Source: Cystobasidium ongulense
Taxonomy: Eukaryota > Basidiomycota > Cystobasidiomycetes > Cystobasidiales > Cystobasidiaceae
Reading direction: 5' to 3'
DNA: 64,000 bases
NCBI GenBank assembly: GCA_022835595.1
Contig: BQUP01000011.1
Location: 439,319-503,318 of the forward strand
Within the stretch, counting starts at the first letter, position 1, and each line of letters opens with the position of its first letter. The translations under genes were made by a program, and so were the position numbers. The notes beneath the pieces were generated by a model. It had not been told where the DNA came from, searched no databases, and was given only the letters and a program-made list of their open reading frames with translations. This document shows, one piece after another, positions 1 through 64,000 of the stretch.

Positions 1-1007
1 GCAGGCAAAGCAAGGTCCGGTTTACATTTGACCAGAAATGATTGGAGCCAAGTTGATACTTGCCACGTAACTGTGTAGTGGAAGATAAGCATTAGGACAC
101 TTGTCACTTCAGGCGGAAGATGAATGAACCTACGAGATTTGCCAGATTGTGATACGAAGGCCGTGTTCATAAGTAAAGAAAGCATCGGTGATGGTGGAGC
201 CGGAGATTACACTTGAAAGGACATGCATCGTGAGTTTTGGTGATCATACCTCTAACAAATCGTCATAAGGCGCTTACGCAGAGGCAGCCATTCCCAGTCC
301 CTGAAGAATGCGAGCACCATAGAGTGAACCATAGGACTTGCTTACGGCACCCCATATGCAGCCAACCAACTGGATACCGGAGGATGAGTTAACGACAGTG
401 CTGTAATGGGTCCTTTCCCCCTTTCACGTACTTGAAATGCCGTAAAGAGCAAGTACATCAACCTGCGGCCGCAAAGATTCGAAAACATGACGACAAGAAT
501 AGCGCCAACGCCTGTTGATCTTGAAGGTAAGCGGAATCCCCCCGGGAAGTAGTCTCGTGCTCAACTTGCCTTCGAACATGACCAGGATTCCATTCAGGTT
601 GGCAACTTTCGAGATAGGCTCATTGAGATCTGTAGATACCTCGAGGAACGCCGGAACCAAGATAGGCCCGATAACACCGGTCAAACAGCTGATCCAGGTC
701 AAGGCGAAAAAAAGGAGCTGTGAATAACAGAATGGTACGCGTCAGAAGAAGAACTCAAAAAAGGGAAGGTTTTGGTACGCGTGAGGTGATGTCTGCGTAC
801 TTCCTTGCGAGCTCGGCTCCAGTTAAGCGGGTCTTTTGGATCATCAGAAGGTTGAGGGCGGAGGATGAGGTGGGTTCGCTTGGGATGTCGCTTCAGCTGT
901 CGAGCATCCCCAACATCCTCGACCTCGGGTGGATCAAAGAGGCAGGTTCCAGGGGGATCGATGTGACTGTCGCTTGGCTCAATCTGAAAGAATTTGTTGG
1001 TTCTCAT
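1..1007 (-). CDS. MFS transporter, 5' part (gene continues past left edge)
   Basis: Major facilitator superfamily permease of the fungal drug/carboxylate proton-antiporter type, acting in a membrane; the substrate is unknown. The start ATG at 1005-1007 opens a hydrophilic N-terminus that carries the family hallmark PQPSDDPKDPLNWSRARKEV just before the first helix. Exons read 1007..801, 717..570, 511..432, 369..278, then about 210..130 and a last piece beginning near 70; about 240 residues are visible. Helix 1 reads LLFFALTWISCLTGVIGPIL, and the loop 2-3 motif A region ends in NLCGRR. The intron 569..512 uses a GC donor (AAG|GCAAGT), since no GT donor keeps the frame. It is divergent from the alcohol dehydrogenase, so the two could share a promoter. 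Family certain, substrate not. Confidence 0.85.
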
Positions 1008-1385
1008 CGTGCTGGCTGGAAGAGGTGGGAGGAATTTGGAGATTAACAATGATAATGATGGGAACCAGAACCAGAAGAAGAAGAAGAAGAAGAGGGTAGC
1101 TCCCGCCTAAATACCCCATGGAGTCTTCAGGGCCAAACCCCGCTTTGACAATAAAAATGGAGGATTCTCCCCCGGCGATACTCTAGATTTTCCGGTTCTC
1201 CCTGGGAAAAACTCGGATCTAGAGGCGGGCCGCCTGGAGAGCTTGGAGAAGCAGGCGAAGGCCTAGAGGCGTTCAAGTGCATAACAGACCTGCAGCCGTA
1301 TAGCGAGAGTTGGTGTGGTAGCAGTGCGTGGTCGCGTTTCGAAGGAACAGCGTCCTGAAGCTCAGCCACTCATCGAAACATCAGC
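1008..1385. promoter_or_regulatory. Divergent intergenic region, MFS / alcohol dehydrogenase
   Basis: Short region between two divergent start codons that must hold both promoters. It contains a GAA-type microsatellite at about 1073-1095. No other convincing element was seen. Confidence 0.5.
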
Positions 1386-2963
1386 ATGCCGTTCAAGACC
1401 CAAGCCTTCATCGTAGAGTCGGCTGGAGCGCCCTTCAAGCTCGAAGAGATTGAGCTCGACGACCCAGGAAGAGGCGAGGTGCTGGTCCAGATTGCGGCGT
1501 GTGGAATCTGTGTATGTGGCCTATCATAGTCAATCGACCAAGTCCGGGCGCTGATGTGCGGCTCATCAACATTCTGGAACACTGGCACTTGGCAGCACAC
1601 CGACGTGAACACTCAGAATGGAGTCTTTCCAAGCGCCTACCCTTGCATGCTGGGCCATGAGGGATCTGGAACGGTGATTGCTATCGGAGAGGGTGTCACG
1701 CGCACCAAAGTGGGCGACAAGGTTCTCTTGTCGTTCTCCTCCTGCCAGGACTGCAAAGTGAGGCCTTGCTCTCTGTGCACTCCCACGAGCCCAGTATGAA
1801 TATCACTAACATTCCGTTTGGGTCTTGACTGCAAAGATATGCAGATTTGGCTCTCCAGCCAGCTGTGTACATTGGTCGGAACTCAACTTTGGCCGTCTGC
1901 GACCATCTGGCTCCAACACCAGCGCCACCGGAGCTGATGGTCGACGCATCCATGGCACTTTTTTTGGGCAGAGTGTAACGTTTGACCGGCCCTCAGTCAT
2001 GACCCACACATGAACTAACCCTCTGGCAAATCCACAGGCCCTGGCGAAGCATGCACTGGTGGTGGAGTCCTCGGTAGTTGTGGTGCCGGCCTCTACAGAC
2101 CTAATTCAACTTGCGCCCCTTGGATGCGGCATGCAAACCGGTTCCGGAGCTGTCATTAACATATTGAAACCAGAACATCCAGAGCTCAGTAGCATCGTCA
2201 TCTTTGGTGTGGGAGCTGTCGGTCTCTCCGCGGTTTTTGCTGCAAAGGCGCTTGGTTTCGAGACCATCATCGCTGTCGACTTGGTTCAAAGTCGACTCGA
2301 CCTCGCTACGAGTCTCGGCGTGAGCCATGCTTTCCCCGGAAAGGCTGAAGGTTCGCTGCTACTTTTTACTACATCAAGGATTACAAGTTGCGGCTGCTGA
2401 TCATGACGCGTTATGCTAGGCCTTGTCGAGACTATCAAGAAAGTAACTGGGGGTGGTGCTGACTATGTCATCGAGGCAACTGGCGCACCTCCTTGTATCA
2501 AACTCGGATGGAGTGTAAGTCTGATCTCTACTCGAATTTCAAGGGCAGAGCTTACGATTAAGCTCGTTCAGACTCTTGGACCACGAGGCAAGATGGTCCA
2601 GCTGGGTTCTCCAGGAGACGGTCCGAATGCCTCAATTCGTGAGTTGGACTGCCAAATACGTACTGTTCAGACAGCTAATGCTGCATTTCAGCCATACACG
2701 ATGCCGTCTGCACAAGCAAGACTTACTACTGGTGAGCTCACTCGTGCGCGCTTGCCTTTGAGATTCGCGCTTACCGTATCTGCAGTCTGAATCAAGGCGA
2801 CTCAAATCCTCCTGCATACCTACCAAAGCTTATAGACATGTACAAGTCTGGACAATTTCCTCTCGACAAGATTTCGAAAGTATTTCCATACACCGCGTTG
2901 GACGCGGCTTTGAAAGCGCAACACGATGGCACCGTCATCAAGCCCATCATTAGCTTCGAATGA
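1386..2963 (+). CDS. Zinc-dependent alcohol dehydrogenase (MDR family), 372 aa
   Basis: NAD(P)-linked oxidation of an alcohol, probably primary or aromatic; the protein looks cytosolic. Exons: 1386..1511, 1596..1757, 1837..1974, 2038..2350, 2420..2514, 2572..2638, 2692..2731, 2786..2963. After splicing the catalytic-zinc motif CGICHTD and the GHE motif (LGHEGSGTV) are intact. The structural-zinc cysteines fall in the canonical C-x2-C-x2-C-x7-C spacing only if the 1757/1837 junction is used (CQDC-KIC-RFGSPASC). The coenzyme-binding fold shows FGVGAVGLSAVFAAK followed by the acidic VD of an NAD-type pocket. The segment IHGTFFGQS resembles aryl-alcohol and NAD-dependent benzyl-alcohol dehydrogenases. 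Length is normal for the family (about 370). The exact substrate is not shown. Confidence 0.9.
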
Positions 2964-3247
2964 TTCAGAAAGATGTGAGGAGGGTTTGAGGAGGGTTTAG
3001 TGCACCAACCCTGCTTTGTCTCTTTGTAGCAAGTATCGCTTAGAATCGCTTTGCCAGATTCGAATCTATCCGAGATACTCGCTGTCGCTTCGATGATGGC
3101 AATGTGCAATTGCAGTCGTCACCATTAGTGTTTGACCATCCCTATCTCAGTCTCTCCCAACAGAACTGACAGGCCGACAGACCGGCCATTGATCTTGCCC
3201 TCGCTATTGCTGTGGCGTCTTTTGGCCTTCTCCCAACGTTACGCAAC

Positions 3248-5627
3248 ATGTCGAGCGATCCGGACGACGCCTCCAACAACCCTTATAACGAAGGAGGCAC
3301 AAGATCAAATCCACCTCGTCCGGCAAGCAATTGGTTCTGTCATTCCTGTCAGCGAGACTTCAGCAGCAATGAATTACTGCACACACCAGACCCGGCATGC
3401 CCGCATTGCCACGGCGATTTCGTGGAAGAGACAGGGTGCGTGATCTTTGTATTCGGTTCTATGGGGCTACGGGAGTACCATACTTCGTGATGGTATACGT
3501 CTAAAGCTAGCCTCTGCTATCCGCTTGGTGTGATGGCTCTGCGTCATGCAAAGGCAATCGGACTACTGGAAGTCTGGCTGACGATGTTACGGCCCTCCAA
3601 TTGTGATTCAATAGAGAAAGCCTTGACGATCCACACGAGTTTGATAGACCCGTGTTCCCTTTACCTCCATTCCTAGCACAATCGTTTGGCCAGAATCCAC
3701 CTGAAGATGGTCGTCAGCATGCAGATCAAGGACAACCTGGACAGCAGCGACCACCAGGGCAGCAGCCATTCGTCTTTGTGGCTCCACCTGGGCAGGCAGC
3801 TGGTCCATTTGGCATGCTCTTCTCTGCCTTGTCTCAAGCAATGCAGCAGCCTCAGCAAGGCCAAAATCAGCCACCACAACAGCCACAAAGACCGGCGTCT
3901 GCCCCGCCTCTGTCGCCTGAAGAAGCAGCAAGACGCGCAGCTTTGCGAAGAGCAGCTGGTCTAGCACCAGAACCTACGGGAAATACCTCTACACTTTCGT
4001 CCCCAGGGCCGGGAGCTCAGTCCGGAAGTTCAGATCAGCAGCCGAATCCATCGGCAAGCAGACCCTCTACAGCCAGCGGCGCGTATCGCGCTGGTCCGGC
4101 AACTTTCGTCTGGACTACAGGAGATCATAGACCGCCTCCAGCATCATATCCAAGTAGTCCACAACAGCAGCATCATGATTTACCTGGTCATGCACCAGCT
4201 CAATCGGAACAGCAGCAGCAGTCAGCAGGAAATCAAGGGCACGTGCGCAATTTGGCATCGTTTCTACAAGAAGCCTTCACTGGAGGACATAACCCAGCAG
4301 GCAACGCGCAAAGTCAGCAGCACCAGCAGTCTTCTTCGAATGCCCAGACAGGTCAGCAAGCTGGTAATGAGCCACAAACCGGAGATGGTCAAGGTCATTC
4401 GGACCCATTGATGCACATGCTAGGAGGTCTTGCGAATATGTTCGGTGTGCCCTTACAGGGCATGCACGCTGGTACACAGCAAGGACAGCAACAGACGCAG
4501 TCAGATGCGCAGACAGGACCGGCGCAACCAGCAGCTCAACCTCAAGGCGGGAATGCTCAAGGTAGCACAACACGTACATTCACCTATGGTACGCCTGGCC
4601 AAGGAGCGCGCTTTGTATTCACATTCGGAGGATCACCAGGAGATTCTGCTGCTGGACCTATTCCTGCTGCCTTTATGCCCTTCATGATGGGCATGGGCGG
4701 AGAAGGTGGAACGACAGGTCAGATGGGCGATTATGTCTTCTCACAAGGTGCATTAGACAAGTAAGCTACTTTCTTGGTAACTGTACGTCCGGCTTGGAGC
4801 TCACTGATTTGACTCGCGTGTAGTATCATAACGGAACTCATGAATCAGGCTCAAGGGCGATATGGTCCTCAGCCTGCTCCGGAAGATGTCATAAACGGCC
4901 TGCCTACGTTCAAGATGACCAAAGAATTGCTTTCGAGCGACACAGTCACCGAGTGTGCTGTCTGCAAGGATGACTTCGTAGAAGAGGAAGATATCATGAA
5001 GTAGGTTATCAGCCATCCTGATGGCTGCATAGCTGATACCTGTCTCTCAAGGCTTCCTTGCACTCACATTTTCCACGTCGACTGCATCAAGCCGTGGCTG
5101 GAGAGAAGCGGTACATGTCGTGAGTTAGCATATGATTAGATAGCAGCAACAGCGGCTAATATACACAGACTTGCTTTACAGCGATTTGCCGTCACCAGCT
5201 CGTTCCGCAACCAGAGCCGCCCAGCGCCCCAGGTCAAGAAGGAAATACGACCCAAACAAGCACCCAAGGAGGCGGTGGGCCGCCCTTCCGACAGGGGAGC
5301 AATCCAACCTCACCCTCATTACCGCATTCTCCGCCCATTGCCGAAGGAAGCAGCATGCCGGGCTCATTTCCCTTTGGTAATATCTTCTCGGCACTGGGCA
5401 ATATGGTTACTGGCCATTCTTCGAGTAATACCAACAGTAGTAACACACCCTCGAGTCAAGCTGCTGCTGCTCGTTCGTCGGGAGATACGAATATCCCAAG
5501 CCATGACGAGCAACGCACTCAGGGGCAGCAAAGTCGGCAACAGCAAGGTCAAGCTCAAAACTCGACTCGAAACGAGCAGCAGCAAGAGCAACAAGGTCAA
5601 CCAGATCTTGATTTAGATCTAGACTAA
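3248..5627 (+). CDS. RING-H2 E3 ubiquitin ligase, RNF126/RNF115-like, 674 aa
   Basis: Probable E3 ubiquitin ligase. Exons: 3248..3435, 3615..4760, 4824..5000, 5052..5119, 5182..5627. An N-terminal zinc ribbon ([10 protein letters not shown] ... ACPHCHGDF, about residues 28-58) is the type that binds ubiquitin or BAG6 clients in RNF126. Residues about 75-430 form a Q/G/P-rich low-complexity stretch, much longer than in animal RNF126 (about 310 aa total). The RING-H2 domain (about 487-530) reads CAVC, then [14 protein letters not shown], then CPIC. The RING is split by two introns, one placed between the last two cysteine pairs' TC and PIC. The C-terminus is again Q/S-rich and ends DLDLDLD. A role in quality control of mislocalised proteins is inferred from the family only. 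Confidence 0.92.
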
Positions 5628-6625
5628 CGTATGCAAACCGTTCTCGTTAAGACAGATACCAAAGACGATTCCGTCATCTGTTTCAAACACTGCAAAGATA
5701 CCCCTAATGTTTCGTCTCTACTATTTCCCTGTCCCCTGTCGCTCGCAGCTTCGCAAAGTAAAAGATCCAGTACAAGTCGTAGGTCTCCCAAGTCCAATGG
5801 ATGGACACTGATAGTAGGTAATGACTGCTGCTGTGCCGGGAGTAATGCAAATCGCATGCCTCTCAAATGTATCGGCCGGTACTTCCAAGCAACCCTGTGC
5901 TAGTCTATTGTATTGCCAGCAGTAGTGGTAGCTGTAATGTAAAGAGCTCACCGCATAAGACACGCTGGCTACGATAGTACTCGTTCATAGTGTACTGGTG
6001 TGTCACGTAAGAAATGACATTGCGGAACCCTCAAGCTGCATGCCGATGTAACTGAGCACAACGAGCTCAAGCAGGAGCTATGAGACCGACTTTCTTCCAA
6101 GCATCTCTCCACCACCGGGTATTTCAATGGTCACATATAACGGCCACTTGCAATGCATGCCACCTGTCGAATCAGAGGGCGATATGGGCGTCGATCACGC
6201 AGCGAGCTTCTAATGCCACTGCACAATTGCGAGCAGGTTGGAAGGCATGTCGCGAGCATGAGACTACCATCCCAGTATCCTCTTAGACTCTGTCACGTTG
6301 TCGTCGCTGTGCTTTGCTGTGGATGGTTGTCCGCGCCCAGTTGCCACCGAGCCTGCCCACTGCGAGCTGCCCAACTGAAATTTCTCGCCCGCTCGCTTCT
6401 CTGCAGAAAAGCAACCAGCAACGGAAGGCCAACCAGCTTACCGCATCGCACTCCATCGCAGCACTCGACAACCTCATCGAGGCCGTGTGACCCAGCGACA
6501 GGTGTGTGCGCTCACTGTGCAAACGCGGTGGGTCCTGCTTGCTGACGGCCTCGACTTCCATCCTGCAGAGCCTTTTTGCTGCCCTCATCTAGAATTCATC
6601 TTTAAACCTTTAAAAATCCGCCAAA
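5628..6625. promoter_or_regulatory. Intergenic region upstream of EF2
   Basis: About 1 kb between the RING gene and EF2. The last 200 bases are rich in C and T, as expected for the promoter and leader of a highly expressed ribosomal-type gene, and the start codon sits in CCAAAATGG. No gene was recognised here. Confidence 0.45.
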
Positions 6626-9600
6626 ATGGGTGAGTGGATGCAGCGTGACTAGAGCTATCAAGCTGCAGTTTCTGATGCCGCTGCTGCTTTCTGTTCTCCA
6701 GTTAACTTCACTATCGAGTACGTGCTCCCTCGTTGCTCGTTTCAACCAGCAGCACCTCATCTGATGCGTAATCGCTCCTTCCGCATTGCAGCCAGGTCCG
6801 TGAGCTTATGGACAAGCCGACCAACATCCGTAAGTACCTATGACTACTGTATGCGCTTGTTCAGCAGTACTAACTCCGCTTGTCCTGGCCAGGTAACATG
6901 TCGGGTGAGCATTGGGCTATCTTTTGAGACGAGAGTTTTCTCCATCGGCGATTATGCAGCATGCGACGGCAGCAGCGAAGTAATAGCTGCATCATAGCAT
7001 GTTGCATGCATTATACTCCCGATGGAGAAGATTCTCTGTAGCCTTCCATCGCTAAACGTCCCCGCTTTCTCGCCGCCAGTTATTGCCCACGTCGACCACG
7101 GAAAATCTACCCTCACCGACTCCCTCCTCGTCAAGGCCGGTATTGTCGCCGCTGCCCGTGGTGGTGATGCTCGTGCTATGGACACCCGTGCCGATGAGCA
7201 GGAGCGTGGTATCACCATCAAGTCTACCGCTATCTCCATGTACTTCGAGATGCCAAAGGAGGACATTGATGCCATCTCCCAGCAGACAACCAGTGCGTTC
7301 AGTTCTAGCTTACTCGGGAACAGTACATTCAGCATCGGTGTGCTTACGCTCCTCTTCCTCTTCATCCAGGCAACCAGTTCTTGATCAATCTCATCGACTC
7401 TCCTGGTCACGTTGATTTCTCCTCCGAGGTCACCGCCGCTCTCCGTGTCACCGATGGTGCTCTAGTCGTCGTCGACTGCATTGACGGTGTATGCGTACAA
7501 ACCGAGACTGTCCTCCGACAGGCTCTTACCGAGCGAATCAAGCCCGTCTGCGTCATCAACAAGGTCGACAGAGCTCTGCTTGAACTGCAAGTCGGAAAGG
7601 AAGAACTTTACCAGTCCTTCTCCCGAACCATCGAATCCGTCAACGTCATTATCTCTACCTACAACGACGAGGCTCTCGGTGATTGCCAGGTCTTCCCTGA
7701 GAAGGGAACAGTCGCTTTCGGTTCCGGTCTCCACGGATGGGCTTTCACTCTCCGAAACTTCGCCGCTCTCTACTCCAAGAAGTTCGGTGTACCCAAGGAA
7801 AAGGTGAGATCATTCAAAAACTTACAGATGGCGACGTTTGATTGGCGTCTGACTCTCTCCTTTTTGTTCTCGTCTCCAGCTCCTCAACCGTCTATGGGGC
7901 AACAACTACTTCAACCCTAAGACCAAGAAGTGGACTACCAAGGAAATGGATGCCGATGGCAAACAGCTCGAGCGATCTTTCAACATGTTCATCCTCGACC
8001 CCATCTTCAAGGTTTTCGATGCCGTCATGAACTTCAAGAAGGATGCCATTGGTCCTCTACTCGAGAAGCTCGAGATCTCCCTCAAGTCCGAAGAGCGAGA
8101 GATGGAAGGCAAGGCTCTCCTCAAGTCCATCATGAAGAAGTGGCTCCCCGCCGGTGACTCTCTCCTTGAGATGATTGTCATCAACCTTCCATCCCCCGTT
8201 ACTGCCCAGAGATACCGTGTTGAGACATTGTACGAGGGACCTATGGACGATGAGTGCGCTGTTGGTATTAGAAACTGCGACCCTAAAGCTCCTTTGATGT
8301 TGTACGTCTCCAAGATGGTACCCACCTCCGATAAGGGTCGATTCTACGCTTTCGGACGTGTCTTCTCCGGAACCGTCTCTGCTGGACCCAAGGTCCGCAT
8401 CCAGGGACAGAACTACGTTCCAGGCAAGAAGGAGGATCTCTTCATCAAGTCTATCCAGCGAACCGTTCTCATGATGGGAGGCCGAGTTGATCCTATCGAG
8501 GACTGCCCAGCCGGTAACATCGTCGGTCTAGTTGGTGTTGATCAGTTCTTGCTCAAGAGCGGAACTTTGACCACTTCCGAAGTTGCCCACAACATGAAGG
8601 TCATGAAGTTCTCCGTCTCCCCCGTCGTCCAGCGTGCCGTCGAGGTCAAGAACGCCAACGATCTACCCAAGCTCGTTGAAGGTCTCAAGCGTCTCTCAAA
8701 GTCCGATCCATGTGTACTCTGCACAATCTCCGAGTCCGGTGAGCACATTGTTGCCGGTGCTGGTGAGCTCCATTTGGAAATTTGCTTGAAGGATCTCGAG
8801 GAGGACCACGCTGGTGTCCCATTGAAGATCTCCCCTCGTAAGTTGACTGTGCTAGCGTGTATGCGTGTCATCCTGTATCGGTGTCTGAGTTTCAATTGTA
8901 TGTGTGCGTTTGGCTGGGTTCTCAGCTGTCGTCGGTTACAGAGAGACCATTCAGGCCGAGTGCGAGGAGCCCGCTTTGTCCAAGTCGCAGAACAAGCACA
9001 ACAGGCTGTGGATCAAGGGACAACCTCTTGATGAGGAAGTTGCCAAGGCCATCGAAGCTGGCAAGATCGCTCCCCGAGACGACTTCAAGCTCCGTGCTCG
9101 TCTTCTCGCCGATGAATACGGCTGGGATGTCACCGAGGCCCGAAAGATTTGGTGCTTCGGTCCTGAAGGTTCGGGACCTAACTTGTTGGTTGATACCACC
9201 AAGGCTGTTCAGTACTTGAACGAAATCAAGGACTCTTGCGTTGCTGCCTTCCAGTGGGCTACCAAGGAGGTGAGTCGCCTTCCATATCTTGTGGCAGTTC
9301 CAGCGAATCGAAGAGCAGGTTGTAACCCTTTGCATGTATTCTCTTCCTTGTTCCGTTTCGTAGGGTGTCTGCGCCGAAGAGAACATGCGCTCTACCCGCT
9401 TCAACATGATTGATGTCACCCTACACACCGATGCCATCCACAGAGGTGGTGGCCAGATCATCCCAACATGCCGACGTGCCATCTACGCCGCCTCCATCAT
9501 GAGCAAGCCTGGTCTCATGGAGCCAGTCTACCTCGTCGAAATTGTCTGCCCCGAGACCGGTCTCGGTGGTATCTACTCTACCCTCAACAAGAAGCGTGGT

Positions 9601-9940
9601 CACGTGTTCTCCGAGGAGCAGAGACCAGGTACCCCCATGTACACCGTCAAGGCTTACCTACCCGTCAACGAGTCCTTCGGTTTCACTGCTGAACTCCGAC
9701 AGGCTACCGGTGGTCAGGCTTTCCCCCAGATGGTCTTCGATCACTGGGCCATCATGAACGGAACACCCATGGAGAAGGGCAGCAAGCTCGAGGAATTGGC
9801 TTTGGAAATCCGAAGACGGAAGGGTCTCAAGATTGAGATGCCTAAGCTTGAAGATTACTATGTCGGCGCTCTTCTACCTATCTTCAGTTTTTATAGCTTG
9901 CTGATTCTGTTTATCTCGCCTCTAACAGGACAAGCTCTAA
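6626..9940 (+). CDS. EFT2: Translation elongation factor 2 (eEF2)
   Basis: GTPase that translocates the ribosome along mRNA in the cytosol. Ten coding exons: 6626..6629, 6702..6717, 6792..6829, 6893..6904, 7080..7292, 7370..7803, 7880..8837, 8926..9269, 9364..9861, 9929..9940. Together they give [34 protein letters not shown] and an uninterrupted eEF2. Visible motifs are G1 AHVDHGKST, the effector segment [12 protein letters not shown]3 DSPGH and G4 [11 protein letters not shown]. The domain IV loop HADAI-type segment reads [11 protein letters not shown], with the diphthamide histidine expected in this loop. The C-terminus EDYYDKL is typical. Exon sizes are extreme: four coding bases before intron 1, then 16, 38 and 12 nt exons, and a final 12-nt coding piece after a gtcggc donor. 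Identity is certain. Confidence 0.97.
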
Positions 9941-11500
9941 GTGGTCGTCTCAGCTGTCGCTTTTCTCGCGGGAGTCCTCCCATCAAAACACACTACACTT
10001 CCCCTGTTTACTTATATTTTGTTTGGCATGATTCGCAATGCAATACAAGGGGTGTAGCACCTGCTTTCTCTTTATCTAATTCTGAAGTGTTGACCGTTGA
10101 ATCAGCTCACAGCGTCTGCACTACTATATCTCACCTTCTCTAGCCTGCTGGACCTTTCGTTCCAATCCGCAATGCTTCGCATCCTGATAATAGAACACTC
10201 AATATGTGTACCTTTCGAAATGGTACACACTTTGCGAAGTTTGAAGATTTCAAATGGAGCCCTAGCTATGTTCGTCTGAGCTGATAGCAACTATTCATTG
10301 TCTACCGCCTGATCAAAAATTATCGAAGTTGGTCAATACCAATACTATAGTACGGGGCAATCTGTTTCTCTACCGTTAAGTTTGGGTTCTAATCTAATTG
10401 CGTTTGCAGTACAACGCATCAATGATATGTAAGACTGCACCTCGAAGTCTACTGGTCCAGGCACTCGCACCGCCGGTGCTTTGCAGAGGTATGTCATCAA
10501 TGTTCTAGCAAGGATGATCTCCCTTGCTAGAACATTGATGACATACCTCTGCAAAGCACCGGCGGTGCGAGTGCCTGGACCAGTAGACTTGCAAGGTGTA
10601 GCTAGCTTATCAAAGGCCACACTGGTAAAGGGTAGCGACGAATTTCAAGTCTCCTACCCGTATTGTGAAAGTGCAGGGAAGTCCTGTTACTCGTATCACG
10701 AGGCTGTTGCTACAGAGTGGATATAAGCGTGACTAACCAAATTCTGCAGACTCTATTTCGTCTATATTAGTCTATATTACTTGCCCTGTTCCACTTACGT
10801 CATATCTTGCGAAGGAAGCGTTGGAAAGAGAAAGCTTTTCTAACAGAAGGGAAGTGGACACCAAGAAACATCCGTGGACACCGATCAGACGTCAACTGGC
10901 TTCCATGGAAGGGACATGCTGATTGAGCTTGGAAGACACATCTTCCAATCACTGCCTTCCATGTTGTACAAAAGCAGCCGCTTTTCAAGAGTTGCATCTT
11001 GGCTCTGCAACTAATTTCAAATTCATACAACTTTAATTCACCCTTGCATTTATTGTACTTCACTAGAAGTAGCTGGTCGGACTGGATCTGGCTCTGCAAA
11101 CTCCACAAAGAACGCCAACACAGCCTGGTCACTGAGGCAAAGACACTCAAATCGGTTTACCACACCAGAGTTCAACTATCGAGAGGTGAAGCTCAAGAAG
11201 ATCTCTGTGCACATGGGCCAAGATAAATAGCGGCGTACTTAAGCGCCGTCCATGCCAACACCTTTCCGAGAATTGCAGGGGACGGTAATTACACCTAGCC
11301 CAAAATCTATGTGGACAGCAGTATCGGAAATTTCATACTAGACAGAGCTAGTGCACGGTGATACTATATGCCTGAGTAGTATTGAAATTCAACAACCAAG
11401 TTCCTCTCTCTCTGGCTCTGACATCTATCTATCTGACTTCCTTCCGCCACACCTGACCTGGCGACACCTTCGCTGTCTGACAACAAATCAACAACACAAG
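9941..11500. other. Gene-free 1.56 kb holding a long inverted repeat
   Basis: EF2 terminator region, then A+T-rich sequence, the 69-bp inverted repeat described separately, and finally the CT-rich leader of the decayed AT-hook/C2H2 gene (about 11400-11500). No coding potential was recognised outside shadows of the inverted repeat. Confidence 0.6.
10445..10590. repeat. Perfect 69-bp inverted repeat with 8-nt loop
   Basis: The left arm 10445-10513 is the exact reverse complement of the right arm 10522-10590, with an 8-base spacer 10514-10521. Checked base by base, I found no mismatch over 69 positions. Transcribed from either strand it would fold into a near-uninterrupted hairpin. A weak, imperfect extension of a few bases lies outside the arms. 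It does not match a recognised transposon end, and no clear target-site duplication was seen. Confidence 0.95.
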
Positions 11501-13224
11501 ATGGCCGGCAACAAGAAGGCACCCAAGTAGGCTACGGCTGCTGCTTCGAGCGGTGCAGAACCTGCAAAGAAAAGAGGACGACCTCCGGCCGATCCCAAGG
11601 TGTAAGCTGCTGTTCTCTCTTGTCGATGGCTGTTCGCATGAGTGGGCCGCGCTCGTCATCTCCAGCTGACTCGTCCATTGTACAATCGAAGCATGCTTGA
11701 AGAGGCAGTCGAGACAGCAGATGTCCTTCCCGATACAAGTTCTTGCTCCAATTATGGATGAGACAATCGACGTCTCTGCCGAACAACTCGTGCTCGGTTT
11801 GACGTGCTCGAAGGGCGCTTCGGAACCCATCAAGAGCTATGCCAGAGCTATCAGCTCGGCAAGAGTATGTCGCTTATCCCACACCCTCTCATTCATGTTA
11901 GACAGCTCGGGTCGAAACGCTCAAGAGGCGGGAAAGAGAGACGACTTTGACTCGACCAAGCTGGAACGTGTTTGGAACCAGAAGGGTGATGGCTTTACCT
12001 TCAACTGCGTTGTGGGAACAGCCGAGGGTACCGTCTGCGGATGAACCTTCGAAATCATCGGCAACGCCAAAGATCACGTCAAAACGGATCAGGAAGTGTT
12101 TCCATGTGCCTACCAAGACATCCCTGCCTCACAAACTGGTGCACTGTCAAGTTCAAAGACAAGCGGGCTATCGGCCCACATCTAAAAAGGAGAGACCGGA
12201 ACATCTCTTCAATCTCCTGACATGCGACTCTCGTCATGCACCGCCCTTCGATATTCAGGTGTTTGGTCCCATTATGGGCGAGACAATTGATATCCCAGCT
12301 AATGACCTTGTGATCGCATCGTCACGCGAGGAGAACCACTTCACCTCAGCCCCTATCAACCGCTATCTGAGAGCGATAAGCTCGGCAAGGGTTTCTAGGC
12401 TTGCTCACACGCTTTCGCGAATGCTCGATACGTCTGGTCGGAATGCCCAGGAACTGGGAATGAGGGATGAAATGGACCCCACGAAACTGTCGCCCGACAC
12501 GTTACACTCATGGCCTGAGTATCTATTCGACCTGTTAACCTGCTCCTCTCGCCAATCCCCAGCTTTCGACATTCAGGTTTTCGGTCCGATAATGGACGAG
12601 ACCATCGATATACCTGCTGGAGATTTTGTGATTGCCTTGGCTCGGGACAGAGAACACTTCACTCCCGCGCCTATCGAGATATACTTGAAAGCTAAGGGCT
12701 CATCAAGAGTTTGTAGGCTCGCCCACACTCTCTCGCGAATGCTTGATACTATGGGTCGCAATGCCCAGGAAATGGGAATGAGGGACGAGTTTGATCCTAC
12801 AAAGCTCTGTCGCACTTGGAACACGGAAACAGACGGCTTCACATTCACATGCCTCTTCAAAAACTCAGAGGGTATTTGTTGCGGTATGCAGTTCGACGTC
12901 ATTGGCAACGCGCTCGACCATGTCAAATCGGTCCACGATGACGGCTATGTCTGCCCCGAACCCGGGTGTGGCATACGCTGTACAACAGTGCAGGCGTTCG
13001 AAAGGCATGTGAAGTATTTCCATGTGCCTAGCAAGACGATCCCCTGCCCTACTAGCTGGTGCACGGCCAAGTTTAAAGACAAGCGGGCTATTGGCCCACA
13101 TCTTAGGAAGAAAAGATGTAGAACAAGCGGTAGACAGCGTCCACATCACACGGAGCCCAGAAAGCCCACCAAGCAGAAGCCCAATACAGCCGTTGTAGAG
13201 TCTGATTCTGAATCTGGGTCTTAG
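11501..13224 (+). pseudogene. Decayed AT-hook / C2H2 zinc-finger gene with three repeated modules
   Basis: The ATG at 11501 in a good context is followed by a stop at codon 10, but the next codons still spell an AT-hook (KKRGRPPADPK). A GT...AG intron could follow at about 11600. Three homologous modules then occur. A is about 11725-12190, with its own stop, a deletion and a frame change. B is about 12240-12490 and C about 12550-13224. Modules B and C lie in one open frame from about 12190. Each contains I-Q-V-(F/L)-(G/A)-P-I-M-x-E-T-I-D and SxARVxRLxHTLSxMLDxxGRNAQE. Module C ends with C-x4-C-x12-H-x4-H (CPEPGCGIRC...HVKYFH) and a second finger CPTSWC...HLRKKRC, then a basic tail. Function unknown; DNA binding is likely for the ancestor. 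The B-C part could still be expressed as a shorter protein. Confidence 0.65.
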
Positions 13225-13573
13225 TCTTTTCGCGGATGCAACCAAATTTGTTGTCATTAGCAATTGGTTGTATTGCAAGTAAGGTGGCAAAAATGCCAAA
13301 AAGATACATCTGCATCTTTTCGGCAACAGCAACTCAAGGCTATATTACCACAGGACCTAAAGCTCCACGACACTGCGTCTGACCCTGGAAGCTCAGAGAG
13401 ATGTAGCTGATAGACGAGGAAGTCTGCCGCAGGCGTTTCTCTGTGACGAGCTGCCGCAGGCGTTTCGCTTCAGGAATGTTTTCTTAGAGCACGCGTCATA
13501 CATTGCATGTGCAGCAGCAAACCGCGTCCGCGTTACGTGACAAAATATTCGAGCTGGATGCGCAACGCTCCAG
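13225..13573. other. Convergent intergenic region
   Basis: Sits between the 3' ends of the zinc-finger gene and the first tandem regulator. An imperfect direct repeat of about 15 bases (gcc gcaggcgtttc type) occurs at about 13426-13467. Nothing else was recognised. Confidence 0.4.
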
Positions 13574-16323
13574 TCATCGTTCAAAGTCGGAGAATCCTAT
13601 GGACTTCAAGAATTGATCTATGTACTCTGCACTTGGCAACTGACCCATTTGTAGTGCGTTCACCTCCACCGGTACTCCACCACTCTGTAAATCAAGAGCT
13701 TCACCCATGCTGTTTTCAGAATACCACTGGTTCGGCGGTGTGGTGCCTTGCAGTATCTCCTGAATCCTAGCTTGCGAGTCTTTGCTGAAGCTCGGGCTTT
13801 GACTGGCGAACGAACCGGAAGACGGCTCCAAAGCTTGATAAGATGGCTGCTGGGCCAGTGGTCTGTAGCTTCCTTCCTGAGGTATCGGCGAAAGATTGAC
13901 GAATTCCGAAAAGAAACAGGCGGGAGGCGCCGTATTTGTGCTCTGCTGAGTCTCCAAGTGCGCTATGACACTGTCCAGATACTCTTGATGCGGCTGTACC
14001 TGGCCGCTGCTCCAGCCAGTGATAGCAATTCCCTCACGCAAGGCCTTCAGATCGCTGATCTTGTCCGAGAGCGAGTAATCAGTGCGACCGCCTTCTTCGA
14101 GCGTTCGCGTATCGACAAGCAGGCTTATCCAGACAGGCAAGCCTTCGTGGGTGAAATACCCGGGGCCGAAGAAGTCAGCACTAGCGGCGTCCTCTGACGC
14201 GAGCATGTCCTAAAAGCGCGCCAGTCAGTTCACTTTCACCAAGCTATGGCGCCCTTACTTACGCCTATGCTCTTCATCACTCTTCGTGCAGCTTGAAATG
14301 CCTCTTCTGTAGATTGCCTTCGCAGACTTTGCAGCCGTGCATGATATGCCTCGAACGTGTCTTGATCAAGTCGCCCTGATGCTGTAGGATGAGATGCTAC
14401 TCTGGCTCTGGCAAGTTCCTCTACTGAACAACGCCACAGTATGACCCGGTGAGCTTGCGCTAACATGAAATCCATGCAGTATTTAAAGACCCTTCTTTGC
14501 ACTGGCGGCTCTTGATTGGTAGATCGCAAAAGCAGCAGAGCTTCCGCAAATGTTTCCCGACACTGCTTCAATGTGGAATAGAAGTCGTCAAATGACTGTA
14601 ACTTCAAGCGAGGTCGCGTCGCGGCCAGAGCTAAAATATCGGAGTCTCAGCTGAAATAATAGAGAGCTCTAATACAGGGGTCGGAGGCGACTTACGCTGA
14701 GTGACGTCCGTTACGAACTTCCGCACCAATTTTAGCAGACACACCCACAATAGCATGAGCTTAGGTCCTTCGAGGAGTCCGCTGAATTGTATGACTCATA
14801 TTTAGCCCGCTTTAAAGTGCTAATTATTCATCGACACTCACTTTTCTATCCAGCAATCCGCAAGCGATCTCGGAGACGGCAGTTCTATAGGTGCATCTTC
14901 ATCAACATGGAGGATCATGAAGACATCGCTGCCCGTGCTGTGCGGGAGATTGTCGTCAACGTCATGTACCTCGATATGCACACGTACAACATCACCTACA
15001 AGTCCAAAGCACGACCAGTCACACTTGCGACCAGCGCATCTCGTATGAATGCTGTCCATACCACGCTATAGAATGCAAAGGGATCGCTTGGGTGACCCAT
15101 GCTCTCATCTGCCAGTATACGGATGTGACTTGCTACAGCAGCTGAGAGTGGTCTGGCATTTCGAGAGGCGCTTTTGGTGAACGCTAATGAATCTTGGTAC
15201 ACCAGAATAAGCGTTTCAACGGTAGCAAGAGCGGCTATACTTCTTAAAGATGGCTTGGTTAAAAGCTGATTTTCGTTGATCCTGCGGTACGCCACTTGTA
15301 ACAGCTCAGATGCTAGTTGTTCCCTACGTTTGCCGAATGCGCAGAGTGTGCTGCCTCTCCGAAGTGCTGGATCTTGCGACACTTGATGTAATTCTGGCGC
15401 ATTCGGCCCGACTACCAACTCGGATGGCGATGTCCGAGCGCTGAGAGCTGCAAGCGAGAGGAAGAGCGCTTGATTTTCGCCATCCATGTTCGAAAGACGG
15501 CCGTCGGCATCTCGAAATTCATTTGCAATCTCAATCCACCGAAGCAGCGGGAAGTTGGCACTGTGATGGGTCAATTCATCAGCTGGTAACAGTATACGAC
15601 CACACGAGTTCCACCTACACTTGAAGCTTGGCTACGGCCGGCACTAGTTCGTTGAGCAGCAGGCTCGCATCCATCGAGGCAATCATTGCCACCTCAGTAG
15701 CCGAAGGCGTTCTCGGTCGTGACTGCTCCAGCAGTCCATGATGTGTGCGAAGCGCCATCGTATTGGAGTCACAGCTAGATGCATCCCCATAAATTATCCT
15801 CGCTCGTGCTATCCGAGCACCTTTCTGTGATGTTCTTGTTTGTGGTTTCGAAGTAACGCATCTGCAATGGGGAACAACAGCAGTCAGAAAGCTGCCTCGA
15901 GGACGCAACAGCCGACTACTTTGCACAGTCGCCAGACCAGTGAGCTCGTTCTGTACAGAGACCAGGCAGCCTCTGTGACAGACCTTCCCTGGTCTCTCTT
16001 CCAACGCTTTTCATATGAAACACGTGCTACTAGACTTGCCTGATGTCCACTTTCAAGCAGCTGGAGCACGAGTCAGTACGCGCTTCTGTTCTCTGACACT
16101 TGATCCTCCGGATACGACACGCATCGCATGCTCTCGCCCTTCTGTCTTTAGCAGCTGGTCTTGGTGCGTCTGTCTGGCTCGTCGACGCTGCTGAAGTCGA
16201 GGCTGCAAGTGAAAGCCCGCCGGCCGGATCTTCCCACGCATGCAGTCGAGATGTCGGCTGTGCGTAGGTAGACACTAGCTTGTCACTCAGATAGCTGTCC
16301 AGCCAGCTGCTCGTTATGTCCAT
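13574..16323 (-). CDS. Zn2Cys6 transcription factor, tandem copy 1, 757 aa
   Basis: Fungal binuclear-cluster DNA-binding regulator. Exons: 16323..16040, 15860..15619, 15560..15000, 14937..14842, 14781..14696, 14630..14263, 14209..13574, with the second acceptor at about 15861. The N-terminal cluster reads CDACRIRRIKC ... CSSCLKVDIR|C. The last cysteine is supplied by exon 2, giving the canonical C-x2-C-x6-C spacing at both ends, but only if the first intron starts with GC (ATCAG|GCAAGT). The middle homology region has the LNELVPAVAKL and ANFPLLRWIEIANEFRDADG segments. It is collinear, exon for exon, with the next gene; exon 3 is 561 nt in both. The targets are unknown. The start was chosen by alignment with the paralogue's MDDMDDWLNSY. 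Confidence 0.9.
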
Positions 16324-16536
16324 AACGTTTGCACGCTGTAAAGGCAAGCGTGTCTGTCGTCCAGCACTGCACTGCCTGTAGAAGACAATCCCGCAACCCG
16401 ATCAAGAAGCCGAGCGACAGGCATGCACGATGCCAATCCGTATTCATCTGGCGGCCTTCAAGTACAGTCCAACACCCTACAACGAGCAATTGGGTATGAC
16501 CATTCCCATAGGAAGTCGATTGGGGCCTGCTATCAA

Positions 16537-19331
16537 CTACAGCGATGAGGTGTAGCCGTTATCAGCCAGAGGCGCGGAAAACCCAATGGACTTCAGAAAC
16601 TGGTCTATATACTCTGCACTGGGCAATTGACCCATGTCAAGTGCGCTCGGCTCTACCTGCGCTCCACCATCCTGTGAAAGAGGGCGGACCATGCCAGCTC
16701 CATAATTCCATAGGTCTGGCGGTGTAGTACCTTGCAGTATCTCCTGAATCCTAGCTTGCGAGTCTGAGCTGGGGCTCGAATTTTGATTGACAAAAGGAGT
16801 CGAAGATTGCTCCGAGGATTGATAGGATGGCTGATAAGCTGCTACCGGGTAGCCTGCTGTTTGCGGTGCAGGTGACATGTTTATATAGTCCGCGAAGAAA
16901 GAGGCAGGTGGAGCCATGATTGTTCTTTGTTGGTTCTCGAGGCTTGAAATGACATTGCTTAACTGCTCCAGATGGGGCTGAACAAGACCGCTACTCCAGC
17001 CAGTAATAGCGACACCCTCGCGTAGAGCTTTGAGATCGCTAATCTTGTCAGACAGCGAATAATCGACACGCCCTCCTTCTTCCAGCGTTCGTGTATCGAT
17101 AAGCAGGCTTGTCCAGACAAGCAGGCCTTCGTAAATGAAATACCCTGGCACGAAGAACTCGGCGTTGCCTCCATCATCCGGTGCGAAAGTTTCCTGCAAG
17201 TCGGCCAGTCAGTCGTGTGCACTGTGTAAGTCCCGTAAACGGAGAGAACCCACTCCAATAGTTTTCATGACTCGTCGAGCAGCTTGAAATGCTTCTTCGG
17301 CAGATCTCACCCGCAGACTTTGTAACGCGCTTTTATAGGTCTCGAAGTCGTCTTGCTGTGGGCCGCTAACAGAAGTCAAGGCTGTTCTAGCTCTGGCGAG
17401 TTGTTCTTCTGAACAGCGCCACGAGACAATACGATGAGCCTGAGCCATCATGAATTCCATGCAGTACTGAAGAATTCGTCTTTGTTCCGGAGGTTCCCGC
17501 CCCGTAGATTGCAAGAGCACTAAAGCTTGCGCGAATGATTCGCGACATTGCTTTAGTGTACTGTAGAGGTTGTCGAAAGTTTGCATTCTCAGACGAGGGC
17601 GCGCAGCGGCGAGAGCTTGTAGAGACGATATCGTCAGCTAAGAATTAGGCTTCTGGCCATATTCGCATGCTTACGCTGTGTAACGTCATTGACGAATTGC
17701 CGTACGGCCTTAAGGACACTTGACCACAGCTTCATAAGCATTGGCCCTTCAAGCACGCTGTGGATTGAGGTTAGGTCAACGTGTTGCATTATGTGCTTAG
17801 CTCATGCCTATCTCACTGGGTAAGCCAACTGTCGAAAAGCGCTTGCGGAGAAGGCACATCTATCGGTTCCTCTTCATCGACTTTCAGTATGATGAAAACA
17901 TCGTTGGTCGTACTATTGAGTGGGTCAGCCCTCAAAATGATATCCTTTTCCAGCATAAAACGGTCGAGCAACTTACAAATCCAGGGCGCGGCCAGTCACG
18001 GTCGATAAGAGCGCGTCCCGTATGAGTGCAGTCCACGCCACGCTGTAGAAGCCAAAGGGAGCTGTCGGCTGGCCATTGCTTTCCTCTGCCAGTATTCTCA
18101 GGTGACTGGCTACAGCAGCCGACAGCGGTCTAGCATTTCGCGCAGCTGCTCTTGTGAAAGGCAAAGAATCTTGATATACCAGAATGAGCATTTCGACCGT
18201 AGCAAGCGCTGCTATACTCCTGAGTGATGGCGTTGCTAGAAGCTGGTTTTCGTTAATCTTGCGGTAGGCCACCTGCAACAGCTCAGAGGCGACCTTATCT
18301 CGGCGTGTTCCATATTCGCAAAGTGCACTCCCTTGCCGAAGCTCTCGATTTTGAGACACTTGCTGCAGTGTTGGAGCATTATCTCCGACAACAAGTGGAG
18401 AGTGGGATGTTCTAGCACCTAGAGCCGCGAGGGAAAGGAACAGCGCTTGCGAGATTTCATCCATATTTGACAAGCGGCCGTCAGCATCTCGAAATTCGTT
18501 GGCGATCTCAATCCACCGCAGCAGGGGAAATCTAGCACTGTTGTAGAAGCCAGTCTCAGATCAGCCATACGAGCGGTTCGAAGCAGAGAGATTTCCATAC
18601 ATTTTCAATTTTGCTACAGCAGGAACGAGCTCGTTGAGGAGAAGGCCAGCTTCGATTGATGCAACCATCAATATTTCGGTTGCCGAAGGCGTACGTGGCC
18701 GTGATTGCTCTTGAAGCGCCTTGTTGTTGCGAACAACCATGGCGAAAGCATTGGTACTCGATGCATCGCCGTACAGCAGCTTCGCTTGTGCTATTCGTGC
18801 GCCTTTCTGCGATGTTCTCGGCTTAGGTTTGGATTCAACGCATCTGTTCGGGGAAGCTGTCAGGTCAGTATGCGACGTGGCGTGCTGGAAGCAGAGGGAG
18901 CAGCCGGAGTCTTCTGTCGGAGCTAGCCTGGAGGCAGAAAGCATCCTCGGAGGAGCCCTTCAAATCCTCATTCGAGGATGCTGCTCATACGACTGCTCTG
19001 CCAGTCTCTCCGCAGTGCTGCACACCCAAACACGTGCGACTGAAACTTGCCTGATGTCCATCTTCACACAGCTATCGCAAGAATCCAGGCGAGTGTCTGT
19101 CCTCTGGCACCGTATCCGTCGTATCCGACAAGCATCGCACGCTCGTCGCTTCTTGTCCTTGATTGCTGCTCGCGGTGCTTCTTCCTGGCTCGTCGACGCC
19201 GTTGAAGTTGAGGCGACTGGCGACTCATCGCTGGCCGATGACTGCGGTGCGTAAGGGCCAGCTGGAGGCGAGGGTACAGGTACAAACACATTGTTCGTAT
19301 AGCTGTTCAGCCAGTCGTCCATGTCGTCCAT
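16537..19331 (-). CDS. Zn2Cys6 transcription factor, tandem copy 2, 760 aa
   Basis: Paralogue of the preceding gene in the same orientation, 213 bp upstream of it. Exons: 19331..19051, 18843..18601, 18537..17977, 17912..17817, 17757..17675, 17615..17254, 17193..16537. The zinc cluster is CDACRIRRIRC ... CDSCVKMDIR|C, again split by an intron with a GC donor (ATCAG|GCAAGT). Every intron position and phase matches copy 1, so the pair arose by tandem duplication after the intron pattern was fixed. The C-terminus (PSAEYIDQFLKSIGFS) is conserved between copies, while the Q/S-rich linkers have drifted. Targets unknown. A related-gene fragment lies just upstream on the other strand. Confidence 0.9.
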
Positions 19332-20194
19332 GCTGTTGCTTTCATGTGTATGTGCAAACCTGACCTTATCAATTGATGGCCTGTCTGGTCTGGAAGGCTA
19401 ATAGTCCCGATCGAGTCGAGAAGGCCATGTGTCCAACTAGTCTTACAACTACAATGCTGCAAAAGTCGCCATGACCCAGCTTTACTCTTCACAAGCAGCC
19501 TTCACTCTTTACTATATCCAGAGAAACTTCCAGTGTCCTAAGCTTCTGCCTGAGACTATCCAGGAACTAATGAAACCATCACTCGGGCGTAGTCGCACGC
19601 TTGTCCCTTCACTATTATACCATGCACAAATGAGTTTTGCCAACCGTGAATACGGCAGAAAACACAGCATCACGGAACGTTGATTTTTTGGAATTTCCAC
19701 CGCAAGATTTCGCTTTGATGCCTACGAGTCGCAAACTACTTGAATTGAACGAGACGAGCGATGAAACAATCGCCAAAGGTTTGCTTGGTTGTATCCTACC
19801 TTGATGTCCCAGTACGTGTGTGGCTGATCATGCTTATCCTCGGTGTTCGTTATAGCCTTACAGCGGCAGGTCTGAACGATCTTTTCCACTTTTGGCTGGC
19901 ATAAAGCTGGCCTGGTCCAAGGAGTTCTCGACACGAAAGCTTGCTTTGCTTAGGTAGCATCCACTGCTATCTCAATAAAATGATTGGATGGCCTAAGAAG
20001 ATGAAAGAATTCGGTTTAGGAAATGTAGACGCGCTTTGAAGAGCTCGGTCTGCTCCCAATTCAATACGGTGTTAATACCATAGCTAGTATCAAGCTATCA
20101 TGTCATCTTCGTTCTTGCTCGTGTTCTCTTGCACGAATATTTGCATCTATAAGAAAAGTCCTTTTTTAGCCCGTTGAGTCCTATATTACTGGAT
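19332..20194. other. Intergenic region with a gene fragment
   Basis: Lies between the upstream end of tandem regulator 2 and the 3' end of REV7. Apart from the DUF1772-like fragment (separate entry) no coding sequence was recognised; the rest is A+T-rich and interrupted in all frames. Confidence 0.5.
19702..19935 (+). pseudogene. Fragment of a DUF1772 / anthrone-oxygenase-like gene
   Basis: Two short blocks match the 3' exons of the intact gene at 37100-37918. The first (19706-19779) reads FALMPTSRKLLELNETSDET against FALMPTNRKLLKWNEKSDET and keeps the AAAGG exon end and a following intron-like stretch. The second (about 19862-19900) reads AGLNDLFHFW against AELNNLLHFW and then hits a stop. 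Over the first block I count about 13 differences in 78 bases. The first three exons are missing. It is a host gene relic, probably left from a duplication that involved this locus and the 37 kb locus. Confidence 0.75.
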
Positions 20195-21349
20195 TCACAA
20201 TGAAAATCTTACAGATATCGGGCCAAGATTTGTAGTACGGATGGGTATGCTGACCATCTGATCTTCTCGAGGTTGAGCGGGCATCCAATGAGGTTCGGAT
20301 CCCTGAAAGACATGTCGTTGGCTGACTGAAACCCGAATCAATAGCCTCTTCCAAATAAACTTACCTTGCTCCTGTCTGCATATGTGGGATCGAGATCTAC
20401 ATCGTCTTGCATTTTCACCCCGATATCGAAAGTGCATTCCTCTGAGTTTATAGTTAGACTAGGTTCGCGTTAACGAACATTATGCATAAGACCAACCTTC
20501 TAACTGACCACTGAGCAAGCTCTCCACCACGTTCAATTTCACAAGCATACCTCGCAAGTGCATAGCTAGCTGTCCACGAGTCGGGCCGCTTGCAATCCTG
20601 TAGGTTCGGTTGGGGGAAGCTGTCAGATATTGCGAGTACACTCAAAGAATAGGCTCAGCTAGACTCACCTCAGATCCTTGTCTTGCGTACTTGCAAAGAA
20701 AAGGCGACTCAAGCCGAGAAATGTAAAGTCGAAAGTGAAAGTCTCTAGAAAACGGTTCGTGCGGACTGAACGTATTGTCAGGCAGACTTGTTTGACAGAT
20801 CCCTGTCAAGATAGTAAATGCATTCAGGAGAAGTACCAAGCTGTCCTGCTGTCCGCGTGGTATACTAAGCTCACCTGTGACAGTTGCTCGCCAATCGCTC
20901 GAGTGGCATCCGCGAGATAATCAGTCAAAAGCGGGACTCGGGATTTCCAAACAGGTGTATCGTATTTCTTGACCTTCATGAATATGTCTGTAAGTGATTC
21001 GGATATCTATTTAGTACTTGACACCCCTTCTCTTGGAGGAGACAGCCGCCACTTGCAGATTGGATAGACTTGACGAATGTACAGGATCGTATGGAACGCG
21101 ACTTCCACTGTTGAAATGAAGATGAGTCTTCACCATGTAGCTAGCACTTTGCCCAATACGTACAGAAGTCCACTACGAACTGAACGGTCTCTGCAAGCCT
21201 TCATCAGGTCCGATCACGTCTTTTGTGGAAGGTGTAGACATACCATTGAAAGACAAGGCCTCATTGTGAGTCTGCTCTTCCTTCTCTACTTCGACTATGT
21301 CCTCATCTCTCGCTCTTTCCTTTCCTTTGTCTTTCTTCTGCGGTGGCAT
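20195..21349 (-). CDS. REV7: REV7 / MAD2L2 HORMA-domain protein, 238 aa
   Basis: Accessory subunit of translesion DNA polymerase zeta; in vertebrates the family also acts in the shieldin complex and restrains the anaphase-promoting complex. Nuclear. Eight exons: 21349..21244, 21190..21164 (27 nt), 21107..21057, 20987..20875, 20802..20669, 20597..20497, 20441..20365, 20302..20195. All phases join. The HORMA core reads FLEVAFHTILYIRQVYPIYIF (with human [21 protein letters not shown] in mind), then KKYDTPVWKSR, the FLETFTFDF strand, and LRGMLVKLNVVESLLSGQLE followed by CTFDIGV. The intron 21056..20988 needs a GC donor; it then aligns with no gap to the family. A 35-residue acidic/basic N-terminal extension is not part of the HORMA domain. 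The C-terminal seat-belt PIRTTNLGPISVRFSL is present. Confidence 0.9.
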
Positions 21350-21645
21350 ATTCGGTCTTGCGGTTATTGCGAAGACAAAGTACTGTCGGTCAGACCCAGC
21401 AAAGCCAGGTCGGCCAGTGGCACACGCTTGCGGGAGCCCGAGACAATATTATAGTGCCAGTCCACCTGGCACAACAGTTTCGTCTCGAGGAATGCGCCCA
21501 TTAAACCCGTATAGTGTTTGTCACAGCATTGCAGTGGTATTTTGGTTCTAATGTCACAACAGAGACTGCTTGCATACAAGACCGCGACAAAGCTACTGAA
21601 ATGTCACAGCACGTCATGATAGAGAATTATCGAAAGAGTCAACTT

Positions 21646-24600
21646 CTAGGTTAGAAGATTTTGGCGATGCTCGTGCTCAGTCGACTCGAAGGCAATTCTT
21701 GTGGCAATATTCATCGATTGTAACTCCTGGAACTGAGGATGAAGAGTGATCAGGAGCGAGTACATTTAGTATAGAAGCCACTGCACTCACCAAAAGCTTG
21801 GCTGCGTACGGCAAGAGAACCTGCGAAACGGCTGTCTTGTTCTTGCATGATCTGCACTCGAATGATTGCTTCTTTAGATTGGCAATGGCAATCATTCCGC
21901 AGCTAGAAAAACGAAGGATCAGCAAGGGCACGCGGGGTATTAGCAATTAAGATGGCTTACATGTCGCAAACGTGCACTCTGTAACCGTCTGATGCCTCAA
22001 ACATCCTCTCCTTCAAGAACGCGGCGATACCGTGAGCGATCATACAATCACGCTCCATCTCTCCGAAACGTAGACCACCATCTCTGGAACGACCTTCGAC
22101 GGGCTGTCTTGTTAAGATCTGTACAGGTCCTCTAGCACGAGAATGGATCTTATCATCGACCATATGCTTCAAGCGCTGGTAATAGGTAGGACCGAAGTAG
22201 ACTTGCGCTCGAAGTTTTTGACCAGTGTGACCGTTGTAGAGTACTTCTAGACCACGAGACTGATAACCTTGTTCTTTTAACAGAGCAGAGATGTGCTCCA
22301 CAGTGACCTCGTTGAAAGGCGTGGCGTCACCTTCATTTCCGTGAATGCACGAAACTTTGCTGAGCAGGGCTTCAACCAAATGTCCGATTGTCATGCGAGA
22401 AGGAATAGCGTGAGGATTGATAATGATATCCGGAGTTATTCCCTCTACCGAGAAAGGCATATCTTCCTGGCGGTAAGTGATACCGATAGTACCCTTTTGA
22501 CCGTGACGCGAAGCAAATTTGTCTCCGACTTGAGGAACACGGGTTGACCGGACACGAATCTTGACAAACTTCATGCCTTCCGAGTTGGTCGTGACCAGCA
22601 CTTGATCGACGATACCATTTTCGGTACTCTTCAAAGGTGTGGAAACATCCCTCTTTGTCTGGTTCTTCGTTCGTTGACCCAGTTCCTCGCTGTCGGGTGG
22701 GATGGGCGCAGTCTTTCCAATGATAATGTCCTCACCCGAAACACGCGCACCTGGGTAGACGAGACCATCGTCGCCAAGCTTGTCATATGTTCCATGTTTG
22801 AGGCGTAGAGTGTTGTCTCGAGTAGGCTTCTCGAACTCTTCCATTTGGATCGCACCCTGCTTCTTCTCCACGTCCATGTATGACCGATAGTAAAGTGATC
22901 TGAACAAACCGCGATCAATACTACTTTGATTCATGATGACGGAATCTTCTTGATTGTAACCAGAGTAACACAAGATTGCAACGATAGCATTTTGACCGGC
23001 TGGTAATTCACGGAAACGAAGATACTCCATTGATCGTGTTGTAGCCAAAGGTTTTTGAGGGTAGTAAAGGATGTTTGCCATCGTGTCCATTCGGACTTGG
23101 TAATTTGTGAGGTAGATACCCATAGCTTGTTTACCCATAGCGGATTGGTAGGTGTTACGAGGAGATTGGTTGTGATCGGGGAAAGGGATAATAGAGGCGC
23201 AGATACCGAGAATCATGGCCGGGTGAATTTCGCAATGTGTCCAAGTCTGGCAGTACGTCGCCACGCTGGGTTTGACTCTGGCGCCGAGCTCAAGGGGTTG
23301 TTCCATTATCTTGCCGCTGAGCTGGTACTCGCGCACCTCCTCGAGATCTTGCGGCGTCATGCTGATCATGACGGTCTCCTCTTCCTCTGCGTCAAGATAT
23401 TCGACAATGCCATTGTCGACGAGCTGTTGCCAGCGGAATTCGTTTCCTTGATCATCAACGCCCTCATTGATCCAATTGACGTGCTCCTTTCGCAGTGCCA
23501 AAGCGTTGTCTTCTTCGACGATGAACAGTGGGCGAGCCACACGGCCAGCATCTGTGAATATACGAAGCTCACGCTCACGTACATCACGTACGACCGAGAC
23601 TTCAGCAGAAATATCACCGCACCGACGAAGCTTTTTGATAGTCGTGACGAGCTGATGAGGGTCCTTATGTACACCTTGCCACACACCATTGACGAAAACC
23701 TTAGTGCTTCTTGACAGGTCAGAGGAGAATTCTTCGAAGTTTTCCATTCCCCATTCTTCCAAGAACTCCACAATAGGAGCGGACGGTGATCCAACGGAAA
23801 TGTAAGCCATGAGAGCGAGGTTCTTGACAAGACCACAAGCTTGACCTTCCGGAGTTTCGGCAGGACAGACCATACCCCAATGTGAGTTGTGCAGCTGACG
23901 AGGTTTGGCGATCTTTCCATCTCTTCCGATAGGCGTGTTGCAGCGTCGAAGATGGGACAGTGTAGAAGCAAAAGTGTATCGATTGAGTACTTGAGACACA
24001 CCAGCCTTGGCTTGCATAGCCTTCTTTTGATCTCCCCAATTTCCAGTGGCTAGCGAATATCGAAGACCGTTGCTGATAGTGTTTGGCTTGATAGCATTCT
24101 CCAAGCTGAACTCCTTTTGCAGTTCCACGCACTTCTGAAGATGACGATAGACATCCTTGGTGAGCTTTCTGAAGAGCATACGGAAGAGAGCACCAAGCAG
24201 AGGTCCTGCTAAGTCCATGCGCTTTCGTCCGTAGTGATCTCGATCGTCCAGCTCTCGTCTCTCCAATGCTGCCAACAGCAATCTGTGAACCATGTAACCA
24301 AAGAAATATGCCTTCTTGCTTGTGCCTGTTTCTGACATAGAGACATGCGGTAGCATCTCCTTCTGCAAGATGTCTGCAGCATACTTGAGACGTCGCTCCT
24401 TGTTTAAGCCTGTTGTTGTACCTCTTCGACCGATCCAATCCATAGCAACTTCTTGGTCTTGGAAGGGCGAAGCTTCTTGCAGACATGGCTTCATCATCTC
24501 GAAGAGCTCTCTGTCGTTTCTGTCGTAACATATATGGTCCAGGACGTCCTTGTCTGAAATGACATTGAGAGCTCTGAAGACGATCACAATGGGCACATCA

Positions 24601-25568
24601 CCGCGGATGTAGGGCAGAGCAGCCTTCATGACTTGTCCAGTAGTACCAGACTCTGTCGAATGCTTCGCTGCCATCATCTTGATGGTGAGCTGTGATATCG
24701 TCTTTCCGCCCTTTTCAACAGCCGAACGGATTTCGGCAGAGTAAGTGACTTTGGAAGGAGGTGCTTTTGCGAAAACGTATACTTGATTGGCAGCTGTCCT
24801 TTCTTGCGCGATCAGAACCTTCTCTGAACCGTTGATGATGAAGTATCCACCCTGTCAAGGTACATTGAGCGTTAGTGGGCGGTTGCAAGCTGCTTCCAAG
24901 TCGATCAACAGCTCACCATATCGTATGGACACTCGTTCAGCTCGAAAAGAGCCGCCTCATCCTGCGGCTGGAGGATGCAGAAGTCTGACTGAAGCATGAT
25001 GGGCACTCTGCCCAAGTATGTTCTCTTGTCTGCCTGTCCTTCGTCATGCTGTTCCTCATCCACCTTGACCCAGACGGGCTCGCCAGTCACCTGGTCGTAA
25101 TCGCCAGGAATATGCTTTGAGACCGACTTCTCGATATCAACGAATAAAGGCGACGAGTAGGTGAGGTTACGCAGACGAGCTTCGTTTGGGAACATGGGCG
25201 TGACGCTTCCGTCTGCTTCTGTGAGGGTTGGGCGCGAGAGGTAGATTTGCCCGAATTTAATCTCGTAGCGAGTAATCTCATCGTTGTCTTTGCCGGTGTA
25301 CTGGGGATTCTGGTCGAGGATGAGTGTAGAGTTCTCATCGACGAGCTCTTGCATGGTACTGGATACGAAATCATTGAAGGATGCGATTTGCTGCGAGACG
25401 AGGGTCTTGTCGTTGAAGAAGGAGCTGACGATGACCCAGTAATCCTACGATGAGAGGACGAGCTCGACGTTAGCATCAATACAGATGAAGTACGCCGTCT
25501 TATGTGTGTCTCACCTCCTGAGTCAAGGTGTTGTCCTCCCCATACATCGAACCCTCGTAGCCCTCCAT
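21646..25568 (-). CDS. RPB2: RNA polymerase II second-largest subunit, 1223 aa
   Basis: Catalytic-core subunit that helps form the active-site cleft of Pol II in the nucleus. Exons: 25568..25515, 25444..24917, 24851..21961, 21902..21791, 21732..21646. The total of 1223 residues is essentially that of yeast Rpb2. Key segments are [17 protein letters not shown] in the lobe/fork, [20 protein letters not shown], the hybrid-binding [33 protein letters not shown], and the C-terminal zinc site CDICG ... CRSC in the clamp-anchor region. The intron after HVCDI splits the first zinc CxxC. It is divergent from APC2 with 429 bp between the two starts. Identity is certain. Confidence 0.97.
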
Positions 25569-25997
25569 GGTTGCTGCTCTGCTGATGGTTCACTTGCTTT
25601 AATGGACCCGCTGGCACGCAGTCACTCTCCCGCGAATCTACGACGACCACTAGTGTGCTCTGACTCCTCTTCTGACGTGCTGACCTTCGTTCTGCTGTCC
25701 TTCTCGCCAGTCGTCGGGTTGGGTGAGAAGAGAAGGCACTCGTCGTTGGCCGCTTCGCTTGTAAGCAGCAGTGGTCGGCGCACCTTTGCTTTCTACACCA
25801 GCGCAACCGTGCTAGAGCAGCTCCCAGCCGCGTGTCAGCTTGTCCATATGACCATTTCCACCTAAGATGCGATTTGGCTGCATCCAGCCTCCTCGACAGC
25901 GATACACTGTCACTGGTTTCGCGACCTTTGCGCAAGATTGCTGTTTACAAGGCACGCAGGCGAAACGGCAGCCGCCTCCACACCTTGAACACGAGCA
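25569..25997. promoter_or_regulatory. Bidirectional promoter region RPB2 / APC2
   Basis: The only sequence between the two divergent start codons, so both promoters must be here. It is CT-rich on the RPB2 side. No defined factor site was recognised. Confidence 0.5.
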
Positions 25998-28562
25998 ATG
26001 GCTGTTAACATAGCATCCTCCGATGTGTATGCCAGCTTAGATGCACTATGGGACTCGTGCCTAGCGTCCTTGGTGCCTGCAAATGGCGACCGTACTACTA
26101 CCGCCCAGGCATGGTCGAAAGCAACGGGCTACCTAGAGCCTCGAAGATTGGAAGAGACAAATACGCTATCTAATCCACCAGAAGATGTAGTGAATGCTGT
26201 CTCGTTACTACACGAGCTAGGCATGATACAGGATCTTCTGGATTGGCACAGCGGTAGGCTCTGGCGTTCTAACATATACGGTAGATCCTCGAAGCTAAAT
26301 AATTCTTGACGACAGAACAAACCAACATCGCTTTGAAGCAGATCTTACCGCAAGAAATAGAAGAATATCGAGGTCATGTACTCGTTCTTCTAGTTCGTCT
26401 AGCCAGATACCTACAAGCATGGCTCAAACCGCAACAAGCTCTAATCGACGGTATACCAAGTACATCAACGGCCTCCTCAACAGCGCCTCTAGTAGCATTC
26501 AGGAAGATGTTTATGAGTCATGTTAGTGAGCTACTAGTAGATCAGACTATTATTGACGAGCTCCGATATTTCTTCAAAGAAACATTGATTATGTCAGAGA
26601 TGTCAGAAGAGGACTCGGCAGCAGCCGTGCAAACCCTGCAAGCTTTACACTACCTTGGACTCTTTGAGCGCTTCGAGCCTGTGCTTTTCAGCGTAGTTTA
26701 TGGCCAGATCGAAGTCAAATTGGACGCAGCCTGTGCCGGCGACTTCACGACCGAAGGCTTGTTGGAGAGCCTGACCCAATGGCTAGTAAATGATATAGGA
26801 AATTGGCTAGTTGGCATCTATATGATGTCGTTTCACCATCTAGATGAAGATACTGCTAGAGCTAAAGCAGTCAAAGGTCTGAAACCTGCCATGCAGCGCT
26901 TCGAATGGCATCTCGCAACGGGGATGTTCAAATTACGCCTAAGCGAGCTCTTCGATATTGTGATAGATTATCCCGACTCGACGCCTGCCATTCAAGATCT
27001 CGCGATTTGTCTAGGGAAAACGGAGCAAAAGAGTCGATTCGTGCAGTCCTTGACAAGACAGATAAGGAAGCGCTTGCTCCATCCGGGTGCAGATACACGA
27101 GATGTTCTTACCACCTATATCAATCTCATCCGTGTACTGCGGATGCTAGACCCACCTGGTGTTCTGCTGGCCAAGGTAGCGAAACCCATGCGGGCTTACC
27201 TGCGAGCTAGGCAAGACACAATTCGCTGCATTGTGCAGGGTATGGTGGAAGAAGAAGGAGAGCTGATGACAGAGCTCAGAGGAGGTTCCGAAGCTGAGAA
27301 CGACGAGGTGAAGGAACTCAAAGAAAAGACAGAAGAAGAGGTTGAAGACTATACCGATGACGGCTACAAATGGATCCCAGCGCCTATTGACGCGCCGGCA
27401 GACTACATACGCAACAAGACAGCTGACATTATCCAGCTTCTCGTCAGTATTTATGATACGAAGGAGTTGTTCGTGAAAGAGCTACAACTGCTCTTAGCAG
27501 AGAAACTTCTGTCTATAAAGAATTATGCATTCGAGAAGGAACTCAGAAACGTCGAAATATTGAAGATGCGCTTTGGAGAGGTGGCTCTGGCAGGTTTAGA
27601 AGTAATGCTTAAGGATTGTGCAGATTCAAAGCGTATCGATACCAGCCTACATGCGCCTGGCAATCCTGCGGTACGCAGCTTTCACCCAGATATGGGTTTT
27701 CTGTCTACTAATGACTATTTATTCGACAGACCATCAATGCTCAGGTTCACTCACTCGTGGTGTCCCATCTCTTCTGGCCGAGGTTTAGAAAGCAATCTCT
27801 CAAATTACCGGGACAGCTGGGCCGTTTAGCAAAGCAATACGAAAAGTCCTTTACCAAACTCAAACCGGAAAAGCGACTTGAATGGCTTCCTGCCCTTGGT
27901 AGCGTTTCTCTTGAGATTGTGTTGAAAGATAGGACACTTGAGCTGGATGTGACACCTTTGCAGGCGGCTGTGCTTGAGCTATTCGATGCACGGCGTGAGT
28001 CTACGGGTCGACATGATCAGAGTAGGTCTTGCGTACTAAGCGGTGTCTATCTTCTCCAGCAGCCCACAAGCTTCCGGAACTCAGGCAAGCTTTGCGAGTG
28101 CGCGATGTAAACCAAGTCAAGAGCGCTCTTCAGTACTGGCAGACTAAGGGTGTCGTTGCGCAAGTCTACCATTCGACCGCAGACGGAGAAGACAGCGAGC
28201 CTACCTGGACCTTGCTAGAGACCAATCCTACACAAATTGACAATGAAGCTGCCCTAGCCAGCTCTACGCAGTATCACGATGATAGGACGCCTGTTCCCCA
28301 ATCGAACATTTCTGAAATAAGACCAGCAGTCGATCCTCACGCGGCATTTGAAGCTGTTCAGCCTTTCTGGGGATTCGTGCAGAATGCATTGGCAAATCTA
28401 CACTCTCTGCCTTCGCCTCGACTCCACCGAATGATGACTTCGTTAGCTCCTGGATATTCAGGCAGAAGCTTGGAAGAATTGGAAGCCTTCCTAGAAGTGG
28501 CAAGGAGTGAAGGCTTGCTTGTGAAGGGTAAAGATGGCTTTTGGCGACTCGCAGCGTTGTAA
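25998..28562 (+). CDS. APC2: Anaphase-promoting complex subunit 2 (cullin-like), 801 aa
   Basis: Cullin-related scaffold of the APC/C ubiquitin ligase that recruits the RING subunit Apc11; acts in mitotic exit. Exons: 25998..26280, 26316..27670, 27730..27994, 28060..28562. The 35-nt first intron (26281-26315) is the shortest in the window. The cullin-homology core includes ADIIQLLVSIYDTKELFVKE, LLAEKLLSIKNYAFEKELRN and, after exon 3, VVSHLFWPRFRK ... EKRLEWLPALGSVSLE. The C-terminal winged-helix (APC2 domain) reads FWGFVQNALANLHSLPSPRL ... SLEELEAFLEVARSEGLLV. The intron 27671-27729 has a textbook branch site (TACTAATGAC). A charged E/K stretch around residue 420 is a family-variable insert. 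Confidence 0.93.
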
Positions 28563-28815
28563 TTTACTTTAATGATTTGTCAATCGGCTCGGATTTTGCG
28601 CAGTTTCGAGGTCGGGACAGCTTTAATGACGGGCGCCGCCACTCGCAATTCTGCCGGACATTTTTCCGGCTGCCACCTTCTAGGTTGCTCTTTTGCGTAT
28701 CGGCAGGGAGCAAGGCGAGGCCCCATATTGACAACAGGCTCGCGCTGCAATTGAAGCTATTCGGACAATCGGAACCCTCCAGGAGCACCGGTAGTTCTCC
28801 AAGCTCCGCCAGCCC

Positions 28816-31800
28816 ATGAGCTGTACCATGCAAAGTGGGGTAGTGGTCGACACAAATCAGGCTCCGCCAACGATGGAGGGAGCTGCTCAAGCACAGCAGT
28901 CGTGTGGGTCCTCTATTATCAGTCTTGTAATGATGTTGCATGCTCGGCTTGCTGAAAGCAGCGTCTCGACAGCCTCCGCCGGGGGCATCGCCCCCAGAAA
29001 GACAAGCAGGGTTACTCGAGCCTGCGACCTTTGTAAAAAAGCAAAGTAATGCCTAGACCATCCATATTGTCTCGGCTGCAACGTGTCGAGCGTCGCCAGG
29101 AACTTGAAGCTGACCACGCGACCTTATTGTTCAGGAGCAAATGCATCAAGCTACCCGATGACAGTAGCACTGGAGCTTCATCTTGTGCTACGTGTCGCAT
29201 CAATGATCTGGTATGTACATATGAGACCGTACAGAAGAAGAGGTGTGTCTCCGAGCAGTCCTAGCCCTCGAGAGGCGCTTCCTAAATTTGCTCGTTCAGG
29301 GGACCTCCGCGAAAGAAGAGTCTACAGTCATACAATAGGCACACAACCCTGCATGCCTTCCTGGAGTTACTATCACAAAAGCAACTTGGTGACGAGTGAG
29401 CCTTCTCGCCAGACTTGTCTTGTTCGTAGCTTGATGAAGAACTGTTGCTAACTGTAGTGCTCTGCGTCAGCCCTGGACACTCAGCGAATGTTGGTATCAT
29501 CCCACAGCCAAGTGATCTATTAGTGAGCATGAACCTTGTGCTATTCCCTATGAGCTGTGCAGCTGAACGGCTGATTTCCCATCGGTTGTAGCCGGCCGGC
29601 GAAGAAGCTAGTAGTAGCAATCCACCACAGGCGCTAGACGAGACTGGCATAGGCCACAATTTAGCTCTGGCTCCTGGTCAAGTCGCGTATACGCAAGACT
29701 ACACCGCTGGAGCGGGTCTTACTGCCCCTCAGACTCACATTGAGTCAATCCAACAATCTCTTCGCAACTCCGAACAGTGTCCGGAAGACTTCCTGCTGTC
29801 ACAGTATCGAGCACCTACCAGCACCTTCGATGATCGCCTTACCCAGCACAACAGCTCTGCCAGTGAAAGTCAGGGAACGACTGACTTACGCTCAGACAAC
29901 TACAGCACGCATCCAGCCGAAGTTTCAGCTTTAGACCCACACTCTGCTACCTCTTATGATCATGAAAGCAGATCTGGCGATCCATCCCACCAGATCGCCG
30001 TATCGCAACAGTCGCCAAGCAAGACAACACAGCCAAGAGAGTCAAGCATGATCGGACAACTTTCTCTTGACGAGAATGAAGAAACCAAGGTGAGTGTAAC
30101 GAGAGCCCGCCAGTAGGGAATACGCTTGCGCTAAAGGCTTATAACGACTTTGCAGATACATGGCCAATCATCTGGCTACTACGCTATTCGACACTCTTCG
30201 CGCTTTCGTGAATACTTCTGGAATTTTCCTACACCTGGCACTTCTGCACGAACCCAAGCTCCCTATCATGGCAAAAGCGAAGAACAGCTTATACAACTTA
30301 CCCAGGCCAAACTACTTATGCCGGAATTCACCGTAGCCGAAAATTTGCTGAAGCTTTATTGGACCTACGTACATCCTCACCTCCCCATGCTCCATCGATC
30401 ACTGGTGGAACGACAGTTCCGCATGCTCTGGGTCGGCCATAAAGCGGATGGCAAACCAGGCAGGACACATGCGAACCAAGCTCTCCCATATGCACTCCTG
30501 TACGCTATGTTTGCTGTCGCCAGTCGCTATGCCGAGGATGGACCACCCTGTGATAGTTTCTCCTACTGGCCAGCGGGTGACGAGTATGCACAGAAAGCAA
30601 AAGATATCTTGGAAGCGGACTTTCCAACAAGCAGGATATCTAGTGTCCAAGCTTGGACCTTGTTGGCATACCGCGATATTGGCTGCGGGGCGATGGTGTC
30701 CAGTTGGAACAGGGTTGGTACCGCTGTACGCATGGCACAGGATATCGGTCTATACAAGGACGTCGATAAATGGGGTTTGCCCATTAGTAGATTCACCTGG
30801 GAAGATAAGCAAACCAGGTATGGCCAAAATGAGGACACGTTTAGAGTGAAGTTGCTGATTTAGTCTGCTGCCGAATAGACGGCGAACCTGGTGTAGTCTT
30901 CTTTGTCTAGACAGATATGCCGCGGCATATCTAGGGCGTCCAACGGCGATACACCGCCAAGATTACGATGTCGAGTACCCTGACGAAGACTGCTTGGACG
31001 AATATGATGAGTGGGTTCCGCCAGGGTGAGCTCGTCCGATTGCGCCTCGTTCATCCGGCTTCGATCGTGACTAATACTGACTTTGCGCGCGACCTAGAAC
31101 TGCTCTGGGAGCCGGTAGCAATACCAGCGGCATACCAAAATTCTCGCACGCCATCAGCCGGCTTAATTACTCAACAGCCCTCTTTACGGTCATCGCGGAC
31201 ATCCTTCAGGAATGCTACGCAGTAGGCTCAACTACATACTCCGAAGGTCCTAACCAGCTGGATGAGCGTCTGCGGAAATGGCACGCTTCCCTTCCAAGAC
31301 ACCTAACAATCGATCTTGATAGGGATGAAGCGGCGGTGCCCCCGCCTCACGTTATATCGTTACATATTCAGTACAACGTAGCTCTCATCCTGCTCCACCG
31401 CCCGAACCTCGATACCGAAACAAGCAGCAGTGGCATCTCCCGCTTAATTTGCAATATGGCTGCCACGTCAATTAATGTGTGAGTAGCGGGCCAGAGTCCT
31501 TAGCTCACCCTCCGACTTGGCTGACACGATGAACTTCCCACCAAGCCTGATTACCAAGTATCAGCGACACCACGACCTCCGTCTCGGAGACCCTTTCTTG
31601 ACCTACTACGTCTTTACAGCCGGTGTAATTCATGCGTGTAACATGTCATCAAGCGCACCTTCCTCGGCCGAAGCCGCAAGCGAAAAGGTGGCCCAATGTG
31701 CTGAAGCCCTTCAACAAATGCAGACACGCTGGGGCGGAGCTTCAAAACAGGGCGCTTTGCTTAGCAGCCTCGGAGAAAGGATTGAAGCTCAAGCGCATTG

Positions 31801-32338
31801 GGCTAAAAGAAAACTTGACCACCTTGACCAAGTCTATAACATCAGAAAACGACCGCAACTGGCAAATGGAGCCTCAATCCGAACTTCGGAAATACGCACC
31901 ATGAATCAAAATTACGCTGAAGAGGAGCATGACTCAGTAGCTTCAAGTGCACTTGCCTTTCCATATCAAGCATCGACGCAACCCGTTCCAGGTCCACACA
32001 ATCCTACAAGCTTCGCTTCTGGGAGCGAATCAACCCCTTCTTCCAGCCTTCCGTCTGGCCGCAGCCTTACGGAAGACAAGGCATCTCCAACCTTTACATT
32101 TGACTTCAGCGCATCTACGACAATATCAAGCGGGGCCGATATGGCACACGGAGTGGGCACCAGCGAGTTTTACCCTTATGTCAACCCGGCCTTGCTTGAA
32201 AGGCATGGTTTCGGCACGGCATCAAAGATGCCCAGTATAGTACCATCGATGCGAGAATTGCCTAGCTCGAATCTATCGGATCTCTTCTCAGATTTCGACG
32301 AAAGGAATTGGCTTGGCACAATGTTTCCTTTCTCTTGA
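28816..32338 (+). CDS. Zn2Cys6 transcription factor with fungal_trans domain, 990 aa
   Basis: Binuclear zinc-cluster regulator. Exons: 28816..29045, 29135..29242, 29300..29388, 29458..29522, 29592..30089, 30156..30817, 30880..31026, 31098..31478, 31546..32338. The zinc cluster is spread over two exons, CDLCKKAK|SKC and CATCRINDLVC, followed by the basic linker KKRGPPRKKS. The fungal-specific middle homology domain runs from about residue 340 and has LLKLYWTYVHPHLPMLHRSL, ALLYAMFAVASRYAEDGPP and LDRYAAAYLGRPTAI. The overall layout resembles the xylanolytic/aromatic regulators related to XlnR and AmdR. It is unrelated in detail to the tandem pair at 13.6-19.3 kb. Its position beside an aldehyde dehydrogenase, a monooxygenase and a DUF1772 protein suggests pathway-specific control of those genes; this is an inference. 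The start could also be the ATG four codons downstream. Confidence 0.88.
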
Positions 32339-32758
32339 GTAAGAAGGCGTCAAATTAGACTCGAGGACAATTGTCCGCGTTCAAATGCCTACATCGCCGC
32401 TCTCGCGATGCCCGCTCTTCAAGACCTTGGGATCTTCGGTAGAAGACGGAGCAGGAGAGTCAACTCCTGCAGACCTCCAGAAGATAGATATGGATGTCAT
32501 CCGTGAGCTAGACAAGGTGTCATTCGCTGCTTTTCATTGGCTGCATTGTGCAGGGGTAAGGCAGAAGAGAAAAGAGACCTGATGTTCTAGTCCAAGACAG
32601 CATCTGATACTCAAATATGCCGTCAACGACATACTCGAGGGCAGATCGGAGTGATACATTACAAACCGGATTTTCATATCGATTTCTTACATTACAATTG
32701 AAGCTCCTGAAATTGATCAGCCCTCATCTGACACGTCACTCAAGTTACATGCGAACGA
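32339..32758. other. Convergent intergenic region
   Basis: Lies between the 3' ends of the regulator and the aldehyde dehydrogenase. A 65-codon open frame at 32385-32582 has no recognisable homology and no splice support. I treat the region as 3' UTR or spacer. Confidence 0.4.
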
Positions 32759-34597
32759 CTATACTGGATACTGGCCGTGTGGTACGTTGTATGTTATAGT
32801 CTTGGTGGTGCTAAATTCCCTCAAGCCCTCTAAGCCATTGAATCTACCAAAGCCGGATTTCTTCACACCTCCATGGGGGATGGTCTGAGCGTCATGCACT
32901 GTCGATCCATTAATGTGTACCTGTCCAGCTTCAAGCTGGCGTGCAATTGCAAAGCACTTGGCTTCGTCCGTCTTAATGGATGTGAAGACCTTAGCTCTAA
33001 TCGTCGATTTCGTGCGAAAGGACTAGAAATACACTCACCCCGTATACAGCAGCTGCGAGACCATAGTCATTATCGTTGGCCAAGTGAATAGCCTCTTCGA
33101 CCGTCTTGAACCTATGTACTATGAGAGCAGGTCCGAAAATTTCTTCCTTGTATATCTCTGACTCTGTGTTAACATTCTCGAGGACGATTGGTTGCACCAA
33201 ATTCTTGTCGGAGCCTTGGGTCCCGGAGACAATGGAGGCGCCATGGGCTAGGGCTTCTTTCACCATTGAATTGACTTTGTCTGCTTGACGCTGGTTGAAA
33301 AGACCTCGGTAGGTGGTAGGCGTGTCTGCAACAGCTTTGGCAGTTCTGCTCGACAATGCCTGTGTCAGAATAGCGAGGAATTGTTCGGCTACTGCTTCGT
33401 GGACGATGAGGGCATCGGATCTGAAGAAGGATTGGAAGGTCTTTCAGCTGTGAACGAACGCCATCTGCCATTATTGCAGAACAAGCTTACGCCATGCAGA
33501 TTTGTCCAGAATGTGTGAAACCTCCAAAGATGGCTGAGTTGACCGCGGCTTCCAGATTAGCATCTTCCAGGACGATGATGGGCGACTTGCCGCCCAACTC
33601 GAGGCATACTGGCTTCAAATTCTGACCACAGACCTCGGCGATCTTGGATCCAACAAAGGTGGAACCGGTGAAATTGACCTTGCGAACGTCGCGATCTGAT
33701 ATAATAGCTTTGCAGACCTCCGCAGCATCTGCAGGTGCGATGTGAAGAATGTTTAAAACACCTTCTGGCAGTCCTGCGTCGACGAAAATCTGCGCAGCCC
33801 AGGTATGGATTTTAGGTGAGTATTCCGAAGTCTTGAGCACGACTGAATTGCCCGCCATTATGGCATTTGCGAACGCGCGTATACCAAGGGTAAGAGGTGC
33901 ATTCCATGCTGTGCTCGGTACGTGATGTCAGGGTAACTTGCATGGCTGTGTAGGGCAGACCGAACCTACGAGCAATGCCGAAGACCACACCATAAGGCAC
34001 GCGTTCGATGTATGCTGTTGTGAAATGTGGGTTACGAGAATCTTTTACCAGAACTCTCTCACGAGCTCACCTCTCTGTCCACCTTCAGCAGGTGCAATCT
34101 CGCCTCGAAGGGCTGTGGCGAGTGCAGCAGTCTCAGAGACAATGTTCCAAGCGAGCTGAAAGTCTACACCAGCCCAGAGTCCATTGGCTGTTGTTTCTAT
34201 CTGGGCAAGTTCCATGAAGTCGTCCTTGCGCTCTTGCATCAAAGCCAGCGCTTTAAGGAAGATTGCTCTTCGCTCAAAGGGAGAGACGTCTTTCCAGGTT
34301 TGAAAGGCACGTGCTGCACTTTTCACTGCCAGTCGCGCAGTTTTGACATCGGCGGCGGCGACTTGATACTGGAAGTATATTGGTGTCAGCGCTACGTTGG
34401 GGCATTGACTAGACACGCGTGCATAAGGAGGAAATCGCTGGACGCACGAGAAGTCGGCCATCATGTGGGTCGGTGAGCTCGTAGCTCTTGCCGCTATCGA
34501 CGGCCTTGTTGTCAATGACACACGGTACAGACTCGGAGTCCTTGGTGTTGACGAGGGTAGAGTGTGCTGAGGCTCCGTTGGTTTGGGGGGCTGTCAT
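32759..34597 (-). CDS. Aldehyde dehydrogenase, salicylaldehyde/vanillin-type, 507 aa
   Basis: NAD(P)-dependent oxidation of an aldehyde to its acid. Exons: 34597..34448, 34368..34071, 34014..33970 (45 nt), 33908..33491, 33420..33039, 32989..32759. Family motifs are GIAPWNAPLTLG, the Rossmann-type FTGSTFVGSKIAE, the catalytic glutamate in CLELGGKSP, the nucleophile in HSGQICMA, and EEIFGPA. The C-terminal THDAQTIPHGGVKKSGFGRF-like stretch (TVHDAQTIPHGGVKKSG) is typical of salicylaldehyde/vanillin-type enzymes. The donor of the last intron is uncertain: 33038 (gtgagt) adds VYG, while an in-frame gtatac donor nine bases earlier gives a better family match (AAAV-FTS). The divergent neighbour is a salicylate-hydroxylase-like monooxygenase, so successive steps are plausible. 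A start six codons upstream (34615) is also possible. Confidence 0.9.
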
Positions 34598-35002
34598 GAT
34601 GAAGATATTCGCCACGAGACTGCTTCAGAGTGTAAAGTAGGCAAGTCAGAAAAAGCAACGAGCGAGTAAGTGTAAGTCCAAGACAGAGGAGCGCGGAGTA
34701 TTGCTCCACACAAGTCAAGCGTCCCATCCTATTCCCCCGTGGTGTCCGCTGTGTGTCGCCTAAACACAGGTCGGGGACTCGTTCCTCTCCGCGGCGAATC
34801 TCGAGCCTGAACTTGCCGGGGAAGAACTCGCTCTGGCAAGCGTGTATACCCAGCGGCAGTAGTCAATGAGCCAACTGTAGCCTGTGCATAGTCAAGAGTC
34901 AAGACTCACCTGCTGCCTTCCAGCACCACTACCCCAAGCTGCAGCCTGTCCTCAGTGTGACCTCGAATACCTGCTTCATTTTAAAAGCTCTCGCAACCGA
35001 CA
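34598..35002. promoter_or_regulatory. Divergent promoter region, aldehyde dehydrogenase / monooxygenase
   Basis: A 405-bp region shared by two divergent genes that could act in one pathway. It contains GC-rich blocks with CGG triplets (for example around 34740-34800), compatible with zinc-cluster regulator binding. No specific operator can be proven. Confidence 0.4.
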
Positions 35003-36861
35003 ATGGCAATGGCGCAGAACGGGTCTACGAAGCCTTTCAGGGTTGCAATCATAGGCGGCGGTATAGCTGGACTCTCTCTTGCGAAGGGTCTGCTCGAACA
35101 GGTGCACAAGACTCAAGCCAACATTGATGTCCAGATCTACGAGCAAGCTCCCAAGTTTGGGGAAATTGGTGCAGGAGTGGCGTTCGGGCCGAATGGTACG
35201 CTGAGACATCCGCTATTACCCTTCTTGCTTCTGCTCTGATGGCTGTGTAACTGAACTGCTGTATCCTCCGTCAATCCTCGATTCCTTCTCTTGCAGCTCT
35301 AAAGACGCTCAAGGTGAGCTCACGGATGAAACATTCTCCGTGGAAACACCGTCTAAAAACATGGCTTCTGATTGTCACTGTAGCTCCTAGGACTAGAAGC
35401 CGAGCTGAAGGTCCTAGGCCAATGCCCAAAAGAAACGGAAGATATCTGGTTCGAGTACCGCTATGCCTTGGCTGATCACGAAGCTCCGGGCGAGCTCATT
35501 ACTACGGTAACAGGCAAAGGAGCGGGCAAAGGCAATGTGCACAGGTGGGTTGTGAATGCTCATTCTCTGGAGATCTTTCCAGTGGTTTTCTTATCGTAAC
35601 GTCTTTGCTATCTAAGGGCGGACTTCCTCAACCACCTCATCAAGGTTATCCCCCCTACCAACTGCAACTTTGATCACCATTTGAGCAATTGTGAGTTTAG
35701 ATACCGGTGATATGGCGCATGCACATTAGCTGACTATACTCTCTTGTCGATTGGTAAACACCTCAGTCGAGGAAAGAGAAGATGGTGTAGAGCTGCGCTT
35801 CTCTAATGGAGAGACAGTACAAGCAGACCTCGTGCTAGCATGCGACGGTATCAAGAGCCCTACAAGAAAGTGCTTGTATTCGAAGCTTGGTCTAGGTGAC
35901 TCGGCACCTAAAGAAAAGTACTCGGAATGGATCGCTTGGAGAGGTCTCGTACCGGTCGACAAGTTCAACGCAAAGATGTCGATTCCGGGCACTGTTCCGA
36001 TTATGTGGTGCGGCTTGAACAGACATATTCTTGTAGGTACATTGTACAAATGAACCTAAACCAAGGCTGAGAAATCTTGCGTTACTTATATTCCAGACCT
36101 TCCCAGTCAAAGGAGGCGAGGTCGTCAATATCGTCGGTTTTGTCAGAGAGTAGGTGGCCCGTTCTCTCAATACAATAACCGCCATCAGAATATCGGGATT
36201 GTGCTGACAACATGTACAGTCCCCAACATGAAAAGATCAACGGGCAGACCGCACCATGGGCCGAACCCAGGCCACTCAGCGAAATGCTCGTAGACTTTGA
36301 GACGTTCCTACCTGAAATCAAGGATATGCTCCAGTGCATCGAGAATCCCTCCATTTGGGGCATTTTGTGAGTCGCGTGCTGAACAAGTAGTCAAATTGAT
36401 AATGACCAACAAATGCTAAGGTTGTTTCACGTTATGCACTTGTGTTATTCAGCGACCTGCCTCCATTGGATATCGTGTCAGGAGGTCGAATCATTCTGAC
36501 AGGAGACGCTGCACATGCGACCACACCTCATCAAGGTTCAGGTGCAGGACAAGCCATCGAAGATGCCCTGTTCCTATCACGAGCAGTCACTCATCCGACA
36601 GTCTACCAGAGCACATCACGTAAGAACCTAGAAGCCGCCATTGCTGTCTACAACTCTTACCGAAAGGAAAGGGCTGCAAAAGTACAGATCACGAGTGCAC
36701 AAGCCGGATTACTATATGAAGGTCAAGGCGTAGGAGGTGAAGGACACGACAGGGAGAAAATGAAGCAGAATCTCGATAACAGAATGAAATGGATTTGGGA
36801 CTATGATATCGAAGGCAACTTGGAAAAGATGTGTCAAGAACTTGATCGTTTACCTAAGTAA
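35003..36861 (+). CDS. FAD-dependent monooxygenase, salicylate-hydroxylase-like, 439 aa
   Basis: Flavoprotein aromatic hydroxylase using NAD(P)H and oxygen. Exons: 35003..35195, 35297..35313 (17 nt), 35384..35544, 35617..35690, 35767..36032, 36097..36149, 36220..36366, 36453..36861. The FAD-binding fold at the N-terminus is VAIIGGGIAGLSLAKGL. The DG motif is LVLACDGIKSPTRK, and the GD motif is RIILTGDAAHATTPHQGSGA, with the usual GQAIEDA. Length fits the salicylate 1-monooxygenase group. The 17-nt exon encodes ALKTLK and keeps the family's residues FGPNALKTLKLLGL continuous. With the divergent aldehyde dehydrogenase it could carry out salicylaldehyde to salicylate to catechol, but the substrate is inferred only from family resemblance. 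Confidence 0.9.
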
Positions 36862-37099
36862 GGTCTAAGGATCTTTTAATGAACATCTTTCATTGTGTTA
36901 AAGTAGTAGTACGAATCTGAATGCTTCAACGATGCTCTTATTAATAGTGGCAAGCACGCTCCCGGTCATTTCTCTTGCCATATTTCCGATGTGAAAGGGA
37001 GATGCTGGCTTAAAAAAAAACAAGGAGCATCTATGATACATCGTTTTACAGGCTGACCGGGCTCTTGCGCGGCATCACACACTGATGTAAAACACGCAG

Positions 37100-37918
37100 T
37101 CAATTCATTCGAATAGCCATACATCCTACCAGAGCGGACCAAGCTAGAGCAAAGAGGATTTGTCGGACTAGATGTGCTTTCTCCCAGAAGTGGAGAAGAT
37201 TGTTCAGCTCAGCTGCAGGAAACAGAGAAAAAAGGGATGAGCATATTCAGGTGTGATAATGCTAGTGTCAATTAGTAGAAGACGCAGCTTGGCGTACCTT
37301 TCGCCGCTGTTTCATCGCTTTTCTCGTTCCATTTGAGCAGTTTGCGATTAGTAGGCATCAGAGCGAAATCTTGCGCCATGAACAGTTAGGAAACCATTAG
37401 CATCCAGTAAAGCTGGCATGATCGTACGATAAACCCACTTGTGTATGGTCCAACGATAAACAGACACGCGAAAGCAACTATTGACAGTGTTCTTTCTGTA
37501 CTTCTTGGGGTTGCGTTGTACGCGATGGTGGCGAGTGCGGGAAGAGTAGCGACAGAATTGACAATCATATCATTCTGAAACAAAGAATATCCCAATTATT
37601 TCACACTTGAGCTTTTGCGTACGATGAGTTCCGTCAAGACTTACTTTTGCTCGGTTGAAAAAGGGCGCGAATAAAGCTAGCTTTTGCAAGTCTGTAAGCT
37701 TTTCCTTAACTGGTAGCCTTTCGGTAAGTAGTGGCATAACACCCCATCTTCCAGTAGCTGTATTAGATCATTAATGGAGGTATAGAACGCTCTTAATTAA
37801 CCTTTCGCGACTGTACGTGGTCGAGGCACACTGACGACCCACCCAAATTCCCAAACAGCGGGTAGCTTAGGCCGAAGAGTGATACGCCGTATGCAGCAAG
37901 CAGACCGTTAGAGAGCAT
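37100..37918 (-). CDS. DUF1772 / anthrone-oxygenase-like membrane protein, 169 aa
   Basis: Small four-helix membrane protein of the DUF1772 family, which includes anthrone oxygenases of fungal polyketide pathways and many uncharacterised members. Exons: 37918..37843, 37757..37645, 37574..37439, 37369..37298, 37212..37100. Helices are LLAAYGVSLFGLSYPLF, VATLPALATIAYNA, TLSIVAFACLFIVGPYT and VRQILFALAWSALVGCMAI. The hallmark PTNRKLLKWNE ... LHFWEKAHLVRQ is present. It lies close to the monooxygenase and aldehyde dehydrogenase, as expected for a small aromatic or polyketide pathway. The exon 3-4 junction uses a weaker CAAG acceptor, also conserved in the fragment at 19.7 kb. The start ATG follows no upstream in-frame ATG in the exon. 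Confidence 0.85.
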
Positions 37919-38278
37919 GATGAGTGTTGGTAGAGAGCCTCTCTTTGAAGATGAGATGCGAGAGAGTCGGTCGAGGTGCAAGCTTTGTAGGGAAGCGAGA
38001 CGCGTGCGACAGTTAGCGGCGTGACAAAGGTGCGGCCGGAGATACGGGGCGCAGCATAGAAATCATTAAGGTAACTACATTGCCATAGTTAGAAGTACGA
38101 TTCATCGACGAGGACGGCATATTAGTGGAGGAGGGAGTCTATGGCTACATGGGAAGTGTTGGAAGGTACTACTACCCCCAGCGAACGAACGACGAGCGTG
38201 GTGATCGAGGGTTTGGGTGGAATAGCTACATGTGTACAGTGAAGTGAAGGGTGTACGCAGGAGAAACCCGACTTTGTT
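37919..38278. other. Intergenic region
   Basis: Upstream region of the DUF1772 gene and 3' flank of the small basic gene. Nothing was recognised beyond ordinary promoter-like sequence. Confidence 0.35.
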
Positions 38279-38792
38279 TCAATAAGGCTGAGGAGCAGTC
38301 TTGGAGGTAGCTCTACCGCCAGCATGCCACTTTCCTCGGAGCCTTGCGATTCTGGCGCTCATGCCACGCTGGGGAGGAGTTTTGCCCTGATCATAACAAA
38401 CGAATGTCAGATATGGACATCAGCGACGTGATTTACGAAATGACCTACCCTCTCTCTGAGCTCGCTCTGTGCTTGACGTGCTCCCTTCTCGGTAGTGCGG
38501 GGGCTATTGATCTTGGTCTGTGATAAAGAGCAGTGGCGGAGAAAGAACACGTGAGCACGAGGGGCGCTTGGACACACCATTAAGAAGGCTACACAGAAAG
38601 TTGTGAAGATAAATGGAGACACACCTCCAAAGCCTGATTGGTATGGTCAGGGTGGAGTCGTCTGAGGAAACCTCCCTTTCGCTTGGTAGTGCCAGTTCCT
38701 CCAGACATTGTAGATGCCGAAGTGGGGTGGGTGACGGAAGTGCGCCCAGTCGAGGTGGTCCTGGTTGTATCGTTTGATTTGCGGTTGAACAT
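38279..38792 (-). CDS. Small basic protein of unknown function, 114 aa
   Basis: Three exons join in frame: 38792..38625, 38517..38449, 38386..38279, all with GT...AG borders. The product is rich in T, S, R and K, with an N-terminal low-complexity T/S/G stretch (residues 8-36), a central QALETKINSPRTTEKGARQA and a basic C-terminus RGMSARIARLRGKWHAGGRA. There is no signal peptide or membrane segment. I do not recognise the family. Three consistent splice junctions and strong positive charge argue for a real gene, possibly binding nucleic acid; this is inference only. Confidence 0.6.
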
Positions 38793-39708
38793 GGTTGCTG
38801 TGGCTGTTGTGTTGAAAGCGTTGATTGGAAGAGAGAGAAGGAAGAAGAGACTTGTCTGGAAGGTGAAGACTGTTCAGCTGCGAAGCTTGTCAGGCCAAGA
38901 CGTCATTTCCGTTGGGAAGGTGTACAAACAAAAGACGACATGAGACATGTAGCAGCTTCTACTTCATTGACGCACTATATGTACAGTGCACGATTTCAGA
39001 GAATTGATTGTGATTGTACGAAGTTCTCTGGAATTCCTCAGGTCGGATTAATACGACATACTAGGTCGTACTTTACAGCTTGAAACTCAGCGAAAACGGT
39101 AAGCTGAAACGCTCCCGAGAAAGTGTCATAGATGCGTCACCCGGTGGAGGGCTTGATGGTGCATCCGGTGAAGCAGATCAAATTGTCGTAAGTCTGTAGC
39201 CCACGCCGTCAGCTGCGTCTTATCATTGTGTTTGTAGCATGTGAGTTTACGTGCACGTGCCCAGAAATGGCAGAATGCCGAGACCACTATCGTGGGCCAT
39301 CTATATGATCCCCCCCAGATGCCTTGAGCTCGACGTACTAGCTCTTGCACGTCTTCATCTTTACATCCTGCATTTCCCAAAGCTTGAGCTGTGTTGAATG
39401 TACTCGAGTGTGTTCGAGTTCGATAGCAGTGTCTATGCGAGTAATATCACGTTGCAGAACTTGATTGAGGGTCTCACCACCATGGGTTCTCGAAGAATCA
39501 CGAGCAGAACACAGCTTATATTGTTTAGCTGCAGATTCTCACCAAAAGCATCAAGTGTTGATATCGCCAGCTGCTAAATTCTCAATTCAGCTGAGGCATT
39601 ATAATCTTTTCATTTCTTGACCACCACGTCAGTTCGCCGCGGCAGTTGGTACGCTTGGCCTGGCAGGTCACGACCACTCAGTTCAACTCCAACCAAACGT
39701 TCAAGACT
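38793..39708. other. Intergenic region upstream of phospholipase D
   Basis: About 0.9 kb between divergent genes. An 84-codon minus-strand open frame (39126-39380) has no family resemblance and I do not call it. The promoters of the phospholipase D gene and the small basic gene must lie here. Confidence 0.4.
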
Positions 39709-42700
39709 ATGCCTGACGGTGATCTGGCCTCTGTGGTGCTCGAGGCTGCACGCAGAGAGCGAGCAAAGCAAGATGCTGGACAGTCGTCTGCGTTTGCAAA
39801 TGGCCATGCCAACACCCACGACAACACGTCGACGATGGTGAACGGCAGCAAGAATGAGAATGATCAAGCGAAGGACAAAGGCAAAGGCAAAGGCAAAGGC
39901 AAAGCGAAGGAGAACGGACATGCCCATCCAGCCCATCAACAAGGCAATGGATTCCTAGAGCCACCTAAAGGACCCACTGTCTACGACCGAAACTTGACCT
40001 CTTCACCTGAGCCATTGGCGCCTGAACACAGTACCAACACTTCCGATCACGCGCAGCCCTCACAGGCGAATGGGTCAATACCCCAGCCAGGAGCAGCGGC
40101 AGCAGCAGAGAACGATGGTGCTGCTCGAGGTGTCCAAAAGAATCGTTCCAAGCAGCCACCTGCTAAGAAGAGACCAGCTGCACGCGCGGGTCCGTCAGCG
40201 CGCAAGTTCTCGTCTGCATTCTTTGGTGCCCATGGCTCGGGTTCGGGCTCCAATACTCCCTCCAGAGTCAATAAATACAATGCGATGAAACCATATACAA
40301 GTGAAAGCTCGATGGACATCGATGACCGAAATGTATCGGGCGCTTCAGATCACAACAAGGAGTTCGTAGACTTCTTTAGTGCGAGTCATGGTCAAAGTAG
40401 TGGCAGTAGACCTCCGAATCCTCAAAACTCTACAGATACAAAGGATTCGTCAACAGGACAAAGCACTTCTGGAAACAACGCATCTGGTCAGTCTAAAACT
40501 CGTGCTATGGAAAATCTGGGGAAGCCAGGACAGTCTTCAAATGGGGGAGGAGCAATGAGAGGTCCTTTCAGTCGCGTTGATAGTTCAAGAGGTCAGAGTC
40601 TGCTCACTAGGCGCCAGAGTATAGGTGGTGCAGATGCACACGACAAGAATGCGCATCGGCATGATCATAATCAACCGCAAGATTCCAATGGACAAAGGCG
40701 ATATAGCGTTAGTGGCGCAGCTCAACGCTTCAGTCATGCGTTGGGTGCATATGGCCATCCAAACGAAATGGATGGGTCAGGCGACGAAGAAGAGAGTGAT
40801 TTCGAAGGAAGACATGCCGGTCCAGCACACACTCCCGCCGGCGGTGGTAATGACAGGGAAACACAATTGAGCGATGTATCGCACAATTACGCATTACCCA
40901 AGCACGAGCAACAAGATGAAAATAGAGCAGGAGCGGGACGTCCAGCAAACAGACCTCAAGGCGTCTCCAGAAGGAGCAGCTATAGATCCCTCAACATTTT
41001 CAGACGATCACAAGGGCCAGGTGCTCCGGAAGAGTTTAGCGAACAACCAGATGGGGGAGATACTGGAGGAGAAGCCGCCACTAGACAACGTCCGGGTTTA
41101 TCTCGCTCAAACACGCAAACGGATGGACAAGCCGGAGTTGGCAAGAAGAGATGGGCTCAACTGAAACAAAAATTGAGACAGGAGAAAAAACCAGCTGAAC
41201 TTGATATGACTTTGAATGGACAAGAGCTCATCAACGATCTTTCATTAGGAATGATAAGCGTCATGATGCTTAAGATGGCCTTTGACAGAGATGAACATGA
41301 TCAGCATCGTGTGAGTAACTTCGCACGCACCTCCTATTCGCACCTTCTGATCTGTATTCTTGCTGTTCGTTGAATTAGATTCCAATCCTGCTCAACTACC
41401 TCAAACTTCGCATCACGGATTCAGTCTACCCCTTCCATCAGTCCCATGCACTATTCCGAATAGAACTAGAATACGGCGACGGCCTTCTGAAATGGGTCAT
41501 TTACCGAGAACTCCGCGACTTCGTAAACTTGCACACTCATTACAGAGTCGCGAATGTCACGAACTCACTGGAGCACTTCCCGCCTTTCCCAAAAGTGTCT
41601 ATTCCCTATTTCAACCTTCTACGCAAGGAGAGTAGGGAAAAAGGTAGATCTGTACCTGGAAAAGCCGAGTTTGCTAGAATGCAGAGAGAAGGACTGGAAA
41701 ATTACCTTCTTCAGTTGATCAGGGCAGTAGTGAGTGTAGTCGAATATCATACACTTATGGGTGCCGTAGAATGCATACTTATAACTCATGTGTACAGATG
41801 TTCCGACCTGAGGCGAACCGTCTTTGCAAGTTCCTAGAATTGTCAGCCATGTCGCTGGCACTCGCCACGAAAAGAGGCGGCTCACAAGGCAAGCAGGGCT
41901 ATTTGCGCGTTATGTCGACTGCTTCTAGGCATAAGCGACCTGGTCTACATCCCCTTGAAATGAAGAGACGCCATCAACCAAAGTGGTTTATGGTGAGGGA
42001 GAGTTACATTGTCTCGACGAGTGAACCTGCGGATGTGAGTTTCCCAAGTCTTTGACACGTTGAAAAGTGTTCAGTTTATCCTGACTATGTACATGCCCGG
42101 CGAAAGACAAATATCTGGGATGTGTTCCTCTTCGATAGTGACTTCCAAATAGAACGGCCGAAAAGGCTGTATCGACAAGGACTTGGCTTATTTGCCGACG
42201 CTAAGCAAAAGACCGAGACGAAGGATCCTCGAGAAGAACACAAAGAATATTTGCCGGATTATCAAGAATTCGAAGGTTTCGAAGGCAGATCCGGCGGTGC
42301 AGTTGGCGATCCGAATGATCCTTCCTTGACAACCATGGCCAAGGATGATCCCCAAGATCTAAAAAATGCTAGTGCTCACACTTTCTACATCCGTAACGCG
42401 GAGAGAAAGCTGAAACTGGTCGCTAAGAGCGAAAGGCAGATGGATCAGTTCATTGCTAGTATTGAGAAAATGTCCAGCAAAACTATATGGACCAGTCGAA
42501 ATCGTTTCAGCAGCTTTGCACCCATCAGGATGAATTGCTCTGCACAATGGCTTGTTGACGGTGTAAGTAACTCCCCGAAGCATTTGTTTCGAAACAAACT
42601 GACACTATCGATACAGCGCGATTATTACTGGAACCTATCACGAGCAGTCCTGCTCGCAAAGGAATCGATTTACATACACGACTGGTGGCTTAGTCCAGAA

Positions 42701-45700
42701 CTCTACCTACGCCGACCGCCTGCTGAGAATGGGCGCTGGCGCCTCGATCGGTTATTGCAGAAGAAAGCGGAAGAAGGCGTAAAAATTTTCATTATCATCT
42801 ACAATGAAGTGTCAAATGATTTTACACCCGTTGATTCTGCGTATACGAAACACCGCCTACTTGATCTTCATCCGAATATCATGGTTCAACGGTCGCCCAA
42901 CCACGCTCAGACACGCACTCTGCTGTGGTCACACGTAAGTATAGTCTTTCTGGTGGAGTGTACCATCTGTTGACGATCTCCTTCCGCAGCACGAGAAAAT
43001 GTGTGTTATAGACGAGACAATCGGCTTTATGGGTGGTTTGGATCTGTGCTTCGGACGATGGGACACTCCTGCTCATGTCCTACTTGATGATGGACCGGAA
43101 GTCAAGGATGACCTTGACTTGCCAGGGCACGAAGCAGAGAGAAGGGAAACCGACCGCACTCAGATTTGGCCAGGCAAGGACTATGCGTAAGCTAACTCGA
43201 AGAAAATGTTACCTACCTTGGCTAATCCCTTATTTGAAACGCAGCAATTCGCGAGTAACGGACTTTTATAATCTCAATAAGCCATTCGAAGATATGTTTG
43301 ATCGCACTAAAACGCCACGAGAGCCTTGGCATGACATTGGCTTGCAAGTCATAGGTCATCCAGCCAAAGACCTTTGCCGTCACTTCGTTCAACGGTATGT
43401 CTCCACAGCTCCTGCGTGGTATCTTCCTTCTAACGTCCTGTATACAGATGGAACATGCTTCTTCGTATCAAAAACCATACACGGTACATGCCATTCTTGC
43501 TGCCACCTTCCGACTTCACACCTCGGGAGCTCGAAAACTACCAGCTATCAGGAACATGCGAAGTGCAAATCTGTCGCTCCTCGGGTCCCTGGTCAATAGG
43601 TACTCCCAACAAGACTGAACATTCTATACAAACAGCGTATCTGTATGCAATCCAAAGTTCAAAGCATTTCGTCTACATCGAAAATCAATTCTTCATCACA
43701 AGTACGACTGTCGCTGGAACAGCAATCGAAAACAACATTGGCAATGCGCTGGTCGAGCGTATCCAGCGAGCACACAACGAGGGAACGCCTTGGCGTGCCA
43801 TGATTCTGATTCCCCTGGAGCCAGGCTATCCAATGCCCGTAGATCATCCAGACGCCGGCTCTGTCCGACTCATTATGGAATGCCAATTCCAGAGTATGTG
43901 CCGAGGAGAGAACTCCATCTTTGCAAGACTTCGTCGCGATGGCATAGACCCGAACGAGTACATCAGCTTCTACAGCATTCGCAGCTGGGCGAGGATGGCA
44001 GACGGCTCTCTTTCCACCTGCGGCATCTATATACACGCCAAGTGCATGGTCGTCGATGATCGGATCGCCATCATTGGATCTGCAAACATCAATGAGCGTT
44101 CGCAGCGTGGCGACCGAGACTCCGAGCTGGCATGCGTCATTCGAGACACAGACATGATTGATAGCACAATGGCAGGTAAACCTTTCAAGGTCGGCCGATT
44201 TGCTCATTCCCTCCGCGTGCGACTCATGCGAGAACATCTTGGGATTGATGTTGATGCTGTAGAGGAGGAAGAAGTCAATATGGATCTATTTAATCGCAAA
44301 CCAGTGGAGTCTGAAAACGACCAGGAGCCTTGGGACCCAATGAGCGAGCAGAAGCAAAACAATGAGGATATAACTACAGGTGCTCGACACCATACCCGTT
44401 ATCGTGAGCAATTGAAGAAGGGAGGAAAACTCGCTGGTGACTTGGCCGACGGCGCTTTGCAAGCTGTTGGTATGGGTGCAGACAAGGTAATGCCAGATGT
44501 CAAGAACGGCATTGTACAAAAGGCAGAGGAAAGAGTAGATGGAGCGAAGGCGTACACAACTATGACTCAAGAGGGCAAGCCTACCTCCGGTGACCTTGTC
44601 GTATCGGGTCACCAAGAGGGTAAAGGAGTTGCCAGTGCAGTAGTACCCACACTTGAAGAGAAAGTCCTGGCCGAATCTGGCGCCCTAGACCAGCAGGATC
44701 CTGGCAAGTCCCCGGAAGACAAAGGAACCGGTGGCAAAAACCAATTTGCGCCAAGACACGAGCAGAACCTGTCACCACCACCTGAAGGGCAAGCAACAGG
44801 ACGCCATAAAAACAATAAAGGGGAAAGCATGGATAATCTGAGCAAGACTGCCCATGAGCCTACTACACAAGGAGGATCTGGCATTCACGACACGAGAGAT
44901 CTAGCGAAAAAAGAACCGAGCAGTCGTGAGGATGCTGCAACACCAGACGAGATCAAGCACGCTCACAAAGCTACAGAGGATGACACGAAGCTCAACTCTC
45001 AGGAGAATCAGGATGAAGCCAAGGACATGGCAGAACGCGTCAAATCTGACACCACCGAGAACACACGCCACGCACGTGCCGATAGTAACGCTACTGCAGC
45101 CACGAGATTTTCTGCTAAAGATGGTGTTGATGACGCTGGCGCCGGAGCGGACGAGAAAAAGCATTGGGGTAATGAGCAGAATGCAAATTCGAACAAGGCA
45201 ACCGATGTTATGCGTAAGAGTATAGCAGCCAAGATGAATGCATATAGTCTTCCGACGAAAGCACCTGTCATCGATTCGAAAAAGTTCGCGGATCCCCTCA
45301 TCGACTCGTTCTACAAGGACATGTGGATGGCTGCTGCAGTTCGCAATACGGAGATTTATAGAAAGGTTTTCCGTTGCACTCCAGACGATCTTGTCACTAC
45401 CTGGGCCATGATGAAGGAATGGACAGCCTGGGGCAAGCGACACGAAAAGCCAATTCGCACTTCACCTAGTTCTCTCGGCCGGGATACTACTTCCGGTGGA
45501 CCTGGAGGTCCACCACCACCAACTGAAGAAGATATTATGAACGACGGGAAGCGAACTAGATCGCCGACTGAGGTACAGCAGGAAGTAGCAGATCAGAAAA
45601 AGAAGGCCAAAGCGCATTTGGAGGAATCGTTCAGCGAGGAAGAGATCGAACAGATGGCTGCTCTCCTAGGTGAAGCAACCGGTCACCTCGTGGTTTACCC

Positions 45701-45847
45701 CACTCGCTTCCTTGAAGGAGAATCATCAGGCCAAAGTGAGTGATAGTCTCAATGAGTGATTCCGTAACACCATTGATTGACCTTTTTCCCTTTTCAGACT
45801 TCCTATGGTCCAAAGACAGAATACCACCCATTGCAATTTACGACTGA
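39709..45847 (+). CDS. SPO14: Phospholipase D with PX and PH domains (Spo14/PLD1 type), 1882 aa
   Basis: Hydrolyses phosphatidylcholine to phosphatidic acid on internal membranes, with roles in vesicle traffic and, in yeast, sporulation. Exons: 39709..41310, 41379..41729, 41798..42034, 42107..42562, 42617..42934, 42990..43186, 43245..43394, 43448..45735, 45798..45847. Residues 1-500 are disordered and Q/S/G-rich, including a KGKGKGKGK run. PX-like residues are about 535-665, and PH about 670-860 with PKWFMVRESYIVSTSEPADT|NIWDVFLFDSDF spliced at a CGAAAG acceptor. The two HKD motifs are HEKMCVIDETIGFMGGLD (about residue 990) and HAKCMVVDDRIAIIGSANI (about 1300). A disordered insert of roughly 270 residues lies between HKD2 and the C-terminal block DSFYKDMWMAAAVRNTEIYR. 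The end FLWSKDRIPPIAIYD is the conserved PLD C-terminus. Identity is certain; the linkers are unusually long. Confidence 0.95.
39881..39905 (+). repeat. AAAGGC tandem hexamer in the phospholipase D gene
   Basis: Four near-perfect copies of a six-base unit encode alternating Lys-Gly in the disordered N-terminus, a likely length-variable coding microsatellite. Confidence 0.8.
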
Positions 45848-46051
45848 AAGCACGTACGGATCAATAGCATCGCCTAAGTCCACACAATATACCCGTTTTT
45901 TGTGCACATGTAGCATTTGACCCATATACCCTACTGGTTCACCTTTCGCATTCAGAAGTGGGACCACGACCTTTCTACACCATTCACTCTACGATACACG
46001 AGGAAATTCTATTTTACATGCAATCTCTGGATGACGAAGGTAGCAAGCGAG

Positions 46052-48372
46052 CTAAACAGTTGATCTAGCGGATTCTTGCTCCGTTTCAGTTTCTCCTCCT
46101 GTATCATTGTCGCGAAGTAATCTATGCTTGGTGGTTTCACCATCTGTATCATTTCCATCAAGGCCAGGGTTATGATGCACTGTACCAGCATGAGATTCGA
46201 TATCGATAGTAGCATTGGCAAGACCACCAACACGAGGCTGTCGTTGAAGTTCGCTGATCGGGCGGGGTGGTCTTCGCAGAGGTTTGAGGCGTCGGCGCGT
46301 AACCTGGAAGAAGGTGGGAACGAGCATTCGAATTCAGCGCTGATCTTTCGTAATCTCTACTCTTTGTATCCTTCTGAAGACAACTTACCATAACTGGAGC
46401 ACTACTCTTTTGTATCAAGTAATGGGAAGTGCTGCCTAGGATGATACCCTTTAGCCTGCTCAACCCTCTTGAGCCGATAATGACGAGTGTAGGGGCGACA
46501 TAGTCTATCAGATCAATGAGCATATGTCTAGCGTTCTTTGCGTGGATAGCTTGGCATTTGACGCGGACGTGCAGGCGAGTTCTTTCAAGAAGTGCAGTGG
46601 CTGAGTCAGGAGAAGAAATGGAAGGTTTGTCAGTCGGCTGATGCTGTAAAAAATAACGAAAGGCTGCGTATGCGAGAATTAACCTACCTTCTCGCGAGAG
46701 CTGCATGGCTCGCGTTTGTCGCTCTTGTTGACTTCGGATCTTGAGCGTCTTGTCGTGACTGTGGCCATCCTCCGGGTCCACTGCAGACAAAGATATTGCA
46801 AAGCTCAGCAAGATAGCTTGCACGACTTGGAAACCGTGAATCAGAGCACTCACGTTTTGAATCCGTCTCCATGACAGTAACGAAGAGCAATTCATCTCCA
46901 CTTCTTAGAACAGTTCCAATAGCCCATTCTATAGCATAATAAGATTCCTCTGATAAATCAGAAGCAACAACATAAGTTTTACCTCTTCTCTTCTTTCTAA
47001 TACCTTGAGCAGTTTTATTAATTCTATCTTCTATAGTAATAGGTGCAGATGAATTTGCTTGTTGACCACTTTCTAATAATGTTATATTACCAGGTTCTTG
47101 TACGTATGCAATTGGATCTCCATGTGTTAATGTTATAGAACATCTGTTACGTTCGTATTTTGGCCTGGTCGCTATTAAAGGAATTTCGCTTTTGACTGTA
47201 CCACCCCTGCCCCTTCCGTTTCGTGTTGTACCAGGAGGAGTGTTCGCCCCTGAAGAAAGTCCGGATTTTGCTGCTTCGAACGAGACTGATGAGTTGCGTG
47301 CTACAGCTGCTGGGGTCGATCTTGAAGTAGAGAGAGGCGCAAAAGGTGATGCGGGTGATTTGACCAAATTAGGCCATTGCTCTTGCGGTCCTTCCGATTC
47401 ATCGTTGTAGTACATTGCATCTGGATCATCGTCTCCGTAACCAGACAGCAGAGCAGGTTTGGAATTCAATAATTCAGCTGCTGTCAAGGAGCCTGCATTT
47501 GCTTCCGTGTTTGCTAATACCGTTGGGTCGAGGTCATCATCGTCGTCGTTGGAGTAGTAATCATCTCCTTCATCGGTGTCACTTCCATGATGATACTCAT
47601 CATGTGTCGGTTCTTCGTATTCGCTGTCAGAGGTAGGCCCACGTGTTGATGATCCTGTGATACTCTCAGAGGTATTGCTGGGAGATAGGCCTGATCGGGC
47701 GCTTTCTGGTGAAGTAGGAGAAGTGGTTGAAGCCTTGGACGATGCAGTGGTTGGAGTGCGCTGTTCACTATCGCTATCATCACCTGCGTCGTGTTCGTCT
47801 GAGTCATAGTATGCATTCCTAGGTGCGCCTTTGCCAGCTTGAGGACCACCGGCATTGACGACGGTTAAGCGAGTTCTAGGCGCTGTTCTCGCTGTTTTAG
47901 GGGATGCGTCTGAAGATGGTGCTGCACTGCTGCTTGAAATGGAGGATGAGAGTCTGTTGTCACTCTTTGCGTTCGCATTTGTCGATGCCGTGCCGGAGGA
48001 TGAAGCCAGTCGCGATGAGACAGCTTCCCCATCTGATTCCGCTTCAGAGACGTTGGCGGATGAGGTAGCACCAGCATATTCGTTTTCGGACTGTGATCCT
48101 TTGCGAGCATGTCTCTTCCAAGGCCGTCTATGTCGTCGCTTTGTGGTTTCTTTATCGTCGTCGCTTTTATACGATTGACGACCTGCATAAGGCGATGGAC
48201 TGCGAGGCTGCGTGTTGGAACTTGATGATGATCCACCACCAGTCAAGCTAGAGAAGAGCGAGCGCGACTTTCGCTCACTCCCATCCTCGTGCAGGTCATC
48301 CTTGCTGCTGCTCCCGCCAGAGAACGAGAACGACGGCAGCTTGAAGGACGACATCGAGTATCGTCTGGCCAT
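46052..48372 (-). CDS. Universal stress protein (Usp) domain protein, 691 aa
   Basis: A large disordered N-terminus (about residues 1-440, S/D/E-rich with SDSE-type acidic runs and likely phosphorylation sites) precedes a UspA-like nucleotide-binding fold. Exons: 48372..46854, 46780..46688, 46600..46389, 46303..46052. The Usp domain starts KTYVVASDLSEESYYAIEWA and has the P-loop-like ending VIIGSRGLSRLKGIILGSTSHYLIQ (G-x2-G-x9-G-S type), so ATP binding is plausible. The domain is interrupted by three introns. The ATG at 48372 has a strong context (CCACCATGG). A 45-nt leader intron (48436-48392) is likely. Fungal proteins of this design are known but little studied. Role in stress is inferred from the family only. 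Confidence 0.88.
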
Positions 48373-49257
48373 GGTGGATGCCACGCATAAGCTGAGGATA
48401 TAAATGCAGCACAAAGCAAAGGCAAGCAAGACTCACCCGCTATCCTTGTCAGTCTGTCGTGTGTTTGTGTCGCGTCGATCTGACTTCGCCAAAGAGAAGA
48501 AGAAGAATGGCTTGGCCAGCGAGCGAGCAATGTGCGCTCTTTCATCCCGGACCAACTCGATAATCGCAGATTGAATGGAATTGTTAGAGGAACACGACAG
48601 AGTAAAGGCTATCTGACATACAGGCGGTCTTTACCTGCTTTCGCTGTGCTTCTTCACCATCAAGCAGCAGTGAGCTGCAAGTGGCGGCCGTTGTCAGATC
48701 TAACGAGTAATGCAATCTATATCGCTCATTGTATACTTGCAGCTCACTGCTGCTGGACAGGTGCACAACGACGACATTGTCCAGCTCTCGGTGCTACCCG
48801 ACACACTTCCTGATTTGTATTGTCCGAGAGATGCGGCACCCGTGGCCAATACGATATATCAGACAGCCAGACTAGTACACAGCCAGGTGCGATTCACACT
48901 GACGTCGAAAGAACGAGTGAAGTTCAGTAATCATTGCACGTCCGATGTTCATCCGATTCCTCTTGTCAAAGAGAGGCAACGGCAGTAAAGAAACCCAAAT
49001 GCAAATTACGTGAAGAAAAAGCATACACTCAAAGGAAAGAACAAAGCATTTTTCGACAAGTTTGGATATGCTACTATACAAATTGGCACTCTGGCAGAGA
49101 AGAAGAGGAGAGGACGAATGTCCGATATCTCAGATAAACATTGATTCCGTCCACTTGTCCCTCCACCTATGCTTCGGCTGATGGATATCGGTAACAAACA
49201 AGTTTTTCTGTTGACCTTTGTGACATGCGATGAGTATGAATATTTAGACAGGATGAT
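48373..49257. other. Intergenic region with a 20-bp inverted repeat
   Basis: Holds the promoter and leader of the Usp gene and the 3' flank of isocitrate lyase. The notable structure is the inverted repeat listed separately. No gene was recognised. Confidence 0.45.
48663..48754. repeat. Perfect 20-bp inverted repeat, 52-bp spacer
   Basis: The arm 48663-48682 (AGCAGCAGTGAGCTGCAAGT) is the exact reverse complement of 48735-48754. In RNA it would form a 20-bp stem with a 52-nt loop. It lies about 300-380 bp upstream of the Usp start codon. Confidence 0.85.
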
Positions 49258-51529
49258 TTATACCTTTTTAGTAGGAACTCCAAATTGGCTTTCCGTGACT
49301 CCTTTACCCATAGCAGCGGTAGAAGATACACCACCAGTGACAGTTTTCAATAACCCATCCACATATTCCGCTCCAGACCATTTCTGATGCATCAGAACAT
49401 CTGTACCAATTTCTCTTTCTTTACGTTGGATTAAAGTAACGTAGGCTTGCATTCCTTCTTTCGCGAATGCTTGTGCGAATTGATCTGATATCATTGCGTT
49501 GGAATGCAGACCAGCGAGCTAAACCGAAAGAAAATCATTGAATACATTAGCTCTGACTCCTTCGAGTTTATGAGGGATGAGCGGACTCACAGTAATAAAC
49601 TGCCACACGAAACCAAGCTTGCCCAATGCCCAAACATAATCTCTCATTTCCTTCTCTTCCATACCAGCTGCGTCCCAATTGAAAGAAGGAGACAGGTTAT
49701 AGGCTAGCCATTTCCTTGGGTGTACTGCTTTGACTCCATCAGAGAATTCTTTCGCTTGTTTAAGAATAGGTTTAGCGGTTTCCATCCAAATAGCGTCGCA
49801 GTAAGGGGCATAGTAGACAGCTCGATTTATACAAGTTTGCGTTCCTCCGGCCATTCTGTAGAATCCTTCTCGCGTCCTTGGTCCATCCCAATCCCAGAAT
49901 ATTCCAGCGTTGAACTCTCTCTTGGCCATTTTGGCGGCTTTGGCATGCGAGACATGTGCACTTCGTTTAAGGTAATCGTTGATCTTATCCGTAGAGACAC
50001 CCTTCTTCTTCAACTCGGCAGCTATAGCGTCTCCATACAGCGATAGACCAGCTTTTGCGATCCAGTCATCTTCAACAGCTTGTAGCTCATCTCCAGTCTT
50101 TCCAGATTTTTCCGCCTTTGTCATAACTTCGACTAGGGGATCTAAATTTTCATTTGTACTACCTAGAATAAAAGCATGATCTCTCTCATCTACATTGGTA
50201 GAAATAAGGGTAGCAGCCTCTGCATCTGTTCTACAGACGATGAGATTTTCAACTCCCATTATGTCGTATTGTAGTCTGATGGCAATGAGTCGATTGATGT
50301 GTTCTGAAATTGGAACGAGAACTTTTCCTGCCATGTGACCACATTTCTTTGTTCCTGGTGCTTGATCTTCAATGTGAATACCAGCTGCTCCCTTTTCAAC
50401 AAAAAGCTTGGTGAGCTTCATGACGGCTGTGAGACCTCCATGGCCAGTATCAGCATCGGCGATGATGGGTCGGAGGTCTATTGAAACACTTTATCAGTAT
50501 TGGTGAGCTATCAAGGTAGGGCTGCATATGCTCACAGTCAACATAAGGAACCTCCGCTCGCTGCTTGGCAGACATGTTGCTTCTAGCTTCACGTTGTTTC
50601 CGGTCATGGAAGAGCTGAGCCATGAAGAGGTGCTCCACTTTGTTGGGTACCTGAAGGACAGAATTATATTAGTGATGAAGCATCGTATGTAACTGAGCAT
50701 AAGTTGTCGCTCACGGTATTGTAAGGGCTATACAGTGTAAAGGGATAAAGTCAGTTTCGTGCAAGGTTCCTCGGCATCTGAAAGAAAACCCACTAGTCTA
50801 ATCCAGTGAAAGAGATCGTCAGTATAATACGCAAGATCATCGCTTTGTGTACGTTACTCACCTGCTAGATCTGGACCAGGCTCATTGGTTGAACTGGCGG
50901 TACTAGAGCACTGCCAGCCTGATACATAGACGGTTTCGAGGTACTTTGCCATCTGCGAGACTTGTACTGGGTCGAGGCTGCGAAGACCAGAGTACGCATG
51001 GTCAGTCGGATCATATGAAGACACATAAAAATGCAAGGTTATAATCTAAGTGACTCACGCGCCATAAGTATGCGAAGGTGTCCCATTCTTTGCATGTTCA
51101 GAGAGGAGGTTGTGCAGTTTCTTGCCCTGGACCGCAGAGGGGTACGAGATTGGAATAGTACCTCTCTTGCTGACTACTTGTTCTGCGGTGTATGGTCTGA
51201 CGAGCCCTTCGAAACGTGGGGACTGGAGGTGGAAGTGTGGGGGAGTGCGTTACGGAGGTGGATGGGAGATGGTGGAGGGAGGAAAGCAAGGAAGGAAAGC
51301 AAATGAATGAAGGACAGTCAGCAATGGACAAGTCATGCACTAGCATAGTAGCAGTCTTGCGTGCTCTCAATGCTCATGTAGGGTAGACATCAAAGAAGCC
51401 GGAGCCCGGAAAAGCCGAGGAGAAAGTTGTGACCTCCGACGCTGCACTCACCTTCCACCATTCCTTGACGGCCTCTACCTCTTGCTTGAAGAGCTTGTCC
51501 TCTTGGGCGACTAGATTGGATTGCGACAT
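49258..51529 (-). CDS. ICL1: Isocitrate lyase, 545 aa
   Basis: First enzyme of the glyoxylate bypass, cleaving isocitrate to succinate and glyoxylate; needed for growth on acetate and fatty acids. Exons: 51529..51452, 51222..51059, 50977..50862, 50797..50794 (4 nt), 50727..50715 (13 nt), 50650..50536, 50477..49591, 49518..49258. Only with the 4-nt ACTA and 13-nt exons does the conserved run [17 protein letters not shown] appear with the frame intact. The catalytic loop [18 protein letters not shown], the substrate segment [11 protein letters not shown] and the C-terminal VTESQF are present. GVPTKKV after VTESQF is a short extension whose last residues are not a typical PTS1. The first intron (229 nt) is long for this genome. 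Identity is certain. Confidence 0.96.
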
Positions 51530-52282
51530 GCTGATGTGTTGTGTTGGGGTGTAGGGTGGAAAGAAGTGTGCGAGACTATCCAGATGTCTTCGTTTGAGTG
51601 GATGGAATGACGAGTCCGCCGGTCCTTGGTTTCCTCGGGTACCCGGTAGTGATCTGCACTCGATGTTGCTCTTGAGCGGGGGGAGGGCCAGAGAGAGTAA
51701 TGGCCACTACTGCTCTATAGTAGACTGCTACTGTCTAGTAATGTGTCCAGGTGAAAGCAGAAGAAAGCAGCATCCTCCGGCTCAATGCTCCTCACATCCG
51801 CATATCCAAGCATCCATCCTCGACGGAGCCCCCTGATCGAGGTGACTCGCTCCCGCAGGAAGGACCCGGAGCGGTCACCCTCTCATTTCACGCCACACCA
51901 AGTACCCGGCGCTGGCCTCTTCCGGGTTGTTCCTTGCGGGGGCTGGATCGACCCTTCCTCCGAGGCAGCCGGCGTCCTCCATCGACAGCGACTGCTCCTT
52001 CCGGGTGCAGTCAATGGGATACGACGCTCATTGGCCTCACTCAAGTCCGAACTATGTCATTGCTTCATAGCTGTTGAACGGAATTATTCCAACAAGGTTC
52101 AACTTGTCCGTCTATTTCTCTAACTAGTATCTTCAAGCATTCAAGCAAGTCTTTACCAGCAAGGTAGTTGTATGTAAATGTGTAAAGGACAACAACAAAA
52201 CTTAGGCATTCACTCAATTGAGGCTATTTGAAACTGAAAACTTTCGAAAACTGATCTGCACTTCTAACCGATTATTTTACTT
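51530..52282. promoter_or_regulatory. Isocitrate lyase promoter with five CCGGGT/ACCCGG motifs
   Basis: Upstream of the isocitrate lyase start. The hexamer occurs at 51641-51646, 51864-51869, 51904-51909, 51922-51927 and 52001-52006, on both strands. About 0.2 copies would be expected by chance over the 366 bp. CGG-containing repeats fit zinc-cluster activators such as the acetate/carbon-source regulators (FacB, Cat8), so these are candidate operators. The motif as such is not an exact known consensus. Confidence 0.6.
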
Positions 52283-55200
52283 TCACAAGACACCACCAAA
52301 CACATCTCTAGCATATTCCGACAATCCATTCTTTCCCATTCTAGAACTAGTCTCCTTCCCTTCATTTCCATCTTCAATATCATTATTCCCAAATCCTCTC
52401 AAGAAATGCATTTCAAACCCTTCTCCATCACTAGGTAGACAATTCAAACTATTGATATTATGTTTATTGTTATTATTGAAATTATCAGGTACTAATCCTA
52501 GACTTTTTGATACTGCTGCATGTTCAGGTGATGACAACAAGAATGGCCTAGACGGAGAACTTGAAGATAGATTGTTCGAATAAGTTGAATAGGCTGAGGT
52601 ACCTATCATTCCTAATCCTGCACTCGGTCTTGAACAATTATCAATCTTGAAAATAGAAGATCGATGTGCATGTCTTTTATTTCCACCAAGTTCCTTCTTC
52701 TCTCCCAAACCATCTTTACCAATTCCCATACCTTGAGCAAAAGAGTAGAGTCCACTAGGTAAAGAAGAAGAAGAATTGTCCTTCTTCTCCATCCGCGCTT
52801 GTCCTTGACCTCCGCTACCAATACTATGTTGATGTTGATGAGGAGTAGACATGATAACAGAAGTAGCGAAAGAAGACATTGTAGAATTGGTATTATATCT
52901 ATTAGGAGAAGGAGATCTAGAAGTAGTAATAGAGGAAGTTGCTTTTCTTAAGCCTAATCTTCGGCTATCCCTGCCACCAGGAGAGACTGAAGACATTGAA
53001 ATCAATCGACTTCGTTTAGAAAGTGGTGCTTTCATTTCGAGATCTCCACGCTCAGGCGACGAGTCCAATGATATCCTTTCGCCTTCTTCAGCGTCATCGT
53101 CATCTTCTCCCTCTCCATCATCCTCAGCGGCATTCTCATCATTCTCAAACGCTTCTCCATCACCTCGTTGACCGTTTATAGCGTACTTCCTCTTCATCCC
53201 AATGGGCGTAGAACGACCAGCTGAAGCTTGTGCTCGTAGATAAGTAGCTGATAATTTAGATGGGGCGACCATACGAAGGGGTGATGATTCCGGAGACAAC
53301 GACATTCGAAGTTGAGCAGGTGAAGAAGGTGGAACATCAACGAATCGTAGTGATCTTTTCGTTATTTCTTCTTCTTCCTCTTCCTCTTCTTCTTGTCCTT
53401 GATGATGCATTTCATCTTCTTTATACTGTTCTCCTGTACTATTGCTGGCAGTAGTCTTATAATTAACAAGACTATCTTCATTGAACTGGACATATCCAGA
53501 ATCTTCAGCATACACACTTCCTTCTCCATGCATAGATCTCGACATATCTCTCTCCGCATCATCAACATCAACATTATTATTACCTCCAACACCATATTCC
53601 AAAGGATCAATTGATTCCATAACAGGCGAAGGAGGTGGACTAGAGCTAGCCAAAGCTAATAACTGCATAGCAGCTTCTTGATACGTTTTCGTGAGTTGAA
53701 CAACTGCTTTAGGTATACCTTGCTGTGCTTCTTTATTATCCTCTTTCGATTGGCCCGCGATAATAGCAGCTGATTTCTTCTTGCTTGATTTGCTAGCCGT
53801 ACTGGACGATTCGGTACTGACATTGGTAGACTTTTTCTTACCCTCTTTACGACGCCGTGTCTTTGACAGTGTCGCCGCTGCTTCTACTACGCTTTGTGTA
53901 GTCTCCAAAGCTGGTCTCTGTACAATACCCGACGTTCCTGCAAGAGGAACAGTTGGAGCGGGTACATGCTGAATAGAAGGTGCATTCTGTTGCTGTCGCG
54001 CTTGCATCGAAATATGCATAGGTGCAGGCTGTAGCACATTAGAGACAGGGATTTGATGTTCCGCAATGGGCGTAGAGTCCGGTACAGAAAGGTAATAATA
54101 CGGTGTAGGAGGCTGTTGTTGCGATTGTTGTGTACTGTTTGAAGTAGCATGTCCATGAGCGTACACAGGCGCGGGATGAGCAAGAGGTGTATTTTGCTGT
54201 TGCTGATGTTGCTGATAATGCTGATGAAGTGGTTGATTCGACTGCGTCCACGCTTGCATACCTTGCGGAGTAGGTGGGATATAGATCGTCATTCCATTGG
54301 CCGAAGCAGGTCGAGTATTCGCAATGACACCATTCTGCGGCGCTGAAGACTGCTGTAACCCATTAGCAAAGCGTACTGGTGCCACAGCTGGACGCGCATA
54401 GTTGGCTTGAGCATGCATGGCTGAGTTCTCATTGGAGTTGGCCATGACCATTTGAGGTGCATGTCGAGGAGTATGCTCTCGGCTAAGCGGCACAGCTTGA
54501 GGAATGGGAGCCGACACGCTGCGCTGTAACGAAGGAGCATGATGTACGGAAGGAGGAGGGGCGAGGAAAGGTTGCTGTAATAGGGGTACAGTCTGTAGTA
54601 TTCTTGCATGTTGTATTGGCTGTACTGGATTCTGCGATTGCGCTTGTTGTACATGAGATGCATAAACGGGTTGTTGCTGTTGATGTTCAAAAGATCCACC
54701 GATGGGACTAACAGAGGGAGTATAATGCATGTGTCCCTGATGTTGTTGAATATGCGAAGAAAATTCAGGCTGAGAGGGAGATCTTTGATAATGTCTCGCT
54801 TCTGACGCAACGCCGGGTGGAAGTGAATACGCAGGGTATACGAGCGTATAAGAAGGTTGATGACCAGCATCGCCTTCTGCGTAGGCAGATTCTCCGTAAT
54901 TGGTGGGAGGTTGCAAGTAAGTCATCTGCTGGGCAGGATTGTCAAGCGGTACGTTCGAGAAGCCATTTTGAGGATGTTGCATTGATTCGCTTGTTGCGTA
55001 TGGTACGTGCGACAATGGAATAGATTGCTGTTGCTGTTGCTGAGGATGCTTATGTGATTCTTCCTGCCATTCTTGCTGCTCTTGCAGGACATAAGGTTGA
55101 TGTGGCGCATGCGAAAACGAAACGCTAATTTCCGATGCATTAAAGCTTTCATCGCCATGATCATTCTCATCTTCGTGCCCAGTACTTCTCAAACGGTTTC

Positions 55201-56395
55201 CAGCAGCCTCAGCGGCTTCAGCGGCTTCAATAAGACCCAATTCCTCTTCTACGGTCGTTCCTTTTCGTTTTGCTCGTTTCTCAGCTCGATTTTTAGCTGC
55301 CCATCGACGTTTACTCTCTAATGTCCGCTTATGACGTTCAGCTTCGTCTTTTGGTCGATTTGCATCTATTCGAAACATAAACTACTCAGTCTTGAAATCA
55401 AAAATGCCAATAATGAACGTTTCGGACTCACCATTATCCCATCTCGTACGTCTAGGTTGAAGATTCAATGGGATACCATGCTTGTTAGATAAATGTCTCC
55501 TCCAAATACTTCTAGCATGTTTACCACCATAACTTTTATCACAAAAAGGACAAGGATAAATAGCTTCACCCGTATCTGGATCTAGAGTAGGTTGGGCTTC
55601 AATCTGAGAAACTGAAGAAAAACGAGCAGTTAGTTCTGGATCTTCATCTATTTCTTCATCTTCTTCTTGGTATGATGGTGTGTCGGGACCGGAAATAGGA
55701 CCCCCTCCTTTGTAGCTGCCTTCTGACTTTTGGTGTTGCACTTCAATAGTTGCGCTTCGGTCTCGCTTGGAAGGGAGCTTCTTCGCTTGAGCTGGAGATG
55801 CAGCGCGCGCTCGTGCTTGGGTTGTTGGGTGTGCAGATGCATGTGAAGAAGAGGCAGTCACGGTGCTCGTATTCGGCGCCAATCCTTTAGATGAAGAAGT
55901 CGAGGCCACAGGATAGTGGTGATGGATGGGCAGGGAGTTGTCGGCCGAAGCTGGTTCACGGTAATAACATGACGAGGAAGGAGGTTGTGAATAGTAGGTA
56001 TTCGATTGTTGTTGTTGTGGGTGTGGAGGTTGAGAATACGTGAGAGGTGCAGAGGACGAAGAATGAAATTGTTGGTGATGCAGTTGTTGATGCGATTGTT
56101 GATGCGATCGTGCAGGTGCAGATGAGGAAGGAGTCCACACAGGGTGTGATGAAGCAGCGTTTATGGGAGCATCGCGAGCCATTGACGAGTCATGTTGAGA
56201 GTGTGATAGGACATGATGAGATTGTTGTTTTAGAGCGTATTCAGCCGCATTTGATGGAGATGGACGTCGTTGTTGATGCCAAAAGTCCGGGAGCGGCACC
56301 GCGACAGGGAGTGTTTGAGTGCGGTAGGTGGATGAGGCAGGAGCATTGGATGCAGTGTTTGACGGAGCAGTAGCGTGCAATGCAGTGGGTGCCAT
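52283..56395 (-). CDS. Q-rich zinc-finger regulator, basidiomycete type, 1348 aa
   Basis: Probable DNA-binding regulator. Two exons, 56395..55432 and 55365..52283. The single C2H2-like finger is YPCPFCDKSYGGKHARSIWRR followed by HLSNKHGIPLN, and then a conserved basic block RRTRWDND|ANRPKDEAERHKRTLESKRRWAAKNRAEKRAKR, split by the intron at Asp. The finger-plus-basic-block layout resembles uncharacterised basidiomycete proteins. The rest is low complexity: Q/H-rich before residue 600, then S-rich, with acidic runs (EEEEEEEE near residue 640; EDDGEGEDDDDAEEGE) and N-rich C-terminus. DNA binding is inferred from the finger and basic block. No partner is known; the start is the first ATG of the open exon. 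Confidence 0.8.
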
Positions 56396-57678
56396 TATCG
56401 CAACGAAGCCATCAAGCGGTGTAATTGATGTCGAGATTGCGTATGGTTGTGTTCATGCGATTGCGCCGACAGTTGATGGAACAACAAGACGATGAGCAGC
56501 AGGATCAATGGGCCACCACGATATATGTCGATGTAGAGGATGGTTATACAGTATCCGTAGTAAATTAGAGTCGTACAGTGTTGTATTGGTTGATTGAATA
56601 TCACCGTAGCGCGCGAAGGCACGAGTAAACAGGCAGGCGGACAAGAGAAAGCGAGCATGCCTCAGCTTTGAGCGACCCCAGAAAGAGAGAGAGAGAGCGA
56701 AACACATACCGACGTTGCTGCGTCTCAATGCTGCAGTGCATGTCTTCCTCGTCCCTCCAGCCATGTCATCGTCGCAGTTGTCGTCCAGCAGACCTCACTC
56801 TCTCCGTCCTCGTCTGCAAACATGCTTGCTTCGACGACGCGACTGGGCCAAATACTGATCACGTGACTAATTGGAGCATCAGGCAGTTCAGAGCGTGTGA
56901 TGGTTGAAGCTGTGTATGATAGCTAGACTAGGATGGCAGTATTGAAAGACCTGGCACTTTATTCTCCGTGGGCTTCTGTGCTGTCGTTCTCGCCGCTAGA
57001 CGAGCAGTATCACATCAGCGCAACATGGACTGCGCGCAGGCATTGGGAGTCAGACTGGAAGCTATCTACACGGAATGACAGTACAAGTATAGCCTGTGGA
57101 AGTGGTCAGTGATGGATCGTATATCTGTTGCCTGGACCATTCCGTACCTGGAGTTGCAGCTAGAACACCGGCCCATGAAGACAACTCTCGCATATCATTT
57201 TCACTAAGGTATTTCCACCAATTTCGCTAGAGCAACAAGCAGTTGAAGCTTGCAAAAAGTGAATGCGGATGGTATTCAGACGGCTTGTCTTCACAGTAGT
57301 AAAGCGCACTGTCAGGGTTTCGTTCACTTCTAGGTGGCGCTTAGTCTATGCAAGGTCTGTTCAGTGCCATTGCTCAAACCAGCTAGAGAGAGATGTTAGT
57401 CTGCGTAGTCTGAATAGAATACATCTCCAATGCTGTTAATTACTGAAGGGATTCGTCCATCAGTGCTTGTCGGAAGATTACCGCCACGCCGCTATCAAGC
57501 TGCGCAGTTCCAGCCAGCAAGGCCGTCGTTGCTCTACTCTTCCAGCGACCACCAACCACCAGAGGTGGGAAAAGCTTTCATCTGATTTGCACTCCTACTG
57601 GAAGTCCTATATACCATCTTACAGGCTATCTTGGTCAACCTGCGCTCCATTGGCACAAGAGGTACTCATCGTCAAAGG
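56396..57678. other. Gene-free 1.28 kb between divergent genes
   Basis: Must contain the promoters of the zinc-finger regulator and the Ptm1-type gene. A GA-type microsatellite lies at about 56685-56699. No coding sequence with splice support was found on either strand. Confidence 0.45.
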
Positions 57679-60113
57679 ATGAAGCCGACACGTGTCGAAG
57701 TGTCGAGAGCACGGCGACAGAGCAGTAGCAGGATGGCATGGACGATATGGGCTTCTATCTTAGCTTGTATAGCTCTGCTTACACCTGTATCAGCGTATCA
57801 GGTCCTGATGTGAGTTCCTGTACCGGGCTGCGGTACCTGCTTAAATGACTGTAAGCTGATCACCAACCTGCACTCACTCGACTGCCTGCAATACACGCTC
57901 CATCAACGACATAATACAACAGCTCAGATGAGGACTTACTCCGTCAATCATGTACTGGCATGTGGGGTTCGGGTGGAAGCAGAGAACCATACATTGAAGG
58001 TAAGTGACAATCGCGGCCCTGCTTCTGCAGCAATACGTCGGCAGCATGCACGGCTGTCATTGAAGCTTCAAATTACACGAATACTGACATACCACACCTT
58101 CTCAATTCGTAGTCCTCTTCTCAGCTGCTTCGAGAGGACAGCTGGCTCTCGTCATTTACGAATGGAAAGATGCGAAATACCTTGGCATTGATAGTGATGG
58201 TACTGGCGCAGGTGCCAACAATTGGGAGGACGAGGTGAGAAGAACGCTGAGACATCTTATCTGACCTCGTTCTTTCATTGATTAAAACTGACTCTCGCTT
58301 TAATTCGGAATATGCAGCGCGTATACGTTTGCAATCTAGCTGCTAGTCAAGCGAATCTATGCACTACAGACCAATTAGGCCAATTCATAGTAGACATGCC
58401 ATCTGGACAATCCATAAACGACACAACAATCTGGACAACAGCTGTTCGATTCGATTCTCGTGCTTCTGCAGATCTCAACAGTGCAGCATCAGCTGCATTA
58501 GATATTAATCGAGGTCCTTTCAGATATCAAGTTAAGAAAACGGGTTATTATTGCGTTGGCGCTGTTCCCGTTACTATATCTACTGGAGCAACACCATCAT
58601 CTGATTATCTGGATCAAGGATCAAGTAATAGTACTTCTACAACAACAACGAGAACGACATACACGGGAGTAGTCGATTTTCAGAACACTTTCAAAGGTCA
58701 TCTCCCAGCGTCTGAATATCCTAAAATCTGGTTCTATGGAGCTCTAGCTTGCGCTTATGCTATTATTGGTGCGATATGGGCTTTCTTATGCTATAAGCAT
58801 AGAAGAGATATTCTATCTATACAGCATTACGTATCTGCTACTATCCTCTTCATCATGGTTGAAATGATCGCCCTCAGCGGGTATTATCGCTACCTGAACA
58901 ACAGTGGTGTGAGTAGAACTAGTGACACATGTCAGGGTCGGATGAAACGTCTGCTGACATACCTCTTTTAACAGACCGCCAGCTTCGCGAAGGCATATCT
59001 AGGTTTCGGTGCGTCGAATACTTTTCTTCCGCTAGAGTCAAATCTTACATCTATCATCTGTTTAATGCAGTCGCTATACTCAATGCGGGAAGGAATAGCA
59101 TCAGTTTCTTCATGCTCCTCATCGTCTGCATGGGTTATGGTGTCGTTCGACCAAGCTTGGGCTCAGTCATGCTCCGAGCACAGATCTTGGCAGTTGTACA
59201 TTTCATATTCGGTGTGATGTAGGTCGATTTCCCTTTCGAGTCTCGCCGCCATGTCTCACGTAGTCTCCGTTCTGATTCTACAGGTATTCTATCGGAATCG
59301 TAACAATACCTCTGGAAAGTGCTGGAATCTTTCTCTTCTTCTGTGTTTTCCCACTGGCTTTCACCCTTACGGCCTTCATGAGTGAGCCCGCACCTGTCTA
59401 AAGATCCAAGATTGCCCGTCTGCACTTTTGAGAGTCTAATCAATCTACTTCCTACAGTGTGGATCATGTGGTCACTCAATGCAACAATCCGGGATCTAGA
59501 AGCACGCAAACAAAGCTTCAAAAAGAGCATGTTTACCAGAGTCTATCGTATATTGATGGGGGCTGTAGTAGTCATTATAGCGTTCTTTGTCATTACAAGC
59601 TATTCGTTTTCAAGTCGATTCGAAGAAGACTTCGCAGCAAATACGTGGCAAAATCGTTGGCTTCTCTTAGATGGCTGGCTTGGTATCTTGTACCTTGTCT
59701 GTTTCTGCGCTATCGCATACACGTGGCGACCGAGCGAAAATAATCGTAGATTGGCCATGTCAGATGAATTAGCTACTGATGAAGCTGATGCGGACGAATT
59801 CGAAATTGATACGCTGCGAGATAATAGACTTGAAGATGAGGAACACGCAGATGGGAAGGATGGTCCACCTAGAGGGTACAACGGCGTCGGAAATGATGAA
59901 GTCGTCTTTGATATTGGAGAAGAAGCAGATTCAGAAGAGGAAGGCGACGTAGGTCGGAACAACCCACCTTCTGGTAGTAATAGTAATAGTAAAAACAAAA
60001 AAGATGCAGGAACAAGAGAAGAGAATGAAAGACTTAGATCGAGTATGGATCAGGAAAATGATAGACAAAGCTCACCACCGGGTTATGACACTGTTGGTAG
60101 AAGACGCGAGTAG
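57679..60113 (+). CDS. PTM1: Ptm1/GPR107-type seven-helix membrane protein, 618 aa
   Basis: Lung-7-TM-R family protein of the Golgi/endosomal system. Exons: 57679..57809, 57923..57999, 58113..58234, 58318..58908, 58975..59008, 59071..59218, 59284..59381, 59458..60113. A signal peptide (MAWTIWASILACIALLTPVSA) is seen from an internal ATG at 57733, which may be the real start; the upstream ATG adds 18 residues. The luminal domain has a conserved VYVCN cysteine and a few possible glycosylation sites. The seven-helix region starts FYGALACAYAIIGAIWAFLC and includes FFMLLIVCMGYGVVRPSLG, a family hallmark. The cytosolic tail is acidic (DELATDEADADEFEID). Traffic-related function is inferred from family. 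Confidence 0.92.
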
Positions 60114-60664
60114 CCTGACTGTCACATTGAAATGGAGCAGTTGTATGTACGAATATCTCCGTAAGACACTTGCCAGGACTTTGTCCGATACTCGACGTCG
60201 TAAACCTGCATTGTATCTATCGCCTTTTGTAGACGGCTGTGCAATCACGCCCTGCGATAACCGCTAGGTAGAACACTTCTCATCACCTGAACATGGGCAG
60301 CCCGGTCGAAAGGTAGGCTGCCAGGGACGAATTGAGAAAGTACAGCACGTGTGGAACCACGAATTACCTTTCTGATTCAGCCAAACACAGTAAAGGTCCT
60401 CAGGAAGATGATGGCAGAGTTCAAGCAAGCTGGAAACCTCAGTCAGAAATGGAGCAAGCAAGCAATTGATATTCAAGTCTGTCCAGAGAACGAGCAGTAT
60501 AATTCGGTCTGACATTATTTCAGTTGTCGGTAGGGCTAAGGGTTCTTGGAAGCTACACTGCCTGTATGCAACGCGTTTGATTTGGAATGTGAGGCTACGT
60601 ATTCAAGCAACTACAATAGGAGAGTACGAGTAGTGCTGATTGTAAAGGACCATGGTAGGTCAAT
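60114..60664. other. Convergent intergenic region
   Basis: Between the 3' ends of the Ptm1-type gene and the CCHC-knuckle gene. No gene or clear element was recognised. Confidence 0.35.
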
Positions 60665-62027
60665 TTAAGCAGCGGGGGCTAGAGCCTCGGAAGTGCAGGC
60701 GGATGCGATGTGCTGTGATATAAAGGATACAAAGTCAGCAAGGTCTCCGATTGTGCGATCTGATCGTCAAAGGGCAAACTCACGCCTAGAGCGCCACAGT
60801 TATAGCAAGTTCTGGCAGGTCTGGTGTCGGTTCTCTCGGTTCTTGCAGGTCGTTCAGGTCTATCGGCCTTAGGTTCCGTGCAATCACGAGCGAGATGGTC
60901 TATCATTAACAATGAAATACGGTCAGTATAAGACTGCTGGCTGCAAAAAGTAATATTGTTGCGACTCACCACCGCCGCAGTTGTAGCAGGCCTTGTTGCT
61001 GGGCTTGGCAGGAGCCAAGCAGCTAGCAGCGGTGTGGTTTAGACCACCACAGTTGTAGCATTTGATAGCTGAGCCATTGGCCTTGCGACCGGCAGCAGCA
61101 GGTCGAGGAGTCCTGGCTGGGTTCTGTCGGCAGTTGGCGGACACGTGGCCTGTTTACGAAGAAGACAGAATGCAAGATTTCAGATCTGTATGAAAATGAC
61201 ACAATAATAGTGTTCAGAGCTAAGCAATAGACGCACCAGCCTTGCCGCAAGTGTAGCAAGCCTTAGCAGCGGCACCCTCGGCACCATCGACACCGGCAGC
61301 AGCACCCTCAGCAGCGGCGTTGGGGCAGTTTCGGGCAATGTGTCCGGTTCCCTGGCAGGCTGAAGGAATACCAGGAGAATGTAAGTACGTGATTTGCCAT
61401 CCCTGACAATTGACTTTGTACTTACAGTAGCAGGTCAAGGTCTTGGCGGGAGCAGTAGGGCAGTCCTTTGCGATGTGTCCTACAGGAAGTTGGCGTCAGT
61501 ATTGGCATGTGCATAACGAGATCACACATCAAACATAGACACACCCTCAGAGTTGCAAGAGTAGCAGAGCAATTTCTTCTCGTTAGGGCAGTCGGCAGCG
61601 ACATGGCCGAGCTCGAGGCAGTTGAAGCAGCTGCTGACTTTCTCGTTGGTGCACTCGGAGGCAATGTGACCGTCCTGATGGGATCGTAAGCTCGTCAGTG
61701 ACCTGACCCGTCGAAAAGCCGGTCCTCGAAAGGTCCAGCCTGCATGAAAGGTTCACACACCTGCTGGCAGTTACTGCAGGACGGGATGAAGCGGTCAGCG
61801 ACTAGATGGTAGCATAGGATGGAGAAAGATACACGCACTAGCACTGTACGCGTCGCTCGTTGGTGCAGTTGGCCGCGGTGTGTCCGGGCTGGTGAATATC
61901 GATTATATCCACATGCAGTTGGAAGAGAGCGGGAACTGGATGGATCAGCTTGTGCATCCATAAGAGCGGGTAGGGCTTGGGACATCTGACTCACCTGAGA
62001 GCAGTTGTAGCATGTTCGCTTGTACAT
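60665..62027 (-). CDS. GIS2: CCHC zinc-knuckle protein, CNBP/Gis2/Byr3 type, 248 aa
   Basis: Nucleic-acid-binding protein that associates with mRNAs and the translation machinery. Nine exons: 62027..61995, 61888..61839, 61773..61761 (13 nt), 61674..61545, 61479..61426, 61359..61237, 61149..60970, 60899..60784, 60712..60665. All phases agree. It has nine knuckles, each C-x2-C-x4-H-x4-C, such as CYNCSQPGHTAANC and CFNCLELGHVAADC, except number eight (CYNCGGDHLARDC), which has only three residues before His. Family members commonly carry seven. An Ala/Gly-rich linker (AAAEGAAAGVDGAEGAAA) separates knuckles five and six, and a basic PAAAGRKANG linker follows. Introns fall inside or at the edge of most knuckles, at nearly the same place after the second Cys. 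Confidence 0.93.
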
Positions 62028-62595
62028 GTTTGCTGTTGTGTGGATTACGAGAGTTATCGAATGTAGATGACTTGTCCTGATGGGATATGATGGAATTTAT
62101 CGACGAGAGTCTTCTAATCTTTCTTCTCGTTCCTCTTCTATCTCGCTCTTCTTCTACTCTACTCTTCTCTTCTCGCCGTTCTTCACTCGCTGTCTCTGCT
62201 GAATGCGGTTTGTAGCGTGGTGTTGGCTTGTTCTGAACCTGTACGGTCCTCTTCGTCGTCGTCTTGATCCTGCACAGCGGTGCGGCTGGACGGCCACCAT
62301 TTTCATCCAGCATGGCAATAAGCGAATACTTTGAGCACGCCTTACTCAGAGTGATGCAATGCACCGCAGATTGTAATGAATGTCCTGCTTTGCAGCCTCT
62401 CTGGACTGGCCATGCCTTTTCGCGGAATTGCCGGTCTCTGCGACAAGCCGGACAAGCAGCTCCATCAAATATACAAGATAAATAACATGATTTCAAGTCA
62501 TGAATGTCGAATACAACATCAAGATGAAAACAGCATGATGTACTCATATCGTTTCGTCAAAGTATGCAAGATGTTCCTGGATAAACCTAATCTAA
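62028..62595. other. Intergenic region upstream of the CNBP-type gene
   Basis: Holds the CT-rich leader and promoter of the knuckle gene (CT-rich tracts at about 62100-62190) and the 3' flank of the adaptin gene. No other gene was recognised. Confidence 0.4.
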
Positions 62596-64000
62596 TCACT
62601 TCCCAACAGCCTTCAATGGCTCTTGAACAAGAGCAAGCAGCTGTGCCGAGACCTGTTCATTCGTTGTGCGTACTGTGATTCGCGCAAGCTATTGTAAAGC
62701 AAATACGTCCTTAATATAACGATTTTAAATATCATCGTTCAGGCAAGAAACGACTCACCTTCGCAGCACTGTTCGGCTCCAACCGCAACAAGCATCCTAC
62801 TTTCCCAGTACTAGTATGGAAGACACTAGCCGCGACGAGATTATTAGGATTAGGATCCACATTTTCAAGGACTCCAAATTTCAGCCCTTTGATGACCTTC
62901 TTGTTCCTGCTCGTGTCGATATCACCGTCTTTCCCAGTAAGGCGGCAAGGGAAGATCGCCTGTGCTTCTCTCGGCGCCCCTCCTATCGCTTTCCAACGTT
63001 CAAAGAAAGATTGTGTATCCAAGGTTGCTGTTTCCATAAATTTGTTGATCCAGACTGGCAATCTCAGGGTGAGAGTCTGCATTGATCCAGCTAGATAAGA
63101 CACCTTCATCACGGGGCATTTCGTGAATGGTGCTTTACATTCCAGTTGAACGACTTGTTGAATCTGAGTAGCTGCGTTCAACGTAGCGGGAGGTATCTTT
63201 TGTAGATTACAGCTTAGAGCTTCAGGTTCTTGTGAATCGATAGTAACAGTAAGCGACGAGAAAGGTACTGATATCTTATTACCAAAGTATAATGCTATAC
63301 GACCTTGATGCGAGTGGAATTCAGATTTGACACCTATTTGAAGTTGGCTATCTTCATAGAGTATACCTTCCGAGTTATATGATAGTCTTGAAAGCCATTT
63401 GTCTGCACCATGTGTGAAGTATATTTCTGCCGGGGGAGCTGCAGCCGGGGTGTTCTTAGGAATTGTGTCACTTGTCCCTGCAGAAATCGCTTCTGGTGTA
63501 CCCCTGTCCGATGCGTGATTTCCGTGTTCTAAGAGTGGGGCTTTAGCCGATATTGACGGTGTAGTGACTGAGTCTATGAGACCAGGGGTAGTTGCCGTAT
63601 TCCCGGTCGGAGACTCGAGCTGTTGGGTATTAGGATCAAGAGCGGTCTGAGAAGTAAGATCTAATCCAGCCAAGCCCGCCATGATATCGTCGGGTGCAGT
63701 GTAGGTCTCCCCATCACCACCGCCAGACATGGCTATAAGTGCCGCATCTTCCGGCGTTGGGCCCACATAAGCATCTCCATTGGTCACGGTGGCATGTTCC
63801 GATGATAGGTCAGGAGCGGCTTTCCTTCTCGCTCCGAACCCTTTATATCTCTCAACGTCCATATCCTTGTTATATTCTTTCCCACCAGGAGCCCAGGTTT
63901 TCTTTTCTCCACTACCACTGGGACCACTACCCGTACCATTGGTATTAGTATTCTGGCTATTATGTTTTTTCATTAATCTAGTTAATAAAGCAGATTCTCT
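62596..64000 (-). CDS. APL3: AP-2 alpha adaptin, C-terminal part (gene continues past right edge)
   Basis: Large subunit of the clathrin adaptor AP-2, acting in endocytosis at the plasma membrane. Visible exons are >64000..62759 and 62688..62596. The open frame reaches the window edge without a stop (RESALLTRLMKKHN precedes the apparent ATG at 63973), so the gene enters from the right. The visible part is the hinge, rich in S/T/G/P, followed by the ear. The ear shows ILYEDSQLQIGVKSEFHSHQ, GRIALYFGNK, and the platform motif FFERWKAIGGAPREAQAIF. The last exon encodes LARITVRTTNEQVSAQ and ends EPLKAVGK. The trunk domain and start are outside the window. Identity is certain from the ear. Confidence 0.95.

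Follow-up and report, generated by a model that had tools for sequence, protein, structure and literature searches.

Does the isocitrate lyase (ICL) gene of Cystobasidium ongulense depend on an exon of four nucleotides, followed directly by another of thirteen? The gene lies complete on the minus strand of the 64,000-nucleotide stretch of DNA analysed here (hereafter 'the window'), running from position 51529 down to 49258. We see eight coding exons (Table 1), which join into a CDS of 1638 nt with a single open frame of 545 amino acids, and seven introns of 229, 81, 64, 66, 64, 58 and 72 nt, GT-AG in 7/7 cases. The protein predicted with ACTA included belongs to the ICL family by full-length matches above curated cut-offs, both to PF00463 (875.5 bits, cut-off 26; profile positions 1-526 of 526) and to TIGR01346 (760.3 bits, cut-off 275.9; 2-527 of 527), and its residues 7-538 align with the solved ICL structure 1dqu at an E-value of 8.8e-226; we take the latter to be the Aspergillus enzyme. 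The KKCGH motif, which we assume to be the ICL signature, is present within a 13-residue stretch at positions 207-219 of the 545-residue protein; the same 13 residues are found in 1dqu and, save for an M/Q exchange, in a second ICL-family gene of the genome. With high confidence we read the locus as an intact, fungal-type ICL gene, from which seven GT-AG introns would be removed and in which both the 4-nt and the 13-nt exon would be included constitutively.

Table 1. Coordinates of the ICL gene parts, of competing splice sites and of other small exons (window positions unless a locus is named).
Feature	Location	Strand	Length	Remarks
ICL exon 1	51452..51529	-	78 nt	ATG at 51529; spliced alignment recovers it from 51511 on
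ICL exon 2	51059..51222	-	164 nt	CDS reconstruction and spliced alignment
ICL exon 3	50862..50977	-	116 nt	3' end ...CTA GCA G; CDS reconstruction and spliced alignment
ICL intron 3	50798..50861	-	64 nt	GTGAGT...ATTAG; branch-like TACTGAC at 50824-50818
ICL exon 4	50794..50797	-	4 nt	candidate microexon ACTA; completes GAC, gives TA of TAC
ICL intron 4	50728..50793	-	66 nt	GTGGGT...TATAG; branch-like AACTGAC at 50756-50750
ICL exon 5	50715..50727	-	13 nt	candidate microexon CCCTTACAATACC
ICL intron 5	50651..50714	-	64 nt	GTGAGC...TTCAG; branch-like CACTAAT at 50674-50668
ICL exon 6	50536..50650	-	115 nt	VPNKVEHLF...; CDS reconstruction and spliced alignment
ICL exon 7	49591..50477	-	887 nt	carries the 13-residue stretch with KKCGH; CDS reconstruction and spliced alignment
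ICL exon 8	49258..49518	-	261 nt	stop TAA; spliced alignment recovers it to 49282
Cryptic acceptor	50778..50791	-		GGGTTTTCTTTCAG; inside intron 4; 5.4 bits vs 2.0 for the ACTA acceptor
Rival intron	50728..50857	-	130 nt	GTAACG...TATAG; donor 4 nt downstream of intron 3 donor (GTGA/GTAACG)
Second ICL-family gene	G000:C3, about 1439500-1441469	-	567 aa	
EF2 microexon (putative)	6893-6904	+	12 nt	GTAACATGTCGG; R-N-M-S of a 15-residue stretch; between ccag and gtgagc
Rab11-like exon (putative)	L046 (G000:C2:646200-648200), 492-496		5 nt	CAACC; stable at intron penalties 8-24
Rab5-like exon (putative)	L044 (G000:C1:1073000-1075200)	-	5 nt	GCGAG, P-loop LGESAVGKSS; penalties 8-20, lost at 24
Ran exon (putative)	L049 (G000:C3:782000-784000), 347-352		6 nt	ATATCG, then a 31-nt exon; penalties 8-24
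Second Rab5-like gene, two exons (putative)	L053 (G000:C2:131700-133800), 919-926 and 1110-1123		8 nt and 14 nt	50-nt exon between; penalties 8-24

The preliminary description of this locus had placed both small exons between AG and GT dinucleotides, and the flanks read exactly so: ATTAG/ACTA/GTGGGT for the first and TATAG/CCCTTACAATACC/GTGAGC for the second. Joining the final G of exon 3 (position 50862) to ACTA, the 13-mer and exon 6 from position 50650 gives GAC TAC CCT TAC AAT ACC, again as described; the corresponding peptide is DLADYPYNTVPNK. We use 'microexon' for a spliceosomal, internal exon of at most 15 nt that has the AG of one intron before it and the GT of another after it. The two exons have such borders, and they are needed for the reading frame together with the conserved residues; the one competing arrangement that preserves the frame, through a donor shifted by four nucleotides (see below), does not preserve the residues. 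Coding and splice-site tests support two consecutive microexons; we infer inclusion from coding constraint together with splice signals, and the 4-nt reading is very probably right.

How strongly the sequence forces this chain can be gauged by enumeration. From the first base of exon 3 to the last of exon 6 one can build 116,283 chains that contain no more than three GT-AG introns, each 35 nt or longer; 5,888 of these leave the frame intact to the natural stop. Among all 116,283 the chain through ACTA and the 13-mer obtains the top alignment score, 286, and the next two obtain 269, one of these being the equal-length rival with the shifted donor. It is also the unique route to the motif D-Y-P-x-x-T when GT/GC-AG introns of at least 20 nt, up to four in number, are allowed. 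If AT donors and AC acceptors are permitted as well, again with up to four introns, two solutions for D-Y-P-x-x-T exist, both of them via ACTA; we rejected AT-AC introns, their sole additional solution making use of the same four nucleotides. The chain exceeds chance expectation, since none of 20,000 shuffles of the 211-nt stretch (dinucleotides preserved, outer donor and acceptor fixed, no more than three GT-AG introns, minimum intron length 45 nt) yields a D-Y-P-x-x-T chain; with the 13-nt exon granted, 26/20,000 yield a GAY-TA solution. A spliced-alignment script, given one ICL guide as input and GT-AG alone as splice motif, recovers both microexons at intron penalties of 5, 10 and 14.

The residues that the small exons restore had been called universally conserved, which goes too far. 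The tyrosine and the proline are identical in 11/11 other ICLs aligned, but the aspartate is replaced by leucine in the ten bacterial ICLs, and the two residues that follow DYP vary (YN in the window ICL; YT, MN or MD in the second ICL-family gene and PDB chains). The eleven comprise the second gene of the same genome and ten bacterial sequences, the latter taken from a plasmid collection, from among the 15 and 30 matches listed of 245 and 52; the window ICL was aligned with them and left out of the tyrosine count, because its own tyrosine is the point at issue. Six ICL chains, which we take to be fungal, were compared residue by residue, and their alignment continues uninterrupted across DLADYP. 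The second ICL-family gene has four introns and is 49% identical to the window ICL; its corresponding stretch, GPDLADYPYTTVPNQV, contains no intron, and we presume that it may be of the mitochondrial methylisocitrate lyase type. Searches of the viral-contig and genome-contig collections, with the protein and with a three-sequence alignment, found no ICL relatives for a comparison of intron positions.

Splice-site strengths were scored with a model built from 93 introns in 14 genes of this genome, introns below 50 nt removed (94 introns in the count of donor positions). The three donors claimed for the short introns score 9.9, 7.6 and 5.7 bits and are the best three in the stretch, the next reaching -0.5; that of intron 3 lies at the 84th percentile. 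Like the exon chain and its uniqueness for the conserved motif, these donor strengths are computed. The ACTA acceptor is weak: at 2.03 bits it occupies the 4th percentile of the 93 introns and is fourth in the stretch, the acceptor of ICL intron 6 being weaker still at 1.49 bits. This is the one signal that fits badly with efficient inclusion of the exon, and a better-scoring cryptic acceptor, CTTTCAG at 50778, lies 20 nt downstream; its use would give a product of 135 aa.

Such a configuration invites the thought of a regulated switch, whereby skipping of ACTA, use of the cryptic acceptor or retention of an intron would truncate the ICL mRNA, and inclusion would tune the enzyme with carbon source. 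Skipping ACTA, the 13-mer or both is predicted to give products of 181, 120 and 134 aa, and retention of introns 3, 4 and 5 products of 121, 120 and 141 aa, so that the three skips, the three retentions and the cryptic acceptor all lead to proteins of 120-181 aa; and passages of PMC11121469 report carbon-dependent use of a microexon in Xlr2 of Trichoderma virens, likewise a fungal microexon in a setting of carbon metabolism, although this one measures 20 nt, is regulated by glucose and belongs to a transcription factor. Against this, any out-of-frame exon truncates the product when skipped, so nothing special is predicted here, and the genome's EF2, Ran and Rab genes, with putative ultra-small exons of their own, suggest ordinary, constitutive use. 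We regard a regulated switch as unlikely.

The simple skips considered above agree with the earlier statement that loss of either exon changes both residues and frame; that statement fails for one case, in which ACTA is skipped and the upstream donor shifts by +4, frame and length being kept because the shift restores four bases. Here there would be two introns and no 4-nt exon, exon 3 extending to 50858 and a 130-nt intron leading to the 13-nt exon, and the full-length enzyme of 545 aa would carry LAGDPYNT (peptide LAGDPYNTVPNK). The option is structurally available, since every GTNNGT donor contains a GT at +4, and the spliced alignment chooses it at an intron penalty of 18. Its donor, however, scores -3.95 bits (1st percentile) and has C at position +5, where 89/94 donors have G; D120 becomes G, and Y121, Y in 11/11 other ICLs aligned, becomes D; the profile scores fall from 875.5 to 866.8 for PF00463 (-8.7 bits) and from 760.3 to 752.1 for TIGR01346 (-8.2 bits). 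We judge that the shifted form is not the main product and give this two-intron arrangement little credence. It is of practical concern all the same: an annotation program that charges heavily for introns could report the LAGDPYNT form, and one weak donor shift suffices for a protein of the same length minus its conserved tyrosine.

A pseudogene, or an assembly error imitating small exons, is very improbable in view of the open 1638-nt frame, the seven GT-AG introns out of seven, the full-length match to 1dqu (E 8.8e-226) and the three good donors where they would be expected. Least probable is a 'stwintron', in which intron 3 would be nested with intron 4 as a single unit and ACTA would be lost along with it: nested introns excised consecutively are documented in fungi (passages of PMC6616335 and PMC5639578), but such excision amounts to one contiguous deletion, with zero exonic bases between internal and external intron, and no single contiguous deletion that we tried, with any splice sites, gives DYPxxTVPNK, which excludes the arrangement for a functional enzyme.

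Returning to the chain with both microexons, the splicing process itself is one that we infer. Three short introns (64, 66 and 64 nt) would interrupt a coding stretch of 18 nt, and each, with its own donor and branch-like CTRAY site, probably engages the splicing machinery as a single unit ('intron definition'). Removal is probably sequential, because spliceosome components would hardly fit both edges of a 4-nt exon simultaneously; if intron 4 went first, ACTA would be embedded in a larger exon by the time intron 3 was spliced out; alternatively, intron 3 might leave first. Spliceosomes tend to follow a first-AG-after-the-branch rule, and the putative choice of ATTAG at 50798 over the better-scoring CTTTCAG at 50778 would be consistent with it. 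That the exons are so small is probably a side effect of intron density and not a means of regulation.

As to where a 4-nt exon might come from, introns 3 and 4 (50861-50728) resemble one another: 44/69 alignment columns are identical, and the branch-like site sits at equal offset in both. Their alignment score is reached by 14/20,000 shuffles and, with donor, branch heptamer and acceptor held in place, by 30/20,000. In the sampled genes, 861 intron pairs of similar length were compared and two reach it, both belonging to unrelated genes, so chance likeness is possible; moreover, the comparison was picked after the sequences had been seen. Across 13 intron pairs around small exons (one of these, around an exon judged spurious, included) introns 3 and 4 are the most striking, their score being matched by 0/1,000 shuffles; the runner-up, at 24/1,000, flanks a 19-nt exon of alpha-tubulin. 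We tentatively suggest that ACTA could be what an intron duplication left behind, with intron 4 copied from intron 3, or the reverse, and inserted 4 nt away while the coding sequence stayed unchanged, though we would sooner bet against this than for it. If true, it would mean that microexons in intron-dense fungi arise as introns copy themselves to nearby sites.

The ICL exons are probably not alone. In a census of 14 genes aligned to protein guides at 60% identity or above (7 of the 21 aligned genes, with guide identity below 0.6, were excluded both from this census and from the site model), 6/80 internal exons measure at most 15 nt, or 7/80 before one spurious case was removed, and 17/80, as counted before that removal, measure at most 30 nt. 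The case removed, a 12-nt 'exon' at the Rab5-like locus L044, is flanked by cagag and gtggacc and falls where the C-terminus matches poorly. Small exons in this census rest on protein guides, which for genes other than ICL and EF2 are human proteins. For the EF2 exon the first guide residues were assumed, and the result agrees with a reading of the sequence by eye; the start of the Ran gene was misjoined by its guide, and this gene was used for its 6-nt exon alone. The genome probably has further exons of 5, 5, 6, 8, 12 and 14 nt (Table 1). In a fungal genome apparently so rich in microexons, how the spliceosome handles exons of 4-8 nt would become testable, as would their origin, perhaps by duplication of neighbouring introns.

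Two statements in the preliminary description are too strong in the light of published work. Four nucleotides had been placed near the lower limit for a spliceosome; exons of a single nucleotide are described in passages of PMC4674806 and PMC12940212, so four nucleotides do not come close to any strict minimum. That two such exons in a row are rare is overstated, since rice Os08t0562700-01x has adjacent microexons of 5 nt and 12 nt, validated by RT-PCR, and rice has a separate 4-nt microexon besides (passages of PMC8831610): a consecutive pair of nearly equal sizes, and a 4-nt exon, albeit in a plant and with RT-PCR validation, whereas the fungal ICL pair is known from sequence. Another close parallel is the P450 gene CYP621A of Fusarium, in which a 1-nt exon has the support of sequence read archive reads (passages of PMC12940212); as in ICL, the organism is a fungus, the ultra-small exon falls within a conserved motif and the frame could not otherwise be joined, but the Fusarium exon is single and read-supported, while the predicted ICL exons of 4 nt and then 13 nt, in a gene of primary metabolism, are read from DNA. 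The bglA gene of basidiomycetous yeasts is likewise fungal and intron-dense, with ultra-small exons; its smallest measure 5 and 6 bp, with up to 10 exons below 30 bp per gene, and the authors consider several microexons to be putatively common in genes of these yeasts (passages of PMC9142197). Unlike in ICL, these exons come from cDNA, the gene encodes a beta-glycosidase and none is below 5 bp. APC11 of Arabidopsis shares with the ICL reading a constitutive exon smaller than was once thought possible, differing in that it belongs to a plant, measures 1 nt and was tested with reporter fusions (passages of PMC4674806). A 6-bp exon occurs among P450 genes of Phanerochaete (passages of PMC1184071), and to the passages of PMC3990503, PMC4014442, PMC8022950 and PMC8042270, which touch on microexons in passing, as method settings or in animals, we give no weight here.

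The novelty of the finding is thus modest, exons of such size being already known in plants and in fungi. In the open literature we found no paper containing both 'isocitrate lyase' and 'microexon' (the spelling 'micro-exon' and subscription papers lay outside the search). What ICL would offer is a clean case: the protein of a central metabolic gene relies on an exon of 4 nt, and gene-prediction programs could easily misread the gene.

Elsewhere in the window, on the minus strand, an open-reading-frame list read by eye contains two frame pairs that resemble one another, at 13574-14209, 14996-15631, 16537-17208 and 17973-18560, which suggest tandem gene duplication.
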